The position numbers and the translations under genes are program-made. The notes beneath the pieces were generated by a model. It was not told the DNA's origin. It was given only the letters and a program-made list of their open reading frames with translations, and made no database searches. This document shows, piece after piece, positions 1 through 64,000 of a DNA stretch of 64,000 bases (position 1 is the stretch's first letter; each line of letters starts with the position of its first letter). Source of the stretch: Martelella sp. HB161492 (lineage in GTDB: Bacteria; Pseudomonadota; Alphaproteobacteria; Rhizobiales; Rhizobiaceae); the NCBI RefSeq assembly GCF_013184775.1, contig NZ_JAATVV010000005.1, positions 310,001 to 374,000 of the forward strand. Direction: 5' to 3'.

Positions 1-299
1 TGGCAAGGCTGATGAGCGGATCATCGTTCATTGCTACGTTTGGTCAAGGTCAGGCACCTTCTGCTGTTCATCCGATGCCTCGTCAAGGAGCGGCTGGTGA
101 GGGCGCTAGCCGCGTTACGCCGACGCACGCGCATCAATTTTCTTTTGACAGTCAGAGGGTATCTGAGGCGGCATAGTTTTTTAGCTGTCGCCGAACCGCT
201 CTGGCACTCCGGATGTCAACGAAGTAGGAAAAATCGACCATTTGGCGGCGCTACAATTTTCTGGCGGTTGCAGCGGGATGCTGTGGGCGCAGCTTTGGA
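1..299. other. No recognisable gene
   Basis: I see no credible coding region here. Short open frames exist on both strands but none has a convincing ribosome binding site or a recognisable product. The stretch lies directly upstream of a broken pntB fragment and may be more decayed DNA of the same event. A minus-strand frame around 150-250 reads a short plausible protein-like string but is interrupted by stops. Confidence 0.4.
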
Positions 300-693
300 C
301 GAGCCTGTAGTAGCCGCCGCTCATCTCAAGAATGTTGATGTCAAATTCGCGATCCATCCGGCAGCTGGACGTCTGCCCGGTCATATCAATGTGCACTGGC
401 TGAAGCTTGTCTGCTCACGACCTCATTTTTGACATGTATGAGATCGACCCTGACGACGCCGATACCGACGTTGCTCTGACGGCTCGTACCGACACATCCT
501 CGCCGATCTGCGGAATGCCTATTCTGACTGCAGATCAGACCATCGGGTTTAGGTCCTCAAACGTGGTCATGGTGAGGGATATTCCGGCGTGGAGAACCGG
601 TTGTTCTACGGGGGAAATTGCAACACGGTCTACGGTGACGCGCAGGCTGTGCTGAGCCAGATGGTCCAGTCACTGAACGATATCGGTGCCTGA
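300..693 (+). pseudogene. pntB: Decayed 3' fragment of NAD(P) transhydrogenase subunit beta
   Basis: The C-terminal NADP-binding domain of PntB (the membrane proton-translocating transhydrogenase beta subunit) can be followed only by switching frames. Around 331-385 one frame reads VDVKFAIHPAAGRLPGHINV, the PntB 'VKFAIHPVAGRMPGHMNV' motif. At about 390 another frame gives LAEA. From about 411 a third gives DLIFDMYEIDPDDADTDV and later SSPICGMPIL. From about 553 the first frame resumes with LKRGHGEGYSGVENRLFY and NTVYGDAQAVL, ending at TGA 691-693. A stop lies at 550-552 and about ten residues (the 'IGANDTVNPAA' region) are deleted. The order of motifs matches the family exactly, so identity is good. 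The frameshifts and missing N-terminal two thirds make it non-functional. The first base is approximate. Confidence 0.8.
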
Positions 694-736
694 AGCCATT
701 CTGAGAGAGGCGATCTATATCGCAGAAGGAAGAAAA

Positions 737-2997
<2,261 letters not shown>

Positions 2998-3047
2998 GGC
3001 TGAAACAGCACTTGCGCTCGCGAGCGGGGACGCAAAAGTGTTCTCGC

Positions 3048-3079
3048 TGCGCTGGCGCTTCAACCGAAGCGCCAGCGCA
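3048..3079 (+). terminator. Perfect 13-bp stem-loop, probable terminator
   Basis: TGCGCTGGCGCTT at 3048-3060 pairs perfectly with AAGCGCCAGCGCA at 3067-3079 around a 6-base loop. It is followed within a few bases by CATTTTT. It sits 50 bp after the stop of the butanediol-type dehydrogenase, as expected for its rho-independent terminator. It might alternatively be a repeat end associated with the transposase remnant next door. Confidence 0.6.
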
Positions 3080-3129
3080 AGTCATTTTTCGCGAGAGATA
3101 AGCGATCCATTTCAAGGGCCGCTTCTTGA

Positions 3130-3313
3130 ATGGCCGAACCACGAACTGAATAGGCTGAAGTGGCTCGGGAAAGCTGCGCTTGTATTTGGCGATCAGCGCC
3201 GGCTCGAAGGTGCCGTTGCGGTCACGAAGAATGTCGAGAACCACCTTGCCGAACAGATCGCCGGGCGAACGCTCTTGCATCGAGCGGTCCAAAAGATCTT
3301 TGTCGATGCTCAT
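3130..3313 (-). pseudogene. IS256-family transposase remnant with internal deletion
   Basis: Read on the minus strand, the N-terminus MSIDKDLLDRSMQERSPGDL matches the start of IS256-type (mutator) transposases. After LFGK it jumps directly to VVLDILRDRNGTFEPALIAK, which in intact transposases lies some 45 residues further on ('TLDIPRDRAGTFDPQLIAKYQRRFP'). After about residue 50 similarity stops. The rest of the roughly 400-residue protein, the DDE catalytic residues and both terminal repeats are absent. It is a dead fragment. The in-frame deletion looks like a recombination scar. Confidence 0.75.
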
Positions 3314-3441
3314 ACGTGGATCTCCTGCAAAGAGCAGTTACCACGCCGGAGCACAAAATTCAGGATAGTCCCGAAGCTCTCGGCGTGTGTCCAGATTCAA
3401 GAACGCCTCATAAAGGTTTTTCCAGCCATTCTATCGCATGC

Positions 3442-3457
3442 CCCCCCATATGGGGGG
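3442..3457. repeat. 16-bp palindrome upstream of the lipoprotein gene
   Basis: Six C, ATAT, six G form a perfect 16-bp self-complementary sequence about 100 bp before the lipoprotein start at 3559. Nothing else in the 3314-3558 gap reads as a gene. It could be an operator for the exporter operon or a chance structure; no regulator for it is visible nearby. Confidence 0.4.
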
Positions 3458-3558
3458 AGCAGACATTGAGAAACCTCTCTAACATCAAGTCCAGAATGCG
3501 AGCCCAAAGAGCTTTTAGCGCCTGCATTTATTTCAGATTGATTTTCGAGGGGACCTTG

Positions 3559-3972
3559 ATGTCGAAAACCAAAACTCTCGCGCCGCTTGTGGCGCTGCTT
3601 TTCCTGGCCGGCTGTTCCGGCAGCGGTTCTGATCTTTTCGGTTCGTCCGATTCGTCCGACTCATCCAGTTCGTCGAGCTCTTCATCAAGCTCCTCGTCGG
3701 GTTCCTCTTCCAGTTCCTCATCTTCAAGTTCTTCGTCGGGAACGGTGAAATCCTCGACGCTGAAATGCCCGAGTTCCTGCACAACCTCGAACTCGAATGT
3801 GAATATCCAGGTCGCCGCCGAATGCGACACGGCCCGGTCCTATTATTCGGAATACAAATCTGCCGTAGCCTCGGGGTCGTCTCAGTCATCGACCTATTGG
3901 AGCTATTTCTCCCAAGCGGCAGATCTGGCCAACGAGATGTATTCCGCATACGGCTGCGCGGCCGATTACTGA
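3559..3972 (+). CDS. Small lipoprotein with poly-serine linker and four-cysteine C-terminal domain
   Basis: A 137-residue protein of unknown function. It begins with a lipoprotein signal peptide (about 20 residues) ending in the lipobox LAGC, so it should be lipidated and membrane-anchored in the periplasm. Residues from about 21 to 60 are almost all Ser with a few Asp and Gly. Mixed Ser codons (TCG, TCC, AGC, TCA, TCT) show this is selected, not simple repeat slippage. The C-terminal 70 residues carry four Cys (CPSSC, an AEC and a YGC), which could form two disulfides, and are rich in Tyr/Ser. GAGG at 3547-3550 supports the start. It lies 60 bp before the ABC exporter genes in the same direction, so it may be a partner or substrate of that exporter; this is inference. 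Confidence 0.75.
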   Translation: MSKTKTLAPLVALLFLAGCSGSGSDLFGSSDSSDSSSSSSSSSSSSSGSSSSSSSSSSSSGTVKSSTLKCPSSCTTSNSNVNIQVAAECDTARSYYSEYKSAVASGSSQSSTYWSYFSQAADLANEMYSAYGCAADY

Positions 3973-4032
3973 GCGAAGAGCCAATGCATGCGGGCTTGTT
4001 TGAGGTCCGCCTGCATTCCGGGCGGAGTGCAT

Positions 4033-4716
4033 ATGTCTCAGTTGCTGCTGGACGTGCGGGCCGTTGGCAAAACGGTGCGTTCGTCTTCACAGGCCATAGA
4101 AATTCTGAAGGGTGTTGACCTGTCGCTTCGACCGGGTGAGCGCCTTTGCGTGATCGGTGCGTCCGGTTCGGGCAAGTCGTCACTGCTTGAGATCCTCGGA
4201 ACCCTGTCGACGCCTGATACCGGTCAGGTCCTGCTGACGGGACAGGATGTCATGTCCATTGATGACCGCGCCCGCACGCAGCTGCGGCGGGAAACCATCG
4301 GTTTCGTGTTTCAGGGCTTCAATCTCATCGAACATATCAGCGCAGTGGAGAATGTCGCATTGCCGCTGCGCTATATCGGGCTTGGACGAAGGGATGCTCT
4401 GCATCGGGCGGCAGATGCGCTTGAGCGTGTCGGTCTCACCCATCGGCTGCGGGTTCGTGCGAGCCGCCTCTCCGGCGGCGAAAAGCAGCGCGTTGCCATT
4501 GCAAGGGCTCTGGTTACGAAACCGCGTCTGATTCTGTCGGATGAACCGACCGGCAATCTCGATGAGGAGACGGGGCGCCTTGTCCTCGATCTGCTGATGG
4601 AGAACGTCGGCGAGGGCTGCGGTCTGGTCATGGTCACGCATAATCTCGATCATGCCCGCCATTTTGATACCGTGCTCAGGATAGCGGGAGGCAGGTGCCA
4701 TGCCGCCGGGCTTTGA
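4033..4716 (+). CDS. ABC transporter ATP-binding protein, MacB/LolD-like
   Basis: A 227-residue cytoplasmic ATPase of the MacB/LolD/YknY group. It has Walker A (GASGSGKSS), a Q-loop ([11 protein letters not shown]), the signature [15 protein letters not shown], Walker B ([13 protein letters not shown]) and the H-loop ([10 protein letters not shown]). The [18 protein letters not shown] stretch is typical of this family. It overlaps the permease gene by 17 bp, so the two are translationally coupled. The start at 4033 follows GGCGGAG; the in-frame ATG at 3988 would add 15 residues without homology. In MacB proper the ATPase and permease are fused; here they are separate polypeptides. Confidence 0.88.
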
Positions 4717-5896
4717 AGCCGTTTTGGGCCGGCTTCGCGCCTTCGGCCTGCCGCGTTTGGTTTTCGCCGTTATCACACTGTCGATGGCGCTGAGCGGTAC
4801 GATTGCCAATTACACCCTGTCAGGCAATGCATTGCGGCATTTCGATCTGCTGCTCGAGCTGGATAATGCAGACACTTTCATCGTCAATGGCGCCGCAGAC
4901 GAGGTTGCAGACATCACCGATGGCCGCCTTGATGCGCTGGCACTTGCGGCACGCGGTCCAGAGCTTATCCAGCCATTGCTGCGGCCGGGTTTCAGCGTCA
5001 TTCCCTTCCGCTCTTTCGCCGTTTCCATTGGCGAAGGCGGGGGAACCCAGATTGCCAAAGTCTATTCTGTCGGCGAAGGCTTTGCCGCGCGGGCGGGGCT
5101 GTCGCTGAAAACGGCAGCGCAGTCAGACGACTGGCAAACCCGGCAGGATCACTGTCTGGTCGGATCACGGCTTGCAGGGCGGCTCGGTCTCGATGGGACC
5201 TCCTCCGGGCTCTGGATCAATGGTCGCTATTGCCGGATTGCGGGCGCGTTCGAGGCGCCGGTCAGGCCACCATTTGCCGATATTGCCGATTCGGTCCTGA
5301 TCCCGCTGCAGGAAACATCCTTCGAGGAAGCCTATACCAGCGGCTTTAGCTTTCTCATATCAGGGCCGGCGGCAGGCCTTGACGAGACCAGGCTCAAAGC
5401 ATTGCTCTCGCTGATCTTCGATGTCTCAAGGCTGACGATCTGGTCGGCGCAGCCGATCGTCGACCAGGCGCGCGGGCTGAAGGTCGTCGCATCCTCGATT
5501 TCGGTCGGCCTGAGCGCCATTATCCTGATGATCGGCGCGGTATCGATTGCCTCGCTGATGTCCTTTTCGGTGACCGAGCGCCGCCGTGAGATCGCCATCC
5601 GTCGTACGCTCGGCGCCACGCGCCTGCGTATCGTCGTTGAGATCGTCGAGGAAACGATACTGATCGCTTCCCTTGCGCTTGTGGTCGGCATCGCTGGCGG
5701 CATTGTGCTGGCGCATGTGCTCGAGCAGCCGCTCAGCCGGCTCATTATGGTCGGAAGTGACGGTGACAGGGATCGGAATGTCATGGCCATCGTCAAGGCT
5801 GTGCTGGGCTTTCTGCTGGTCTCACTGGCGGCAGGCATTGTCCCGGCGCTGAATGCGGCGCGAACAGATCCTGCGACCGTGTTGCGGGAGAGCTGA
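4700..5896 (+). CDS. ABC transporter permease, FtsX/MacB-like
   Basis: A 398-residue inner-membrane permease with the MacB/FtsX layout. One transmembrane helix lies near residues 15-35, followed by a periplasmic domain of about 220 residues. Three more helices lie near 255-285, 310-340 and 355-385. The TERRREIAIRRTLGATR segment between helices 2 and 3 is the conserved FtsX coupling region. It pairs with the preceding ATPase and with the adaptor and outer-membrane protein downstream to form a MacAB-TolC-like mechanotransmission exporter. The substrate is unknown. The downstream gene starts 10 bp after its stop. Confidence 0.87.
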   Translation: MPPGFEAVLGRLRAFGLPRLVFAVITLSMALSGTIANYTLSGNALRHFDLLLELDNADTFIVNGAADEVADITDGRLDALALAARGPELIQPLLRPGFSVIPFRSFAVSIGEGGGTQIAKVYSVGEGFAARAGLSLKTAAQSDDWQTRQDHCLVGSRLAGRLGLDGTSSGLWINGRYCRIAGAFEAPVRPPFADIADSVLIPLQETSFEEAYTSGFSFLISGPAAGLDETRLKALLSLIFDVSRLTIWSAQPIVDQARGLKVVASSISVGLSAIILMIGAVSIASLMSFSVTERRREIAIRRTLGATRLRIVVEIVEETILIASLALVVGIAGGIVLAHVLEQPLSRLIMVGSDGDRDRNVMAIVKAVLGFLLVSLAAGIVPALNAARTDPATVLRES

Positions 5897-5906
5897 GGAG
5901 ATGTCG

Positions 5907-7118
5907 ATGCGTCGGATTGTTCTTGCTGTTACCGCGCTTTGCGGTCTTGGCGGCGGCGTCTGGTTTGCGTTTGCAGACGGCGCGGCCGTTCTGCGTGGAA
6001 AGGCCGTTGCCAACACGCCGCCGCGCCAGGTGTTCGATGTCACAACGCACCTGTTTGCCGAAACGATCATTCGGCGCTGCCATATCGACTACGGTGCGCC
6101 GGCGGCCCTTTCCGCGCCGGTTGATGGCAGTCTGTCAGCCGATGTCAGCGACGGTGCATTTGTGCCGGCAGGCACAGTGATTGCCAGCTATGACCGGGAC
6201 AAGCTGCAAAGCGATGAAAAGCTCGCCCGGCTGGATCTCGGCAACCTGAAAGCGCAGCTGGCGTTCAAGACCGGGCCTGCCCTGACGGAAAAGGAGGCGA
6301 TCCGCCAACTGGAATGGCAGGACGCGGATGAAACACTCAAGCGGCAGGAAACGCTGCTTTCAGAGATTGCCGATCTCGAGAGAAAGGGCAAGATTGCGCC
6401 CAGCAGGGTTGAAGAGGCGCAACTGAAACGGGATGCCGCCGCCAAGGCGCTGACGCGGCTTCGTCACCAGCAAAGCTTCGACCGGGCGCAGGAAAAGCTC
6501 GATATTGACGCGCTGCATTACAATATCGCCCGTTCCGAACAGGCGCTTGCGGAGATCGACAAACGTCTTGAGGCTATGGTTCTGCGTGCGCCGGACGCCG
6601 GCCGGGTGGTATTTGCCGACCCGCATTTCGGCGCCGCTGAGGCCGCGCAGGTCAGGGCCGGGGCGAAAATCGCCGATCTCGTGCAGCCGGATCTGCTGGG
6701 GGCGACGGTGCGGATCGATGATGCCGACATGGCCGTCGTCGAGAATGCCGACGTCACGGTGCTGTTTGCTGCAGACCAGGCTGCGAGAAAAGCGAAAATC
6801 GCCACCACCCGTCTGGTAAACGACACGCTGGAACAAAGGCGTGGTCGCTATGCCTATGATGTGGATATCGTCTTTGCTGCAGAACATGGTGCGGATCTTC
6901 TCCACAGCCAGGCTGTCTGCCGGTTCTCAAAACCTTTGGGCGGTCCGGAACCCGCCATTCCGGCCGATGCCCTCCGGTTTGAGGCGGGCAAGGCTTACGT
7001 GCAGCGGCTGGATGCGGGTGGCCAGACGCTGGTTCATGTCGTTCCCGGCGAAGTCGACGGCCAGTTTGTCCGCATTCTTTCAGGCCTGAAGCCCGGTGAG
7101 CGCGTCCTTGAGCAATAG
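5907..7118 (+). CDS. Periplasmic adaptor (HlyD/MacA-like membrane fusion protein)
   Basis: A 403-residue adaptor linking the ABC permease to the outer-membrane channel. An N-terminal hydrophobic segment (residues 3-22) serves as anchor or signal. It is followed by a biotinyl-lipoyl half-motif (SAPVDGSLSADVSDGAFVPA), a long alpha-helical hairpin (about 100-220), the second lipoyl half (LRAPDAGRVVFAD) and beta-barrel and C-terminal domains ending LSGLKPGERVLEQ. The family contact the permease periplasmic domain and TolC. GAGGAG at 5895-5900 gives ideal spacing to the ATG at 5907; an ATG at 5901 directly abuts it. One operon with its neighbours. Confidence 0.85.
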   Translation: MRRIVLAVTALCGLGGGVWFAFADGAAVLRGKAVANTPPRQVFDVTTHLFAETIIRRCHIDYGAPAALSAPVDGSLSADVSDGAFVPAGTVIASYDRDKLQSDEKLARLDLGNLKAQLAFKTGPALTEKEAIRQLEWQDADETLKRQETLLSEIADLERKGKIAPSRVEEAQLKRDAAAKALTRLRHQQSFDRAQEKLDIDALHYNIARSEQALAEIDKRLEAMVLRAPDAGRVVFADPHFGAAEAAQVRAGAKIADLVQPDLLGATVRIDDADMAVVENADVTVLFAADQAARKAKIATTRLVNDTLEQRRGRYAYDVDIVFAAEHGADLLHSQAVCRFSKPLGGPEPAIPADALRFEAGKAYVQRLDAGGQTLVHVVPGEVDGQFVRILSGLKPGERVLEQ

Positions 7119-7140
7119 CAAAGGTCACAGCATAGGCCGC

Positions 7141-8454
7141 ATGCGGCTGGGTCAGGCCGGGCAGAGGGTGGTAGCGCTTCTGGCCGCCGTATCGCTTGTC
7201 GCCTGCGCGTCACCGGCGCTGAAAAGCACGCGCGTGGATATTGAGGTTCTGCAGCAGACGATTTCTGACGCACCGGCGCAAGTGCCGGCCAGCGATGTCG
7301 GTCCGGTCCTGCTGGTCGATACGGCGCGTATTCGTGGTCAGGATATCCTCAAGGCGCGCATCGCCAAGGCCGGAGCAGAACTGGCGCTGGACGCGCGCAA
7401 GTCCCAGCGTTATCCGCGCATCTCGGCCGAAGCTCGCAGTTTCGTGACCTATGATCGCAGTGGCGGTCTGACGACGAGCAATAATGTAATCCTCGGGGTC
7501 GATTGGGATATCGCCTACACATTGCTCGGTCTCGACAAGCACGCGGTGGAAATTGCGGAGAAGCTGATCCCGGTTCAATACGAGCTGACCCGGCGCAAGG
7601 CGCTTCTGACGCTGCTGCAGGCCTATGCCGCGCTGAGCGAGATGGAGCTTTCCCGGCAGAAGGCGGGCCTCGAGGCTGATGCCCTGGCCTGTAAGGCTGA
7701 GGCGCTGAAGGCGGAAAGCGCGCTGGGCAATGTTTCTTCTGCCGAACTGTCAGACCTCTCAGTCCAGCTTTCGGCCGCCAGAAGCGAGGCAAGTGCCATC
7801 GCGGCTGCAATGGAAATCCAGGAGGATAAGGTTCTGGCACTCGCAGGGCTCGAAGGGCGCGGCGACACGATTGATGCCGGAAAACCGGTCTACCCGGCGC
7901 TGAACTTTCTGCCTGATCCTGCAACGGATGACGGCCAGATGTGTTTTTCTGCCTCTGGCAACAGCCAGCTGGAGGATCTGCTGGTGGAGGCGGCCGTGGC
8001 GCAGCTCGATCTCGCCAAGAAATCGCGCTACACCAAGCTGACGGCGGCCTTGCCGAGTTTTATGAGCCAGACCGGCGGTCTGAGCTTCCAGTTTCTGGTC
8101 GGCTATGTGCTGCCGATCATTGATCAGGGTGACAGCATCAGGCTGACCGAAAAGGCCCGGCTGGAGCTTCTGCGGACTATCCTGGCCGCCAAGGAAAACC
8201 GCCAGACCTTCCTTGGGACCTATCAGGATACCCGCCTCAAGATCGCATCGCTTAAGCGTGATCTTGCCGCGGCGGAACCGCGGGTGAGTGCCGCCGCAGC
8301 GGCACTTGAGAGCCTTCCAGAGGCCAGCCGCTGCGGCGGCAAGGTCGCCCTGGAAGAAGCAAAGCTCGCGCGCGCCAGGGCCGCCTTTGCAATGAGCATG
8401 GCCAGGGCGGCGGCGAAATTGCTCTGTGCCCCGCTTCAGGCCGATCCACCCTGA
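7141..8454 (+). CDS. TolC-like outer-membrane efflux lipoprotein
   Basis: A protein of about 437 residues of the outer-membrane efflux (OEP) type. The N-terminus is a lipoprotein signal ending SLVAC, so the mature protein would be lipidated. The body is long, Ala/Leu/Glu-rich and predicted helical (for example KALLTLLQAYAALSEMELSR and repeated AARSEASAIAAAMEIQEDK), as in the TolC coiled-coil tunnel, with an internal duplication-like layout. It completes the tripartite exporter begun at 4033. A GTG at 7096 would overlap the adaptor by 23 bp and add 15 residues before the signal peptide; I prefer the ATG at 7141 because the signal peptide then has normal length, although its ribosome site is weak. 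Confidence 0.75.
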   Translation: MRLGQAGQRVVALLAAVSLVACASPALKSTRVDIEVLQQTISDAPAQVPASDVGPVLLVDTARIRGQDILKARIAKAGAELALDARKSQRYPRISAEARSFVTYDRSGGLTTSNNVILGVDWDIAYTLLGLDKHAVEIAEKLIPVQYELTRRKALLTLLQAYAALSEMELSRQKAGLEADALACKAEALKAESALGNVSSAELSDLSVQLSAARSEASAIAAAMEIQEDKVLALAGLEGRGDTIDAGKPVYPALNFLPDPATDDGQMCFSASGNSQLEDLLVEAAVAQLDLAKKSRYTKLTAALPSFMSQTGGLSFQFLVGYVLPIIDQGDSIRLTEKARLELLRTILAAKENRQTFLGTYQDTRLKIASLKRDLAAAEPRVSAAAAALESLPEASRCGGKVALEEAKLARARAAFAMSMARAAAKLLCAPLQADPP

Positions 8455-8496
8455 AGGTGCCGGCAGCGCGGTGCGCGACCGGCATAGCGGTTGCGA

Positions 8497-9708
8497 TCAG
8501 GCGGCAACAGCCCCTTCGAGCCCGGTGGAGCCATAAAGCCAGGCGATGATATCGTACCAGTCAGTGGGTGATTTCGAACGCATTACAGCATTGCGAAGGC
8601 TCGCATGGGCGCCAGCCGGGTGGTAGACATGCTGGCCGATCTCGCGTGATTGCAGCTGAACCCGCGCTGTGCGCAGATACCGCAGATCCTGATACCGCTT
8701 CAGCGCCAGATCCTGGTCATCGCCTTCCTCGCCAAGCACATGCGCCATGGCGACGGCATCTTCCATTGCCATGCAGGCCCCTTGCGCGAAATACTGCATC
8801 ATCGGATGGGCTGCATCGCCGAGCAGGACGACGCGGCCATCGACCCAGTTGTCGACCGGATCGCGATCACATAGGACCCAGCGTTTCCAGTCCTGACCGC
8901 GCTCGATGATCTGGCGGGCAACCGGCGCCACATGTTCGAAGCCCTTTCGCACCTCTTCATGGCTGACCGGTACGCCGGCCTCCGGTGAAGGGGCGTGATT
9001 GTGATAGGTGACGACAAGATTGAACAGCTTCCAGCCGCGCAAGGGATAATGCACGATATGACATTTCGGCCCGGCCCATAGCGTGGCGGCATTCCAGCGC
9101 AAATCCTCCGGCATGTCCTCGGTCGGGATCACCGATCGATAGGTCGTATGGCCGGAGACGCGCGGCGCGCCGTCTCCGACGACCTTCTTGCGGACATTCG
9201 ACCAGAGCCCGTCCGCGCCGATCAGCAGAGACCCGCTCAGCCGTTCGCCATCCTTTAGGATCGCAGTGACCGAACTGCCATCCTGTTCGTAGTCGACGAC
9301 TTCGGCATTGGTGCGCAACGTGACCAGCGGATGATCTTCGCAGGCCTTCAGGAACACGCCATGCAGATCGCCGCGATGGATGACCGCATAGGGGTTTTTG
9401 AACCGGGTGCGAAAGGCATCATCAAGCGGAATGCGGGTGATCTCGGTTCCGTCGATGGCATCCATCAGCCGAAGATTGTCGATATAGACGGCAATTGCCC
9501 GCGCCGCATCGCCAACGCCGAGATAATCAAACGCGTGAAAGGCGTTGGGGCCAAGCTGGATGCCTGCGCCAATCTCGCCGAGTTTCGGTGCGCGCTCGAG
9601 CACCAGCGATTTCAGTCCCTTATTGGCAAGGCCGATGGCCGCGGCCAGGCCACCGATCCCCCCGCCAGCGATCAGGATGGGGTGTGTTTCATTTGTAAAT
9701 TTCGACAT
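8497..9708 (-). CDS. 3-hydroxybenzoate 6-hydroxylase (FAD monooxygenase)
   Basis: A 403-residue class A flavin monooxygenase that hydroxylates 3-hydroxybenzoate (or a close salicylate-type substrate) to gentisate with NAD(P)H and O2. Visible marks are the FAD site IAGGGIGGLAAAIGLANKG near residue 13, the LLIGADGLWSNVR (DG) motif in the middle and the second FAD motif VLLGDAAHPMMQYFAQGACM. GGAGGAG precedes the ATG. It is the last gene of the gentisate operon on the minus strand and supplies the ring-cleavage substrate made by no other gene here. Salicylate 5-hydroxylation is usually done by a multicomponent enzyme, so 3-hydroxybenzoate is the better guess. Confidence 0.85.
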   Translation of the reverse strand: MSKFTNETHPILIAGGGIGGLAAAIGLANKGLKSLVLERAPKLGEIGAGIQLGPNAFHAFDYLGVGDAARAIAVYIDNLRLMDAIDGTEITRIPLDDAFRTRFKNPYAVIHRGDLHGVFLKACEDHPLVTLRTNAEVVDYEQDGSSVTAILKDGERLSGSLLIGADGLWSNVRKKVVGDGAPRVSGHTTYRSVIPTEDMPEDLRWNAATLWAGPKCHIVHYPLRGWKLFNLVVTYHNHAPSPEAGVPVSHEEVRKGFEHVAPVARQIIERGQDWKRWVLCDRDPVDNWVDGRVVLLGDAAHPMMQYFAQGACMAMEDAVAMAHVLGEEGDDQDLALKRYQDLRYLRTARVQLQSREIGQHVYHPAGAHASLRNAVMRSKSPTDWYDIIAWLYGSTGLEGAVAA

Positions 9709-9862
9709 GGCAAGTCTCCTCCGTTTGCCCGAAGCTCACGCTTCGCACTGTCACGATGATTTCGGTTTTAGGTTGCCGGCGGCCCGGATCGGGCCGTTTC
9801 GGTATTCCGGCTGTTGCTAAGTCTGGCGCTTGACAGTCGGAGCGCCGGTTTCCCCCATCCAT

Positions 9863-11125
9863 TCAGAACGGGTGAACCATCCAGGGTATGAAGACGACCG
9901 CGAGAATGACGGCGAGCGTCGCCAGCACATAGGGCAGCACGAGCTTTGACAGCCGCATCACCGGCACTTTCGACAGGGCCGCGGCGATATAGAGCCCCGT
10001 TCCCACCGGCGGGGTCAGAAGGCCCAGTACCAGTGTCATGGCGAGGATCACGCCGAACTGGATCGGATCGATCCCATATTGGCTGATCGCCACCGGCAGC
10101 AGGATCGGCGTCAGGATAATGAGCGCTGCGATACCGTCCAGGAACATGCCGACGATGAACAAGAAGACGACGATCAGCAGCAGGAACAAGGTCGGATTAT
10201 CCGTCAGCGAGACGATGAAATCGGCGACATGCTGCGGCACCTGATTGAAGGTCAGCACCCAGCCGAAGATTTTCGCGGCGACGACGAGAAAGAGCACGAT
10301 TGCCGAGTTGGCGACGGTACGGTCGATGATCGCCATCAGGTGCTTCAACGTCTGGCCGCGGAATTCGAGCACGGCAAAGAAGAGCGCCACGACAATGGCG
10401 GCGGCTGCCGATTCCGTCGGGGTGAAAATGCCGAAGGAAATGCCGCCGACAATAACAACCGGGATCGACATGGCGGCGAGGCCGGGAATGGTTGCCGCAA
10501 TCTTCTGCTTGAGGTTCAGCCGCTCGGTGGTACCGTGCTGCCTGTGATTGCGCATTGCCTGCCAGAATGCCAGCAGCAGGATCAGCACGAACAGGGCCAT
10601 TCCCGGGACGATGCCGGCCATGAACATGTCGGCGATCGACACCTGGGCGATCACACCGAAGATGATGAACAGCATCGACGGCGGAATGATCGGGCCGAGT
10701 AGGCCCGCCGATGCCGTCAGGCTGGCGGCATAGCCGCGATCATAGCCATCGCGCTCCATTTCCGGCACGACAACGCGGCTCATCACCGCCATCTGCGCGG
10801 TCGCCGAACCCATGATCGCCGCCAGAGCCAGGTTGGAAATCAAATTGACGATGACGAGATTATGCGGAAGCCGCGCGATCCAGACCCGAACGGATGTGAT
10901 GATGCGACGCGTCAGACCGCTTTCATTCATGATCTCGCCCAGAAGGATGAAGAGCGGGATGGCGAGAAGGTCGAAATTCTCGACCGAGCCGAAGGAGATC
11001 TGGGGGATCGCCGCGATCAGCTGTTCACGCCCGGACATGAAGATGAAGACCAGTGTCGCGCCGATCAGCACAAAGGCCACCGGCATACCGGTCAGAAGCA
11101 GAACGAGGAAGGAAAGGCCGGTCAT
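9863..11125 (-). CDS. TRAP transporter large permease (DctM family)
   Basis: A 420-residue integral membrane protein with about 12 hydrophobic segments, typical for DctM, the sodium-coupled transport subunit of TRAP importers. Family-like stretches include LLTGMPVAFVLIGATL at the N-terminus, GSATAQMAVMSRVVVPEM, LTASAGLLGPIIPPSMLF and LGLLTPPVGTGLYIAAAL. It starts with ATGA overlapping the end of the small permease gene by 4 bp, which fixes the start at 11125. It belongs to the gentisate operon, so the imported solute is probably an aromatic acid such as 3-hydroxybenzoate or gentisate; this is inferred only from context. Confidence 0.9.
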   Translation of the reverse strand: MTGLSFLVLLLTGMPVAFVLIGATLVFIFMSGREQLIAAIPQISFGSVENFDLLAIPLFILLGEIMNESGLTRRIITSVRVWIARLPHNLVIVNLISNLALAAIMGSATAQMAVMSRVVVPEMERDGYDRGYAASLTASAGLLGPIIPPSMLFIIFGVIAQVSIADMFMAGIVPGMALFVLILLLAFWQAMRNHRQHGTTERLNLKQKIAATIPGLAAMSIPVVIVGGISFGIFTPTESAAAAIVVALFFAVLEFRGQTLKHLMAIIDRTVANSAIVLFLVVAAKIFGWVLTFNQVPQHVADFIVSLTDNPTLFLLLIVVFLFIVGMFLDGIAALIILTPILLPVAISQYGIDPIQFGVILAMTLVLGLLTPPVGTGLYIAAALSKVPVMRLSKLVLPYVLATLAVILAVVFIPWMVHPF

Positions 11126-11616
11126 GCTGTTTTCTCCCTCAGCGCAGCGGCTGCGCGGGCCACATGGGCGCTCGCATGGATCAGCGCCGAGGCGCAGAAG
11201 ATCGGGAAGATGGTGAAGAACGGCGCCTTGGCCCATCCGGTGGTGATCACCTGCTCGAAGGCAACGACAGGCGAACGGACCCAGGCAATGCCGGCCTTCA
11301 GCAGGATGGCGAGCATGATGGCGATGAGCGCCCAGACGATCAGGTCGATGATCTTGCGATAGGGTTCGGAGAAACTGTCGACCAGAAGTGTCACGCCGAT
11401 CTGCGCACGGGTATGGATCGAGATCGAGGTGGCGATGAAGGCGAGCCAGACGAGCATGATGGCGGCGAGCTCCTCGGCATAGATGAGCGGTCTGCCGGCG
11501 AGATAGCGCATGCCGACATTGGCGACGATCAGTCCGACAAATCCCACGACCAGGATCCTGCTGGCCCAGCGTTCAAGCTGGGCCAGGCCGGCCGAGATTT
11601 TGCCCAGAGGGTTCAC
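11122..11616 (-). CDS. TRAP transporter small permease (DctQ family)
   Basis: A 164-residue membrane protein with four hydrophobic helices, the expected size and topology for DctQ. It shows family-like patterns RILVVGFVGLIVANVGMRYL, the EELAAIMLVWLAFI stretch after helix 2 and a positively charged IHTRAQIGVTLLVDSF region. It overlaps the binding-protein gene and the large-permease gene by 4 bp each, so the three are translationally coupled in the order P-Q-M. Confidence 0.88.
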   Translation of the reverse strand: MNPLGKISAGLAQLERWASRILVVGFVGLIVANVGMRYLAGRPLIYAEELAAIMLVWLAFIATSISIHTRAQIGVTLLVDSFSEPYRKIIDLIVWALIAIMLAILLKAGIAWVRSPVVAFEQVITTGWAKAPFFTIFPIFCASALIHASAHVARAAAALREKTA

Positions 11617-12599
11617 TTGGCCTGCTCCGCGACCTGGGTCTGAAATTCGCCGATCAGCGGATAGGCGGCAAAGCTCGCATCAACCGCCTCATTGGCTTTG
11701 GCGAAGGCCTGCTTGCCGTCGGTGAGCCTGGTGACGGTCATGTCCTTTTCCAGCGTTGCCAGATTGGCCGCCTCAGCCGCGATCTGCTGCTCCGAGCCCC
11801 AGGCAAGCGCCTCGGATGCCACCGCCTGGAAGGCATCCTGTTCGTCCTTGCTCAGGCCGGACCAGGTCATGTCGGACACCATCATCACGGCCGGGAAAGT
11901 CATGTGGCTGGTGAGCGTCAGATTGTGGGCGACCTCCTGAAATTTCAGGCCAACCAGTGCATCAAGATCGATGTCGACGCCATCTAGGAGGCCGGTCTGA
12001 AGTGCCTGATAGACCTCGGTCAGGTTCACCGGCGTCGGAACGGCGCCGACCGCCTGCCACCAGACCTTCATCGCCGGAAAAGGCACGATGCGGATCTTCT
12101 TGTTCTGCAGCGCCGCAACATCGGTTGCCGGTTCGTCGCGCATCAGGATATGGCGCATTCCGGCAAAGGTGTAGCCCATGCCGTGGAGCCCCGCTTTGTC
12201 AAGCTCGCCGAGCATCGCCTGGGCCGCGGGCGTATCGGCGGCGCTGATCGCGGCAGAGACATCGGAAAACAGATAAGGTGTGAACCAGCCCTGAAGCGAA
12301 GGCGCGCGCAGCGAGGTGATTGCCGCCGTCATCAGGCCGGCATCCAGGAGGCCGGTCGACATCTGCTGGAACATTTCCTGTTCCGTGCCGAGCTGGCCGG
12401 CGGGGAAGATGGCCAGTGTCAGATCGCCATGGGTGGCTTCGGGCAGTTTTTCGGCCATGCGCTCCGCGACCTTGGTCCAGACATGGCTTGGCGGCGTGAT
12501 CAGGCCCATGCGCAGTTCGCGCGCTTCGGCGGCAAAGGGGAGCGCGAGCAGGGTGGCGGTGGCAAGAAGGGCCTTCAGGCCGAAATTCGAAGTGGTCAT
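11613..12599 (-). CDS. TRAP transporter solute-binding protein (DctP family)
   Basis: A 328-residue periplasmic binding protein. A Sec signal peptide (about 26 residues, ending AEA) is followed by the DctP fold: RMGLITPPSHVWTKVAERMA at the start, GTEQEMFQQMSTGLLDAGLM (ligand-gate region) and the NKKIRIVPFPAMKVWWQAVGA segment containing the conserved Arg that holds the substrate carboxylate, then TEVYQALQTGLLDGVDIDLD. GGAGGAG precedes the ATG. Located between the gentisate catabolic genes and the TRAP permeases, so it probably captures the aromatic acid or a related carboxylate. Confidence 0.88.
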   Translation of the reverse strand: MTTSNFGLKALLATATLLALPFAAEARELRMGLITPPSHVWTKVAERMAEKLPEATHGDLTLAIFPAGQLGTEQEMFQQMSTGLLDAGLMTAAITSLRAPSLQGWFTPYLFSDVSAAISAADTPAAQAMLGELDKAGLHGMGYTFAGMRHILMRDEPATDVAALQNKKIRIVPFPAMKVWWQAVGAVPTPVNLTEVYQALQTGLLDGVDIDLDALVGLKFQEVAHNLTLTSHMTFPAVMMVSDMTWSGLSKDEQDAFQAVASEALAWGSEQQIAAEAANLATLEKDMTVTRLTDGKQAFAKANEAVDASFAAYPLIGEFQTQVAEQAK

Positions 12600-12668
12600 G
12601 GTTTCTCCTCCTGATGTTCATGACGCCGGCAGGCAGGACCCTCCTCGGCCCTGCATCTGCCGTTTTAT

Positions 12669-13319
12669 TCATCCCTCCGCGTCTGGCTGGTTCCGCGGAT
12701 GAGCATTGGCAAAGGCCGGCAGGGCATCAGCCGCTGCAGCTATTTCCTGAAGCCGTGGCATGGCAGCAATGTCAACGCCAAAGCGATGGGCCGAAAAGAC
12801 CTGCGGAATGAGGCAGATATCGGCAAGTGTCGGCTGTTCTCCAAAACAGAATGTCGACGGGGGCTGCTCTTCCAGAAGTGCCTCGCAGGCGGCGAGGCCA
12901 TCGCCGATCCAGCGGCCGCACCAACGGTCAAGCGCAGCCTGGTCGGCGCTGAATTCGCCCTTGAGATAATCGAGCACCCGGAGGTTCTGGAGCGGGTGAA
13001 CGTCGCAGGCGATCACCTGGGCGAAGGCCCGGACTTTGGCGCGAAGGTCTTTGTCCTCGGGGATCAGGCGCGCCTTCTCCGGGAAGGTCTCGTCCAGCCA
13101 TTCGATGATGGCGAGCGACTGGGTCAGGGTCAGGTCGCCATCTTCCAGCGCCGGCACAAGCGCCTGCGGGTTTTTCGCACGATAGTCCGCCGTTTTCTGC
13201 TGACCGCCATCCTTGCGCAGATGCACCGAAACGAAGTCGTAGCCGATCTCCTTCAGATTGAAGGCGATGCGGCAGCGATAGGCCGAGGACGAGCGGAAAT
13301 AGCCGTAAAAGCGGATCAT
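12669..13319 (-). CDS. nagL: Zeta-class GST, maleylpyruvate isomerase (glutathione dependent)
   Basis: A 216-residue glutathione transferase of the zeta class that isomerises maleylpyruvate to fumarylpyruvate (or maleylacetoacetate to fumarylacetoacetate) using glutathione. The thioredoxin-like N-terminal domain begins FYGYFRSSSAYRCRIAFNLK, with the SSS..R..IA active-site pattern of the class. Then come NPQALVPALEDG and the TQSLAIIEWLDET glutathione-binding turn, followed by the all-helical C-terminal domain. It overlaps the fumarylpyruvate hydrolase by 4 bp (13316-13319), so both act in sequence on the gentisate ring-cleavage product. MaiA is an equally fair name. Confidence 0.85.
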   Translation of the reverse strand: MIRFYGYFRSSSAYRCRIAFNLKEIGYDFVSVHLRKDGGQQKTADYRAKNPQALVPALEDGDLTLTQSLAIIEWLDETFPEKARLIPEDKDLRAKVRAFAQVIACDVHPLQNLRVLDYLKGEFSADQAALDRWCGRWIGDGLAACEALLEEQPPSTFCFGEQPTLADICLIPQVFSAHRFGVDIAAMPRLQEIAAAADALPAFANAHPRNQPDAEG

Positions 13320-14017
13320 TCAGCCGCTCCGATTGTCAGCCTGACGGGCGCCAGGCCATCAATGCCGCCAGTGATCACGTCGCCGGCAACGACCGCGCCG
13401 ACGCCGGCGGGCGTGCCAGTCATAATCACATCGCCGGGTGCGAGGTGATAGAATTTCGAAAGATCGGCGACAATCTCGTCAACCTTCCAGATCAGGTCGG
13501 AAAGATGGGCATCCTGTTTGACATCGCCATTGACCTCGAGGTGGATCCGCTGCGGGCCGATCTCGCCGACGGCGTCTGCCCTGGTGATCGCCGCGAAAAC
13601 GGCTGACTGCTCGACATCCTTGCCAAGATCCCACGGTCGCTGCTTGGCGCGGGCGACAAGCTGCAGATCGCGTCGTGTCATATCGAGGCCGCAGGCATAG
13701 CCATAAATGGCGGTGCGGGCGGCTTCCCGGTCTGCCCTGAAGATTGCAGCGCCGATAAAAATGACGAGTTCCATCTCATAGTGGAAATTTCCAGTGCCCG
13801 GCGGATAGGCAATTGTGGCGCCCGAGTCCTCGGTCGCCAGCGCCGACTTGGTGAAATAGAAAGGCGCCTCGCGGTCGACCTCGACCCCCATTTCTGCAGC
13901 ATGCGCGGCATAGTTCCGGCCAACGCAGAAAATGCGATGGACCGGATATTCGGCCGCCTCGCCTTCAACAGGAATGGTCGGCCATGCGGGGGAGGGAAAC
14001 AGAGCCTCTTTGGTCAT
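13316..14017 (-). CDS. nagK: Fumarylpyruvate hydrolase (FAH family)
   Basis: A 233-residue member of the fumarylacetoacetate hydrolase family. In the gentisate pathway it cleaves fumarylpyruvate to fumarate and pyruvate with a divalent metal. Motifs are IFCVGRNYAAHAAEMG at the N-terminus, the metal-binding ELVIFIGAAIFR stretch, KQRPWDLGKDVEQSA and the C-terminal PGDVIMTGTPAGVGAV. The length matches NagK-type enzymes rather than the longer eukaryotic FAH. AAAGGAA lies before the ATG. Confidence 0.88.
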   Translation of the reverse strand: MTKEALFPSPAWPTIPVEGEAAEYPVHRIFCVGRNYAAHAAEMGVEVDREAPFYFTKSALATEDSGATIAYPPGTGNFHYEMELVIFIGAAIFRADREAARTAIYGYACGLDMTRRDLQLVARAKQRPWDLGKDVEQSAVFAAITRADAVGEIGPQRIHLEVNGDVKQDAHLSDLIWKVDEIVADLSKFYHLAPGDVIMTGTPAGVGAVVAGDVITGGIDGLAPVRLTIGAAE

Positions 14018-14050
14018 CGGTAAATTCCTTTCACGTCGTCATGCCGCCTT

Positions 14051-14635
14051 TCACGCGGCAAATTCATTGCATCCGGCAGCAAGCAGCGCTGCCGGCAGAT
14101 CGCGCTTGCGCGCGCCATTGTTGAGCTCGAAGGCCGCCGCCCAGATGAAACAGGCTCTGGCGCGCACCGTATCGGCAAACGGGTGCATGGCTCCATCAAT
14201 GCCGGGAACGGCAGCCTGCCAGCCATGGCCTGGAAGATCGCGCCAGACCACGTTCAGATGCACGCTTGCATGATCGAACAGATGTCTGAGCGCCCGGGCG
14301 GGCAGGGTGGCGCCGAAATCAATCATTGCCTTATGCTCGGCCAGGGTGTCGTGAAGCGGCGGAACGGGTTCTGCCGCCGTAATGGCTTCTGCTTGTCGGG
14401 CGATGGCGCGGGCCTGATAGGAAACGGCGCAGACCACATGAGCGGGCGTCAGTCCATCAGCACGCAGCGGCTGATAGAGATTTCGATCGGAAAGACGGTT
14501 CAGAAACCGCGCGAAATAGGCCGTGCCTGTGCGGGCAAGATGCAGCATCTCCGCAGGGGCTTCCGGCGCATCATAGCGCGCACCGGGCCCCTGCCGCTCG
14601 ATCAATGCGCGTCGGGCGTCATCAAGGCCTGTCAT
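14051..14635 (-). CDS. Maleylpyruvate isomerase-family protein (MDMPI/DinB-fold)
   Basis: A 194-residue protein resembling the mycothiol-dependent maleylpyruvate isomerase N-terminal (DinB-like four-helix) family. Features are the opening DARRALIERQGPGARYDAPE, which I recall for this family in Rhizobiales, a mid-protein His (LTPAHVVCAVSYQARA) in the usual first metal-ligand position, and a later His-rich helix LFDHASVHLNVVWRDL. It overlaps the gentisate dioxygenase by 4 bp, so it acts in gentisate breakdown. Oddly, the same operon has a glutathione-dependent isomerase, and alphaproteobacteria do not make mycothiol. Either it works with glutathione or no thiol, or it has another role. Family assignment is moderate. 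Confidence 0.65.
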   Translation of the reverse strand: MTGLDDARRALIERQGPGARYDAPEAPAEMLHLARTGTAYFARFLNRLSDRNLYQPLRADGLTPAHVVCAVSYQARAIARQAEAITAAEPVPPLHDTLAEHKAMIDFGATLPARALRHLFDHASVHLNVVWRDLPGHGWQAAVPGIDGAMHPFADTVRARACFIWAAAFELNNGARKRDLPAALLAAGCNEFAA

Positions 14636-15708
14636 GCCGCGGTGTCTTCGATCAGCGTGCGGGCGAAATTCAGCCGCTCCATGATCGGCGCATCGGAAAA
14701 GCGGAACAGGTCGAATTGCGTTTCCGCTTCCAGCGCCCAGGGCACCCAGGAGGGAATGACGAAGATGTCACCCTTTTCGAGCGTCTTGCGTTCGCCATTC
14801 ATGACGACCGCGCCATGGCCTTCAAAGACCTGAAACACGGTGGAGCCGACCTCGCGGCGGGTGGCCGTTTCAACACCGGCCCGCAAACGGTGGAATTCCG
14901 CCCTGATTGTCGGCATGACATCGCCGCCGGTGGTCGGGTTGACATAGCGGATGGCGGCGTGACCCTGGGCATAGGTGGCAGGCTGGCCCTCTTCTTCCAG
15001 CAGAAGCTGTTCGGTCAGCGCCCGGTCGGTATAGTCCCAGCGATAGGCGCCGATTGGCGAGCTTACCGAATTTTCGAGGCCCGAAAGCGGACGCAGGCCC
15101 GGATGGCACCAGAGCCGCTCGCCGCGCGAGAATTCAGGTGTCGCATAATCGGTCACCCGGTCGGAGCCATATTCGAAGAAACCGACATCATTCTGATAGG
15201 AAAAAGGAATGTCGAGGCCATCGATCCAGGCCATTGGCTGGTCGGTTTCATTGTGATGGCCGTGGAAATTCCAGCCGGGGGTAAGCAGGAAGTCGCCGCG
15301 GCTCATGCGCACCGGATCGCCGTTGACCACCGTCCAAACGCCTTCGCCCTCGACGACGAAACGGAAGGCATTCTGCGCGTGGCGATGTTCCGGCGCCGTC
15401 TCCTTCGCGCCGAGATACTGGATGGCGCACCAGAGAGTCGGTGAGATGTAAGCTTCTCCACCAAGGCCGGGATTGGCAAGACCGATCGCGCGGCGTTCGC
15501 CGCCGCGCCCGACGGGGACCAGTTCACCCGACTGCTGTGCCAGCGGATAGAGATCTGCCCATTTCCAGACATGTGCCACAGCTTTCGGCTTCGGATGGAC
15601 CGGCATCAGATCGCCGATCTGGGTCCAGAGCGGGTTAAGGTGGTTCTGGCGAAAGGCCTGGTAAAGCGCGCGGAGCTCGGCGCTATCTTCGGGCTGCGAC
15701 ATATCCAT
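14632..15708 (-). CDS. gtdA: Gentisate 1,2-dioxygenase
   Basis: A 358-residue bicupin ring-cleavage enzyme: gentisate plus O2 gives maleylpyruvate, with Fe(II). The first cupin carries the metal-ligand motif around EHRHAQNAFRFVVEGEG and PGWNFHGHHNET. The second, degenerate cupin has VFQVFEGHGAVVMNGE and FVIPSWVPW. Length and the LWCAIQYLGAKETAPEHRHA region agree with gentisate dioxygenases. It is the first gene of an eight-gene operon running left to 8497 and has the clear promoter at 15742-15770. GGAGGAG lies just upstream of the start (ATGGATATG). Confidence 0.92.
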   Translation of the reverse strand: MDMSQPEDSAELRALYQAFRQNHLNPLWTQIGDLMPVHPKPKAVAHVWKWADLYPLAQQSGELVPVGRGGERRAIGLANPGLGGEAYISPTLWCAIQYLGAKETAPEHRHAQNAFRFVVEGEGVWTVVNGDPVRMSRGDFLLTPGWNFHGHHNETDQPMAWIDGLDIPFSYQNDVGFFEYGSDRVTDYATPEFSRGERLWCHPGLRPLSGLENSVSSPIGAYRWDYTDRALTEQLLLEEEGQPATYAQGHAAIRYVNPTTGGDVMPTIRAEFHRLRAGVETATRREVGSTVFQVFEGHGAVVMNGERKTLEKGDIFVIPSWVPWALEAETQFDLFRFSDAPIMERLNFARTLIEDTAA

Positions 15709-15741
15709 CGAACATCTCCTCCTTAGCTCGATATTATGGGT

Positions 15742-15770
15742 CGTATACTTACCATCTTGATCGTTGTCAA
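15742..15770 (-). promoter_or_regulatory. gtdA: Sigma-70-type promoter of the gentisate operon
   Basis: On the minus strand TTGACA (plus 15765-15770) and TATACG (15742-15747) are separated by exactly 17 bases. This is about 35 bp upstream of the gentisate dioxygenase start at 15708. The -10 hexamer lies inside one of two copies of GTATACTTAC, so a repressor bound there would block transcription. Confidence 0.7.
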
Positions 15771-15790
15771 TAAATAATGTGTATACTTAC
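15743..15790. promoter_or_regulatory. Twin GTATACTTAC repeats, candidate MarR operator
   Basis: The decamer GTATACTTAC occurs at 15743-15752 and again at 15781-15790, 38 bp apart, and each is followed by C/TAT. The first overlaps the -10 of the gentisate operon. The second lies in a plausible plus-strand promoter (TTGTCA at 15764, TACTAT at 15788) for the divergent MarR gene. MarR proteins commonly autoregulate and repress a divergent aromatic catabolic operon until the aromatic acid binds; that both copies are MarR sites is inference. Confidence 0.55.
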
Positions 15791-15921
15791 TATTCTGCGG
15801 GGAAGCTACGAAGTCGCGGGCCACGCCGTGCTGCGGGAGGGACCGGAGGTTTTCAGCCTTGAGACGCGGAGCGGAGGGAAAATGATTTCGTTTTGCGACC
15901 GGATAGGCTAGAGGGGAAAAC

Positions 15922-16401
15922 ATGACCAATCTGGACGACTTACCGGGCCACCTGATCCGCCGTCTGCAGCAGATCGCGGTGTCCGCCTTCATTACGGAGA
16001 CGAGCACGGCGGGATACGAGCTGACGCCCGTGCAATTTGCAGTGCTGGCGATGCTGGAAAACCATCCGGGCATCGACCAGGCGACGCTGGCCGGACTGAT
16101 TGCCTATGATCGGGTGACCATCGGCGGCGTGATTTCGCGGCTCGAAGGGCGCGGTCTGATCGAGCGGCGTATCAGCCCTTCGGACCGGCGCGCACGCACT
16201 CTGAAACTCTCCGACGAGGGCCAGCGTTTTCTTGATAGTGTCCGGCCGTCGGTCTTCAAGACGCAGAAGATCATCCTCAAGGAGCTTTCAGCTGCTGAGC
16301 GTGAGACCTTTTTGGTGCTCCTGCGCAAGCTGACGGATGCCAATAACGAATTGTCGCGCGCACCGCTGCGGCGCGCCCCGGATGACACGACCCGCGGTTG
16401 A
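15922..16401 (+). CDS. MarR-family transcriptional regulator
   Basis: A 159-residue winged-helix regulator. The DNA-binding core reads QFAVLAMLENHPGIDQATLA, then the recognition helix region YDRVTIGGVISRLEGRGLIE and the beta-wing RRISPSDRRARTLKLSDEG, the classic MarR 'DRR' wing. The flanking helices serve dimerisation and ligand binding. Transcribed divergently from the gentisate operon over a 213-bp gap with paired repeats, so it most likely senses 3-hydroxybenzoate or gentisate and represses the operon. It is one of the clearest regulator-target pairs in the window. Confidence 0.9.
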   Translation: MTNLDDLPGHLIRRLQQIAVSAFITETSTAGYELTPVQFAVLAMLENHPGIDQATLAGLIAYDRVTIGGVISRLEGRGLIERRISPSDRRARTLKLSDEGQRFLDSVRPSVFKTQKIILKELSAAERETFLVLLRKLTDANNELSRAPLRRAPDDTTRG

Positions 16402-16475
16402 GCCTGTCTTCAGCGGTGTGCGTTGACAGTGCTGCCTGTCTTGGCAACACTGGGCCTCTTTTTCGGGAGGCTTCG

Positions 16476-17453
16476 ATGAGTGCATCAGATCAGGTTCCGG
16501 TTGGCTCCGGATTTTCGGCGAAAAGCACGGCTGCAGAGGTTCTGGCGGATATTGAACTGGCCGGCCATACGGCGATTGTCACGGGCGGCTATAGCGGCAT
16601 AGGACTTGAGCTCGTCCGCGCGCTTGCGGCGAGGGGCGTTCACGTCATCGTCCCGGTGCGCTCACCTGAAAAGGCGGCAGGTGCCCTTGGCGGGATCATC
16701 GGTGATGTGGTGACGATGCCGATGGATCTGGCGGATCTTGCTTCGGTGCGCCGTTTTGCCGAAAAGGTGGATGCTGAGACGCCGAAGCTTGATTTTCTCG
16801 TCAACAATGCCGGCATTATGGCCTGCCCTGAAATGCGGGTCGGGCCGGGCTGGGAAATGCAGTTCGGTGTCAATCATATGGGCCACTTTGCGCTCACCAA
16901 GGGGCTTTGGCCGCTGTTGCAGCGCTCGCCGGCTGTGCGGGTGGTGTCGCTGTCATCCACCGGCCACAAGCTTTCCGGCATCCGCTGGGATGACATGAAT
17001 TTTCGCGACACGCCCTACGACAAGTGGCTTGCTTACGGCCAGGCAAAGACAGCCAATGCGCTGTTTGCCAACGCCCTGTCGCGCCGACTCCGTGACAGTG
17101 GCGGCCTCGCCTTTTCCGTGCATCCGGGTGGCATATTCACGCCGTTGCAGCGCCACCTGCCGAAGGAGGAGATGATTGCGCTGGGCTGGCTCGGGACCGA
17201 TGGCGAGCCGTCGGAACTGGCCCGTCAGGGGTTCAAGTCGCCGGAGCAGGGCGCGGCGACGAGCGCCTTTGCGGCGACCTCGCCACTGCTTAACGGCAAG
17301 CCCGGCGTCTATTGCGAGGATTGCGATATCGCCTTGCCAACCGATCCTGACAGTCCTTATGCACGCTATCGCGGCGTCAACGCCCATGCCACCGATGACG
17401 ATGCCGCAGAACGGCTCTGGACGATCAGCGAAGAGTTGCTGTCCGGGGCGTGA
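16476..17453 (+). CDS. SDR-family oxidoreductase (retinol dehydrogenase-like)
   Basis: A 325-residue short-chain dehydrogenase of the extended retinol/protochlorophyllide-reductase-like group. It contains the dinucleotide motif TGGYSGIGLELVRAL near residue 35, NNAG (LVNNAGIMACP), NHMGHFALTKGL, the serine VVSLSSTGH and the catalytic YGQAKTANALFA, followed by SVHPGGIFTPLQRHL. GGGAGG precedes the ATG at 16476, which is preferred over the upstream GTG-type start at 16398. It lies 74 bp after marR on the same strand and might be controlled with it. The substrate is unknown. Confidence 0.85.
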   Translation: MSASDQVPVGSGFSAKSTAAEVLADIELAGHTAIVTGGYSGIGLELVRALAARGVHVIVPVRSPEKAAGALGGIIGDVVTMPMDLADLASVRRFAEKVDAETPKLDFLVNNAGIMACPEMRVGPGWEMQFGVNHMGHFALTKGLWPLLQRSPAVRVVSLSSTGHKLSGIRWDDMNFRDTPYDKWLAYGQAKTANALFANALSRRLRDSGGLAFSVHPGGIFTPLQRHLPKEEMIALGWLGTDGEPSELARQGFKSPEQGAATSAFAATSPLLNGKPGVYCEDCDIALPTDPDSPYARYRGVNAHATDDDAAERLWTISEELLSGA

Positions 17454-17480
17454 GCGCCGCCTCAAGAGACCGCGCCGGGG

Positions 17481-19256
17481 TCAGCCGTTGCTTTCATTGC
17501 CATCCGTGACACGCATGGCGAGGAAGGCAAGGATGAAGTAGCAGATGGTACAGACGATGGCGATGGTCTGGAAGCCGGAGCGCATGGCCGCCAACGCACT
17601 GCCGTCGGTGTCGGTGCCCGCAATGCTGAACGAGGCGGCAAGCATGGCCAGCAGTGTGATGCCAGCACCGGCGAGCAGCCACTTGGCAAGCCGGGCCGTC
17701 CTTTCGTTGGACGGATCGTCTTCGTCGTTGGCCAGTTCCTCACGGATTTCCCGCTTTTCTTCATAGGCAGACAGGGCTTCCTCCCGTTTGGCCTGCTGCG
17801 CTTCCTGCTTGGGCCACTTCTCGCGAGCGCCAAGCCAGGAGGCGGCGAGGGGATAAAGCGCGAGGCAGATCAGATATTCGGGGATGAAGATGAAGTAGAA
17901 GCTCACCGCTTTGGTCATCAGCATCGTAACGGCGAAGGCAAGAGCGACCAGCCAAGTCAGAAGTGCCGCTGTATTCATGCTGTGACGATGATAATTTGAC
18001 CAGTAGCGGGTCATGCCGAGACGCGGCAGAAGATAATGCTCGGCGATGACGATCGCGCCGATCGGCGAGAGCAGCATGGCACCATAGACCGTCAGTGGCA
18101 TGACGGAGCGGGCGACAAAGGGGAAGCAGGCGGCGATTGCAATCACGAGCCCGACAAGGGCGGTGACATTGCGGCGGGACATGTTGGGCAGAAGCGTGCT
18201 GGCCGCGAGCCCAGCGCGGTAAAGGCAGGCATTTGCCGTGGTCCAGCCGGCGCAGATGACGACGAAAATGCCGACAAATCCAAGCGTGGCAAAGGCAACA
18301 TCGGCGGAATCGAGTCCGGTCAGCGGCTTGCCGACGAGAAAGGCGGCACCTGCTCCCATCAGGCCGGCGGAGATCCAGCCGACATAATGGCCGAGAAACA
18401 TGCCTACACTTGAAAACAGGCCATAGGATTTGCGCCTGGCAAAGCGGAAGATCGCCATGTCAATCAGGCCGAGATGCACCATGGCGCCATTGGCCCAGGC
18501 AAAGGCGGCCACTTCCCAGACCGAAATACCCTTTTCGCCTTCAGGTGTCGTACCCGTCCAGATCGTGTTGTGGGCTGTTTCCAGAAAGCCGGAAAAACTG
18601 CCAAAGCTGGTGGTTCCGTGGGTTTCCAGCGCCAGAGCGGGAAGGGCGATGGCAGCGCCGCAGATGAAGCAGACCAGCATCCAGGGCGAGCAGATCGTTG
18701 CGAAGTTCGCCATCGCTTCGAAGCCGTTTGCCGCCACGACGACAACGACGACGGCCAGAAGCAATGTCACCAGGATGAACATGCCCGAGGTCGGATACCA
18801 TTCAAGCTGGACGGGAAGACCGAAAGCGAAGCGCAGCGCATAGGCCGAAACCGTGATCATCGCTGCCGCCAGCGAGCCGTAGAATATCAGGATCGCAAAA
18901 TTATAGATCTTGCTGAAATAGGGCCCGGTGATCTGCTCGAGATAGAAAAACAGTGACCGTCTCGTTTCGACGGCAAGCGGTGCGGTCACCAGTGTCCAGC
19001 TGAGCACCGCCAGCAGATTGCCGATCAGAAGACCCAGCAGCACTTCCTTGGTTCCAACCCCCATGGTGACGAAGGTGACGCCGATGATGAACTCCGTCGC
19101 GGCGATATGTTCACCGCCAAACAGGCCGGCAAAATAGCGCCAGCCCCGGACATGGCGGGCCGCTGCCGGGATGGCATCTTTCAGATGGCGGTGCTTTTCA
19201 TGCGAATTCGTCAATGAAGGCTTTAGGGAAGGGCTGGAACTGTCTGCAATCGACAT
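17481..19256 (-). CDS. NCS1-like purine/cytosine-type permease with C-terminal extension
   Basis: A 591-residue integral membrane transporter with about 12 hydrophobic helices plus two extra near the C-terminus. The N-terminal half (GGEHIAATEFIIGVTFVTMG and TLVTAPLAVETRRSLFFYLE) resembles nucleobase-cation symporters of the NCS1/cytosine permease group. Between the core and the last two helices lies a charged, probably coiled-coil segment (KWPKQEAQQAKREEALSAYE and onwards), which is not usual for NCS1. Start 19256 (MSIADSSS) is chosen because an AGAGGT lies upstream; the longer open frame to 19439 lacks any signal. It ends 27 bp from the convergent SDR gene. The substrate cannot be read from sequence. 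Confidence 0.75.
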   Translation of the reverse strand: MSIADSSSPSLKPSLTNSHEKHRHLKDAIPAAARHVRGWRYFAGLFGGEHIAATEFIIGVTFVTMGVGTKEVLLGLLIGNLLAVLSWTLVTAPLAVETRRSLFFYLEQITGPYFSKIYNFAILIFYGSLAAAMITVSAYALRFAFGLPVQLEWYPTSGMFILVTLLLAVVVVVVAANGFEAMANFATICSPWMLVCFICGAAIALPALALETHGTTSFGSFSGFLETAHNTIWTGTTPEGEKGISVWEVAAFAWANGAMVHLGLIDMAIFRFARRKSYGLFSSVGMFLGHYVGWISAGLMGAGAAFLVGKPLTGLDSADVAFATLGFVGIFVVICAGWTTANACLYRAGLAASTLLPNMSRRNVTALVGLVIAIAACFPFVARSVMPLTVYGAMLLSPIGAIVIAEHYLLPRLGMTRYWSNYHRHSMNTAALLTWLVALAFAVTMLMTKAVSFYFIFIPEYLICLALYPLAASWLGAREKWPKQEAQQAKREEALSAYEEKREIREELANDEDDPSNERTARLAKWLLAGAGITLLAMLAASFSIAGTDTDGSALAAMRSGFQTIAIVCTICYFILAFLAMRVTDGNESNG

Positions 19257-19779
19257 CAATACCTCTGGTCGTTGGTTGTCGGCCCTGCGTGAAGCAGGGC
19301 ACAATGCGCCAGGCTGAAGGTCATGGGTGCCCGGCAGCCGGACTGTTTTCCGGCTGGCAAATGCCTTGGGTTGAATTTGCTTTACGGATGATGGCTGTCC
19401 ACAAAGGGTTCTGCTGCCTGTCGCAGCAAAGATGCGCATCGCACATCAAAGAAACAGCCAACGGACTGAATGAGACAGCCCGCAATTCCCGAAAATGACC
19501 ATTGCGGTCAGGCATATCGGGACTGATCCGAAAGATCCATGACGAGAGCAATTAAATCTCAAAACGCTTTGAAAGTAAAGCTTGCCTTGGCTGAACAGGC
19601 GGGAAAATCGATTTATCTATAAATAAATCAATATGTTAAAAAATTTTATTCGAAACTGAAAATTGAAATATGCGTTGTGATCCGTCCGAATCTATCGGCC
19701 GGAACAGGCTGGATAGCGGTCGCCGCGCTGGCTTGAGCGGAGCGATATCCAGCACATGCGCCATGTCCTGGGGACGGCG
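19257..19779. other. Non-coding gap between permease and efeB
   Basis: No gene is seen. The first 180 bp hold the leader of the minus-strand permease. From 19540 to 19680 the DNA is notably AT-rich, with runs such as TTAAAAAATTTTATT. Near the efeB end GCTGGATA (19708-19715) and TATCCAGC (19746-19753) form an 8-bp inverted repeat with a 30-base loop just past the efeB stop, a possible but weak terminator. Confidence 0.5.
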
Positions 19780-21027
19780 TCAATCGAACAGAATCTGCCC
19801 GATATAGTTTCCCTCGGCCGGCGCGGGCGGCACGAAGAAGATAGCCGAGCCGATATGGGCGATATATTCGTTGAGCGCATCGGCCGCACCCAGCCGCTGC
19901 TGCAGCTGTTCGAAATGGGCCGGGTCGTTCTGATAGGAGATGAACAGCAGGCCGGCTGACAAAAGGCCGACTTCGTTGATGCCTTCGGTATAATTATAGG
20001 ACCGGCGCAGGATCTTCAGCCCGTCATTGTTTTCATGGGCAGCGAGACTGATATGGGAGTCCTGCGGGATCACATGATTGCCTGCTGCGTCCTTCTTGTG
20101 GAAGTCGGGCGTATCGAATTCATGGGTGCCGGAAAGCGGTGCGCCGGAGACCTTGAAACGGCCGAAAATGGCATTCTGGTCGCTGACGCGGTCCACATCC
20201 CAGTTTTCGATATGCATCTTGATCTTGCGTGCCACCTGATAACTGCCGTTCGGACCCCAGACCGGATCATTCTCAACCCAGACGAAGCGCTCAAAATCCT
20301 CGCGCTCGGTGATGTTGCGGGTACCATCCTTGTAGCCGAGCAGGTTGCGCGGGGTCTTCTGGTTCTTGCCAGCGGATGCCCGGCCAAAGCCCATCACGGT
20401 CCAGCGTGTCGAGGCCGCGCCGGTGTCCTTGGCAATACGGGCCAGATCGCGGATGGCGTGATAGGCGACCTGCGGATCATCGGCACAGGCCTGCAGTGAC
20501 AGATCGCCGCCGGTAAACTGCGGCAGGAAGGCATCGCTGGGCAGATGTTTCAATTCGCGTAGGAGCGCAGGTTTCTTGGCGGCAAGCCCGAGCCGGTCAT
20601 CAAAGATGCCAGGACCAAGGCCGACGGTAACCGTCAGCGAGGCAGGACCAAGATCCAGGGCTTCACCGGTATCAAAGCCGATACCGTTCGGCCGGTGCGG
20701 TTCGACCTGGCCAATCGTGCCACCCTTGGCCATCTGGGCAATGGCGGCTGACCAGCGGGCCAGCAGCATTTGCAGATCACGCGGGTTTTCCGTGGTCAGA
20801 TCGAATGTCATGAAATGCACGTAGCGCTGCGGCGGGGTTTCGATTCCGGCCTGGCCCGCATCACCGTAAAATGGCACTTCGCCCGACAGGTTGATGATAT
20901 CTTCAGGTGCCGGCGGCGTTTCAGCCACTGCGGGTTCCGCGAGCGCCAGCGCGCCGATAGGGCTCGCGGCAGCGCCGATCAGGAGATTGCGGCGGGAAAT
21001 GTTCGGCTTGTCTGAAGACTGGGTCAT
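19780..21027 (-). CDS. efeB: Deferrochelatase/Dyp-type peroxidase EfeB
   Basis: A 415-residue haem peroxidase of the DyP family, the periplasmic EfeB of the EfeUOB iron system. A twin-arginine signal (SRRNLLIGAAASPIGALALA) indicates export folded with haem. Family marks include DIINLSGEVPFYGDAGQAGI, TVTVGLGPGIFDDRLGL, the GYKDGTRN (GxxDG) peroxidase motif and a C-terminal LFISYQNDPAHFEQLQQRLG. EfeB oxidises ferrous iron or releases iron from haem for EfeO. It lies 87 bp after efeO on the same strand. Confidence 0.93.
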   Translation of the reverse strand: MTQSSDKPNISRRNLLIGAAASPIGALALAEPAVAETPPAPEDIINLSGEVPFYGDAGQAGIETPPQRYVHFMTFDLTTENPRDLQMLLARWSAAIAQMAKGGTIGQVEPHRPNGIGFDTGEALDLGPASLTVTVGLGPGIFDDRLGLAAKKPALLRELKHLPSDAFLPQFTGGDLSLQACADDPQVAYHAIRDLARIAKDTGAASTRWTVMGFGRASAGKNQKTPRNLLGYKDGTRNITEREDFERFVWVENDPVWGPNGSYQVARKIKMHIENWDVDRVSDQNAIFGRFKVSGAPLSGTHEFDTPDFHKKDAAGNHVIPQDSHISLAAHENNDGLKILRRSYNYTEGINEVGLLSAGLLFISYQNDPAHFEQLQQRLGAADALNEYIAHIGSAIFFVPPAPAEGNYIGQILFD

Positions 21028-21114
21028 GGCAGCATCACGTCAAAGAAAGGGTTTCCGGTTCATCGTCCGGCTGGGAGTGGCACCCGGCGGAACCGGATGC
21101 CACGATGTCAGAAG

Positions 21115-22320
21115 TTACTGTGCCGTTGCCACCTTTTCGGCGATCGTCGACAGCGGCTCCTGCAGCGACTGGATCGCCTTGGAGAGCTTGGCGGCATCGG
21201 AGGCCTTCAGCTCTTCGGTATAGACGACATAACCGCCGAGCGCATCGGGATCACGATAGGTTTCGAGAAGCGCATTGACCTTGGCAAACTGGTCGTTGAT
21301 CTGCGCGGTAAGCTCCGGATCGATCTCTTCCATGCCCGGCTGCAGGAAGGCAAAGGCCTGTTCTGCACCCTCGACATTGCCCGCGAAATCGACGAGGTCG
21401 ATATGGCTGTAGGCTTCTTCTTCACCGGTGATCTTGTTGCTCTGGACTTCCTCGAGCAGGCCAGCAGCGCCATTGGCAAGGTCTTCCGGCATATATTGCA
21501 GGCCCTTGGCAACGTCGATCAGCATGGCGACATTGGTCTGCAGCTCGGCGGCAAGCGTCTTGGTCTCGTCGGTGATCTCACCCTTTTCGAACAGATCGCG
21601 TTCGATGGCGTGGAAACCGTGCCAGCCCACTTCCGGGTCGAGATTGGACGCGCGCATATCGATCAGATAGTCGAGATTGCCGTGATTATCGGTCACGTCA
21701 AAGCCCGGCATGATGAAGCCGTCGACGTCGGACTCGATACGTTCATAGAAGGGACGGGCCTTGGCATAGTCCTGCTTGGCGGCGTCCAGATTGCCGGCAT
21801 CGATATCGGCCTTCAGCTTGTCGACAGCCGTCAGCATGGCATCGGCGATGCCGGTCGCATAGCTGGCATAGCCGTCGGTCCCCTGCTGCAGAATTGCGGA
21901 GACGCCGCCGGTCGGCTTCGGCGTCGGTGCGCCGGTAACAGTGAAGGCGACCTTCTCATTGGCAGCGCCCGGGCAGTAGATCTGGTAGTCGCCGCCGCCG
22001 AGGGTGACGGTGAAGGAAACCTTGGGAAGGCCGGGCGCCAGGTTTTCTTTTTCACCGAGAATGCGGTTTTCACTCAGGAGCTCGACCTCGGTCAGGGCCG
22101 TTGCAGTCTTGTTCGTCACGCTGAAGGTGACCGGACCGGCCTTGGCGCTGTCAAAGTCGATGGCGCAGCTACCGCCATCATCACCGGTCATGGTGATGGC
22201 AACCTGCGAAGCACCGTTTTCGACCGGAGCTTCTGCAGCAAAGGCCGAACCGGCAGCAAGCAGGGTCGCAGCGGCAACGGTTGCCTTGAGATGAAACTTC
22301 GGATCATGAATGCGTGACAT
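21115..22320 (-). CDS. efeO: Periplasmic iron-binding protein EfeO (cupredoxin plus M75)
   Basis: A 401-residue periplasmic protein that collects iron for the EfeU permease. A signal peptide ending SAFAAEA is followed by a cupredoxin-like domain (about 30-130: VAITMTGDDGGSCAIDFDSA, then GGDYQIYCPGAANEKVAF). The M75/imelysin domain carries the HxxE motif within GWHGFHAIERDLFEKG. AAAGGA precedes the ATG at 22320. The gene overlaps efeU by 17 bp. The full-length two-domain form matches E. coli EfeO rather than the M75-only variants. Confidence 0.92.
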   Translation of the reverse strand: MSRIHDPKFHLKATVAAATLLAAGSAFAAEAPVENGASQVAITMTGDDGGSCAIDFDSAKAGPVTFSVTNKTATALTEVELLSENRILGEKENLAPGLPKVSFTVTLGGGDYQIYCPGAANEKVAFTVTGAPTPKPTGGVSAILQQGTDGYASYATGIADAMLTAVDKLKADIDAGNLDAAKQDYAKARPFYERIESDVDGFIMPGFDVTDNHGNLDYLIDMRASNLDPEVGWHGFHAIERDLFEKGEITDETKTLAAELQTNVAMLIDVAKGLQYMPEDLANGAAGLLEEVQSNKITGEEEAYSHIDLVDFAGNVEGAEQAFAFLQPGMEEIDPELTAQINDQFAKVNALLETYRDPDALGGYVVYTEELKASDAAKLSKAIQSLQEPLSTIAEKVATAQ

Positions 22321-23914
22321 AGGGTGTTCCTTTCGCACGATGGGTGTTGGTGGGACAGTCCTGTCCTGAGGCTATGGCTTTGCGGCTCTTCGAAAGTCCG
22401 GAAAGGCCCGCGAGTACCAGAAAAACCGCCGCGAGTAGCAGAACAGCCGGCATGAAACGGGCCCAGAAACGATATTCATGCAAGTGAGCGGCATGACGCA
22501 GAACCGCTGATTTTACCGTCTCGCGGTAGGCCGGATCTGCTGAAAAGGCTGCGCCCGCATTGCGCGCGGTAAAGCTGCGCGGGGTCTGAAGTCCGCCGCC
22601 GGAAAGGGTGACGATCATGGCGTCGCGGGTACTTGCATCGAGAAGCCGACCCTCAACGGTCCAGATTTTCAGCGCCCGGTGGACCGACCATTCGGCGGTG
22701 AAGGGACCTGGATTGCGGCCAGGTGAAATCCCGGTTGGAAGACGTCCGCCGCCCAATGCGACGAGTTCGTTCAGATCCAGCGTATCCGGGCGGTCCGCCG
22801 GCTCGAATGTATCCGTGAGCGCATAGGCGATCGTATCAAGGCCGTCATAGTCTTCGGGCGTTGCCGTTGCCGGATCGATCGCAAAGCTTTCCTCCTGAGC
22901 GTCGCCAAGCGCCAGCGTCAGGCTTTCGGGAAGGCCGGAAGGCGTCGACATCAGCGTCAGGCTGCCAGCGGGTGCATTGCTGTCCGTTGCGACAAACGGT
23001 GCTGTCACTGGTGTCTGCAGCGGCATGTAAGGGGTGCCGACTATCAGAATGGCGGCGATCAGTAGAAGACAGGCCGCGATCACGCATTTGATCTGCGCCG
23101 CAAGTCGCGCATTGGGACGGTGCGCGGCAGGCCAGTATACAATCAGGCCGACAGGCACAAGATAGGCCAGCCAACCAATGACTTCGATCAGGCGCGGATC
23201 AGCGGGTATGCCGAGCACCCCGGTCAAAAGCGCCGAACGGATGGTTCCGGGCGCGACCAGCCAGGTGAGATTGACAGTTGCCTGCTGACCGGCATTCAGC
23301 CAGCCAGCCTCATGGGCCGTGCGCAGCGAACTCAGCACCAGACCAGCGGCAACCAGAATCAGGAATGCGCCGGTGATGCGGAAAAAACGCGAAAGATTCA
23401 GCTTCACGCCACCAATATAGATGCCCCAGCCGATGAGGATGGCGAGCAGAATGCCGGACACCGCGCCAATAGCCGCATATGCCGTTGACTGCGCCGCCGA
23501 GAAGGTGGCAAGCAGAAAGACACTGGTCTCAAAACCCTCGCGCAGAACCGCCAGGAAGGCCATGCTGGCGAGCGCGACCGCGCCGGTCTGGCCGATGGCC
23601 TCGGCAGCCTCGGCCTCGAGCGAACGCTTCAGGTCGCGCGCATGATTGTTCATCCAGAACACCATGCCGGTGACAAAGATCACCGCGATCGCGCCGATCA
23701 CGGTTTCCATCGCTTCCTGCGCCGCCTGGGGCAGGGCCTTTTCCACGAGTGCCAGCGCCACGCCAACGGCAATTGAGAGTATGATGGCGATGGCGACGCC
23801 AATCCACATCGGGGCAAGGCTTTTGCCGTTTCGGGCAAGAAAGGCGGCAATGATCCCGACGATCAGCGCAGCTTCCAGTCCCTCACGTAATCCGATGATG
23901 AATGTGGCAAGCAT
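22304..23914 (-). CDS. efeU: Ferrous iron permease EfeU (FTR1 family) with long C-terminal extension
   Basis: A 536-residue membrane protein. Residues 1 to about 285 are the FTR1 permease core of seven helices, with both iron-translocation motifs: REGLE at 10-14 and REGFE at 125-129. E. coli EfeU ends there (about 276 residues). This protein continues for some 250 residues that are predicted extracytoplasmic (from about VTAPFVATDSNAPAG to VLRHAAHLHEYR), with a final hydrophobic helix RFMPAVLLLAAVFLVLAG. The extension may be an extra periplasmic iron-handling or oxidase-coupling domain; I do not recognise it. Start 23914 gives the conserved MLATFIIGLREG opening. First gene of efeUOB. Confidence 0.9.
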   Translation of the reverse strand: MLATFIIGLREGLEAALIVGIIAAFLARNGKSLAPMWIGVAIAIILSIAVGVALALVEKALPQAAQEAMETVIGAIAVIFVTGMVFWMNNHARDLKRSLEAEAAEAIGQTGAVALASMAFLAVLREGFETSVFLLATFSAAQSTAYAAIGAVSGILLAILIGWGIYIGGVKLNLSRFFRITGAFLILVAAGLVLSSLRTAHEAGWLNAGQQATVNLTWLVAPGTIRSALLTGVLGIPADPRLIEVIGWLAYLVPVGLIVYWPAAHRPNARLAAQIKCVIAACLLLIAAILIVGTPYMPLQTPVTAPFVATDSNAPAGSLTLMSTPSGLPESLTLALGDAQEESFAIDPATATPEDYDGLDTIAYALTDTFEPADRPDTLDLNELVALGGGRLPTGISPGRNPGPFTAEWSVHRALKIWTVEGRLLDASTRDAMIVTLSGGGLQTPRSFTARNAGAAFSADPAYRETVKSAVLRHAAHLHEYRFWARFMPAVLLLAAVFLVLAGLSGLSKSRKAIASGQDCPTNTHRAKGTPYVTHS

Positions 23915-24319
23915 TGTTGAAACCGTTTCCTCGCGCTCTCTGTCCTTCAGCGTCTGCAGCCGTCGCTTGATTGCCGCCGGACAGTGCGGGTGGCATGAAA
24001 GCGCTGTCGCCACCCAGTCAGCATCAAAAAAACCGGAGACGAATAATCGACTTAACGTTCGTCACCCTTAGGCAAGAAGAAATCATATTGCAATACCAAT
24101 TGTTTAGAGCGATTCCAGAAAAGCCGGCTACCACGCGGGTAAACCGGATATTTAGTTTCATGTTTATCTCGGGATTCCAGTAACTTCGCCTCATCGTTGC
24201 GGCTTGACGGGTGCGAAGCGAATTTGACGGATTTGATGGTGATCAGATTGCTGACGCCCTTACCGGCAGCGGCTTCGGCGCAGCATTGAGCGCCTTCTCC
24301 GCTTGTCTTCAGTATTATT
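23915..24319. other. Divergent intergenic region between efeU and hutI
   Basis: About 440 bp without a gene, holding the promoters of efeU (minus) and hutI (plus). Around 24108-24180 there is a degenerate palindromic stretch (GCGATTCCAG ... GCCGGCTACC ... GGGTAAACCGG ... GGATTCCAG) resembling the short intergenic mosaic repeats common in rhizobia. I could not find a clean Fur, RirA or Irr site for efeU by eye. Confidence 0.45.
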
Positions 24320-24331
24320 ATGTATATACAT
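24320..24331. promoter_or_regulatory. HutC-type operator palindrome
   Basis: ATGTATATACAT is a perfect 12-bp palindrome 27 bp before the hutI start. It contains the TGTATATACA core recognised by HutC, the GntR-family urocanate-responsive repressor of hut genes in proteobacteria. No hutC gene is in the window, so the regulator would be encoded elsewhere. Confidence 0.65.
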
Positions 24332-24358
24332 TAAAGAAAATAACGTGCGGGGATGAAC

Positions 24359-25606
24359 ATGAACGGATTGAAGCCGGCAGATCATTCGGGCAGCAAGGGG
24401 CTGATGCTTTTTGAAAATGCCCGCCTGTTGACAGTATCGGAGGCGCACTTTGCCGTCACAGAACATGCGGCTCTTCTGGTTGCGGACGGGCGGATCGTCT
24501 TTGCCGGCAGACAGGCTGACCTCGATACGATTCCACCCGGTGATGTCGTGCGCATCGACTGCGCGAACCGTCTGGTGACCCCGGCGCTTCTCGATTGTCA
24601 CACCCATCTCGTCTTTGGCGGTAACCGCGCCCGGGAATTTGAGATGCGCCTTGACGGCGCGTCCTATGAAGAGATCGCTAGAGCGGGCGGCGGCATTATC
24701 TCGACCGTTTCCGCCACCAATGCCATGAGCGAGGAGGAACTTGTCGAGGCGGCGCTACCGCGACTGGACACGCTGATTGCTGAAGGTGTTGCTACCCTTG
24801 AGATCAAGTCCGGCTACGGGCTCAATATCGCGACTGAACTGAAGATGCTGCGCGCAGCGCGCCGTCTGGCAATGCTTCGTCCCGTGCGGATCGTCACCAC
24901 CTATCTTGCCGCCCATGCGACGCCGCCTGACTATAAGGGGCAGAATGCCGCCTATATTGCCGAGGTCGTGTTGCCGGGGCTTGAGGCCGCGCATCGCGAG
25001 GGGCTCGTCGATGCGGTGGATGGCTTTTGCGAGGGCATCGCTTTCTCCCCGGCGGAACTGAAGCCGGTCTTCGACAAGGCGAAAGCGATTGGCCTTCCGG
25101 TCAAACTGCATGCCGAACAGCTTTCCAATCTTGGTGGCGCGGCGATGGCAGCCTCATACGGGGCGCTGTCTTCCGACCATCTCGAATATCTTGATGCCGC
25201 CGGCGCCAGGGCAATGGCCGATGCCGGGACCGTGGCGGTGCTGCTGCCGGGCGCCTATTACACGCTGCGTGAGCCGCAGGCGCCGTCGGTTGCCGCCCTC
25301 AGGGCGGCCGGAACGAAAATCGCGCTGGCGACGGACTGCAATCCTGGCACCTCGCCGCTGACATCGCTGCTTCTGACGATGAATATGGGCGCGACCCTGT
25401 TCCGGCTGACGGTCGGGGAATGCCTTGCCGGTGTGACGATCAATGCCGCCCGGGCGCTCGGCCTTCAACATGAGACCGGCACGCTGGAGCCGGGCAAGGC
25501 CGCCGATATCGCCATCTGGGACGTCGAAGAACCCGCCGAACTGGTCTATCGGATCGGCTTCAACCCGCTGAACAGTCTCTATGCCAAGGGCCGGAGGATT
25601 ATCTGA
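24359..25606 (+). CDS. hutI: Imidazolonepropionase
   Basis: A 415-residue amidohydrolase that opens 4-imidazolone-5-propanoate to N-formimino-L-glutamate, third step of histidine breakdown. Metal and substrate marks are [28 protein letters not shown], the HAEQLS histidine, SSDHLEYLD and [10 protein letters not shown]. Length is normal for HutI. GCGGGG lies six bases before the ATG at 24359; an in-frame ATG at 24353 adds two residues. It is the first gene of hutIHGUD and overlaps hutH by one base. Confidence 0.95.
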
Positions 25607-27132
25607 TGCTGACGCTGAAACCCGGATTAGTCACCCTTGCGGATCTGGAAGACCTTTACTGGAACAGAAGCGCGGCCTGTCTGGATCGTGCAGCTGACAG
25701 CGGGATCGACAAGGCAGCCGCCCGTATCGCCGAGATCGCGCGCGGCAACGCGCCCGTCTATGGCATCAATACCGGCTTCGGCAAGCTTGCCTCGATCAAG
25801 ATCGATGCCGCTGACACGGCCACGCTGCAGCGCAATCTGATCCTGTCGCATTGCTGCGGTGTCGGCCAGCCGCTGGACGAGGCCATCGTGCGGCTGATCA
25901 TGACGCTGAAGCTGATCTCGCTTGGCCGCGGTGCATCCGGTGTCCGGCTCGCCATCATCCGGCTGATCGAAGCGATGCTGGAAAAGGGTGTGATCCCGAT
26001 GATCCCGGAAAAGGGCTCGGTTGGCGCCTCGGGTGATCTGGCGCCGCTTGCCCATATGGCCGCCGTGATCATGGGGGAGGGGGAAGCCTTTCATGATGGC
26101 AAGCGCCTTGCCGGTGCTAAAGCGCTTGCCGCCGCCGGGCTGCAGCCTGTCGCGCTTGCGGCCAAGGAAGGGCTAGCGCTGATCAACGGGACGCAGGTGT
26201 CAACCGCGCTTGCCCTTGCCGGCCTGTTCCGCGCTTTCCGCGCCGCCAAGGCCGCTCTCATCACCGGCGCGCTGTCCACCGATGCCGCCATGGGCTCGTC
26301 CGCGCCATTTCATCCCGATATTCACACACTTCGGGGTCATCGGGGACAGATTGATGCCGCTGCAGCATTGCGTGGCCTGCTGGACGGATCGGAAATCCGC
26401 AACTCCCATATCGAAGGCGATGAACGCGTGCAGGATCCCTATTGCATCCGCTGCCAGCCGCAGGTCGACGGGGCCTGCATCGATCTGCTGCGCCAGGCAG
26501 GGCGGACGCTGGAAGTCGAAGCCAATGCGGCGACCGACAATCCGCTGGTGCTTGGCGATGACAGCGTCGTATCCGGTGGCAATTTCCACGCCGAGCCGGT
26601 CGCTTTTGCCGCAGATCAGATCGCGATCGCGGTTTGCGAGCTTGGTGCGATTGCCCAGCGCCGCGTGGCACTGCTGGTCGACCCGGCGCTGTCCTATGGC
26701 CTGCCCGCCTTCCTGTCGAAAAAGCCCGGCCTGAATTCCGGTCTGATGATTGCGGAAGTGACGTCTGCGGCGCTGATGAGCGAGAACAAGCAGATGTCGC
26801 ATCCGGCGTCTGTGGATTCCACTCCCACCTCGGCCAATCAGGAAGACCATGTTTCGATGGCCTGTCATGGTGCGCGCCGCCTGCTTGCCATGACCGAGAA
26901 CCTTTTTGCGATCATCGGCATCGAGGCGCTGTGCAGCGGGCAGGGCGTGGAACTGCGCGGACCGCTCGTCACCTCGCCAGCTCTGCTGCAGGCGCTCGCC
27001 GCCATCCGCGCTGCCGTACCCGCGCTGGAAGAGGATCGCTACATGGCCGATGATCTTAAGAAAGCCACCCGGCTGATCGGGGATGGTACGCTGATCGGAG
27101 CGGTCGACGCCGCTGTTCTGCCGGTACTTTGA
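25606..27132 (+). CDS. hutH: Histidine ammonia-lyase
   Basis: A 508-residue lyase converting L-histidine to trans-urocanate and ammonia. The Ala-Ser-Gly triad (141-143, in [14 protein letters not shown]) cyclises to the MIO electrophile. YGINTGFGK (active-site Tyr) and NNP-like DNPLV, QEDHVSM stretches are present. TGATG overlap with hutI and GGAGG at 25593 fix the start. It is the entry step of the operon. Confidence 0.96.
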
Positions 27133-27142
27133 GGAGAGAAAG

Positions 27143-27943
27143 ATGGAACCCGTCATCATTCGTCAGGGCACATCGCCCGTCATTCTGGGTTTTCCCCATG
27201 TCGGGACGAACGTGCCGGAAGCGATCGCCGCGCGGCTGAACGACAATGGCAAAATCCTCGCGGATACCGACTGGCATGTGGAGCGGCTCTATGACGGCCT
27301 TCTCGATGGCGCGACCATGGTTCAGGCGACGTTCCACCGCTATGTGATCGACGCCAATCGTGATCCCGAAGGCGTAAGCCTTTATCCCGGCCAGAACACG
27401 ACCGGGCTGGTGCCGGAAACCGATTTCGACGGTGCGGCCATCTGGAAGGATGGCGAGACGCCGGATGCAGACGATATCGCTGCCCGGCTGGACGCCTTTC
27501 ACCGGCCCTATCATGCAGCCCTTGCCGCCGAGATTGCCCGGGTGAAGGCCATTCACGGCATCGCCGTGCTCTATGACTGCCACTCGATCCGTTCGCACAT
27601 CCCCTTTCTCTTTGAAGGCAAGCTGCCGGATTTCAACATTGGCACCAATCTCGGCATCACCTGCGCGCCGGAATTCGAGGCAGCAGTTGCCAGTCTGGTT
27701 TCAGGCGCAAGAGGCTATGATTATGCGCTGAACGGCCGTTTCAAAGGCGGGTGGACGACACGGCATTATGGCCAGCCGGAGAACGGCGTTCACGCCATCC
27801 AGATGGAACTAGCGCAATCCACCCATCTGGCATCAGAAGAGCCGCCCTTTGGCTATGATGAGGAAAAGGCGGAGCGGCTGCGGCTGCATCTGAAAGATAT
27901 TCTGGAGCGGATCGAGCGCATCGCGCTTTCCGCCCGCATTTGA
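27143..27943 (+). CDS. hutG: N-formylglutamate deformylase
   Basis: A 266-residue amidohydrolase of the FGase family that releases formate from N-formyl-L-glutamate, last step of the five-step histidine pathway. Typical stretches are [54 protein letters not shown] and [16 protein letters not shown], containing the likely metal-binding His/Asp residues. It normally works after HutF (formiminoglutamate deiminase), which is not in this window. GAGGAGAG precedes the ATG 10 bp after hutH. Confidence 0.92.
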
Positions 27944-27960
27944 GAAGAGGGAACGAGACA

Positions 27961-29634
27961 ATGACCAATCCGCGCCTGAATTCACGCGTGATCCACGCAC
28001 CGACCGGGACAGAGCTCAACGCCAAGAGCTGGCTCACCGAAGCGCCGCTGCGCATGCTGATGAACAATCTCGATCCCGATGTCGCCGAAAAGCCGCATGA
28101 ACTGGTCGTCTATGGCGGTATCGGCCGCGCGGCCCGCACCTGGGGCGATTTTGACAGGATTGTCGAGACGCTGAAGACGCTGGAAGATGACGAGACGCTG
28201 CTGGTCCAGTCCGGTAAGCCCGTCGGCGTGTTTCGCACCCACAGGCATGCACCGCGGGTGCTGATCGCCAATTCGAACCTCGTGCCCCACTGGGCCAACT
28301 GGGATCATTTCCACGAGCTCGATAAGAAGGGCCTGATGATGTATGGCCAGATGACGGCCGGCTCCTGGATCTATATCGGCGCACAGGGCATCGTCCAGGG
28401 CACCTATGAAACCTTTGTCGAGGCTGGTCGCCAGCATTTCGGCGGCGAGCTCAAGGGCAAGTGGATCCTTACCGGCGGGCTTGGCGGCATGGGCGGCGCC
28501 CAGCCGCTTGCAGCCGTCATGGCAGGCGCCTCATGCCTTGCAGTTGAATGCGACCCCTCCCGTATCGATTTCCGTCTGCGGACCGGCTATGTGGACGAGA
28601 AGACCGACAGCCTCGATGAGGCGCTGGCGATGATCGATGAATGGACCAAGGCGGGGCTGGCAAAATCGGTCGGTCTCGTCGGCAACACCGCCGAAGTGCT
28701 GCCGGAACTGGTGAAGCGCGGTGTTCGGCCCGATATCGTCACGGACCAGACCTCGGCGCATGATCCGGTCAATGGCTATCTGCCCGCGGGCTGGACGCTT
28801 GGCGAATGGCGCGAGAAGGCGGAGCGGGATCCGAAAGCGGTGGAAAAAGCCGCCCGCGCGTCGATGCGCACCCATGTCGAAGCCATGCTGGCCTTTTTCG
28901 ACCAGGGCATCCCGACCGTCGATTACGGCAACAATATCCGTCAGATGGCGAAGGAAGAGGGGCTGACACGCGCCTTTGCCTTCCCCGGTTTCGTTCCGGC
29001 CTATATCCGCCCGCTCTTCTGCCGCGGCATAGGCCCCTTCCGCTGGGCCGCCCTTTCCGGCGATCCGGAGGACATTTACAAGACCGACCAGAAGGTCAAG
29101 GAGCTACTGCCGGACAACAAGCATCTGCATAACTGGCTTGATATGGCAAAGGAGCGCATTCACTTTCAGGGCCTGCCTGCGCGGATTTGCTGGGTCGGCC
29201 TCGGTGATCGCCACCGTCTCGGACTTGCCTTTAACGAGATGGTGCGCAATGGCGAGCTGAAAGCGCCGATCGTCATCGGCCGCGATCATCTCGACAGCGG
29301 TTCGGTCGCCTCTCCCAACCGCGAAACCGAGGCAATGCAGGACGGCTCTGATGCCGTTTCCGACTGGCCGCTGCTGAACGCGCTGCTCAATACAGCATCG
29401 GGTGCCACCTGGGTATCGCTCCATCATGGCGGCGGCGTCGGCATGGGCTTTTCGCAGCATGCCGGCATGGTGATCTGCTGTGATGGTACGGTCGATGCCG
29501 ATGAGCGACTGGCGCGCGTTTTGTGGAACGACCCGGCAACGGGCGTCATGCGCCATGCCGATGCCGGCTACGAGATCGCCGTCGAATGTGCGAAGGAACA
29601 TGGTCTTCGGCTTCCCGGCATTCTCGGAAACTGA
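27961..29634 (+). CDS. hutU: Urocanate hydratase
   Basis: A 557-residue NAD-dependent hydratase making imidazolonepropionate from urocanate. Conserved marks are [49 protein letters not shown] (dinucleotide binding), [11 protein letters not shown], the catalytic-cysteine loop near FPALFC-like sequence [15 protein letters not shown], and [16 protein letters not shown]. Start 27961 (MTNPRLNS) follows GAGGGAACGAG; the frame opens seven codons earlier. Length matches HutU closely. Confidence 0.96.
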
Positions 29635-29637
29635 TTG

Positions 29638-30195
29638 ATGCGGATTCTGAAGGTCAGTGCCTATCGCGTGATGGCGTGGAAGAATGGCGGTGGAAAGACG
29701 GCGGAGATTGCCGTCTCTCCAGACGGCGCTTCGATGGCGGATTTCGACTGGCGGCTCTCCATGGCCGATGTCGCCGGCGATGGGCCGTTTTCGGCCTTTC
29801 CCGGCATTGATCGGACGCTGACTGTCATTGAAGGCGCTGGGATGGAGCTGAGCGGTGATAGATTACCGGCAACAATGCTTGAGCCTGGCGTCCCCTTCGC
29901 ATTCTCTGGCGATGAGCCGGTTTTCGCCCGTCTGACGGCCGGACCAATCCGTGACTTCAATGTCATGAGCCGGCGCGGCCGTGTCCGTCACCAGGTGGAG
30001 GCGGTGAGGCTTCAGGACCGACTGGAGATCCGTTGCGACAACGATACCACGGCGCTGGTGCCGCTGATGCCGTGCCGTGCTGATGAAGTCAGGCTTCAGC
30101 CATTCGACACGCTGATCCTTGGCCGCGACGAGGCCTGCGCCCTGACGGCAGATGTGGCGACCACCGTCCTGCAGATCCGCATCGACCTGAACTGA
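29638..30195 (+). CDS. hutD: HutD/Ves family protein
   Basis: A 185-residue cupin-like protein of the HutD family, a frequent companion of hut operons. In Pseudomonas HutD is thought to limit hut expression or modulate urocanate; the exact activity is unsettled. Marks are VMAWKNGGGKTAEIAVSPDG at the N-terminus, FDWRLSMADVAGDGPFSAFP and DRTLTVIEGAGMEL. It starts three bases after the hutU stop (ATG at 29638, a TTG sits at 29635). Last gene of the operon. Confidence 0.88.
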   Translation: MRILKVSAYRVMAWKNGGGKTAEIAVSPDGASMADFDWRLSMADVAGDGPFSAFPGIDRTLTVIEGAGMELSGDRLPATMLEPGVPFAFSGDEPVFARLTAGPIRDFNVMSRRGRVRHQVEAVRLQDRLEIRCDNDTTALVPLMPCRADEVRLQPFDTLILGRDEACALTADVATTVLQIRIDLN

Positions 30196-30279
30196 GCAAG
30201 CCATCTGGATGGCTGCTGCCATCTTGCCATCTACTGCGATACTCCCATATAGAGAGCTATAGAGATGGAGACTTCGGCG

Positions 30280-30528
30280 ATGCCTCAACCACAGCTTTCC
30301 GTTCGCAGCGCGCGCGCGCGTGATCTTGCACATCGGCTTGCCCAGCGTGAAAACCGCTCCATCGCCGATGTGGTCGAGCGCGCGCTTGAGGCTTACGCTG
30401 AGCGTGAAATCGGGCATGAGCCCGCCCGTCAGTTTTTCACAAGGCTTGCCACTGACTATGGCAGTGACGTCGATCTCGATGCTGTCATCCGCGAGAGCCG
30501 CACACCACACCAGGGTCCCGACCTGTGA
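30280..30528 (+). CDS. VapB/FitA-type antitoxin
   Basis: An 82-residue small protein with an N-terminal ribbon-helix-helix-like part (LSVRSARARDLAHRLAQREN then ADVVERALEAYAE) and an acidic C-terminal tail, the layout of FitA/VapB antitoxins that bind DNA and wrap around the toxin. GGAG at 30267-30270 fits the ATG at 30280; an ATG at 30265 would give 87 residues. GTGA overlap of 4 bp with the toxin gene is the standard coupled arrangement. Confidence 0.8.
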   Translation: MPQPQLSVRSARARDLAHRLAQRENRSIADVVERALEAYAEREIGHEPARQFFTRLATDYGSDVDLDAVIRESRTPHQGPDL

Positions 30529-30941
30529 TTTTTGTCGATACCAATGTTGTTTCGGAATCGCTGCGCCGTGAACCTGACCGTAACGTTCAGGACTGGCTGA
30601 TCCGCCATGATGGTGAACTGGCCTTGTCGAGCGTTGTTATCGCAGAGATTGCCTTTGGCATTGAAAAGATCAGACCGGATGAACGCGCGCATCGGCTTGC
30701 CGAAGGGCTGTCGGCATGGCGTGGCCGGTTCCATGACAGGCTCTTTGCCTTTACCGAAGATGCGGCAATTGCCTATGGTGAGATCATGGGCCAGTCCATA
30801 CGAAACGGCCGGCCCATGTCCGTGCCGGATGGCATGATTGCCGCCATTGCGCTGGTGAATGGCGGGATCCTTGCCACACGCAATCTCAAGGATTTTTCCG
30901 CCATCGGCATCAAACTGCTTTCGCCATGGACCGATCGCTAA
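30525..30941 (+). CDS. VapC/FitB-type PIN-domain toxin
   Basis: A 138-residue PIN-domain ribonuclease. The four acidic metal-binding residues are visible: D5 in FVDTNVVSE, E41 in VVIAEIAFGIEK, D102 in SVPDGMIAAIAL and D123 in ATRNLKDFSAIG. Such toxins cleave tRNA or rRNA when the antitoxin is lost. GTG start overlaps the antitoxin by 4 bp. Its 3' end overlaps the convergent opine-dehydrogenase-like gene by 4 bp. The pair sits between two catabolic clusters, as stability modules on mobile or secondary replicons often do. Confidence 0.88.
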   Translation: MIFVDTNVVSESLRREPDRNVQDWLIRHDGELALSSVVIAEIAFGIEKIRPDERAHRLAEGLSAWRGRFHDRLFAFTEDAAIAYGEIMGQSIRNGRPMSVPDGMIAAIALVNGGILATRNLKDFSAIGIKLLSPWTDR

Positions 30942-32008
30942 TAACCCTTCAGACATAAGGCTTCGAGTGCTGCCCGGTCCAGACTGTCCAGCGAAAGCGC
31001 TGGCAGGAGATCATTATCGGCGGTGAGATCCCGCTCGAAAGCGGCGGAGAAAATGGCGATGCCCGCTTCGTGCAGCACAGCTGGCCTGCCGGTGATCCGG
31101 CCGAGAACAGCGGTTGCATGCAAGCCAAACGGGACATCCTCGAAGACATAACGGCTGTCGGCTGTTGATGGTCCCTGACCGCCGCGCCCGGCAGCATGCA
31201 TTTCCTGGTTCATCTCCGAGACCGAGCCAAGCGGGACGTGGAAGGACAGCGAGAAATGTTCCTGCACGGTCTTTGTCCTCAGCCCGAAAGCCTCCGCAAT
31301 CGCCAGGCGCTCTCGGTCCAGCGCTTCGATGAAGGCGCCGACGGCGGGCGTCACATGCTCGCCCTGGCTCCAGATCTCGCCCTTTTCCATCCGTGTCAGG
31401 TTCAGCAGCGCAATGCCGAGATGGTTTTGCGGGTTAAGGTTTGAAAGTGCGATCGCCATCAATCCGTCGCGCGGCACGAAACGGTCGCCGAAAATCGCCG
31501 TGCAAAGGGACAGCCCCTCTTCGGCACGGCTTTGGGGCAGGGTTGCCATATCCACCTTCTGGCGGACCGTGTTGACCGTAACCGATGTTTCGCCCCTGCG
31601 CCGTCCGGTCAGCAATGTCGTGCCCCAGGCGATGATCAGATTGTCCTTGCCGGCAGCCTTCAGGCATTTCGACAGATAGAGCGCGGCGAAGGAGGCATGC
31701 GATGAGATGATCACTGGGCAGGCCGGATCGATCACCGGAATCAGGGCTTCGATGGCCATGCGGTGCGCGTTGACCGGCATGGCAATGATGGCAAGATCAG
31801 CGCCATCCAGCGCATCGGCGCAGCTTTTCGCCGCGGCAACAGGCCCGGTGAAGGTCACGGCGCCCGAGGCGACCAGATCGGTCCCTTGGCCAAGTGTCTT
31901 GCAGCCGGTTCCGGAAGGCGACCACAAGACCGGCTCATGGCCGGCCGAGGCCAGAAAGGCGGCCATGCCGAAAGCGATCGATCCGGCGCCGAGAATGGCG
32001 ATCTTCAT
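30938..32008 (-). CDS. NAD/NADP octopine/nopaline dehydrogenase family protein
   Basis: A 356-residue opine-dehydrogenase-like oxidoreductase. The N-terminal Rossmann domain starts MKIAILGAGSIAFGMAAFLA and continues to about residue 190 (DLAIIAMPVNAHRMAIEALI, VIISSHASFAALYLSKCL). The C-terminal helical domain contains SNLNPQNHLGIALLNLTRME with the Asn-Pro-x-x-H pattern typical of the octopine dehydrogenase domain. Family members reductively join an amino acid to a keto acid or run the reverse oxidation. With a racemase, Lrp regulator and amino-acid/polyamine-like ABC importer alongside, a catabolic role on an opine-like or D-amino acid compound is plausible. The substrate is inference. Confidence 0.8.
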   Translation of the reverse strand: MKIAILGAGSIAFGMAAFLASAGHEPVLWSPSGTGCKTLGQGTDLVASGAVTFTGPVAAAKSCADALDGADLAIIAMPVNAHRMAIEALIPVIDPACPVIISSHASFAALYLSKCLKAAGKDNLIIAWGTTLLTGRRRGETSVTVNTVRQKVDMATLPQSRAEEGLSLCTAIFGDRFVPRDGLMAIALSNLNPQNHLGIALLNLTRMEKGEIWSQGEHVTPAVGAFIEALDRERLAIAEAFGLRTKTVQEHFSLSFHVPLGSVSEMNQEMHAAGRGGQGPSTADSRYVFEDVPFGLHATAVLGRITGRPAVLHEAGIAIFSAAFERDLTADNDLLPALSLDSLDRAALEALCLKGY

Positions 32009-32018
32009 CAGCTCGTCC

Positions 32019-32480
32019 TTACATGTATTTGGTGGGCAGGGCGGTGGTGAATTTCAGCTCTTCCATGGCGATGGAGGAGGAAATATCGGAGAACTCCAGT
32101 CGCGAGATCATGGTCTTGTAGACCTGGTCATAGACTTCGATATCCGGCACGACGACCCGCACGAGATAGTCGGTTTCGCCGGTCAGCCGATAGGCTTCAG
32201 TGATTTCGGGAATGCCGCGCAACTGTTCGCGGAAGGCGTCCAGCCAGTCGGCGGTGTGACGCGGCGCCTTGATGGCGATGAAGATCGTCATCGGCACATT
32301 GGCCATCTTGCGGTCAATCAGTGCAACGCGATTGCGGATGAAGCCCATTTCCTCCATGCGCTTGATCCGCCGCCAGCACGGCGTGTGGGAAAGGCCAACA
32401 GCTTCGGCAATTTCGGTGACGGTCTTGTCAGAGTCGCGCTGCAAGAGATCGACAATCTTGCGGTCTATTTCATCAAACAT
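32019..32480 (-). CDS. Lrp/AsnC-family transcriptional regulator
   Basis: A 153-residue regulator with an N-terminal helix-turn-helix (DRKIVDLLQRDSDKTVTEIA, then GLSHTPCWRRIKRMEEMG) and a C-terminal RAM ligand domain (TEAYRLTGETDYLVRVVV). It lies 10 bp upstream of the opine-dehydrogenase-like gene on the same strand and divergent to the racemase/ABC operon, so it likely controls both in response to an amino acid. Confidence 0.92.
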   Translation of the reverse strand: MFDEIDRKIVDLLQRDSDKTVTEIAEAVGLSHTPCWRRIKRMEEMGFIRNRVALIDRKMANVPMTIFIAIKAPRHTADWLDAFREQLRGIPEITEAYRLTGETDYLVRVVVPDIEVYDQVYKTMISRLEFSDISSSIAMEELKFTTALPTKYM

Positions 32481-32866
32481 GAGTTTTTTTGTCCGTGATC
32501 GCAGATTTCAATTCGGGTGATGCGGGTAGGAAATAATTTCCTTTTCTCAATCAGTTGCGCCAGTTCCAGGTCATGTCAGAATGTTCTGGCGTGGTAAAAT
32601 TGCAAAAGTAGACACTTGTCAAACAGCAAAAATAACGCATGATTTGCTTAAATTTTAGATTTTGCAGCGCCGAGCCTAAATGTTATGCAATTATGATCAT
32701 TTTTCAAGCAGAAGGTCAATGATGTAAATTTCGACTAAATTGATGGCATCTTGTAGGATGGATATGCTCAATAGCGATATTGAGCGCAAATATTTGGACA
32801 CTCTCTTCATGTGGGACTGGTAGGATGATTTCATCGCTTCCCGTAATCAGAATGAAGAGAATAACC
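32481..32866. other. AT-rich divergent promoter region between lrp and the racemase operon
   Basis: About 390 bp without a gene. It is much more AT-rich than its surroundings (for example 32600-32700) and contains several short A/T-tract repeats, the type of DNA Lrp-family proteins bind. I cannot name a precise operator. An open frame from 32780 would extend the racemase by 29 residues but shows no homology. Confidence 0.45.
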
Positions 32867-33622
32867 ATGAAACGGATTGGATTGATCGGCGGAATGAGCT
32901 GGGAAAGCACGGCGGTATATTACCGGCATATCAATGAGGAGGTCCGGCGCCTGAAGGGCGGCGGGCTGGCCTCGGCTGATATCGTCCTGCGCTCGGTCAA
33001 TTTCGCTGATGTCGTCGCCCTGCAGAAGGCCGGGCTCTGGGACAAGGCTGCCGAGCTGCTGATTTCGGTCGCAAGAGAGCTCGAGGCTGCGGGTGCTGAC
33101 ATGGTGCTGATCTGCACCAACACGATGCATATCCTCGCCGATCAGGTGCAGGCGGCGATTTCGGTTCCGCTGATCCATATTGCAGATGTCACCGGTGCGG
33201 CCGTCGCTTCTGCCGGGGCGAAGCGGCCACTGCTGCTGGCCACGCGCTACACGATGGAGAAGGAATTCTACATCGACCGGCTGCGTTTGGCCTATGGGCT
33301 CGATCCGATCGTGCCGGAGGCGGACGACCGCACCACGGTGCATGATGTGATCTTCGAGGAAATCTGCTGCGGCGTGATCTCGAAGCCATCCCATGACCGC
33401 TATGTCGAGATTGTTGGCAGGGCGGTCGAAAAGGGTGCCGACAGCGTCATCCTCGGCTGCACCGAGATCGGCCTTTTGGTCGATCAGAAGGATTTTGCGA
33501 TACCGGCCTTTGATTCCACCTTCATTCACGCCGAAGCCGCCGTGGCGCTTTCGCTGTCGGAGGAGTTTGCCGCGTCGGGCGTTGTTCTTGAGGGAACAGG
33601 ACAGAACGCTTCAATTCGCTGA
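32867..33622 (+). CDS. Aspartate/glutamate racemase family protein (YgeA-like)
   Basis: A 251-residue cofactor-independent amino acid racemase. It begins MKRIGLIGGMSWESTAVYYR, as YgeA-like racemases do. The two catalytic cysteines are in ICTNTMH (middle) and LGCTEIGLL (C-terminal half). It converts L- to D-amino acids or back by two-base proton transfer. AAGAGA precedes the ATG at 32867. It is first in a run of genes leading into the ABC importer, so it probably feeds one enantiomer into the following catabolic steps. Confidence 0.87.
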   Translation: MKRIGLIGGMSWESTAVYYRHINEEVRRLKGGGLASADIVLRSVNFADVVALQKAGLWDKAAELLISVARELEAAGADMVLICTNTMHILADQVQAAISVPLIHIADVTGAAVASAGAKRPLLLATRYTMEKEFYIDRLRLAYGLDPIVPEADDRTTVHDVIFEEICCGVISKPSHDRYVEIVGRAVEKGADSVILGCTEIGLLVDQKDFAIPAFDSTFIHAEAAVALSLSEEFAASGVVLEGTGQNASIR

Positions 33623-33757
33623 CATGCACCGTCTGCGGTTCATGTCAGCAAACCGGTCCCGCGCGCGGGGCCGGCAATCAAAAGGGGAAGAGCCTGTGCT
33701 GCGCGGAGTGAGAGCCGGGCGGTGCGGGTCGTAAAATGATCAAAGAAGGAGAGTGAC

Positions 33758-34858
33758 ATGACCCTTATCAAGCCGACGCGTCGTTCGACGCTGAAGTTGA
33801 TGGCTTCAGGTGCCGGCATCCTTGCTGCGCCCTCAATCATTCGCCCGGCCATGGCCCAGGGCAGTGTTTTGAACATCACCACCTATGACAAGTTTCTGCC
33901 GGAAGATTTCGTCAAGGATTTCCAGAAGGAAACCGGTATCGAAATCCGCATCCGCCTGACCGACGACCAGGGCAAGCAGTATAATCTGGTCGCCGCCGAA
34001 GGCGATCAGCCCTCGACTGACATCGTCACTGTTGCCGGTCACCGCATCAGCCAGTTTCTGACATCGAACCTGCTGCAGCCGCTGGATGTCGACAAGATCC
34101 CGAATTTCAAGAACCTAGCCAAGCCCTATGCGGGCGCCAAGCAGCTGACCTTTGACGGCAAGGTCTATGGCGTGCCGCTTCTGGCCGGTTTCGAAGGCAT
34201 GGTCCGCAACACCGACTACACCAAGGCTTCTGACAGCTGGGAACTGATGTTCGACCCGGAATATAAGGGTTTCACCACCTATATCATCTCCGATTTCCTG
34301 TCGATCACGATGAAATATCTCGGCTATGACGGTGATTTCGTCTCCTATCTCGACAAGCCGGAAGAAGCGCAGAAGGCAACCGATGCTGCTCGTGACTACC
34401 TGATCGAGCACAAGGACATGGTGCGCAAATACTACGATGCCGGCTCCGAAGTTCAGCAGATGCTGATCAACGAGGATGTCTATGTCGCCCAGGCCTGGTC
34501 CGGCCCGGCATCCAAGCTGATCATGGATGGTCATCCGATCGAGCTCTCAATCCCGAAGGAAGGCACGTACGGCTTCCTCTATTCCTTCAATATGGTCAAC
34601 AACGCGCCCAACCCGGATGCAGCCTATACCTTCTTCAACGCGCTTCTGGCCAATCCGGAAGTGGGTGCGCAGATGGTGCGCCAGTCGGGCTTTTCCAGTG
34701 CCTTTGCCGGCGTCGACGCGCTTTTGACGGACAAGGAACGCGCGGCAATCGCCTTGCCGGAAGAGCAGATCGCCCGGATCGTCTTCTTCGGCGATACCAA
34801 CCGCGAAATGAAGAACGAGATGATCGACCGCGCTACGGCCGAAGTCAAAGCGGCCTGA
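33758..34858 (+). CDS. ABC transporter periplasmic binding protein, spermidine/putrescine type
   Basis: A 366-residue periplasmic binding protein of the PotD/PotF-like group. The N-terminus has a twin-arginine-like signal (TRRSTLKLMASGAGILAA) of about 34 residues ending AMA. Core stretches are LNITTYDKFLPEDFVKDFQK, a DIVTVAGHRISQFL ligand-side segment and SFNMVNNAPNPDAAYTFFNA. It captures an amine- or amino-acid-like solute for the two permeases and ATPase downstream. A GC-rich hairpin follows the stop and would keep its level above that of the permeases. Confidence 0.88.
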   Translation: MTLIKPTRRSTLKLMASGAGILAAPSIIRPAMAQGSVLNITTYDKFLPEDFVKDFQKETGIEIRIRLTDDQGKQYNLVAAEGDQPSTDIVTVAGHRISQFLTSNLLQPLDVDKIPNFKNLAKPYAGAKQLTFDGKVYGVPLLAGFEGMVRNTDYTKASDSWELMFDPEYKGFTTYIISDFLSITMKYLGYDGDFVSYLDKPEEAQKATDAARDYLIEHKDMVRKYYDAGSEVQQMLINEDVYVAQAWSGPASKLIMDGHPIELSIPKEGTYGFLYSFNMVNNAPNPDAAYTFFNALLANPEVGAQMVRQSGFSSAFAGVDALLTDKERAAIALPEEQIARIVFFGDTNREMKNEMIDRATAEVKAA

Positions 34859-34874
34859 CGGCCAATTTGTGGTT

Positions 34875-34897
34875 GCAGGGCGGCCCGTTCGCCCTGC
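34875..34897 (+). promoter_or_regulatory. Intercistronic stem-loop after the binding-protein gene
   Basis: GCAGGGCG (34875-34882) and CGCCCTGC (34890-34897) pair perfectly around a 7-base loop, with no U-tract after it. Such hairpins between a binding protein and its permease genes slow 3'-end decay and reduce read-through, giving excess binding protein. It also argues that the permease starts after it, at 34927. Confidence 0.6.
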
Positions 34898-34926
34898 TAC
34901 GCTTCTCCAACAGGCGCATCAGACAT

Positions 34927-35913
34927 ATGGCTTCGATCCCAATGGCCGGAAAATCCTCCGAAGAGGCAGCGCGTGCCCCCCGTTATGCGGGTTGGTTCGG
35001 CCGCCTGATACAAACGTCTCTCTACCGCGCGACCATCGGCGCGGTCGCTGACTCAGCCAAACTGCGCATGACCATTCTCGTCATCGTGCCGCTTGCCTGG
35101 ATCTTCTTTTTCAATATCGGCCCCATCCTGCAGATGGTGAACATCTCGCTGATGGAAAACTATCCGCTGATGGATGGGCAGTCGGCCAGCTATTCGCTGG
35201 CGCAATATCGCCTCTTCTTCGAGGACAGCCTCTATTTTACGCCCTTTATCCGCAGCGTTGTCTTCTCGGTCGGGGTCACGGCCATCACGCTGGTGGTGGT
35301 CTACCCGGTTGCCTATTATGTTGCCAAGGTGGTCAGGCCATCCTTCCGCAACCGGGCGCTGCTTCTGCTTCTGACGCCGTTCTGGGCCGGTGAGATCATC
35401 CGCACCTTTTCCGTGATCATGCTGCTTGCCAATCGTGGCGCGGTGAACATGTTCTTGCGCGAATTCGGCTTTATCGACCGGCCGATCCCGATGCTCTATA
35501 CCTATTTCTCACTGAGCTTCGGCGTGATCTATCTGATCTCGCTCTATATGCTGCTGCCGCTCTATTCGGCGATCGAGAAGATCCCGAATTCGCTGGTGGA
35601 CGCGGCCGCCGATCTTGGCGCCGGTCCCTTCACCCGCTTCCGCCGGGTGATCCTGCCGCTCTCGCGTGACGGCATCATTTCCGGCTGCAGCCTCGTCTTT
35701 CTGACGACGATCGGCGTTTTCTCCGCGCCGCTTCTGCTCGGCGGACCGAATACGGTGATCTTCCCGGAAATCATTGCCCAGCTGTTCCATGGTTCCAATG
35801 ACAAATGGCCGGCGGGTGCCGCCTTTTCGATCCTGATGCTGGTTGTCTCGCTGACCACGGTCGGGTTGTTCATGCGCGTCGCCAGCGGCGGCAAGAACGT
35901 CAAGCTGATGTGA
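34927..35913 (+). CDS. ABC transporter permease, PotB-like
   Basis: A 328-residue inner-membrane permease with six main helices. The EAA loop reads NSLVDAAADLGAGPFTRFRR followed by VILPLSRDGIISG, the contact site for the ATPase. It is the first permease of a polyamine-type importer and is followed by a 261-residue second permease 11 bp later. The start is uncertain: ATG at 34927 has no strong ribosome site, a second ATG is at 34942, and the frame is open from 34867. Confidence 0.85.
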   Translation: MASIPMAGKSSEEAARAPRYAGWFGRLIQTSLYRATIGAVADSAKLRMTILVIVPLAWIFFFNIGPILQMVNISLMENYPLMDGQSASYSLAQYRLFFEDSLYFTPFIRSVVFSVGVTAITLVVVYPVAYYVAKVVRPSFRNRALLLLLTPFWAGEIIRTFSVIMLLANRGAVNMFLREFGFIDRPIPMLYTYFSLSFGVIYLISLYMLLPLYSAIEKIPNSLVDAAADLGAGPFTRFRRVILPLSRDGIISGCSLVFLTTIGVFSAPLLLGGPNTVIFPEIIAQLFHGSNDKWPAGAAFSILMLVVSLTTVGLFMRVASGGKNVKLM

Positions 35914-35924
35914 GGGAGCACGCC

Positions 35925-36710
35925 ATGACCCGTAGAGAACCGCAAAACTGGCTGCTGACCGGCTTTTACTGGGCCTTTGTTGCCTATCTTCTCGTGCCTT
36001 TGCTGCTGATGATGGCGATGAGCTTCAAGGATGCCAATTTCATTTCCTTCCCGATTCAGAGCTGGACGCTGAAATGGTATGGCGAGGTGCTGGCGAGCAA
36101 GCAGTTCCTTGATGCCGTACTGTATTCCATCATGATTGCCTTCGTCACCACGGCGATCGCAACCATCGTCGGTGTCTGGATCGCGCTTCTGGCCTCCAAC
36201 GAAAAGGTGCCGTTCCGCGCCGCCATCTTCGCCCTTGCCTGTCTTCCTGTGGTGGTACCGGGCATGATCCAGGCGATCTCGATGCGCATTTTCATCCGGC
36301 TGATCGACATGCCGACCGGTACGACGGCCATTATTCTCGGCCATACCGTCCATGCCGTTCCCTTCGTCGTCATCATGGCGATGACGCGGCTGCGGTCCAT
36401 GCCGAGGAGCCTGACGGAAGCCGCGCGCGATCTTGGCGCCGACAACTTCATCGCTTTCATCCGCGTCACGCTGCCCTATCTCGGTCCGGCGCTGGTTGGC
36501 GGCATGATCTTCTGCGTGCTGACATCGATCGATGATTTTGTCCGCACCTTCTTCCTTGGCGGTTACCAGCTGACGCTTCCGATGCTGATCTTTGCGAAGC
36601 TTTCCAGTGGCATGTCGCCCGATATCAACGCAATCGCGACCCTGGTGCTGATCGTCACCGCTGTCGTCGGTCTTTATGCGGAACGCCTTTCCGGCCGTTC
36701 GAGGAACTGA
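35925..36710 (+). CDS. ABC transporter permease, PotC-like
   Basis: A 261-residue inner-membrane permease with about six helices. The EAA motif reads SLTEAARDLGADNFIAFIRV then TLPYLGPALVGG. GAGGGAG lies before the ATG at 35925. It forms the translocation heterodimer with the upstream permease. The ATPase gene begins one base after its stop. Confidence 0.88.
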   Translation: MTRREPQNWLLTGFYWAFVAYLLVPLLLMMAMSFKDANFISFPIQSWTLKWYGEVLASKQFLDAVLYSIMIAFVTTAIATIVGVWIALLASNEKVPFRAAIFALACLPVVVPGMIQAISMRIFIRLIDMPTGTTAIILGHTVHAVPFVVIMAMTRLRSMPRSLTEAARDLGADNFIAFIRVTLPYLGPALVGGMIFCVLTSIDDFVRTFFLGGYQLTLPMLIFAKLSSGMSPDINAIATLVLIVTAVVGLYAERLSGRSRN

Positions 36711-36711
36711 A

Positions 36712-37785
36712 ATGCAGCCTATCGTTCACTTTTCCAACGTCACCAAATCCTATGGCAGCGGTGCGCCGGCTGTCGATGCGCTCGATCTTGCCATCGAAAA
36801 GGGCAAATTCGTCACGCTTCTCGGTCCGTCCGGCTGCGGCAAATCGACAACGCTCAGAATGCTGGGCGGGTTCGAGACGCCAACCTCGGGCGCCATCACG
36901 CTGTCGGGCAACGATGTGACCTATCTCCCGCCGCACAAGCGCAACGTCAACATCGTCTTTCAGGACTATGCTCTGTTCCCGCATCTGACAGTCGCCCGCA
37001 ATATTGCCTTCGGGCTGGAGCTGAAGGGCATGTCATCTGCCGATATCAAGAAGCGGGTTGATGAACTGCTCGCCCTTGTCCGGCTCGAAGACTATGCCGA
37101 CCGGATGCCAAGCGCACTGTCCGGCGGCCAGCGCCAGCGCGTGGCGCTGGTCAGGGCGCTGGCCCCCGATCCGGATGTCCTGCTGCTCGACGAGCCGCTT
37201 TCGGCGCTGGACGCAAAACTCCGGCACCAGATGCAGATCGAGCTGAAATCGATCCAGGAACAGACCGGCAAGACCTTCCTCTTCGTCACCCACGATCAGG
37301 AAGAAGCCGTCACCATGTCTGATGTGATCGTGGTGATGAACAACGGTCGCATCGAGCAGATGGGGGATCCGCAGACGCTTTATGCGCGACCGAAGAACCG
37401 CTTCGTCGCGACCTTTATCGGCGAATCCAATTTTCTCGATGCCACCATGGTCTCGGCTGAGGACGGTATCGCCACGCTCAACTGGGGCGGGCTCGAAGTC
37501 CATGCCTGCCTTACCGGCCCGGCCCCGGAGGCCGGACGTACGGTGACTGTGTCGCTCCGGCCCGAGGCAATCTTCGCCGTCAAGCAGCAGCTCAACCGGC
37601 GCAATGTGCTGCCGGGCGAGATTGTCGGCGAGATCTTCAAGGGCAGCCATTCGCTGCTGACTGTCCGGCTCTCCGACGGACGTGAATTGACGGTGGATCT
37701 TGATCCGGTTGCTCTTGGCCAGATCGATGGCTCCTCCGTCTGGATTGGCTGGCGGGAAAAGGACGCCGTGGTGCTCGCGGACTGA
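36712..37785 (+). CDS. ABC transporter ATP-binding protein, PotA-like
   Basis: A 357-residue ATPase with Walker A (GPSGCGKST), Q-loop (IVFQDYALFPHLTVARNIAF), signature (LSGGQRQRVALVRAL), Walker B (VLLLDEPLSALDAKLR) and the H-loop (FVTHDQEEAVTM). The last about 110 residues form the TOBE regulatory domain seen in PotA-type proteins. It drives uptake of the solute bound by the protein at 33758. Gene spacing to the upstream permease is one base, so the start at 36712 is firm. Confidence 0.92.
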   Translation: MQPIVHFSNVTKSYGSGAPAVDALDLAIEKGKFVTLLGPSGCGKSTTLRMLGGFETPTSGAITLSGNDVTYLPPHKRNVNIVFQDYALFPHLTVARNIAFGLELKGMSSADIKKRVDELLALVRLEDYADRMPSALSGGQRQRVALVRALAPDPDVLLLDEPLSALDAKLRHQMQIELKSIQEQTGKTFLFVTHDQEEAVTMSDVIVVMNNGRIEQMGDPQTLYARPKNRFVATFIGESNFLDATMVSAEDGIATLNWGGLEVHACLTGPAPEAGRTVTVSLRPEAIFAVKQQLNRRNVLPGEIVGEIFKGSHSLLTVRLSDGRELTVDLDPVALGQIDGSSVWIGWREKDAVVLAD

Positions 37786-37850
37786 AGCGCCACGCCGGCT
37801 TTCACAAACGGGGCGGCCGAGGCTGCCCGGCGAAACGACATGAGAAGAAG

Positions 37851-39302
37851 ATGACCATGACGACTAAAGGCCAGGGACTGGACGCGCTGAACGCGCGGGT
37901 CAGGCAGGATCTCGACTACCTCAACTATCCGCCGAAGAACTGGGTGAAGCCGGTCGCCGACATCGATGGAAAAACGGTCAGCGACGTTGTCATCGTCGGC
38001 GGCGGCATGTGCGGTCTGGTGGCCTGGCTGGCGCTGACACGGGCTGGCATCGGCAATATCCGCATCATTGATAAGGCGAAGAAGGGGCTTGAGGGTCCGT
38101 GGCTCACCTTCGCCCGTATGGAGACCCTGCGTTCGCCGATCAACCTTACCGGCCCGGCGCTGGGCATGGCGTCTCTCACCTTTCAGGCCTGGTACAAGGC
38201 ACAGTTCTCCGAGGCCGACTGGAATGCGCTCTACCGCATTCCGCGGCCGATGTGGCAGGACTATCTGATCTGGTATCGCGACGTGCTGGGCATTCCGGTT
38301 GAAAACGACATGGATGTGACGTCGGTGACGCCGCGTGACGATGGTCTCCTGACCCTCGAGATGGCCGACGGGACTGCGATCATTACCCGCAAGCTTGTCT
38401 GGGCGACGGGACGTGACGGGCTGGGCAAGGAACGGGTGCCCGATTTTGTCAGCGGCCTGCCGCGGGGAACATGCTGGGCGCATTCGGAAGACGAGATTGA
38501 TTTCGATGGGCTGAAGGGCAAGCGGGTTGTGGTCATCGGCGTCGGCGCCTCGGCCATGGACAATGCAGCCGAAGCACTGGAACATGGAGCAGGCGAGGTT
38601 CGTCTTCTGGCGCGGCGCAAGACCATGCCGACCATCAACAAGCTGATGGGGATCGGCTCTTACGGCGTGACGGCAGGCTTTCCGAAGCTCGATCCCGAAT
38701 GGCGCTGGCGACTGATGAGCTATGGCGAGCGCCAGCAGACGCCAGCTCCGCATGGATCGACATTGCGGGTCAGCCGGCATGACAATGCCTTCTTCCATTT
38801 CAATTGCCCGATTGCTTCGGTTGAAAGAGACGGCAGCGATCTGATCATCACCACCACGTCCGGCCGCATTTTCCGCTGCGATTTCCTGATCACGGCGACC
38901 GGCTTTCTGGTCGATCCGCTGGCCCGAACGGAGTTTTCCGCCTTCGCCGACAGGATCGCCTGCTGGGATGATCGCTACACGCCGCCGAAGGACGAGGAAA
39001 GCGACGGGCTCGGCCGGTTCCCCTGGCTTGGTGAGGACTTCACCCTCACGCCGAAAAGCGAGGGCGATGCGCCCTACCTTGCCGATATTCACTGCTTCAA
39101 CTACGGCTCTGCGCTCAGCCTGGGCAAGGTGTCCGGCGATATCCCGGCCATCAGCGAGGGCGCGGTGTGGCTCGCCAAGGGCGTTGCGGCCAGTCTGTTT
39201 GCCCGGGATATCGACCAGTATTGGCAGGAATTGCAGGTCTATGAAAAGCCGGAGCTGGACGGCAGTGAATGGCGCGATGCCGATGCGGTTGAGCAAGCCT
39301 GA
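37851..39302 (+). CDS. FAD/NAD(P)-dependent flavoprotein monooxygenase-like oxidoreductase
   Basis: A 483-residue two-dinucleotide-domain flavoprotein. The FAD site is VVIVGGGMCGLVAWLALTRA (about residue 45). The NAD(P) site is RVVVIGVGASAMDNAAEALE (about 225), with a later ATG-type motif LITATGFLVDPLA. The organisation matches FMO/Baeyer-Villiger-like or lysine/ornithine N-hydroxylase-like enzymes, but the FxGxxxHxxxY/W fingerprint is not clear (near TCWAHSEDEIDFDGLKG). It may oxidise the imported nitrogen compound. AGAAGAAG abuts the ATG at 37851; an ATG at 37857 has better spacing and would drop two residues. Confidence 0.8.
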   Translation: MTMTTKGQGLDALNARVRQDLDYLNYPPKNWVKPVADIDGKTVSDVVIVGGGMCGLVAWLALTRAGIGNIRIIDKAKKGLEGPWLTFARMETLRSPINLTGPALGMASLTFQAWYKAQFSEADWNALYRIPRPMWQDYLIWYRDVLGIPVENDMDVTSVTPRDDGLLTLEMADGTAIITRKLVWATGRDGLGKERVPDFVSGLPRGTCWAHSEDEIDFDGLKGKRVVVIGVGASAMDNAAEALEHGAGEVRLLARRKTMPTINKLMGIGSYGVTAGFPKLDPEWRWRLMSYGERQQTPAPHGSTLRVSRHDNAFFHFNCPIASVERDGSDLIITTTSGRIFRCDFLITATGFLVDPLARTEFSAFADRIACWDDRYTPPKDEESDGLGRFPWLGEDFTLTPKSEGDAPYLADIHCFNYGSALSLGKVSGDIPAISEGAVWLAKGVAASLFARDIDQYWQELQVYEKPELDGSEWRDADAVEQA

Positions 39303-39309
39303 TGAGGAC

Positions 39310-39903
39310 ATGATGAAAAAGACAGTCTATTACTACCACGCCTTGTCATCGCCCTGGGCCTATCTGGGCTGGCCGCAATTCAAGGCCTTGATCGAAAAGC
39401 ATGACCTTGACGTCGTTGTCCGCCCGACACGGATCGTCCCCGACAATGGCGGCGTGCCGCTTAGGACCCGTCCGCAGCCGCGGCAGGACTATCATGCTGT
39501 CGAGCTTGATCGCTGGCGCAAGCGCCTCAACATGCCGCTGGTGCTGAAGCCGAAACACTACCCGACCAATAACGAATTTTCCGCCCGCATGGTGATCGCC
39601 GCCGATCGCGAGGGCCTGCCGGCGCTCGAATTATCGCATGCGCTGCTGCACGCATTGTGGAGCGAGGAGCTGGATGTGACCTTGCCTACGGTGCGGATTG
39701 ACGTTGCCAACCGCATCGGCCTTGATGGCAAGGCGCTGCAGGCGATGGAAGAAGACGCCGATATTGTCGCGGCCTGGCACGCAAGCCATGAAGAGGCCAA
39801 GGCACGCGGTGTCTTCGGCACGCCGACATGGATCTACCGGGACGTGCTCTATTGGGGGCAGGACCGTCTCGATTTTCTCGATGAAGCTTTGAGTGAGGAC
39901 TGA
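39310..39903 (+). CDS. DsbA-family / 2-hydroxychromene-2-carboxylate isomerase-like protein
   Basis: A 197-residue thioredoxin-fold protein of the kappa-GST/HCCA isomerase type. It starts YYYHALSSPWAYLGWPQFKA, where a Ser replaces the CxxC of true DsbA. Then come RPTRIVPDNGGVPL, the NNEFSARMVIAADREGLP helix and the GVFGTPTWIYRDVLYWGQDR cis-proline region. These enzymes use glutathione for isomerisation or dehalogenation. GAGG lies just before the ATG. It starts 8 bp after the flavoprotein stop and next to two AhpD-like genes, so the set may act on a reactive product of the monooxygenase. Confidence 0.83.
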   Translation: MMKKTVYYYHALSSPWAYLGWPQFKALIEKHDLDVVVRPTRIVPDNGGVPLRTRPQPRQDYHAVELDRWRKRLNMPLVLKPKHYPTNNEFSARMVIAADREGLPALELSHALLHALWSEELDVTLPTVRIDVANRIGLDGKALQAMEEDADIVAAWHASHEEAKARGVFGTPTWIYRDVLYWGQDRLDFLDEALSED

Positions 39904-39904
39904 A

Positions 39905-40384
39905 ATGAGCGTTGATGTCATCGATACCGTGCTGGGCGATGCCGAGCTGACGGCGCTGCGCCAAAAGCGTGAAAAGATCAAGGCGCTCACGCAGGCCAGC
40001 CATGATGCGGCCTTGCGGCCGAAGGATCCCGGCAATTTTTCCTATGGCCTGCGCGCCGTGCTTTCTGCGCGTATGGCGGGTCTCTGGAAGGCCGAAGACC
40101 TTGTCGTCCATTATCGTGCGCTTCTGGCCGAAACGGGCGAAAACGGGCTAGAAGCGCTGGCCGACCCCGGTTTTGCCCCTGAAGGTGATCCCCGCCTCGC
40201 CACCATTCTCGCCCATGTCGACCTGATCACGCTTTCGCCGAAGCAGGCGACCCGTGCCAATGTCGAAAAGCTTTATGCAGTCGGCCTAAGCGATAGGGAT
40301 ATCGTCACGCTGGCGAGCCTGATTGCCTTCGTCAATTACCAGGTTCTGGTGGTTGCCGGTCTGAAAATGCTGAGGGACCACTGA
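39905..40384 (+). CDS. CMD-domain protein lacking the CxxC, Avi_7170-like
   Basis: A 159-residue helical protein of the carboxymuconolactone decarboxylase/AhpD superfamily. It resembles a subfamily I remember as 'CMD domain protein, Avi_7170 family' that always occurs beside a second AhpD-like protein. Here the pattern FSYGLRAVLSARMAGLWKAE and LSDRDIVTLASLIAFVNYQV is present, but no cysteine is found, so it cannot run the AhpD thiol reaction itself. It starts one base after the stop codon of the preceding gene overlaps, and the partner starts one base after it ends. Function unknown. Confidence 0.75.
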   Translation: MSVDVIDTVLGDAELTALRQKREKIKALTQASHDAALRPKDPGNFSYGLRAVLSARMAGLWKAEDLVVHYRALLAETGENGLEALADPGFAPEGDPRLATILAHVDLITLSPKQATRANVEKLYAVGLSDRDIVTLASLIAFVNYQVLVVAGLKMLRDH

Positions 40385-40385
40385 T

Positions 40386-40979
40386 ATGTCCGAAACGACC
40401 CAGTCCAAACCCATCCATGACTTCACGCTGGAACCGCTGGAATGGCATCCCTATGTGACGCCGGTGAAGCTTTCTGAGGCAACACCGGAACAGCTCGATG
40501 CGCTCAAAGTGACGCCGTCCAATACCAAGGTTTCCGATTATGTTCTGGTACTGGCACAGGAGCCGGAAACGCTTGCCGAACGCACCCCGCTTTTTAATGA
40601 CATCATGTATGCCCCGGACGGGCTGTCACGCGGCGGGCGGGAGATCGGGGCGCTGGCGGCTTCTTTCGTCAACCGATGCATCTATTGCGCCGCCGTTCAT
40701 GCCAATCGCTATATCCAGCTGGAAAAGCGGCCCGATGTGATCGATGCGGTGTATGAAAAGGGGCTGGAGGCTGATCTGCCGGATTTCGAGCAGGCGCTGT
40801 TCAATTTCGGCGTCGACCTGACGGCCCATCCCGATCATGTCGGCGTCTATCAGTTCTACCATCTGCGCGAGATCGGCCTCGATGATCTCGAAATCCTCGA
40901 TCTCATCCATTCCGTTGCGATTTTCGGCTGGGCAAACCGGCTGATGCATACGCTGGGCGAACCGCATGTGAAGGGCTGA
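40386..40979 (+). CDS. Alkylhydroperoxidase-domain protein, Avi_7169-like
   Basis: A 197-residue AhpD-like protein. The redox motif is intact: RCIYCAAVHANRY gives C-x-x-C with the downstream His. Residues GGREIGALAASFVN precede it, and the C-terminal part is helical. I recall this as the 'Avi_7169 family' partner of the cysteine-less gene just upstream. It probably disposes of a peroxide or disulfide formed by the nearby flavoprotein or works as a small-molecule isomerase. It closes the cluster that starts at 32867. Confidence 0.78.
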   Translation: MSETTQSKPIHDFTLEPLEWHPYVTPVKLSEATPEQLDALKVTPSNTKVSDYVLVLAQEPETLAERTPLFNDIMYAPDGLSRGGREIGALAASFVNRCIYCAAVHANRYIQLEKRPDVIDAVYEKGLEADLPDFEQALFNFGVDLTAHPDHVGVYQFYHLREIGLDDLEILDLIHSVAIFGWANRLMHTLGEPHVKG

Positions 40980-41172
40980 CGCCGGAACGCGACAGGGCTG
41001 GTTTTCCCGCCGCCGCCAGACGGCTCGGTTCGCTTGTCTTTTCTTGACCGGGGAGAGTATTGCGGGCGCCAATTTGGAGGCGATGCTGACCGAATGAAGA
41101 AAAAGCGAATTTTTCATAATATGGCGCCGTTCTTAATTACATGAATAAAGTCAACGAGGGAGGACGGATGTC

Positions 41173-41502
41173 ATGTTCAGTAAATCAGTCGGGTCTGACC
41201 CTGGCGTGTCCAGCAGTAAGGAAGCCGAACGCCGGGAGCGGGAGGCGCAGTGGGCTAAACAACAGGCCCAGGCTCAAAAAGAGGCGGAAGAACAGATCCG
41301 TGCGGAGCGGGCGCGGACCCAATCGCAACGCGACGCTGATTTCGCCGCGATGCTTGAACACGACAAACAGACCGCTTTGCGCTGGGAGCAGATCAAGAGG
41401 GAGAACCAACCGGAGGTTTTTTCCTGGCTGGAAGATAATGAAAAGACGCACAACAGCCAGTCGCTGGAGGCCTCCAAAAATAACGACGGAAAGAAGGATT
41501 AA
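41173..41502 (+). CDS. Small charged coiled-coil protein of unknown function
   Basis: A 109-residue hydrophilic protein, unrecognised. Residues about 15-60 are rich in Glu, Arg, Lys and Gln with heptad spacing (KEAERREREAQWAKQQAQ, KEAEEQIRAERARTQ) and should form a coiled coil. A second segment (LRWEQIKRENQPEVFSWLED) is amphipathic. No signal peptide or membrane segment. GGGAGG about ten bases before the ATG supports a real gene. It stands alone, 195 bp after the CMD gene. Confidence 0.55.
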   Translation: MFSKSVGSDPGVSSSKEAERREREAQWAKQQAQAQKEAEEQIRAERARTQSQRDADFAAMLEHDKQTALRWEQIKRENQPEVFSWLEDNEKTHNSQSLEASKNNDGKKD

Positions 41503-41606
41503 CGGATGCCAGACTGCAGTGCGATCGGGATGTTGTACCCGATCGCTGAATGAAGGGTAGTTTGCGAGAGGTGGCGAAATCCTACGCGAGGCTTGTTGGA
41601 TGGGGG

Positions 41607-42077
41607 TTACAGCGCCAGTGGCACTTCGAAGCTTCGCTTGAGCGTTTCCATCGGAACATCTGTCTTCACGTTGAGGACGCTTGGAATGCGCGTCAGCTGG
41701 TCTGCCTGGAAACGCCAATAGCTGTGAAGGTCGGCGGTGACAATGCGCAGGATCGCGTCGCATTCGCCGGTCGTCAGGTAGCATTCCATGACTTCCGGCA
41801 ACCGTCTGACCGCCTCCGCGAATTGAAGCGTGACCTGTGCATCCTGGGTTTTGAACCAGACACGGGCAAACACTGTCAGGCCCGCCCCCACCTTCGCCGG
41901 ATCGAGAACGGCGACATAGCGATCAATGATGCCGACTTCTTCCAACAGCCGGACGCGGCGCAGGCATGGCGAAGGCGATAATCCGACTTCTTTCGCCAGA
42001 TCGATGTTGGATATGCGTCCGTCGCGTTGCAGCGCTTTCAGGATCCGCCGGTCAATCGCGTCAAGTTTGAATGGCAT
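41607..42077 (-). CDS. Lrp/AsnC-family transcriptional regulator
   Basis: A 156-residue Lrp-type regulator. Helix-turn-helix: DRRILKALQRDGRISNIDLA then VGLSPSPCLRRVRLLEEVG. RAM domain: MECYLTTGECDAILRIVTAD, with the conserved Gly-Glu pattern. Divergently transcribed from the argininosuccinate synthase gene over a 125-bp AT-rich gap, so it probably controls that gene in response to an amino acid. It differs from the Lrp protein at 32019. Confidence 0.92.
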   Translation of the reverse strand: MPFKLDAIDRRILKALQRDGRISNIDLAKEVGLSPSPCLRRVRLLEEVGIIDRYVAVLDPAKVGAGLTVFARVWFKTQDAQVTLQFAEAVRRLPEVMECYLTTGECDAILRIVTADLHSYWRFQADQLTRIPSVLNVKTDVPMETLKRSFEVPLAL

Positions 42078-42202
42078 GATAGTGCCTCAGATTTCTATAT
42101 TTCAGCATATTATGCCAAATTATCTTATTCCTGTGAACTCTTTGCAATCTCATTGCGCATCGGTTGGCTTATCGTTTTGTCAGGCTCCAACCCGAGGCGA
42201 AG

Positions 42203-43453
42203 ATGATGACGAAAGCGAAAGAGAAAATTGTGCTGTCCTATTCGGGAGGCCTGGACACCTCCGTCATTCTCAAGTGGTTGCAGGATACTTACCGATGCGA
42301 GGTGGTCACTTTTACCGCGGATCTCGGCCAGGACGAAGCGCTGGGACCCATACGCGAGAAGGCCGAGCGGCTTGGCGTCAGGGATATCCGCATTGTCGAC
42401 GTCCGAGAGGAATTCGTTCGTGATTTCGTCTTTCCGATGTTTCGGGCCAATACGCTTTATGAAGGGCAATATCTGCTCGGCTCCTCCATTGCGCGACCGT
42501 TGATCGCCAGACATCTCGTGGAAATTGCAAAAGAGGTTGGCGCTGTTGCCATCTCCCACGGCGCCACCGGCAAGGGCAATGATCAGCTGCGCTTCGAACT
42601 GGCGGCCAACGCGCTCGATCCGTCGATCAAGGTCATCGCCCCATGGCGCACTTGGGATATTCAGTCGCGCAAGCAGCTGATCGACTATGCCGAGCGGCAT
42701 CAGATAGCGATTGCAAAGGACAAGCGCGGCGAAGCTCCTTTCTCGATTGACGCGAACCTGCTGCATACCTCAACGGAAGGAAATATCCTGGAGGATCCCT
42801 CGGTGATCGCACCTTCCTATATCTATCAGCGAACGGTTGATCCGTTCGATGCACCGGACGAGCCGGAAACGGTCGTGATCGGCTTTGCGGAGGGCGATGC
42901 CGTTTCCGTAAATGGCATAGTGCTGACGCCGGCTGAGCTTCTGACAGAACTCAACAGACTGGGCGGCAAGCATGGCATCGGCAGAGTTGATCTGGTCGAG
43001 AACCGGTTCGTCGGCATGAAATCCCGCGGCGTCTACGAGACGCCTGGCGGTACCATCCTGCTTGCCGCGCATCGCGGTATCGAATCGATCACGCTTGATC
43101 GCGCGGCTGCACATCTGAAGGATGAACTCATGCCACGCTATGCGGCGCTCATCTACGGCGGTTTCTGGTTTTCCCCGGAGCGGCAGATGCTACAGGCGCT
43201 GATCGACCGGAGCCAGACCCATGTCAGCGGCGAAGTGACGCTCAGACTCTACAAGGGCTCGGCCAATGTGGTCGCCCGCTCGTCCTCTGCTTCGCTCTAT
43301 GCGATGGATCTGGTCACCTTCGAAGAGGGATCCGGAGCATACGATCACCATGATGCCGAGGGCTTCATCAGACTCAACGGCCTTCGTCTGAAAAGCTGGG
43401 CTACCCGCAACAGCAAAGCAGGGCCGGGCCATGGTAGATCAGGACCTATCTGA
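42203..43453 (+). CDS. argG: Argininosuccinate synthase
   Basis: A 416-residue ligase that joins citrulline and aspartate with ATP in arginine synthesis. It shows the P-loop [17 protein letters not shown], the [16 protein letters not shown] motif, and [10 protein letters not shown] and PFDAPDEPE stretches that bind citrulline and ATP. The C-terminus ends in an unusual Gly/Arg-rich tail (after [10 protein letters not shown]). Being next to an Lrp regulator rather than in an arg operon, it could be an additional, amino-acid-controlled copy; I cannot see whether the chromosome has another. ATGs at 42203 and 42206 are equally possible after GAGGCGAAG. Confidence 0.93.
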
Positions 43454-43575
43454 GGTTTTGCCCTGCTTTCGTTCCTTCCAGACAGGGCGCTGATCAAGGT
43501 TCTCGCCGCAGCCTTTGTCCTGCTGGCGCTGCTCTGACCTTTTCTGACAGAGCAGGCGGCGGCGGCGTGGCGGCA

Positions 43576-44316
43576 TCAGTGAATTTCGAGATCGGCAGCA
43601 AAGCTGATGCCGACGGAGCGGATCGTCTTCATCGGCAGATCAACGTCGATCGAGGCGGCCTTCTGTTTCAGACGCTGGGTAATGGCATCAATGCCTCGTG
43701 CTTCGGGGCGGTCTTCGAAACCGAACGCTTCAGACAGGGTCGTGCGGCTGACCGGTTGTCCGCCAGCCTCGGCCAGAAGTGTCAGGAGCTGCATCTCGCG
43801 GGCGGTCAGATCGATCTTTCGTTCCGCCGGGGTGATCAGCAGATATCCGCGCAGGTCCAGTTTCCAGGCGGCCGCCTGAGCCTGTGGCACGGCAGCAATG
43901 TCTGGCAGCCGCCGTGCGAGATTGCGGATGGCCAGAAGCAATTCGTTGCCGTCGACCGGTTTGGTCATGTAGAGGTCCGCGCCCTCGCCATAGCCGCGAA
44001 TGCGGTCCTCACGGCCGGTGCGGGCAGTCAGCATGATGATCCCCGTGCGCCGGGCATCGGGAGCCAGCTCGGCCGCCAGATCAAAGCCGCTGCAATCGGG
44101 AAGGTTCACATCAAGTATGGCAATATCGAAACTGGCATTGCGCAGCGCCTTGTAGAACTCCAGGCCGGAAGCAGCCTCCGTGACAGCGTTGCCGCGCAGT
44201 CGCAGATATTCGGCAAGGCTCTGCCTGAGATCCCGATCATCTTCCACCAGCAGGACGCGGACCGGTGGCGTCGCTTCGCTGTCTTCATTCTCGTGCAGCT
44301 GCATCGTCTGCGTCAT
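43576..44316 (-). CDS. OmpR-family response regulator
   Basis: A 246-residue two-domain response regulator. The receiver domain has acidic residues in VLLVEDDRDLRQ, the phosphoacceptor D69 in IAILDVNLPDCSG, and the conserved Thr/Ser and Lys in IMLTARTG and YMTKPVDGNELL. The C-terminal winged helix contains KIDLTAREMQLLTLLAEAGG and IDAITQRLKQKAASI. It is divergent from the histidine kinase at 44386 with a 69-bp gap, a standard two-component pair. Candidate 10-bp direct repeats for it lie at 46525. Start codon choice (44316 versus 44304) is uncertain. Confidence 0.9.
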   Translation of the reverse strand: MTQTMQLHENEDSEATPPVRVLLVEDDRDLRQSLAEYLRLRGNAVTEAASGLEFYKALRNASFDIAILDVNLPDCSGFDLAAELAPDARRTGIIMLTARTGREDRIRGYGEGADLYMTKPVDGNELLLAIRNLARRLPDIAAVPQAQAAAWKLDLRGYLLITPAERKIDLTAREMQLLTLLAEAGGQPVSRTTLSEAFGFEDRPEARGIDAITQRLKQKAASIDVDLPMKTIRSVGISFAADLEIH

Positions 44317-44385
44317 CGCTATCAATATTGATTTCAGTCATATCTTTGGGGAACTATAGCGCAATCGTCAAGGAGAGCAGACTTC

Positions 44386-46431
44386 ATGTCAAACGGGGCC
44401 AGCCACGCTGGAGCAGCTTTTTACCGCTTTGCAGTCCGGGCATTTGTCATTCTCATGGCGCTGTTGATCCTGTCAGCTGCAAGGGGAGGGATGGCCGCTG
44501 CCGAACCATCTCTGCCAGATCCCGAGGTTTCCATTCTTACCGGCGCATCGGCAGATCTCACCCTGCAAGACCTGCTGGCAGATCCCAACCAATACCGGTT
44601 TGTCCAAACGGCGCGCAATCGCATTCCGGCCCGTTTCAGCCCCGATCCCGTCTGGATGAAGGTCCGGATCACGTCCCAGGATCCGATGCATGTTCTGATG
44701 TCGCTGACGCCGAGCTTCATCGATCTGATCGATGTCTATGTGGCGGATGAGGCCCCCGGTCTGACAGCAGCCGATTTCAGTCACAGCGCGCTTGGCGCGC
44801 GGCGACCTCTGGCGCAAAGCGGCTATTCCGGGCTCGATGAGGTTGTTCCGCTTGACCTTGATGCCGGCGCGACGAAAGTCATCTTTATCCGGGCTCAGGC
44901 CAGCGGCGTGACGCTGCTTCTCAATCTCAAGCTGTTCCAGCCTGTCGCCCATGTCATCCATACCGCCTATGTCACCACCAGCGGCGGCATGGTTCTGGGC
45001 AGCATGTTTCTGCTGTTTGTTACTCAGCTTTTGCTGTTCCGGCTCAATCGTGATCCGCTCTACCTATATCTTGCGCTCAGCACTGTCAGCGCGGCGGGCT
45101 ATCATTTCAGCAATCTCGGTTATTCCAGGCTGCTGCTGTTTCCCTCTGGAGGGACAGGCAACGACATCTTTCTTGCCTTCTTCTCCTCATTCGGCCTGAT
45201 TGTCGGCGCGCTCACGACACGGCAAGTGTTCGAATTGTGGGATCGAAAGCACTGGATGTACTGGTTTTGCATGGTCAGTCTGGCGATCGGTGTGGCATGC
45301 ACGCTTGCTGTCTTTGTCGGGCTGAACCTCTATTTCGCGCCGATCCGAAACCTGACGGTGCAGATTTTTGTCGCGGTGACGGCTTGCTACAGCCTTTTCA
45401 CGCTCAAGCGCGGCGATAGTTCGTCCTTTATCAGGACTGCGGCCTATCTTGTCCTGTTTCTCGGATTGACCGCCACCCTGCTCTATTACTGGAATGTTCC
45501 CTGGCTGCCGGAGGTGGCATCCAAGGGCTATGCCGTTGCCTGCCTGGTCGAGGCTCTGCTTCTGACCATCATGCTGAGCTGGCGCCTGCGCCTTGCCTCG
45601 CATCTGAATACCGCCCTGCAGACGCAAGCGCTTGAGGTCGCACGCGATGCGGAACAAAAGGCCGTCGATCTGGTGCAGGAGCGGACGCAGGAACTGGCGG
45701 CTGCCAAACAGACTGCCGAGGCAGCGCTGGCTGCAGAAATGGAGCAGAAGAAGGAGCAGGTTCGCTTCATGGAGGTTATTTCCCATCAATATCGCACCCC
45801 GCTGGCCACGGTGCGTTCCAATGTTGATACGATCGAGCTGAGCCTTGGGGCCGATGACGACGTCAACCGGCAGAGGATTGCCCGCATTCGGCGCGGAATT
45901 TCCCGTCTGGTGGAAGTGCTGGACGTGAATCTGGACCGCAGCCGTATTCAGGGATCGGCGCTCGAGCCGCAGAAATCGAGGGTTGCGATCAAACCATTGA
46001 CGCTCGACATCGTGCGGCGCGCGCGCGATCTGATGCCGGATGCCGACATCGTCATTTCGCTGCAGCCGCCGGTCGAGCAGCTGAAGATCGAGGTTGACGG
46101 ACATATGTTCGGCCTCGTTCTGATCAATCTTCTGGAGAATGCTGTGAAATATTCAGCGCCGGCTGGCGGCAGACCCGTCACGCTGGTCGTCGCTGCCCGT
46201 GATGACGCGGTACTCTTTTCCGTCGTGGATCATGGGATCGGCATCCCACCGGATGAAATCGAGACGGTGCTGGCTGCGAAAGTGCGCGGCTCCAATATTG
46301 ACGAGATCGGCGGAACCGGGCTCGGCCTTTCGCTGGTGTCCCGGATCATAGCCGCGCATGGCGGTAAACTGGATCTTGAAAGTGTCGAGGGACACGGGAC
46401 GACGGTCACCGTGCAGCTGCCGCGCCATTAG
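44386..46431 (+). CDS. Sensor histidine kinase with 7TMR-DISM input
   Basis: A 681-residue membrane kinase. A signal/anchor is followed by an extracellular beta-sandwich domain (about 40-195, 7TMR-DISMED2-like: VQTARNRIPARFSPDPVWMK). Seven transmembrane helices follow (about 205-400), then a coiled coil (LEVARDAEQKAVDLVQERTQ). The HisKA phosphoacceptor is H467 (EVISHQYRTPLATV). The ATPase domain has N box NLLENAVKYS, G1 DHGIGIPPDE and G2 GGTGLGLSLVSRI. DISM kinases sense extracellular ligands, often carbohydrates. It partners the adjacent response regulator and directly precedes the bacteriocin-like cluster. AAGGAGAG precedes the ATG. Confidence 0.92.
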   Translation: MSNGASHAGAAFYRFAVRAFVILMALLILSAARGGMAAAEPSLPDPEVSILTGASADLTLQDLLADPNQYRFVQTARNRIPARFSPDPVWMKVRITSQDPMHVLMSLTPSFIDLIDVYVADEAPGLTAADFSHSALGARRPLAQSGYSGLDEVVPLDLDAGATKVIFIRAQASGVTLLLNLKLFQPVAHVIHTAYVTTSGGMVLGSMFLLFVTQLLLFRLNRDPLYLYLALSTVSAAGYHFSNLGYSRLLLFPSGGTGNDIFLAFFSSFGLIVGALTTRQVFELWDRKHWMYWFCMVSLAIGVACTLAVFVGLNLYFAPIRNLTVQIFVAVTACYSLFTLKRGDSSSFIRTAAYLVLFLGLTATLLYYWNVPWLPEVASKGYAVACLVEALLLTIMLSWRLRLASHLNTALQTQALEVARDAEQKAVDLVQERTQELAAAKQTAEAALAAEMEQKKEQVRFMEVISHQYRTPLATVRSNVDTIELSLGADDDVNRQRIARIRRGISRLVEVLDVNLDRSRIQGSALEPQKSRVAIKPLTLDIVRRARDLMPDADIVISLQPPVEQLKIEVDGHMFGLVLINLLENAVKYSAPAGGRPVTLVVAARDDAVLFSVVDHGIGIPPDEIETVLAAKVRGSNIDEIGGTGLGLSLVSRIIAAHGGKLDLESVEGHGTTVTVQLPRH

Positions 46432-46524
46432 CCGCCTTCGTCCTTTGCGTTGGTCTTTGACGGCACGGACCTGATTGCCCTGTTCCGGACATATCCATGT
46501 AGAATCGCTATTTTGCGATCGGAT

Positions 46525-46559
46525 TGTTACATTGCGTTACACAGCATTACTTTGTAACA
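46525..46559. promoter_or_regulatory. 10-bp-phased TTAC repeats, candidate response-regulator site
   Basis: GTTAC, GTTAC and ATTAC end exactly at 46530, 46540 and 46550, so the element recurs every 10 bp, the spacing used by OmpR/PhoB-type dimers. TGTTACA (46525-46531) is also mirrored by TGTAACA (46553-46559). This lies between the histidine kinase gene and the first double-glycine peptide gene, 216 bp before that ATG. GATAAT at 46626 could be a -10 box. Binding by the regulator at 43576 is inference. Confidence 0.5.
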
Positions 46560-46774
46560 TGTAAAAATTAGTTGACTGATATGTTTTTTGTTTGAATTTT
46601 CCAAAAATCAATATTACGTTTACTTGATAATAAGCAGGGCGCCATTTTCGTCAGAATGCCCTTCACGCGGCAAGTGGAATGTCTTTCCGCAGGTGCCGTG
46701 ATCAGACACGCATCCGCACGGGATGTTTGCGATTGCAAGATCAGGCTGCAAAGCACAATCAGATGGAGATTCTC
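46560..46774. other. AT-rich leader region of the peptide operon
   Basis: No gene is seen between the kinase stop (46431) and the first peptide gene other than the repeats above. The DNA from 46560 to 46640 is AT-rich, with T runs and TTGACT at 46572, and becomes GC-rich toward the peptide gene. It presumably holds the promoter and an untranslated leader of well over 100 bases. Confidence 0.5.
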
Positions 46775-47122
46775 ATGACCAGCAAAGACCAAGTGACCGG
46801 AACCGCAAAAGCTGACGAAACCGAAATCAGCGAGCTGGGACCGGACGCATTGCAGGCCGCATCCGGTGGCAGTGTCGGGAGCGATCTGAAGGACGCGGCC
46901 GGCTGGGTGGATGACCATCACAGTGCCGTTGGGGCGACGATCGGTGCAGTTGCTGGCGGTATCTTCATCGCCCCGGCCGCAGCGGCTGGCGCTGCCACTC
47001 TGGCAGCCGGTGCAGCGGTCGTTGCGACCGGAGCGGTGATTGGCGCAGGGGTTGCGGATGCGGCCGATGCGGCAGTTCATGGTGCCGAGGATGCCGTTGA
47101 TGAACTCAAGAAGATCTTCTGA
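46775..47122 (+). CDS. Double-glycine-leader peptide 1, candidate bacteriocin
   Basis: A 115-residue precursor. The first 32 residues are a leader (KADETEISELGPDALQAASGG ends it minus the first K) with Leu at -12 and -7 and Gly-Gly at -2/-1, the pattern cut by C39 peptidases such as the one at 49229. The 83-residue core begins SVGSDLKDAAGWVDDHH, then is a long Gly/Ala/Val stretch (VGATIGAVAGGIFIAP, LAAGAAVVATGAVIGAG) with GxxxG-like spacing that could insert in membranes, and an acidic amphipathic end. GGAG six bases before 46775 sets the start. No Cys, so no disulfide or lanthionine. Paralogue of the next gene. The secreted product's activity is unknown. Confidence 0.8.
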   Translation: MTSKDQVTGTAKADETEISELGPDALQAASGGSVGSDLKDAAGWVDDHHSAVGATIGAVAGGIFIAPAAAAGAATLAAGAAVVATGAVIGAGVADAADAAVHGAEDAVDELKKIF

Positions 47123-47152
47123 CCTCTTCAAGACCCGATGGAGCGAATAGTC

Positions 47153-47539
47153 ATGATGGATGACAACAAGAAGTCTGCGGCCGCAAAGGCAGATGAAACA
47201 GAAATCAGCGAGCTGGATGCCGGGGATCTGCAGAACGCTGCGGGCGGCAGCCTGTGGGGCGATATCAAGGGCGCCGGTGAATGGGTTGGTCATGAGGTCG
47301 AGGAACATCCCGTCGCCGCTGTAACCGCTGTTGTCGGTGCAGTGACCGGGATTGGTGCAATTGCCGATGTGGTTGCCGTGGCGGGCAGTGATGCGGCTGC
47401 CATCCTTGGGGTGAGCACGGGCGATCTGGTCAGCGGTGCGGTCGGCAAGACAGCCTCCGCGATCGTCTCCAGCGGGGCCGTTTCCGGCACCATCGATGCT
47501 GCTGGTCAGGTCATCAAGGATAAGCTGAGCGGCTCCTGA
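47153..47539 (+). CDS. Double-glycine-leader peptide 2, candidate bacteriocin
   Basis: A 128-residue precursor, paralogue of the preceding one. The leader is again 32 residues, shares KADETEISEL with peptide 1 and ends DLQNAAGG, with Leu at -12 and -7 and Asp at -8, close to the double-glycine consensus. The 96-residue core starts SLWGDIKGAGEWVGHE and continues with a hydrophobic small-residue region (VAAVTAVVGAVTGIGAIADV, LGVSTGDLVSGAVGKT). No Cys. Two similar but distinct peptides side by side suggest a two-peptide pore-forming bacteriocin. GGAG at 47140 fits ATG 47153; ATG 47138 would add five residues. Confidence 0.8.
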   Translation: MMDDNKKSAAAKADETEISELDAGDLQNAAGGSLWGDIKGAGEWVGHEVEEHPVAAVTAVVGAVTGIGAIADVVAVAGSDAAAILGVSTGDLVSGAVGKTASAIVSSGAVSGTIDAAGQVIKDKLSGS

Positions 47540-47630
47540 CGCTGAACAGAACCCGATGACCGCCAGCCGCGATCGGCTGACGGTCCGCCTATGGACAGGA
47601 CAGGGTGAACCTTAACCAGAGGAGCAGAGA

Positions 47631-47846
47631 ATGGAAGCGGCGAAGGGGAAAGCCGATAAAGGGGCTGGGGCAGAGGGCACGCCTGAAGATGACCGGCAAC
47701 CGCCGAGAGGCGCCTTTGACGGCGGCTTTCTCGATAATGTTTGGGTCGGCAGCCTGCAACACAGGCCGAGCACTGGCCGAGACACCGGCAATCCGGCCGG
47801 GGCGGAGCCGAACGGGACCCGCAAAGCGGTCGATCTCGACCTCTGA
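47631..47846 (+). CDS. Possible 71-residue hydrophilic protein in the bacteriocin cluster
   Basis: A 71-residue open frame with an ideal ribosome site (GGAG, six-base spacing) lying between peptide 2 and the adaptor gene. It is rich in Gly, Ala, Lys, Glu and Arg, has no Cys, no membrane helix and no double-glycine leader. The composition is not that of a typical membrane immunity protein. It might be a chaperone, an immunity protein of unknown type or a chance frame; a longer frame at 47605-47934 overlaps it. I do not recognise it. Confidence 0.35.
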   Translation: MEAAKGKADKGAGAEGTPEDDRQPPRGAFDGGFLDNVWVGSLQHRPSTGRDTGNPAGAEPNGTRKAVDLDL

Positions 47847-47949
47847 TGCCGGTCCCAAACACGGCGTCCATCGATATTTAGCAATCTTGCCTGCCAGCTC
47901 GGATCGCAGGCGCATATCCGCATTTGAAGAATGAAAGTGCTGCAACGTC

Positions 47950-49227
47950 ATGTCCAGTTCTCCGGCGCCGGCGCGGAAGGTCTATCGTCAATCCGCGCTC
48001 AAGCATCTCCAGACCCCGGAGAGTGCAGACAGTCTGATGCGCGTCGTCGGCCCGAGCGGCTGGGTGGTTCTGGTGGCGATCGCCATTGTCATTGGCGGTG
48101 CCATCTATTGGGGGTTCTTCGGCACGGTGACGACCTTTGTGCAGGGCAAGGGTATTCTTGGTCCGGCCTTTGGTGAAACCAGGGATTTCGTCGTCACCCA
48201 TTCGGGCATCCTGCAGAGCCTGCCGCCGAAACTCGGTGATACGATTAAGAAAGGCGATCTCATCGCCGCGGTCGAAATCATTTCCGTTGCCCAGGACAAA
48301 CGCGAGGCTGACCGCACACTGCGCTCGCTGAAGGACGAACAGGCGCTGCTCCAGTCCTATTGGAATACGCTTCTTCCGCAGCAGCTTTCTGATCTGAAGA
48401 AGAAGGAAGCGGACCTTAGCAAACAGGCCGAGTGGGAACAGAAGCAGGTGGACAGCCGCCAGAAGATTCTGGATGGCTTCGAAAAAGCCAGTGCGACCGG
48501 TGCAATTACGGCACTTCGTCTCGATGAAGCCCGGGATTCCCTCATCCAGGCTTCGACGACCCTTGCACAGACAAAGCTCGATCTGGACCAGATCGCAGCC
48601 CAGCGGCTTGAGCTGGATAATCGGAAGACAACCGCCTTCCAGAGCATGAATGACCGGCTTTTGCAGGCCGAAGAAAACATTTCCGACCTTGAGGATACGC
48701 TGCAGAGTGGCGGCAAGGTCTATTCCGATATTGACGGCAAGGTCATCGACGTCGAGGGCAGCCCCGGGGCCTATGTGGAACCCGGCTCGCCGCTGTTGAC
48801 GGTTCAGCCGGTCGATGAAAGCATTGACGGCGTGTTTTTTGCCAATCCGCTCAACGGCAAGAAGATCACCGCGGGCATGGAAGTCAATGTTGCGCCCTCG
48901 ACCGTGGAGGCGGCACGGTTTGGCACGATCCGCGGCAAGGTGGTTTGGGTCAGCCAGGATCCGCAAAGCGACACGGCTGTCGAACGACAGATCGGCAATG
49001 CGACACTGGCCAAGTCGCTGACTGGCGACGTCGCGCCGATTGCCTTCGGCGTGATCCTCGACCGGGACAAGCAGGCGCCTTCCGGTTTTCAGTGGACGTC
49101 AGGCCATGGTCCCGACATGCAGATTCCGCCCGGTACGCTTGCTGATGCCGATGTGGCCGTCGAATCCGTGCCGCCGATCGTTCTGGTGATCCCCGCGATC
49201 CGACACCTGCTCGGCCTGGATCAGTAA
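47950..49227 (+). CDS. HlyD-like secretion adaptor, NHLP/NHLM bacteriocin type
   Basis: A 425-residue membrane fusion protein. One transmembrane helix (about 35-60: GWVVLVAIAIVIGGAIYWGF), then VQGKGILGPAFGETRDFVVT lipoyl half-motif, a long helical coiled-coil (about 115-255, QLSDLKKKEADLSKQAEWEQ) and the second lipoyl half (GGKVYSDIDGKVIDVEGSPG), then a barrel domain. It matches the secretion protein of the NHLM-type systems (TIGR03794 as I recall), which joins a peptidase-ABC and a second ABC to export bacteriocins. It is directly followed by those two transporters. Confidence 0.83.
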   Translation: MSSSPAPARKVYRQSALKHLQTPESADSLMRVVGPSGWVVLVAIAIVIGGAIYWGFFGTVTTFVQGKGILGPAFGETRDFVVTHSGILQSLPPKLGDTIKKGDLIAAVEIISVAQDKREADRTLRSLKDEQALLQSYWNTLLPQQLSDLKKKEADLSKQAEWEQKQVDSRQKILDGFEKASATGAITALRLDEARDSLIQASTTLAQTKLDLDQIAAQRLELDNRKTTAFQSMNDRLLQAEENISDLEDTLQSGGKVYSDIDGKVIDVEGSPGAYVEPGSPLLTVQPVDESIDGVFFANPLNGKKITAGMEVNVAPSTVEAARFGTIRGKVVWVSQDPQSDTAVERQIGNATLAKSLTGDVAPIAFGVILDRDKQAPSGFQWTSGHGPDMQIPPGTLADADVAVESVPPIVLVIPAIRHLLGLDQ

Positions 49228-49228
49228 C

Positions 49229-51418
49229 ATGCAGGCAGCAAGCAAGAAGGGTAACGGTTTTGCGCAGCGCGGGCTGTTTCGGCGCCATCAGACCCCCACA
49301 ATCCTGCAGATGGAGGCGGTGGAATGCGGCGCCGCCTGCCTGGCGATGGTGCTGGCCTATCACGGGCGCTGGGTCGCGCTGGAACAGCTGCGGATGGAAT
49401 GCGGCGTTTCGCGCAACGGCTCCAATGCATGGGACCTGATCGAGGCGGCCCGACGTTTCGGCTGCGAGGCCAGGGGCTTCAAGGTCGGGCTGGAAAAACT
49501 GCGTGAGCTGACCCTGCCGGCGATCATCTTCTGGCGGTTCAATCACTTCATCGTCCTGGAAAAGGTCGATCGCAAGGGCGCTGTCATCAATGACCCGGCT
49601 CAGGGCCGGAGGCGGATCGGCTGGGACGAGATGGACCGCGATTTCACCGGCGTCGCAGTGACCATTGTACCCGCGCAGGATTTCACCACTGGCGGTGAAA
49701 GACCCTCGGTTCTCCGCGAATTGCGTCAGTTCTCACGCGGAACTGCCGCCCCCTTCGCCTTCATACTGCTCGTCACCCTGCTTCTGGTCATTCCGGGTAT
49801 TGTCATTCCGGCGCTCAGCAAGATCTATGTCGATGATTTTCTTGTCGGTGGGCAGCGGGATTGGGTCAGACCGCTGCTGACGGCCTTTGTGGTCGCGGGC
49901 AGTCTGAGCATGCTGCTCAGCTTCCTGCAGAAACACTTCCTGATGCGTTTTTCTGCCAAGGTCAGTATCGGCATGACCCGTCAGGTGCTCTGGCGGCTTC
50001 TGCATCTGCCGATGGACTTTTTCAACCAGCGTTTCGCCGGTGACATTTCGGGCCGCCTCGGTTCGGCCGCGCGGGCTGCCTCGATGGTGTCGGGGCCGCT
50101 GGCCTTCAGCATTGTCGGGCTGATCTCCATTGTCGTCTACGGGGCGTTGCTGCTTTCCTACAGTGTGCCACTCGCTTCACTGGTGGTCGGCATGGCACTC
50201 GTGAACCTGCTGATGGCACGCATCGTCTGGCTGCGGCTTGAGAATGCGCGGCATCTGCTGGCCAAGAATGGTGCCGAACAGGCGTCATCGATCATGAGCG
50301 GGCTGTCGGCGATCGAAACGGTAAAGGCGGCAGGTCTCGAAGACGATCTTTTCGCCCGCTGGGGCGGTCTTCAGGCACAGCTTGTCTCGTTGTCTCAGAC
50401 AATCGGCCGCCAAACCCAGCTTCTTGGCCTTTTGCCCGGCATCTGTTCATCGCTTGGCAACATCGCCATTCTGGGTCTCGGCGCGCTATTCGTTCTCGAC
50501 GGCCAGCTTACCGTTGGCGACCTCGTGGCCTTTCAGGTTCTGGCCGGAAGTTTCAACGGTCCCGTGTCCGGCCTGGTCGGGCTCGGTTCATCACTGCAGA
50601 CCACGCAGGTCGATCTCAGCCGCCTGGACGACGTTCTCAATTACGGGACCGCTGCCGGCGCTACAAGGGAAACACCGGCGGGCCCGCAGCGCAAGCTTGT
50701 CGGTTCTCTCGAGCTTCGCAATGTCACCTTCGGCTACAGCCGTCGCGAAGAGCCGCTGCTCAAGGATTTTTCGCTGACCGTGCAGCCCGGTATGCGTGTC
50801 GCGCTCGTTGGCGCAAGCGGGTCAGGCAAATCGACAATCGGCAAGCTGGTGTCGGGCCTTTATCAGCCCTGGGAAGGGACCATCCTGTTTGACGGCATCG
50901 CTGCGGACAGGATCGACAGATCGAGTCTGACATCGTCTCTGGGTGTTGTCAGCCAGGATATCCACATCTTCAGCGGCAGCCTGCGCGACAATATCACCCT
51001 CTGGGACACATCGATTTCCGATCAGGCCCTGCATCGTGCCGTCAGTGATGCCTGCCTCGACATGCTGCCGATCGTGCGTGATGCCGGGCTCGATGCCACA
51101 TTGTCGGAAGCCGGACGAAACCTGAGCGGCGGCGAGCGCCAGCGGCTCGAGATCGCACGGGCGCTTTGCAGGGCTCCCTCATTGCTGGTCATGGATGAAG
51201 CGACCTCGGCGCTCGATCCCGTCACGGAACAAGCCGTGGACATGAACCTCAGACAGCGCGGTTGCGCCTGTCTCATCATCGCCCAGCGGCTATCCACCAT
51301 TCGCGACAGCGACGAGATCATCGTCCTCGATCGTGGACGGATTGCCCAACGCGGAACCCACGACACCCTTATTGCTGAGCAGGACGGCCCCTATGCGCGG
51401 CTTGTTGCGGCGCTGTGA
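49229..51418 (+). CDS. C39-peptidase ABC transporter, NHLP-type (TIGR03796-like)
   Basis: A 729-residue peptidase-containing exporter. The N-terminal C39 protease has catalytic C33 (ILQMEAVECGAACLAM), H106 (FNHFIVLE) and D122 (INDPAQGRR). It should remove the leader after Gly-Gly while the transmembrane domain (about 165-450) exports the core. The ATPase has Walker [10 protein letters not shown], signature LSGGERQRLEIARAL and Walker B LLVMDEATSALD. The H-loop histidine is replaced by Gln686 (LIIAQRLSTIRD), whereas the partner transporter keeps His. It begins one base after the adaptor stop region and ends GTGA-coupled to the next gene. Confidence 0.93.
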   Translation: MQAASKKGNGFAQRGLFRRHQTPTILQMEAVECGAACLAMVLAYHGRWVALEQLRMECGVSRNGSNAWDLIEAARRFGCEARGFKVGLEKLRELTLPAIIFWRFNHFIVLEKVDRKGAVINDPAQGRRRIGWDEMDRDFTGVAVTIVPAQDFTTGGERPSVLRELRQFSRGTAAPFAFILLVTLLLVIPGIVIPALSKIYVDDFLVGGQRDWVRPLLTAFVVAGSLSMLLSFLQKHFLMRFSAKVSIGMTRQVLWRLLHLPMDFFNQRFAGDISGRLGSAARAASMVSGPLAFSIVGLISIVVYGALLLSYSVPLASLVVGMALVNLLMARIVWLRLENARHLLAKNGAEQASSIMSGLSAIETVKAAGLEDDLFARWGGLQAQLVSLSQTIGRQTQLLGLLPGICSSLGNIAILGLGALFVLDGQLTVGDLVAFQVLAGSFNGPVSGLVGLGSSLQTTQVDLSRLDDVLNYGTAAGATRETPAGPQRKLVGSLELRNVTFGYSRREEPLLKDFSLTVQPGMRVALVGASGSGKSTIGKLVSGLYQPWEGTILFDGIAADRIDRSSLTSSLGVVSQDIHIFSGSLRDNITLWDTSISDQALHRAVSDACLDMLPIVRDAGLDATLSEAGRNLSGGERQRLEIARALCRAPSLLVMDEATSALDPVTEQAVDMNLRQRGCACLIIAQRLSTIRDSDEIIVLDRGRIAQRGTHDTLIAEQDGPYARLVAAL

Positions 51419-51429
51419 GAGCCAGGCTA

Positions 51430-54276
51430 ATGGACCAGATCGAAGACCAGCAACATCATCTGCCTGTTCCGCTCCTTCGAGCCCAGGCGGGAGCCCGGAT
51501 GCCGCGGGCAATACCGCTTGGCAAGGTGGAAGGCGTCTTCTGCCTCGCCGCCGGTCAGGCCGATGTCTTCGCGGTTGATCCAAGGCAGGCGATCTACGGC
51601 CCGCTCAACCACCTCTTCCGTCTTTCCGAGGGCGCAGTGTTTGCTGGCCTTGCAGACGTCGAGGAAGGCGAGGACAGTCCCGATATTCTTGTCATTCCTG
51701 CGCCCGGTTGCACTATTTTGTCGTGCGAAGCGCTGACGCAGTCGGACGGACTGGATCTCTGGACGGCACGCCTGCTTGCAGCAGGCAATACCGCATTGCC
51801 GCCACGCGGCATTTCGCTCATCGATGCCGGACATCAGGTCGTCATGCAGGCAGGGGCGGCCGTGTGTGCGTCGGCTCCGCTTCTCTGGCTTGAAACCAAT
51901 GGCACGCTTGTAAGCTGCAGCGGCGGCAGAGTGGCGGCCGGGCTCGTACCGATCACGCCCGAATTCTGGATGCAGGCGCCGGACGGCGTGACGGCACGGG
52001 TCCTTGGTAGCCGTGACCTCTTCGAAGCAGGGGTGCTGCAAACCGCCCGCAACGCAGCCATGATCCTGGCCCTTGCCAGCATAGGTGCCTGCCTTGAGCG
52101 GATTGACCGTCACGCCGATGAGGTTCTTCATCGCCGTGAAACCGCGACAAACCGGCGGCTCGAAGCCACGACCGGCGCTGTCGCAGCGCTTCTCCACCGC
52201 AAGGCCAGGCAGCCCGCTGGTACACTGGAACCCGATGCGCTGATGCGCTGTGCAGCCCGTGTGGCTGCGGCGGATGGGATCGAGCTGCGCGCTGTCGCGC
52301 CATCACGACCGCAACAGCGCGGCGAAGCCATTGCCGCGATCGCCCGTGTGAACCACGTTCGCGCCCGACGCGCGCGCCTGCCTGCGGGCTGGTGGCGCGG
52401 CGATCACGGCGCATTTGTCGGGTTTAGTGACGCCGGCGAACCGGTCTGCCTGCTTCCGGCCCGTTTCGGATATCACGCCATCGATAGTGACGGCAACGCG
52501 CGTCGGGTGGATGGCGCTCTTGCCGCCAGCCTCGCGCCGGAAGCCTATATTTTCTATCGCCCGATGCCGGACACCAGGATCACCGCCCGCATTCTGCTCG
52601 GCTTCGTGTTCAAGAACAACATCCGCACTTTCGCGACAATTCTGATTGCATCGGCCTGCATGGCCTTGCTGGCGCTTCTGACGCCGCTGGTGTCCGGGCA
52701 TATCTTCGATACGATCATCCCGAAGGCGGAATATGGTCAGCTCGGTCAGGTGACGATCGTGCTGGTGGCGGCCGCTTTCGCCACTCTTGGATTTGGCATG
52801 GCCCGCACGCTCACGCAACTCAGACTGCGCGGCCGGGTTGATGCCGTGGTGCAGAGCGCGGTCTGGGACCGGCTTTTGCGACTGCCGGCCAGTTTTTTCC
52901 AGCAATATGAGGTCGGCGATCTGGCCAGCCGCGCGGCAGGGATCAATGCGCTCAGTCGGGCGCTGAACGGATCAACCCTCTCGGCCGTGTTCAGCGGCCT
53001 GTTTTCCGTCGCAAGCCTCGCCATGATGCTCTATTACCAGCCCATGCTGGCGCTGATCGCCGTCGGCTTCGTGGTTCTGGTTATCCTGATTAGCTGCGTC
53101 TTTGCCTATCTTCAGCTCTTGTATCAGCGTGATCAGTATGCGCTGAGCGGCAAGCTGGCGGCCCGCACCTTTCAATTCGTTTCCGGAATTTCGACCCTCA
53201 AGGTCAACGGCGCCGAACGGCTGGCCTATGCCGACTGGACCGAGCGTTTTGCCCGCGACATGCATTTTCGCCTGCGCTCGAATATCCTGACCTATAGCGA
53301 GGGATTGCTGACAGGCGGGGTGCTGATTGTCTTTCAGATTCTGACGCTGGCCTTCTTTGCCTTTTATGTGGACAATGTTTCGACCGGAACCTTTATCGCA
53401 TTCAACACCGCCTTTGGACAGTTCTATGCCGGCTTTTCCGGGCTTGCCGGCGCGCTCGTCACGCTCATGTCGCTGAAGCCGCTCTATGAGCGCACGGAAC
53501 CCATTCTGGCTGGCGAGCCGGAGGTTTCCGGCACAAGAACACAGCCGGGCGACCTGACCGGGCGGATTGCCATCAGCCATGCAAGCTTTGCCTTCGAAAA
53601 CACTGAGCGGGCTATCCTCGACGATATTACGATGGAGATCCACGCCGGTGAATTTATCGCCATTGTCGGCCCGTCGGGAAGCGGAAAGTCGACCCTGATG
53701 CGGCTCCTCCTCGGCTTCCTCACGCCGCAAAAGGGAACGCTCACCTATGACGATCATGATCTGGCAAAGCTCGACCCATCGTCACTGCGCCGCCAGCTCG
53801 GCGTAGTTCTGCAGGACGGAAAGCTGCTGACCGGCAGTATCCATGACAACATTACTGCCAACGGAGCCTATAGCGAGGCAGAGGTCTGGCAGGCTGTCAT
53901 CGATTCCGGGCTTGAGGCGGATATCAGGGCAATGCCGATGGGACTGCAGACACCTGTCGGCGAAGGGGCGGCCACATTCTCCGGCGGGCAGAAGCAGCGC
54001 CTCCTCATCGCGCGGGCACTGGTCCGCAAACCGCGCATCGTTCTCTTTGACGAGGCGACGAGTGCGCTCGACAACATCACCCAGGCACAGGTCAGCACCG
54101 CCCTTGAGCGCATGAAAGCGACGCGCATCGTCATCGCACATCGCCTGTCCACGATCCGCCATGCTGACCGGATCTATGTCCTGGAACACGGCCGGATCGT
54201 GGAGCAGGGCAGCTATGATGCTTTGATCAAGCAGGACGGCGTCTTTGCGGTGCTGGCGAAACGTCAGCTGTCATAA
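51430..54276 (+). CDS. Second NHLP-type bacteriocin export ABC transporter (TIGR03797-like)
   Basis: A protein of about 948 residues without a C39 protease. An N-terminal region of roughly 390 residues (LPVPLLRAQAGARMPRAIPL at the start, with a cyclic-nucleotide-binding-like beta fold suggested by SEGAVFAGLADVEEGEDSPD) precedes six transmembrane helices. The C-terminal ATPase has Walker A GPSGSGKST, signature FSGGQKQRLLIARAL, Walker B IVLFDEATSALD and H-loop VIAHRLSTIRHADRI. In NHLM systems the two ABC proteins form a heterodimer. The start may instead be GTG 51415, which overlaps the previous stop by 4 bp. Confidence 0.88.
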   Translation: MDQIEDQQHHLPVPLLRAQAGARMPRAIPLGKVEGVFCLAAGQADVFAVDPRQAIYGPLNHLFRLSEGAVFAGLADVEEGEDSPDILVIPAPGCTILSCEALTQSDGLDLWTARLLAAGNTALPPRGISLIDAGHQVVMQAGAAVCASAPLLWLETNGTLVSCSGGRVAAGLVPITPEFWMQAPDGVTARVLGSRDLFEAGVLQTARNAAMILALASIGACLERIDRHADEVLHRRETATNRRLEATTGAVAALLHRKARQPAGTLEPDALMRCAARVAAADGIELRAVAPSRPQQRGEAIAAIARVNHVRARRARLPAGWWRGDHGAFVGFSDAGEPVCLLPARFGYHAIDSDGNARRVDGALAASLAPEAYIFYRPMPDTRITARILLGFVFKNNIRTFATILIASACMALLALLTPLVSGHIFDTIIPKAEYGQLGQVTIVLVAAAFATLGFGMARTLTQLRLRGRVDAVVQSAVWDRLLRLPASFFQQYEVGDLASRAAGINALSRALNGSTLSAVFSGLFSVASLAMMLYYQPMLALIAVGFVVLVILISCVFAYLQLLYQRDQYALSGKLAARTFQFVSGISTLKVNGAERLAYADWTERFARDMHFRLRSNILTYSEGLLTGGVLIVFQILTLAFFAFYVDNVSTGTFIAFNTAFGQFYAGFSGLAGALVTLMSLKPLYERTEPILAGEPEVSGTRTQPGDLTGRIAISHASFAFENTERAILDDITMEIHAGEFIAIVGPSGSGKSTLMRLLLGFLTPQKGTLTYDDHDLAKLDPSSLRRQLGVVLQDGKLLTGSIHDNITANGAYSEAEVWQAVIDSGLEADIRAMPMGLQTPVGEGAATFSGGQKQRLLIARALVRKPRIVLFDEATSALDNITQAQVSTALERMKATRIVIAHRLSTIRHADRIYVLEHGRIVEQGSYDALIKQDGVFAVLAKRQLS

Positions 54277-54711
54277 GCACTCTCGTGCCGCAGGCGCTTG
54301 TCTGCCACCGTTCCAGCGAATGCGCGGCATCATGACCAGCAGCCCGGTATATGGGACTGCATGGCCTGCCGCACAAAAGCACGACCAAACCCGCACCTAT
54401 GGGCTTTCCTGCCGTGGCGACCCGCGCGGAAACCGGCCCGCATCCCTGTCCGATGCCCGAGAATTGAGCAGGTGGGATTTTGTCCGGTGACGATTTTTCG
54501 CAAGAATTTGAAATAAATATTTCAGCGCCACAGAGCTGATATCGGCAAATAGACGTTTCTTTACAATGGACTGAATGGCCTTACAGCAAGCGGTTTTGTT
54601 GATTTATTCATGAAATGAACCCGAAATTCTCGCCAATGCATATTCCATAGGCAGAACGCCTAAAGCGCATGCTCGGCAAGCCTTTGCAAAAAAAGTTTCA
54701 GATGTAGTCTA
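54277..54711. other. Non-coding gap after the bacteriocin cluster
   Basis: About 460 bp without a convincing gene. The first 200 bp are GC-rich with short chance frames. From 54500 to 54690 the DNA turns AT-rich (for example TTTGAAATAAATATTT), typical of a promoter region for the M24/ABC operon. No clear terminator for the preceding operon was found. Confidence 0.5.
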
Positions 54712-54736
54712 GTCTCATCCTTAGTATTCATGAGAC
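54712..54736. promoter_or_regulatory. Inverted repeat GTCTCAT-N11-ATGAGAC, candidate RpiR operator
   Basis: GTCTCAT (54712-54718) and ATGAGAC (54730-54736) form a 7-bp inverted repeat spanning the region just before the M24 protein start. An RpiR-family regulator is encoded at the far end of the same operon (62073), so this is its likely operator. The possible start ATG at 54730 lies inside the repeat, favouring the start at 54742. Confidence 0.5.
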
Positions 54737-54741
54737 ATGCC

Positions 54742-56178
54742 ATGACCGCCATCAACGCTTCCCGTCTTCCCTCAGGTGCTCGGACCGACGCACGGTTTGA
54801 ACGCCTGCTCGACGGCTTTGAGCCCTCATTTGAATTCGAGCCTGTCGGACCGCTGCCGGAAAGCGAATTCGTTGATCGCCTCCGTCGGATCCGCCGTGAA
54901 GCTGTTGTTGCCGGTCATGATGTCATACTCGTCCATGCCGATTCCATCGGCTCTTACAAAGTCTCCAACTCCTATCTGCGTTACATCTGTGACTGGGCCC
55001 GTGAAGGCGTTCTTGTCATTCCCACTGATGACGACAGGCCGCTGACGCTCTTTTCCATCTTCAGCAGTTCCGTTCTGCTGCCGCCGGCCGGCGAGCCGGT
55101 TCTTGTCGAGGATATCTGGCAGGTCGGCACATGGGGGCGCGAGACCTATAACCGCCCGGGAAACACCGTTGACAAGGTTGCGGATGCGCTATCCTCATTT
55201 CTTGAGAAGCAGGGCTTCTCCGTCGCGCAGATCGGCCTGATTGGTGACGCAACCTCGCAGCCTTACTGGGACGCGCTGAAGACACGTCTGCCGAAGAGTG
55301 TCTTTCGGGCCTCCGAGCCGATTGTCGACCGGATGCAGAAAATCCGATCGCCGCGGGAGCAGGCCGTCGTGCGGGCGGCAGCGCAGCTGGCCGATATCGG
55401 TATCCAGGCAGCATATCACGTCATCAAACCGGGTGTGACCGACTACGAAATCTACGCGGCATTCACCTATGCGCAGATGGCGCGCGGTGGTGAAACCGGC
55501 GACGGCTACCAGATCGGCATCAACCGCTACGGCACTCATTGCGGCAAACCCTACGGCCATGTCGTGCGCAATGGCGACCTGATCAACCTCTATATTTCCG
55601 CGGTGATCTATCAGGGCTATACGGCACAGATTGCCCGGATGATTGCCGTGGGCGATATCACGGACAAGCAGGAAGATGTTCTTGCCATGTGTGTCGAGGG
55701 TGTGGAAAAGGCCGCCGCGCTGGTTCGTCCCGGCAGGCTGGTTTCTGAAGTGGCCGATGCCTCGTTCGAACCCTATCTTGACCGCGGATACCTGACATCG
55801 GCAGATAGTCGGATCATGCCGTATAACTGGGTCTCCGAGGATGACGGCAGACCGCGTCTCGTTCCGCGCAAGCATGTGCCTGACGAGGACTGGGAACGTC
55901 AGGGCCGACGGCTCATGCATGTCTATCCGGCAACACTTGGACCCCATAATCCCAATGTCGGCCATTCGGTTTCGATGCAGAAATTCAAAAATTACAATAT
56001 CCAGTCCAACAATCACGACACGCTGGAGGAGGGGATGACCTTCGTTCTCCACGCGCAGTGGCTCGAACCGGAAGTGGCCGGTTGCAATGTCGGTGATTGC
56101 TATCTGGTGACGGCAGATGGTGCGGAAAACTTAAGCTGCCATACCCCGCTTGCACCCCACCGGGTGAAGGCGGACTGA
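54742..56178 (+). CDS. M24-fold (creatinase/Xaa-Pro peptidase-like) protein lacking metal ligands
   Basis: A 478-residue protein with an N-terminal creatinase-type domain (about 1-230) and a C-terminal pita-bread domain. The five metal ligands of M24 peptidases are not kept: the first Asp aligns with Tyr284 and the second with Gln296 in GDLINLYISAVIYQGYTAQ, and the usual GMxxxxEP Glu is missing (EEGMTFVLHAQW). A His near residue 408 (PNVGHSVSM) remains. Creatinase also works without metal, so this may hydrolyse a C-N bond in the imported compound, or be a pseudoenzyme. It leads an operon with an ABC importer, NMT1-like protein and racemase. No clear ribosome site; ATG 54730 is the alternative. 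Confidence 0.8.
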   Translation: MTAINASRLPSGARTDARFERLLDGFEPSFEFEPVGPLPESEFVDRLRRIRREAVVAGHDVILVHADSIGSYKVSNSYLRYICDWAREGVLVIPTDDDRPLTLFSIFSSSVLLPPAGEPVLVEDIWQVGTWGRETYNRPGNTVDKVADALSSFLEKQGFSVAQIGLIGDATSQPYWDALKTRLPKSVFRASEPIVDRMQKIRSPREQAVVRAAAQLADIGIQAAYHVIKPGVTDYEIYAAFTYAQMARGGETGDGYQIGINRYGTHCGKPYGHVVRNGDLINLYISAVIYQGYTAQIARMIAVGDITDKQEDVLAMCVEGVEKAAALVRPGRLVSEVADASFEPYLDRGYLTSADSRIMPYNWVSEDDGRPRLVPRKHVPDEDWERQGRRLMHVYPATLGPHNPNVGHSVSMQKFKNYNIQSNNHDTLEEGMTFVLHAQWLEPEVAGCNVGDCYLVTADGAENLSCHTPLAPHRVKAD

Positions 56179-56235
56179 TCCCCCCTCAAAACTCAGTATA
56201 AGACCAAGAAAAAGAACCCTCAGAAGGAGAACAAG

Positions 56236-57492
56236 ATGTTCGAGAATATCCGCCGACGCAGGCTTCTGGCCTCCGCTGTTTTCATCGGCTTTGCTGCCAC
56301 ATTGGCAGGTGCTGCGCCGAGCTTTGCCCAGTCGGGCGAAAAAGTTACCCTGACGATTGCCAACTCGCAGTGGCTCGATGCCCTGCGTGGTCAGAACCTC
56401 TGGGCCGCCGTCAAGCAGTATGAGACGGTCAATCCCGATGTGACACTGGAGCAGGAGGCTATTCCGTCTGCTGAATTTGCCGACAAGCTGACCACTGAAA
56501 TGGGTGCAGGCCAGGGCCCGGACATTGCCATCATGCAGGAAGGCCTGTTCTACACCATGGCCGATGCCGGCTTTCTGGTTGATCTCAGCGACGCCGTAAA
56601 AGGCGTCGATCTCAACAGCACCAATGATAACGGCGTGATTGACGATGTGCGCTATGGCATTGCATGGCAGCGTGCCGCCTATGCGTTGATCTTCAACAAG
56701 AGTGTGACGGCGGACCTCGGCGTCAAGATCCCGACGACGGTTCAGGAACTGATCACCTCGGCCAAGGAAGCGACAGACAAAACGCCCGGCGTCATTGGCT
56801 TTACCGCCCGTCATCAGATCAATGATTTCAGCGGCTGGTCGATGGATTTCCAGAACTGGGCCTATGGTTACGGGGTTAACTGGGTTGATGACAGCGGCAA
56901 GCTGACCATCAATACACCCGAAGCTGTCGCCGCTGTTCAGGCGTTCAAGGATACCTATGCTTCGGGCATTATTCCCGTCGGTGACAGCATGCCGACGCAG
57001 CGCACTCGCTTTAAGGAAAAGCAGGTTGCCTTCTCGATCGACAATTCCGGTGGCACGCTTAATATCGCGTCCGGTGGGGCGCTTCCCAGCGCCGATATCG
57101 GTGCAGCGGCCATGCCATTTGCCCATCCCGGTGCGCATCAGCAGATCTTCCTCGGCGTCAGCGCACACAGCGAGAAACAGGAAGAAGCGATCAAGTTCCT
57201 GACCTGGCTCGTCAGCCCGGAAGGACAGCAGGCGCTGCGCGCAGCATCCGGTCCGGATGCACTGGCGACGGACGTTCCTGTTACCGCGGAATTTGCTGCA
57301 GCCAACCCCTGGGCACCTGAATTCGCTAAGCTTGCGGAGCACTCGCGCAGCACGCTCATCCCGGGCTATGAGGTTGATACACCGCAGATCATGCGCTTCG
57401 TGATGCAGGCTGTCGAGAAGTCTATTCTGACCGATACGACACCCGAACAGGCTCTTGCCGAAGCCCAGACGGCGGTCGACCAGCAGTTCTGA
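56236..57492 (+). CDS. ABC transporter extracellular solute-binding protein (family 1, sugar type)
   Basis: A 418-residue periplasmic binding protein. Signal peptide of about 30 residues ending SFAQSGE. Typical family-1 features are EQEAIPSAEFADKLTTEMGA, GPDIAIMQEGLFYTMADAGF and a C-terminal AIKFLTWLVSPEGQQALRAA. AGAAGGAGAACA precedes the ATG. It captures the solute for the MalF/MalG-like permeases downstream; given the M24 protein and racemase neighbours the solute may be a nitrogenous compound rather than a sugar. Confidence 0.88.
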   Translation: MFENIRRRRLLASAVFIGFAATLAGAAPSFAQSGEKVTLTIANSQWLDALRGQNLWAAVKQYETVNPDVTLEQEAIPSAEFADKLTTEMGAGQGPDIAIMQEGLFYTMADAGFLVDLSDAVKGVDLNSTNDNGVIDDVRYGIAWQRAAYALIFNKSVTADLGVKIPTTVQELITSAKEATDKTPGVIGFTARHQINDFSGWSMDFQNWAYGYGVNWVDDSGKLTINTPEAVAAVQAFKDTYASGIIPVGDSMPTQRTRFKEKQVAFSIDNSGGTLNIASGGALPSADIGAAAMPFAHPGAHQQIFLGVSAHSEKQEEAIKFLTWLVSPEGQQALRAASGPDALATDVPVTAEFAAANPWAPEFAKLAEHSRSTLIPGYEVDTPQIMRFVMQAVEKSILTDTTPEQALAEAQTAVDQQF

Positions 57493-57515
57493 GACAGCGA
57501 GGCGAAGGAGTGGTC

Positions 57516-58415
57516 ATGACTGGCCTGAACTTAAGAAGACGGGCGACACGCTTAGCAGCCTATGGCTTCATTCTTCCGCCCATGATCTATCTTGTGGTCT
57601 TCATGTTCTGGCCGCTAGCGCGGCAGATGTATATGAGCCTGACCAACACCCGGATCATCAATCCCAACCACGGCCGATTCATCGGCCTTGGTAACTACGA
57701 ACGGCTTTTCAGCGATCCGTCATTCTTTCTCTCGGTCCGGGTCACGCTGCTTTATGCAGCGCTGGCAGTGGTGTTCGGTGTGTCACTGGGTGTGATCTCG
57801 GCGCTTGCAATCGACCGGCCCTTCAGGGGCCGCGCCATTGCCCGGGGGATTCTCCTGTTCGGCTGGGCGGTTCCCAATGTGGCTGCCTCGCTGATCTGGC
57901 TGTGGATGTATAATGATCGCTCCGGCATTCTCAACCGCATCACCGAAGCGCTAGGGCTTGGCCGTTTTGCCTGGCTGACCAGCACCGACCTGGCGCTTGC
58001 CTCCGTTCTGGCGGTCACGGTCTGGCAGGTCGCGCCCTTCGTCATGCTGGTCGTGCTTGCTGCATTGCAGTCGGTTCCAGACGAAGTGCGTGAGGCTGCC
58101 GCCATCGATGGCGCGGATGGTCTCAGTACATTCAGAATGGTTACCTTGCCGCATATCCGGCCGGCCATCCAGCTTTCGGCCCTGCTGGTCTGTGTCTGGT
58201 CGATCCGCCGCTTCGACATCATCTACCTTCTGACCGGAGGTGGACCGGTCGGCTCAACCAGTACTCTGGTGGTCAAGATCCGTCAGGTGGCCTTTGAGAA
58301 CCATCAGCTTGGCCTTGCCAGCGCCTACGGCGCCGTCGGCCTTGTTCTGGCGCTCGCGATTGCCGGTATTCATTATTATTTCGAACAACGCCGCATGAAG
58401 TGGATGTCCCGCTGA
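57516..58415 (+). CDS. ABC transporter permease, MalF/UgpA-like
   Basis: A 299-residue inner-membrane permease with six hydrophobic helices (first: AAYGFILPPMIYLVVFMFWP). The EAA loop is VPDEVREAAAIDGADGLSTF followed by RMVTLPHIRPAIQLSA. GAAGGAG five bases before the ATG at 57516 sets the start; a GTG sits at 57510. It forms the channel with the next gene, whose start overlaps its stop (TGATG). Confidence 0.9.
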   Translation: MTGLNLRRRATRLAAYGFILPPMIYLVVFMFWPLARQMYMSLTNTRIINPNHGRFIGLGNYERLFSDPSFFLSVRVTLLYAALAVVFGVSLGVISALAIDRPFRGRAIARGILLFGWAVPNVAASLIWLWMYNDRSGILNRITEALGLGRFAWLTSTDLALASVLAVTVWQVAPFVMLVVLAALQSVPDEVREAAAIDGADGLSTFRMVTLPHIRPAIQLSALLVCVWSIRRFDIIYLLTGGGPVGSTSTLVVKIRQVAFENHQLGLASAYGAVGLVLALAIAGIHYYFEQRRMKWMSR

Positions 58416-59248
58416 TGACGACGAAAAAAATCATACTGAGGCTTCTGCGCTACCTTATGATCGGTGTCCTTGTGGTGCTTGCTGGCTTCCCCGTCTACTG
58501 GATGGCGGCTACGGCGCTTTCAGACAATTCCGAGCTTTACGGTTCGGGGCAGTCCGCCTGGCTGCAGCTGCGTCATTTTCCGCAACTCTTTCAGGACCTC
58601 AAGCAGGTTCCAATCGGGTTATGGCTGTTCAACACGCTTCTGGTTGCCGCAGGCGGCACGGTGCTTTCCCTGACGCTTGGCTCGCTGGCCGGCTATGCGC
58701 TCAGCCGGTTCCGTTTTCATGGAAAGGGGCTGGTCGGCTTCTTTCTCTTCGTAACCCAGGTTGTGCCGGAAGCGCTTATTCTGGTGCCGCTCTACGCGAT
58801 GTTCATCACCTTTGGCCTGCTGAACAGCCTCGCCGGCCTGGTGCTTGCCAATGTCGGTTTCTCGCTTCCCGTCGCCTGCTTCGTGCTCAAGGGCGCCATG
58901 GATGCTGTTCCCTATGAGATCGAGGAATCGGCGATCATCGATAATTGCCCGCGCTTCAGCATTCTGACGATGATCATCTTGCCCCTGATCATGCCGAGTA
59001 TTGCTGCCGCAGCTGTTGTCGCTTTCTTTGCCGGCTGGAACGAGTTCCTTTTCGCCTCGACCTTCCTGATGGATCGGGACAAATGGACGGCAAGCGTCGG
59101 GCTTGCCTCTTTCGTCGGGCAATATGAAACCCCGATGTCCGCCGTGATGGGAGCAGCCCTCGTCTTCAGTATTCCGGCGATCGTCTTCTTCCTCCTGATC
59201 CAGCGAAAAATCGTAGCCGGCCTGACGTCCGGCGCCGTCAAAGGATAA
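58415..59248 (+). CDS. ABC transporter permease, MalG/UgpE-like
   Basis: A 277-residue inner-membrane permease with six helices. The EAA loop reads VPYEIEESAIIDNCPRFSIL then TMIILPLIMPSIAAAAV. It has the FPVYWMAATALSDNSELYGS extracytoplasmic start of MalG-type proteins. The one-base overlap with the upstream permease gene fixes the start at 58415; a longer in-frame start at 58400 exists. Confidence 0.9.
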   Translation: MTTKKIILRLLRYLMIGVLVVLAGFPVYWMAATALSDNSELYGSGQSAWLQLRHFPQLFQDLKQVPIGLWLFNTLLVAAGGTVLSLTLGSLAGYALSRFRFHGKGLVGFFLFVTQVVPEALILVPLYAMFITFGLLNSLAGLVLANVGFSLPVACFVLKGAMDAVPYEIEESAIIDNCPRFSILTMIILPLIMPSIAAAAVVAFFAGWNEFLFASTFLMDRDKWTASVGLASFVGQYETPMSAVMGAALVFSIPAIVFFLLIQRKIVAGLTSGAVKG

Positions 59249-59252
59249 ATCC

Positions 59253-60401
59253 ATGCCCGCTTTGACCTTCAGGAATGTCTCCAAGGCCTTTGGCGACAAC
59301 ACTGTTATCAAGACCTTCGACGCCGATATTCATGACGGCGAGTTCCTCGTCCTGCTCGGCCCGTCCGGCTGCGGCAAATCTACCCTCCTGCGCATGATTG
59401 CCGGTCTGAGCGAGATCACCTCGGGCGATCTCCTTTTCGATGGCGAAGTCGCCAATGACTGGCAGCCAAAGAAGCGCGGCGTGGCATTTGTGTTCCAGAC
59501 CTATGCGCTCTATCCGCATGCGACGGTGCGCGAAAACATTGCCTTTCCGCTGATCATGGATGCGTTTCGCAAGTGGTATCACCTGCCGATCGTCAACATG
59601 ATCGCCCGGGCCCGGTTGATGAAGCGTCAGGATATTGCTGAGCGGACCCTGAAAATTGCCCGCCAGCTCGAACTGGAGCCGCTGCTCGACCGCCGGCCGT
59701 CGAGCCTCTCGGGCGGTCAGCGCCAGCGTGTCGCTCTGGCCCGTGCTCTGGTTCGCAATCCATCGCTTTATCTGCTGGATGAACCGCTTTCCAATCTGGA
59801 TGCGAAACTGCGGACGCAGATGCGCTCAGAAATCTCGGCGCTGCATCACAAGGTCGGCAAGACCTTTGTCTATGTGACGCATGATCAGGTCGAGGCCATG
59901 ACCATGGCGACCCGCATCATCATCATGAACAAGGGCGTGGTGCAGCAGGTTGGAACTCCGGACGAAATCTACGACCAGCCGGCCAATACTTTCGTGGCCC
60001 AGTTTGTCGGTTCGCCGCCGATGAACCTTATCCCCGCGTCGATCCGCGGCGACACGCTTGCCCTGTCCGGCAAGCTCGCAGCGCCAGTCGACACGCCGCT
60101 GCCCAAACGGCGCGAAGTCATTTTCGGCATCCGGCCGGAAAAACTTGAGCTCCGCGCCGCCGGCGCCGGGCGGTTGCCGGCGCGTGTCTCGGTGGTTGAG
60201 CGTCTCGGCGCCGAAACCGTGATTGGTTGCCGCCTGATGACGGGCGAGGAGGAACAGGATGGCCGGCTTCTGGAAACGGACCTCGTTTTCGTACGTGTCT
60301 CCGGCCATCTGAAAATGAAGATCGGCGAGCAGTGCGCTCTCGACTACGCCGCCGGCGATGTCCTGATCTTCGATATTGAGAACGGTCAGCGACTGGTCTG
60401 A
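59253..60401 (+). CDS. ABC transporter ATP-binding protein, MalK/UgpC-like
   Basis: A 382-residue ATPase: Walker A GPSGCGKST, Q-loop FVFQTYALYPHATVRENIAF, signature LSGGQRQRVALARAL, Walker B LYLLDEPLSNLDAKLR and H-loop VYVTHDQVEAMTM. The last about 130 residues form the TOBE regulatory domain (VIFGIRPEKLELRAAG). An unusual insertion (KWYHLPIVNMIARARLMKRQ) sits between Q-loop and signature, longer than in most MalK proteins. It energises the two preceding permeases. Confidence 0.9.
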   Translation: MPALTFRNVSKAFGDNTVIKTFDADIHDGEFLVLLGPSGCGKSTLLRMIAGLSEITSGDLLFDGEVANDWQPKKRGVAFVFQTYALYPHATVRENIAFPLIMDAFRKWYHLPIVNMIARARLMKRQDIAERTLKIARQLELEPLLDRRPSSLSGGQRQRVALARALVRNPSLYLLDEPLSNLDAKLRTQMRSEISALHHKVGKTFVYVTHDQVEAMTMATRIIIMNKGVVQQVGTPDEIYDQPANTFVAQFVGSPPMNLIPASIRGDTLALSGKLAAPVDTPLPKRREVIFGIRPEKLELRAAGAGRLPARVSVVERLGAETVIGCRLMTGEEEQDGRLLETDLVFVRVSGHLKMKIGEQCALDYAAGDVLIFDIENGQRLV

Positions 60402-60414
60402 CAGAAAGAAGAAT

Positions 60415-61308
60415 ATGCAGAATTTCCATATCTCCGCCACTGGCCACAGCCTCAATTACCTGCCCGAATATGTCGCCGTCTGGCAGGGTTTTTTCCGCGA
60501 GGAAGAGCTTGAGGTCACCACCGAGGTACCGTCCCCCTGGGATCTTGTGCTCGACCAAATTGGTTCTGACAAGGCCAATGCCGCACTTGGCGGCATCTGG
60601 GTACCATCCATGTTCCACACCCGCGGCAAGCGCTATATCCCCTTCGCGCAGGTTGCCGCACGCGCGCCTCTGGCGGTCATCGGCCGCGAGCGGCCGGAGA
60701 ATTTCGCCTGGGGCGCGCTTCCCGGGAAGGTGATTGCAATGAAGGGCAGCAACGGCGCGAGCGTTGGCCTGTTCATCAAGATGCTGCTGCGCGAACACGG
60801 TATCGACCCAAGAACGGTCAATTTTGTCCAGGATCTCGACGGCAAGATGCTGACAGATCTGTTCGTCGGCGGCATGGCTGACTATCTCGTCATCGACTAC
60901 CCGTCCGCGGCCACACTCGAAGCAAGCGGTCGTGCACATGTGGTCGCGCCTCTGTCAATCAGCGGCGGCAATATACCATGGAGCGTCTTCTACACAGACG
61001 GGGAAGCGAGCGCCGCCGCGCTTGATGTTCATTGCCGGTTCGTGCGGGCTCTCGGCCGGGGAATGGACTGGATCAATGCCCGTCCAGCAGAAGAGTATCG
61101 GACATTTCTCGCCGAGACCTTTCCGAAATTTGCGCCCGATATTCTGGTCAGGCTGACTGATGTTTACCGTGAAAACGGCATGTGGACGACGCCCCGGATC
61201 GATCCGGACGCCTATCAGCGCTGGCAGAACGGCATTTGCGACGGCCATCTGACGTCGGCGCCGATTGCCTATGAAACGCTGATCGACACGAGGCCAACGG
61301 CAGCCTGA
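60415..61308 (+). CDS. NMT1/THI5-like domain protein without signal peptide
   Basis: A 297-residue protein with the SsuA/NMT1 binding-protein fold: SLNYLPEYVAVWQGFFREEE at the start, then SDKANAALGGIWVPSMFHTR and NGASVGLFIKMLLREHGIDP, FVGGMADYLVIDYPSAATLE. Transport versions have a signal peptide; this one begins directly at the fold, so it should stay in the cytoplasm. It might be a ligand sensor, an enzyme like the THI5 pyrimidine synthase, or a partner of the M24 protein. AAAGAAGAAT precedes the ATG; it overlaps nothing and lies 13 bp after the ATPase. Confidence 0.75.
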   Translation: MQNFHISATGHSLNYLPEYVAVWQGFFREEELEVTTEVPSPWDLVLDQIGSDKANAALGGIWVPSMFHTRGKRYIPFAQVAARAPLAVIGRERPENFAWGALPGKVIAMKGSNGASVGLFIKMLLREHGIDPRTVNFVQDLDGKMLTDLFVGGMADYLVIDYPSAATLEASGRAHVVAPLSISGGNIPWSVFYTDGEASAAALDVHCRFVRALGRGMDWINARPAEEYRTFLAETFPKFAPDILVRLTDVYRENGMWTTPRIDPDAYQRWQNGICDGHLTSAPIAYETLIDTRPTAA

Positions 61309-61337
61309 ACGAAAGCCCCCATTGAGAGTGACAGACC

Positions 61338-62051
61338 ATGCGTATCGCCGTCATCAATCCCAATACGACCACTTCCATGACGGAGCAGATTGCCGCAGCA
61401 GCCAAGGCCGCGGCAATGCCCGGGACCGAAATCCTCGGACGCCAGTCGCCACATGGACCGGCAGCCATTGAAGGGCCGTTTGACGGCGCGTGCGCTGTTC
61501 CCGGTCTTCTGTGCGCGATCGCCGCCGCGGAAGAAGACGGAGCCGATGCCCATGTGATTGCCTGTTTCGACGACACCGGGCTTGATGCCGCACGTGCCAT
61601 TGCAACACGTCCGGTGATCGGGATCGGTGAGGCGTCCTTTCATGCCGTCACATTGCTGGCTCACAGTTTCTGTGTCGTCACAACGCTCTCACGCTCTGCG
61701 CCGATCATCGAAGACAACCTATTGCGCTACGGTTTTGCCCAGCGTTGCCGGCAAGTTTTCGCCTCCGACATTCCTGTGCTGGCATTGGAAGACCCGCAAA
61801 GCGGTGCGTTTGAAAAGATCTCTGCCCTTATCGAGCGCGGGATTGAAGCGGGTGCAGAAGGGGTGGCACTTGGCTGCGCCGGCATGGCCGGCTTTGCCCG
61901 CGATCTCCAGAACCGTCACGGTATTCCGATCGTCGACGGTGTGTCCGCTGCTGTCGGTCTTGCCGAAATGCTGGTGCGTTGCGGACTGGCGACGTCGAAA
62001 TCCGGAATCTGGGCGGCGCCAAGCCGTCCGAACCTGCTGGCCGCCGGATAG
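61338..62051 (+). CDS. Aspartate/glutamate/hydantoin racemase family protein
   Basis: A 237-residue racemase of the hydantoin racemase/Asp-Glu racemase superfamily. It begins RIAVINPNTTTSMTEQIAAA, the HyuE-like opening. The two catalytic cysteines are in VIACFDDTGLDAARA and VALGCAGMAGFARDL. It interconverts enantiomers of a 5-substituted hydantoin or amino acid. As the last gene of the M24/ABC operon it suggests the imported substrate is chiral and nitrogen-rich (hydantoin, allantoin or creatinine-like). Ends 22 bp from the convergent regulator. Confidence 0.85.
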   Translation: MRIAVINPNTTTSMTEQIAAAAKAAAMPGTEILGRQSPHGPAAIEGPFDGACAVPGLLCAIAAAEEDGADAHVIACFDDTGLDAARAIATRPVIGIGEASFHAVTLLAHSFCVVTTLSRSAPIIEDNLLRYGFAQRCRQVFASDIPVLALEDPQSGAFEKISALIERGIEAGAEGVALGCAGMAGFARDLQNRHGIPIVDGVSAAVGLAEMLVRCGLATSKSGIWAAPSRPNLLAAG

Positions 62052-62072
62052 ATCCCGGCACTGACGGCCCTG

Positions 62073-63056
62073 TCAGACCGCGCCGCCATTTGACTGTGGT
62101 GTCGAGACATCATCCAGCCGGTTCACCAGCCAGTCGATGCGTTCATAGCGTTTCAGACTTTCCTCACCCAGCGCCGTGGCAACGTTCCAGGCCAGATAAT
62201 TGATAATGGTAAGCGCCGCGGCAAAAGAATTGAAGGGCGAGGGCGACTGACAGCGACAGCGCAAGACATGCTCTGCAGCCTTGGCGCTAGCTGCAGCGCT
62301 TAGATCGGTAATCAAGATCGTTGTCGCGCCTGCTGCGCGTGCTTCCTTCAAGATCGTCGGCAGAAGTCTCGGCCGCCGGCGAAATGCAATGACCAGCAGC
62401 ACATCACCCTTGCTGACCGAGGCGAACTCATGCGAATAGCTCGCGCCGCCGGTCAAGATCATATGGACGTCGCTTTTCATCAGTGAGAAATAATGCGCGG
62501 CTTGGTGGGCAAGCCCGTAACCGCTGCGAAGCCCCATGATCCACACCCGCCTTGCCGCGACAATCGCCTGACTGGCGTCCTCGAGCGTCTTGGCTGGCAA
62601 CCCCTCGGCGGTTGACCGGATATTGTCCAGATCCATTTGCACCGTTGTCGCGATGGACGGCTTTCCCAGCGAGGGTGTGCCTGGATCGGCCTGTCCTGCG
62701 CGCGGCGATCCCCAGTGCTGGTCCTGCCGGATCTGACGCTTGGCATCCGGATAGGTCTTGTAGCCAAGTGTTCGGATCAGTCGGGCCGCGGTTGCCTTTG
62801 ATACATGGGCCTTTTCGGCCAGCTCTCCGGCCGTATAGCTTGGCAGATCCATCTGGAACTGAAGCAGGATGTCGGCGAGGCGTTTTTCGGCTGGCGTCAG
62901 TGTTGCATAGATTGCATAAATTCGCGCCTCAAGCGACGGTTTGGGCTGTTGTCCGTCCTTGGAGGGGACTGGTGAACGCACGACAATTCCTTTGTTGACA
63001 GGTGCTTGCTGCAGAAGCCTGATTTCAGAGTATCGACGGGAGTCTATGCGTTGCAT
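62073..63056 (-). CDS. RpiR-family transcriptional regulator (HTH plus SIS)
   Basis: A 327-residue MurR/RpiR regulator. The N-terminal helix-turn-helix covers about residues 40-115 (LTPAEKRLADILLQFQMDLP, ELAEKAHVSKATAARLIRTL). The C-terminal SIS domain (about 150-310) contains VWIMGLRSGYGLAHQ and GDVLLVIAFRRRPRLLPTIL, a phosphosugar or small-ligand site. It is convergent with the M24/ABC operon and probably controls it, perhaps via the inverted repeat at 54712. Start may be later than 63056; MARs-like N-terminus is not well supported. Confidence 0.88.
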   Translation of the reverse strand: MQRIDSRRYSEIRLLQQAPVNKGIVVRSPVPSKDGQQPKPSLEARIYAIYATLTPAEKRLADILLQFQMDLPSYTAGELAEKAHVSKATAARLIRTLGYKTYPDAKRQIRQDQHWGSPRAGQADPGTPSLGKPSIATTVQMDLDNIRSTAEGLPAKTLEDASQAIVAARRVWIMGLRSGYGLAHQAAHYFSLMKSDVHMILTGGASYSHEFASVSKGDVLLVIAFRRRPRLLPTILKEARAAGATTILITDLSAAASAKAAEHVLRCRCQSPSPFNSFAAALTIINYLAWNVATALGEESLKRYERIDWLVNRLDDVSTPQSNGGAV

Positions 63057-63351
63057 GGTGCGGAGGCAAGCAGCCCGGTGGCCACGAGCGACACGGATGG
63101 TCCCGGTTTCGCCAAAGCTCGCGGCGCGTCATGCGCGCATCGACATCCGCCCGATCGCTGCTGCTGATAACCCGGTTGATCGACAGGATTAGCGCGCCAT
63201 CAACAGTTGTATACTGACATGCAGACATGGCCCTTTTCGCGTCAGTCCTATGCTTCGGTATAGCGCGACCATTCGGACGCGCTCTTTCACCGTGCCCGGC
63301 AACTGTCGATAATTGGCCTGACATTCAAGCAAGACCGTAGAGGCTATCACC
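63057..63351. other. Intergenic region before the molybdopterin-fold gene
   Basis: Just under 300 bp between divergent genes. No coding region or strong repeat was recognised. It should contain the promoters of the RpiR gene and of the secreted protein at 63352. Confidence 0.4.
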
Positions 63352-63861
63352 ATGTATCATCGACTGCTGCACATCGCGATCCTTATCTGCGGGCTCGCTA
63401 CAGCTGCTTCCGCAGCCGATATTGCCCCGGCAGAAGGGCCGGTCCTGCTGACGGTCTCCGGCGCTATCTCAGCCGCAAACACGTCGGACGGCGCTGTGGA
63501 ATTTGACCGGGCGATGCTGGATGCCCTGCCGCAGCAGACCTTCACGACCGGTACCATCTGGACCGACGGGACGAACAGCTTTTCCGGGGTTGCCCTGTCT
63601 GACCTTCTGAAGCTTGTCGGCGCACATGGCAAGACGCTGAGGCTCGTTGCGCTCAATGACTACGCCGTCGAAATTCCGCTTGCCGCAATTGATCCCAAAG
63701 CACCGATCGTCGCTCTGCGCATCGATGGTTCGGAGATGTCGGTGCGTGACAAGGGGCCGCTCTGGCTGATGTATCCCTTTGACAGCAACCCTTCTTATCG
63801 CACCGAAGTGACCTATTCGCAGAGCATCTGGCAACTGACCAAGATCGAGGTTGAAAACTGA
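63352..63861 (+). CDS. Secreted molybdopterin-oxidoreductase-fold protein
   Basis: A 169-residue exported protein. A signal peptide ends ASAAD (about 22 residues). The mature part has the sulfite-oxidase-like fold seen in small 'oxidoreductase molybdopterin-binding' proteins: LTVSGAISAANTSDGAVEFD, NSFSGVALSDLLKLVGA, LVALNDYAVEIPLAAI and DKGPLWLMYPFDSNPSYRTE. The cofactor-ligating cysteine of true enzymes is absent, so it is probably a sensory or ligand-binding version. Such genes often precede a sensor kinase or diguanylate cyclase; the next gene seems to fit. Confidence 0.75.
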   Translation: MYHRLLHIAILICGLATAASAADIAPAEGPVLLTVSGAISAANTSDGAVEFDRAMLDALPQQTFTTGTIWTDGTNSFSGVALSDLLKLVGAHGKTLRLVALNDYAVEIPLAAIDPKAPIVALRIDGSEMSVRDKGPLWLMYPFDSNPSYRTEVTYSQSIWQLTKIEVEN

Positions 63862-63864
63862 CCA

Positions 63865-64000
63865 TTGGCGATCACCCAGTTCAACCAGCGTGAAACGGCA
63901 TCAGGGCGAAGACATCGGCGGCTGCGTTATGCCGCCGCTGCCGTCATGGTGACGGCGGTCAGCCTGTTGCTGGTGTCGCTCGGCCTGCAGCTTGTCCGGG
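63865..64000 (+). CDS. Start of a membrane protein gene, cut by the window end
   Basis: The frame is open from TTG 63865 (three bases after the previous stop) to the end. It begins with a basic stretch (RRHRRLRYAAAAV) and then a hydrophobic helix (VTAVSLLLVSLGLQLV). Position behind the secreted protein suggests a sensor kinase or GGDEF protein, but nothing of the catalytic part is visible. The start codon is uncertain. Confidence 0.4.
   Translation, partial: MAITQFNQRETASGRRHRRLRYAAAAVMVTAVSLLLVSLGLQLVR

Follow-up and report, generated by a model that had tools for sequence, protein, structure and literature searches.

In the 64,000-nucleotide stretch of Martelella sp. HB161492 analysed here (the window), two paralogous double-glycine peptide precursors are encoded beside a three-gene exporter of the NHLM type and a sensor kinase and response regulator, and across the genus such peptides occur in the same genomes as the exporter. 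It is quite likely that the double-glycine peptides are secreted and controlled by this two-component system, whichever role they have, and their secretion is probably directed against neighbouring bacteria or takes place among them. The whole reading that we prefer, an antagonistic cassette in which unmodified double-glycine peptides form a bacteriocin-like multi-peptide set with an NHLM-type exporter and a two-component system of its own, is put forward tentatively, at slightly less than even confidence.

Peptide precursors and exporter of the locus

The locus comprises the following features (positions in the window):

43576..44325, minus strand: response regulator of the OmpR type (Pfam Response_reg and Trans_reg_C), divergent from the kinase gene
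44386..46431, plus strand: sensor histidine kinase (7TMR-DISMED2, 7TMR-DISM_7TM, HisKA and HATPase_c)
46526..46550, plus strand: triple direct repeat GTTAC-N5-GTTAC-N5-ATTAC, about 225 bp before pepA; putative regulator site
46775..47122, plus strand: pepA, precursor of 115 aa with a 32-residue GG leader and an 83-residue acidic Gly/Ala-rich core
47153..47539, plus strand: pepB, precursor of 128 aa with a 32-residue GG leader and a 96-residue acidic core
47631..47846, plus strand: 71-codon ORF of doubtful status (blastp relative, codon-position statistics)
47950..49227, plus strand: HlyD-like adaptor (TIGR03794)
49229..51418, plus strand: C39 peptidase/permease/ATPase (TIGR03796)
51415..54276, plus strand: second ABC permease/ATPase (TIGR03797), with about 270 additional N-terminal residues

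The first-pass annotation had placed the system at 46775 to 54276. These coordinates are correct, and the functional unit seems to take in the kinase and regulator genes (43576 to 46431) and the repeats (46526 to 46550) as well; the kinase and OmpR-type regulator adjoining the operon are new here, being absent from that annotation. Its description of pepA and pepB as paralogous precursors held throughout: both leaders carry KADETEISEL and end in Gly-Gly, both cores are free of Cys, and the leaders are short ones of the classic double-glycine kind in front of an NHLM-type exporter. The exporter genes were also identified correctly, as an HlyD adaptor, a C39-ABC protein and a second ABC protein encoded side by side, all scoring above the curated NHLP/NHLM cut-offs (259 bits against 156 for TIGR03794, 925 against 853 for TIGR03796 and 801 against 709 for TIGR03797). 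The C39-ABC protein contains ECGAAC, FNHF and NDPA, which we take to be the segments with the catalytic Cys, His and Asp of the C39 peptidase.

The two cores are related beyond composition, with a global score of 64 against 8.6 ± 11.3 in 500 shuffles, none of which reached 64. Compared with the copies in M. alba, dN/dS is about 0.16 for pepA and 0.14 for pepB and the differences are concentrated at codon position 3, so both genes look coding; this one comparison indicates purifying selection, with no sign of an arms race. Family-model searches returned no known bacteriocin family for PepA or PepB, and the nitrile-hydratase and Nif11 leader models (TIGR03793 and TIGR03798) gave no match to them up to E 1, nor to any of the 15 members of the peptide alignment up to E 0.1. 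AlphaFold2 models of both precursors are helical with low confidence (mean pLDDT 41 and 42), and the best matches in PHROGs and among solved structures (E 0.028 or worse) were taken as chance. A plasmid origin of the peptides was rejected after a tblastn search with PepA at E 0.01 found no match in 72,556 plasmid records.

The 71-codon ORF was considered as a third component or immunity protein. It is doubtful in either role because a blastp relative was found in only one of the four other loci searched (M. alba, 46% identity), because dN/dS against that relative is high, about 0.64 (dN 0.43, dS 0.68, near-flat codon-position pattern over 59 codons), and because it has no hydrophobic stretch.

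Distribution of the peptide family in Martelella

The exporter is present in six of 13 Martelella genomes and the peptides in the same six, a co-occurrence of p ~6e-4 on the assumption, not true here, of independent genomes. Each exporter-positive genome encodes two to seven paralogues, the repertoire differing between species in both number and sequence; a third copy in the present genome is unlinked to the locus, and in genome G003 the peptides lie outside the exporter operon. In an exporter tree the six Martelella rows form their own long branch (0.93); since its neighbours are unsure and a long-branch warning applies, we draw no descent from Nif11 systems.

Among 20 peptide matches, 18 entered the charge and identity statistics, the two omitted being from G007, whose peptides match those of G009 exactly or almost exactly. 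All 18 cores are acidic, with net charges of -3 to -10 and lengths of 41-98 aa; the leaders, of 27-42 residues, end in GG or GA across the family and are better conserved than the cores (mean identity 51% against 32% over 153 pairs). Weak matches were obtained to Pfam Bacteriocin_IIc for two of 15 members (best E 0.0064) and to the NCBIfam lactococcin G-alpha model for one (E 0.029). Profile searches detected matches in four of 297 genomes of the family, namely three Martelella and one genome with a borderline Nif11-leader-like peptide (G203, E 0.0097), and in one of 385 genomes of the class, the present one.

Kinase, regulator and direct repeat

A kinase match at E 1e-50 or better occurs in five of the six exporter-positive Martelella genomes and in none of the seven exporter-negative ones, a pattern of joint inheritance of kinase and exporter. 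The exception, G003, has peptides and exporter with neither a kinase match nor the repeat, and in G007 some 1.16 Mb separate the kinase from the peptides. The regulator shares 62-83% identity with four relatives.

The strict direct repeat RTTAC-N5-RTTAC-N5-RTWAC has five sites (six rows) in the 13 genomes, each 5' of a peptide gene, and no control hits; as the pattern was shaped after some of the peptide-gene sites had been seen, this result speaks for specificity and not for independent discovery. The strict pattern missed G009, where kinase and exporter are present and the repeat has two units only. The shorter GTTAC-N5-GTTAC, with no or one mismatch, is present in all six upstream regions of kinase-bearing genomes (equalled by 0 to 7 of 300 Markov sequences) and missing from the two upstream regions of the kinase-less G003, where 62 and 211 of 300 Markov sequences match equally well. 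In the whole window it has two matches with up to one mismatch, a number reached by 3 of 100 shuffles. A four-unit pattern with up to three mismatches was discarded, having missed the pepA site and yielded three rows (two sites) against 11 control hits.

We propose, from the sequence, that the OmpR-type regulator binds the GTTAC repeats. An unspecified signal would cause the 7TMR-DISM kinase to phosphorylate the regulator, which would bind the direct repeats before pepA and before the unlinked third peptide gene and turn the peptide genes on. Each precursor may then be cleaved behind its Gly-Gly (or Gly-Ala) by the C39 peptidase domain of the first ABC protein. Export of the cores, 41 to 98 residues long, would fall to both ABC proteins together with the HlyD adaptor, and presumably to a TolC channel whose gene lies elsewhere.

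Possible roles and comparison with known systems

The peptides share one feature of class II bacteriocins and microcins, a GG or GA leader together with a C39 peptidase transporter; class IIa microcins are unmodified. The fixed two-peptide system suggested by the first-pass annotation did not survive the comparison with relatives and with the third copy in this genome, and a class IIb two-peptide bacteriocin was rejected because the relatives have two to seven peptides and thus no fixed complementary pair. No convincing immunity gene was found in five loci, with G003 left out, in a screen of ORFs of at least 40 aa outside known genes for a 19-residue segment with a Kyte-Doolittle value above 1.6, which is blind to non-membrane or distant immunity genes; the sole same-strand small hydrophobic ORF appeared in one of the five, that of G012. 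Together with the uniformly acidic cores, this counts against antimicrobial action. Further points against the preferred reading are the purifying selection on pepA and pepB, their lack of a match to known bacteriocin families, the situation in G003 and the failure of the strict repeat pattern in G009. Antagonism of neighbouring bacteria is probably the role, with matrix or signalling functions as serious alternatives.

By analogy with EbfG1-4 of Synechococcus elongatus, which are secreted with a C39 protein and needed in biofilms, the peptides could be extracellular matrix or adhesion proteins, a somewhat unlikely reading that agrees with a multi-peptide set lacking a convincing immunity gene. 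The models of PepA and PepB, at their low confidence, are helical and not beta-rich, and patchy presence within one genus suits weapons as well as matrix. Some or all of the peptides may instead be autoinducing signals for the adjoining 7TMR-DISM kinase; co-inheritance of kinase and exporter and the confinement of strict repeat sites to peptide genes fit such signalling, which we nevertheless regard as unlikely given the long cores, several per genome, the remote kinase of G007 and the kinase-less G003. We know of no ligand for the DISMED2 domain and, to our knowledge, no 7TMR-DISM receptor senses double-glycine peptides. A bolder joint proposal appears distinctly unlikely to hold in full: that the kinase senses the very peptides which its cassette exports and autoinduces a variable arsenal, the regulator having its strict sites only at peptide genes, as a Gram-negative counterpart of the peptide-regulated bacteriocin regulons of Gram-positive bacteria, built on an exporter whose cargo in other systems is modified natural products.

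Least of all do we expect RiPP precursors modified by a distantly encoded enzyme, as in many NHLP/Nif11 systems; this seems very unlikely, even though the exporter belongs to that family and stands beside leaders that we read as Nif11-like or NHLP-like in four of the six other Rhizobiaceae loci inspected, and a Shinella plasmid carries a radical SAM gene near its precursors. No modification enzyme was found among the eight locus ORFs or, with Pfam at E 1e-8, among ten flanking ORFs (10 of the 61 window ORFs of at least 220 aa), and a LanM-type synthetase was likewise missing from this set, in which the earlier remark that no LanM, YcaO or radical SAM gene is visible is borne out. YcaO was not detected at E 1e-5 in any of the 13 Martelella genomes, the search being positive in five of 14 control genomes. 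Lanthionine rings are excluded for most peptides because 15 of 18 cores lack Cys, the other three having one each. The peptides of the proposed antagonistic cassette would be exported unmodified.

The locus shows an NHLM-type exporter apart from the long leaders and modification enzymes that usually go with it. With a regulator, its binding site and a small regulon predicted, the trigger and purpose of the peptides become testable. Should they prove antimicrobial, Alphaproteobacteria would have a multi-peptide class that is acidic and unmodified; otherwise the peptides would add a further case of bacteriocin-like double-glycine peptides with another job.

The following comparisons draw on parts of the cited papers. 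With the NHLP/Nif11 (N11P) precursors (Haft et al. 2010, PMC2887384) the Martelella system has in common the three-gene exporter TIGR03794/03796/03797, conserved residues at the leader end ahead of Gly-Gly, expansion into paralogues and variable cores; it differs in its leaders of only 27-42 residues without a leader-model match, its long and almost Cys-free cores, its own kinase-regulator pair and the lack of a modification enzyme seen nearby. In cyanobacteria, double-glycine precursors of 28-164 aa lie near HlyD and C39-transporter genes, 121 of 290 in the NHLP and N11P families and 169 outside them (Wang et al. 2011, PMC3140520). Most groups there have several precursors per cluster, as in Martelella; the phylum is another one, and the parts drawn on mention no dedicated two-component system. 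The term 'undescribed' in the first-pass annotation is fair for this peptide family among the matches listed; double-glycine precursors outside NHLP and Nif11 near HlyD/C39 clusters were known earlier from cyanobacteria (PMC3140520). Class II microcins of Enterobacterales (PMC9746304) likewise combine a GG or GA leader with a C39-ABC and a membrane fusion protein. They have only one C39-ABC protein, and a cognate immunity protein is described for them, where Martelella has two ABC proteins and no convincing immunity gene was found. The Nap peptides of Neisseria (PMC11798529), encoded on an island, resemble the Martelella set in combining a number of GG peptides, a C39 peptidase and a putative regulator, and are reported not to kill competitors; unlike it, they are cationic, measure 16-36 residues in mature form and come with a putative immunity gene. 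The genes of EbfG1-4, four small double-glycine proteins for which redundancy has been suggested, are co-transcribed; the C39 protein PteB assists secretion of the four, and EbfG1-3 show amyloid behaviour in an E. coli test system (PMC4997328, PMC9981879). Their biofilm role is shown and their organism unrelated; the likeness, one of description, lies in a multi-gene operon of small double-glycine proteins with C39-dependent secretion, putative in Martelella.

Precursors, exporter and the peptide repertoire of Martelella

The window covers bases 310001-374000 of contig C44 in a genome of 5.28 Mb. Two paralogous precursor genes, pepA and pepB, precede the exporter genes in it:

46775-47122: pepA, precursor with a 32-residue leader ending in Gly-Gly
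47153-47539: pepB, precursor with a 32-residue leader ending in Gly-Gly

KADETEISEL is common to both leaders, and the kinship of the two cores exceeds the effect of composition (score reached by 0 of 500 shuffles). The HlyD, C39-ABC and ABC genes that follow exceed the curated thresholds for TIGR03794, TIGR03796 and TIGR03797, respectively, confirming the observation in the first-pass annotation of paralogous Gly-Gly-leader precursors ahead of such an exporter. Comparison with the M. alba counterparts (L029) gave 72-73% identity and a dN/dS near 0.15, so both behave as real genes.

Using pepA as query, matches were found in five of 13 Martelella genomes, and a 15-member peptide profile matched six. 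Five of these six had supplied the members of the profile, which leaves G003 as the sole independent gain. Exactly these six genomes also carry the exporter. The two-peptide system that had been proposed was not borne out, as the set varies from 2 to 7 peptides per exporter-positive genome (n = 6): three in this genome, two each in M. alba and G003, three each in G007 and G009, and seven in G012. In all but G003 the exporter lies directly downstream of the peptides; one peptide of this genome is the exception, being unlinked. This orphan gene (L046:8448-8783, contig C1) encodes a leader ending in Gly-Ala as the cleavage site and is preceded by four GTTAC-type repeats; no NHLM-type exporter was found within the 18 kb of C1 read around it. 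One G003 peptide lies ~2.5 kb past the second ABC gene on the opposite strand and the other on a separate contig; a 2544-codon ORF (L055:9996-17630) stands upstream of the G003 exporter genes on the same strand.

Over 18 peptides, mean identity is 51% for the last 22 leader residues and 32% for the cores. Three related cores, G009_1 (L020:4517-4867), G007_1 (L021:7519-7842) and G012_7 (L019:13060-13371), have Trp-Cys at the C-terminus; no other Cys occurs in the 18 cores.

Kinase, regulator and upstream repeats

Genes for a 7TMR-DISM histidine kinase and, divergent from it, an OmpR-type regulator lie next to the operon. Kinase matches (E 1e-50 or better) occur in five of the 13 genomes, every one exporter-positive; the kinase adjoins the operon in this genome, M. 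alba and G009, and lies ~12 kb off in G012 and ~1.16 Mb off in G007. Short kinase-like ORFs adjoining the G012 peptide operon (L019:13709-14385) are seemingly a broken copy, an intact kinase lying ~12 kb away. Regulators of the five genomes share 62-83% identity with that of the window, and in their C-terminal domain many positions are invariant.

GTTAC repeats with 10-bp spacing precede both pepA and the orphan gene. GTTAC-N5-GTTAC, with 0 or 1 mismatch, is found in six of eight upstream regions, the other two both being from the kinase-less G003. A search of the 13 genomes with RTTAC-N5-RTTAC-N5-RTWAC (0 mismatches) returned six rows for five sites, each ahead of a peptide gene, and no matches to the control pattern; G009 was not picked up. 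Because the pattern was shaped after the sites had been seen, this indicates specificity and not independent discovery. A preceding pattern derived solely from this genome found only two sites, including that of G007, and its control had more matches (11).

Role of the peptides

Variable sets, the contrast between leaders and cores, patchy distribution and a dedicated regulator speak for an antagonistic role. Against it count the acidic cores of all 18 peptides measured, purifying selection on pepA and pepB, and the failure to find a convincing immunity gene in five loci, where the sole hydrophobic small ORF was in G012. The EbfG proteins of Synechococcus (PMC4997328, PMC9981879) and the Nap peptides of Neisseria (PMC11798529) show that killing of competitors is not a necessary function of double-glycine peptides. 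Weighing these points and precedents, a bacteriocin-like role is the reading adopted, with a probability below one half. The search for YcaO came up empty in all 13 genomes, which disfavours azole chemistry of the usual kind.

Related exporters and described systems

The exporter occurs in nine of 297 family genomes, three of them Martelella, and the Martelella exporters form a single clade on a long branch. Judged by reading of the sequences, leaders at the six non-Martelella exporter loci are Nif11-like in L049 (G203), L050 (G202) and L053 (G298) and nitrile-hydratase-like in L051 (G225). In L054 (G174) a single ORF (4449-4781) is a candidate, carrying the leader-like LSELENIVAGG; a motif scan of L052 (G287) gave no convincing precursor. 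The annotation of a Shinella plasmid lists both precursor types along with a radical SAM gene. The core of one G203 peptide with a Nif11-like leader (L049:8559-8930) starts with SLFGDI, resembling SLWGDI of pepB; this peptide may connect the long-leader precursors with the short-leader ones.

An independent short-leader case is the plasmid of Bradyrhizobium sp. CB82, where repeated small genes (L060:14537-18397) with 16-residue leaders (MIRELIDTELEVVAGG) are found downstream of an NHLP-type exporter at a distance of ~1.5 to 5 kb; the 14 features annotated in the incomplete gene table include no modification enzyme. A tblastn search matched five places in this plasmid and no other plasmid record.

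Double-glycine peptides of Gram-negative bacteria were reportedly surveyed by Dirix et al. in 2004. Among the matches listed (titles and abstract starts, subscription journals mostly outside the scope), literature on Martelella bacteriocins, NHLP short or unmodified leaders, Rhizobium double-glycine peptides and NHLM/TIGR03796 held no description of the peptide family, and in a paper on microcins of plant-associated bacteria (PMC13174018) a search of passages turned up none of Rhizob-, Agrobacterium, NHLP and Alphaproteobacteria. Haft et al. 2010 (PMC2887384) and Wang et al. 2011 (PMC3140520) had already described the exporter and related precursors; what is new relative to these is the variant seen in Martelella.
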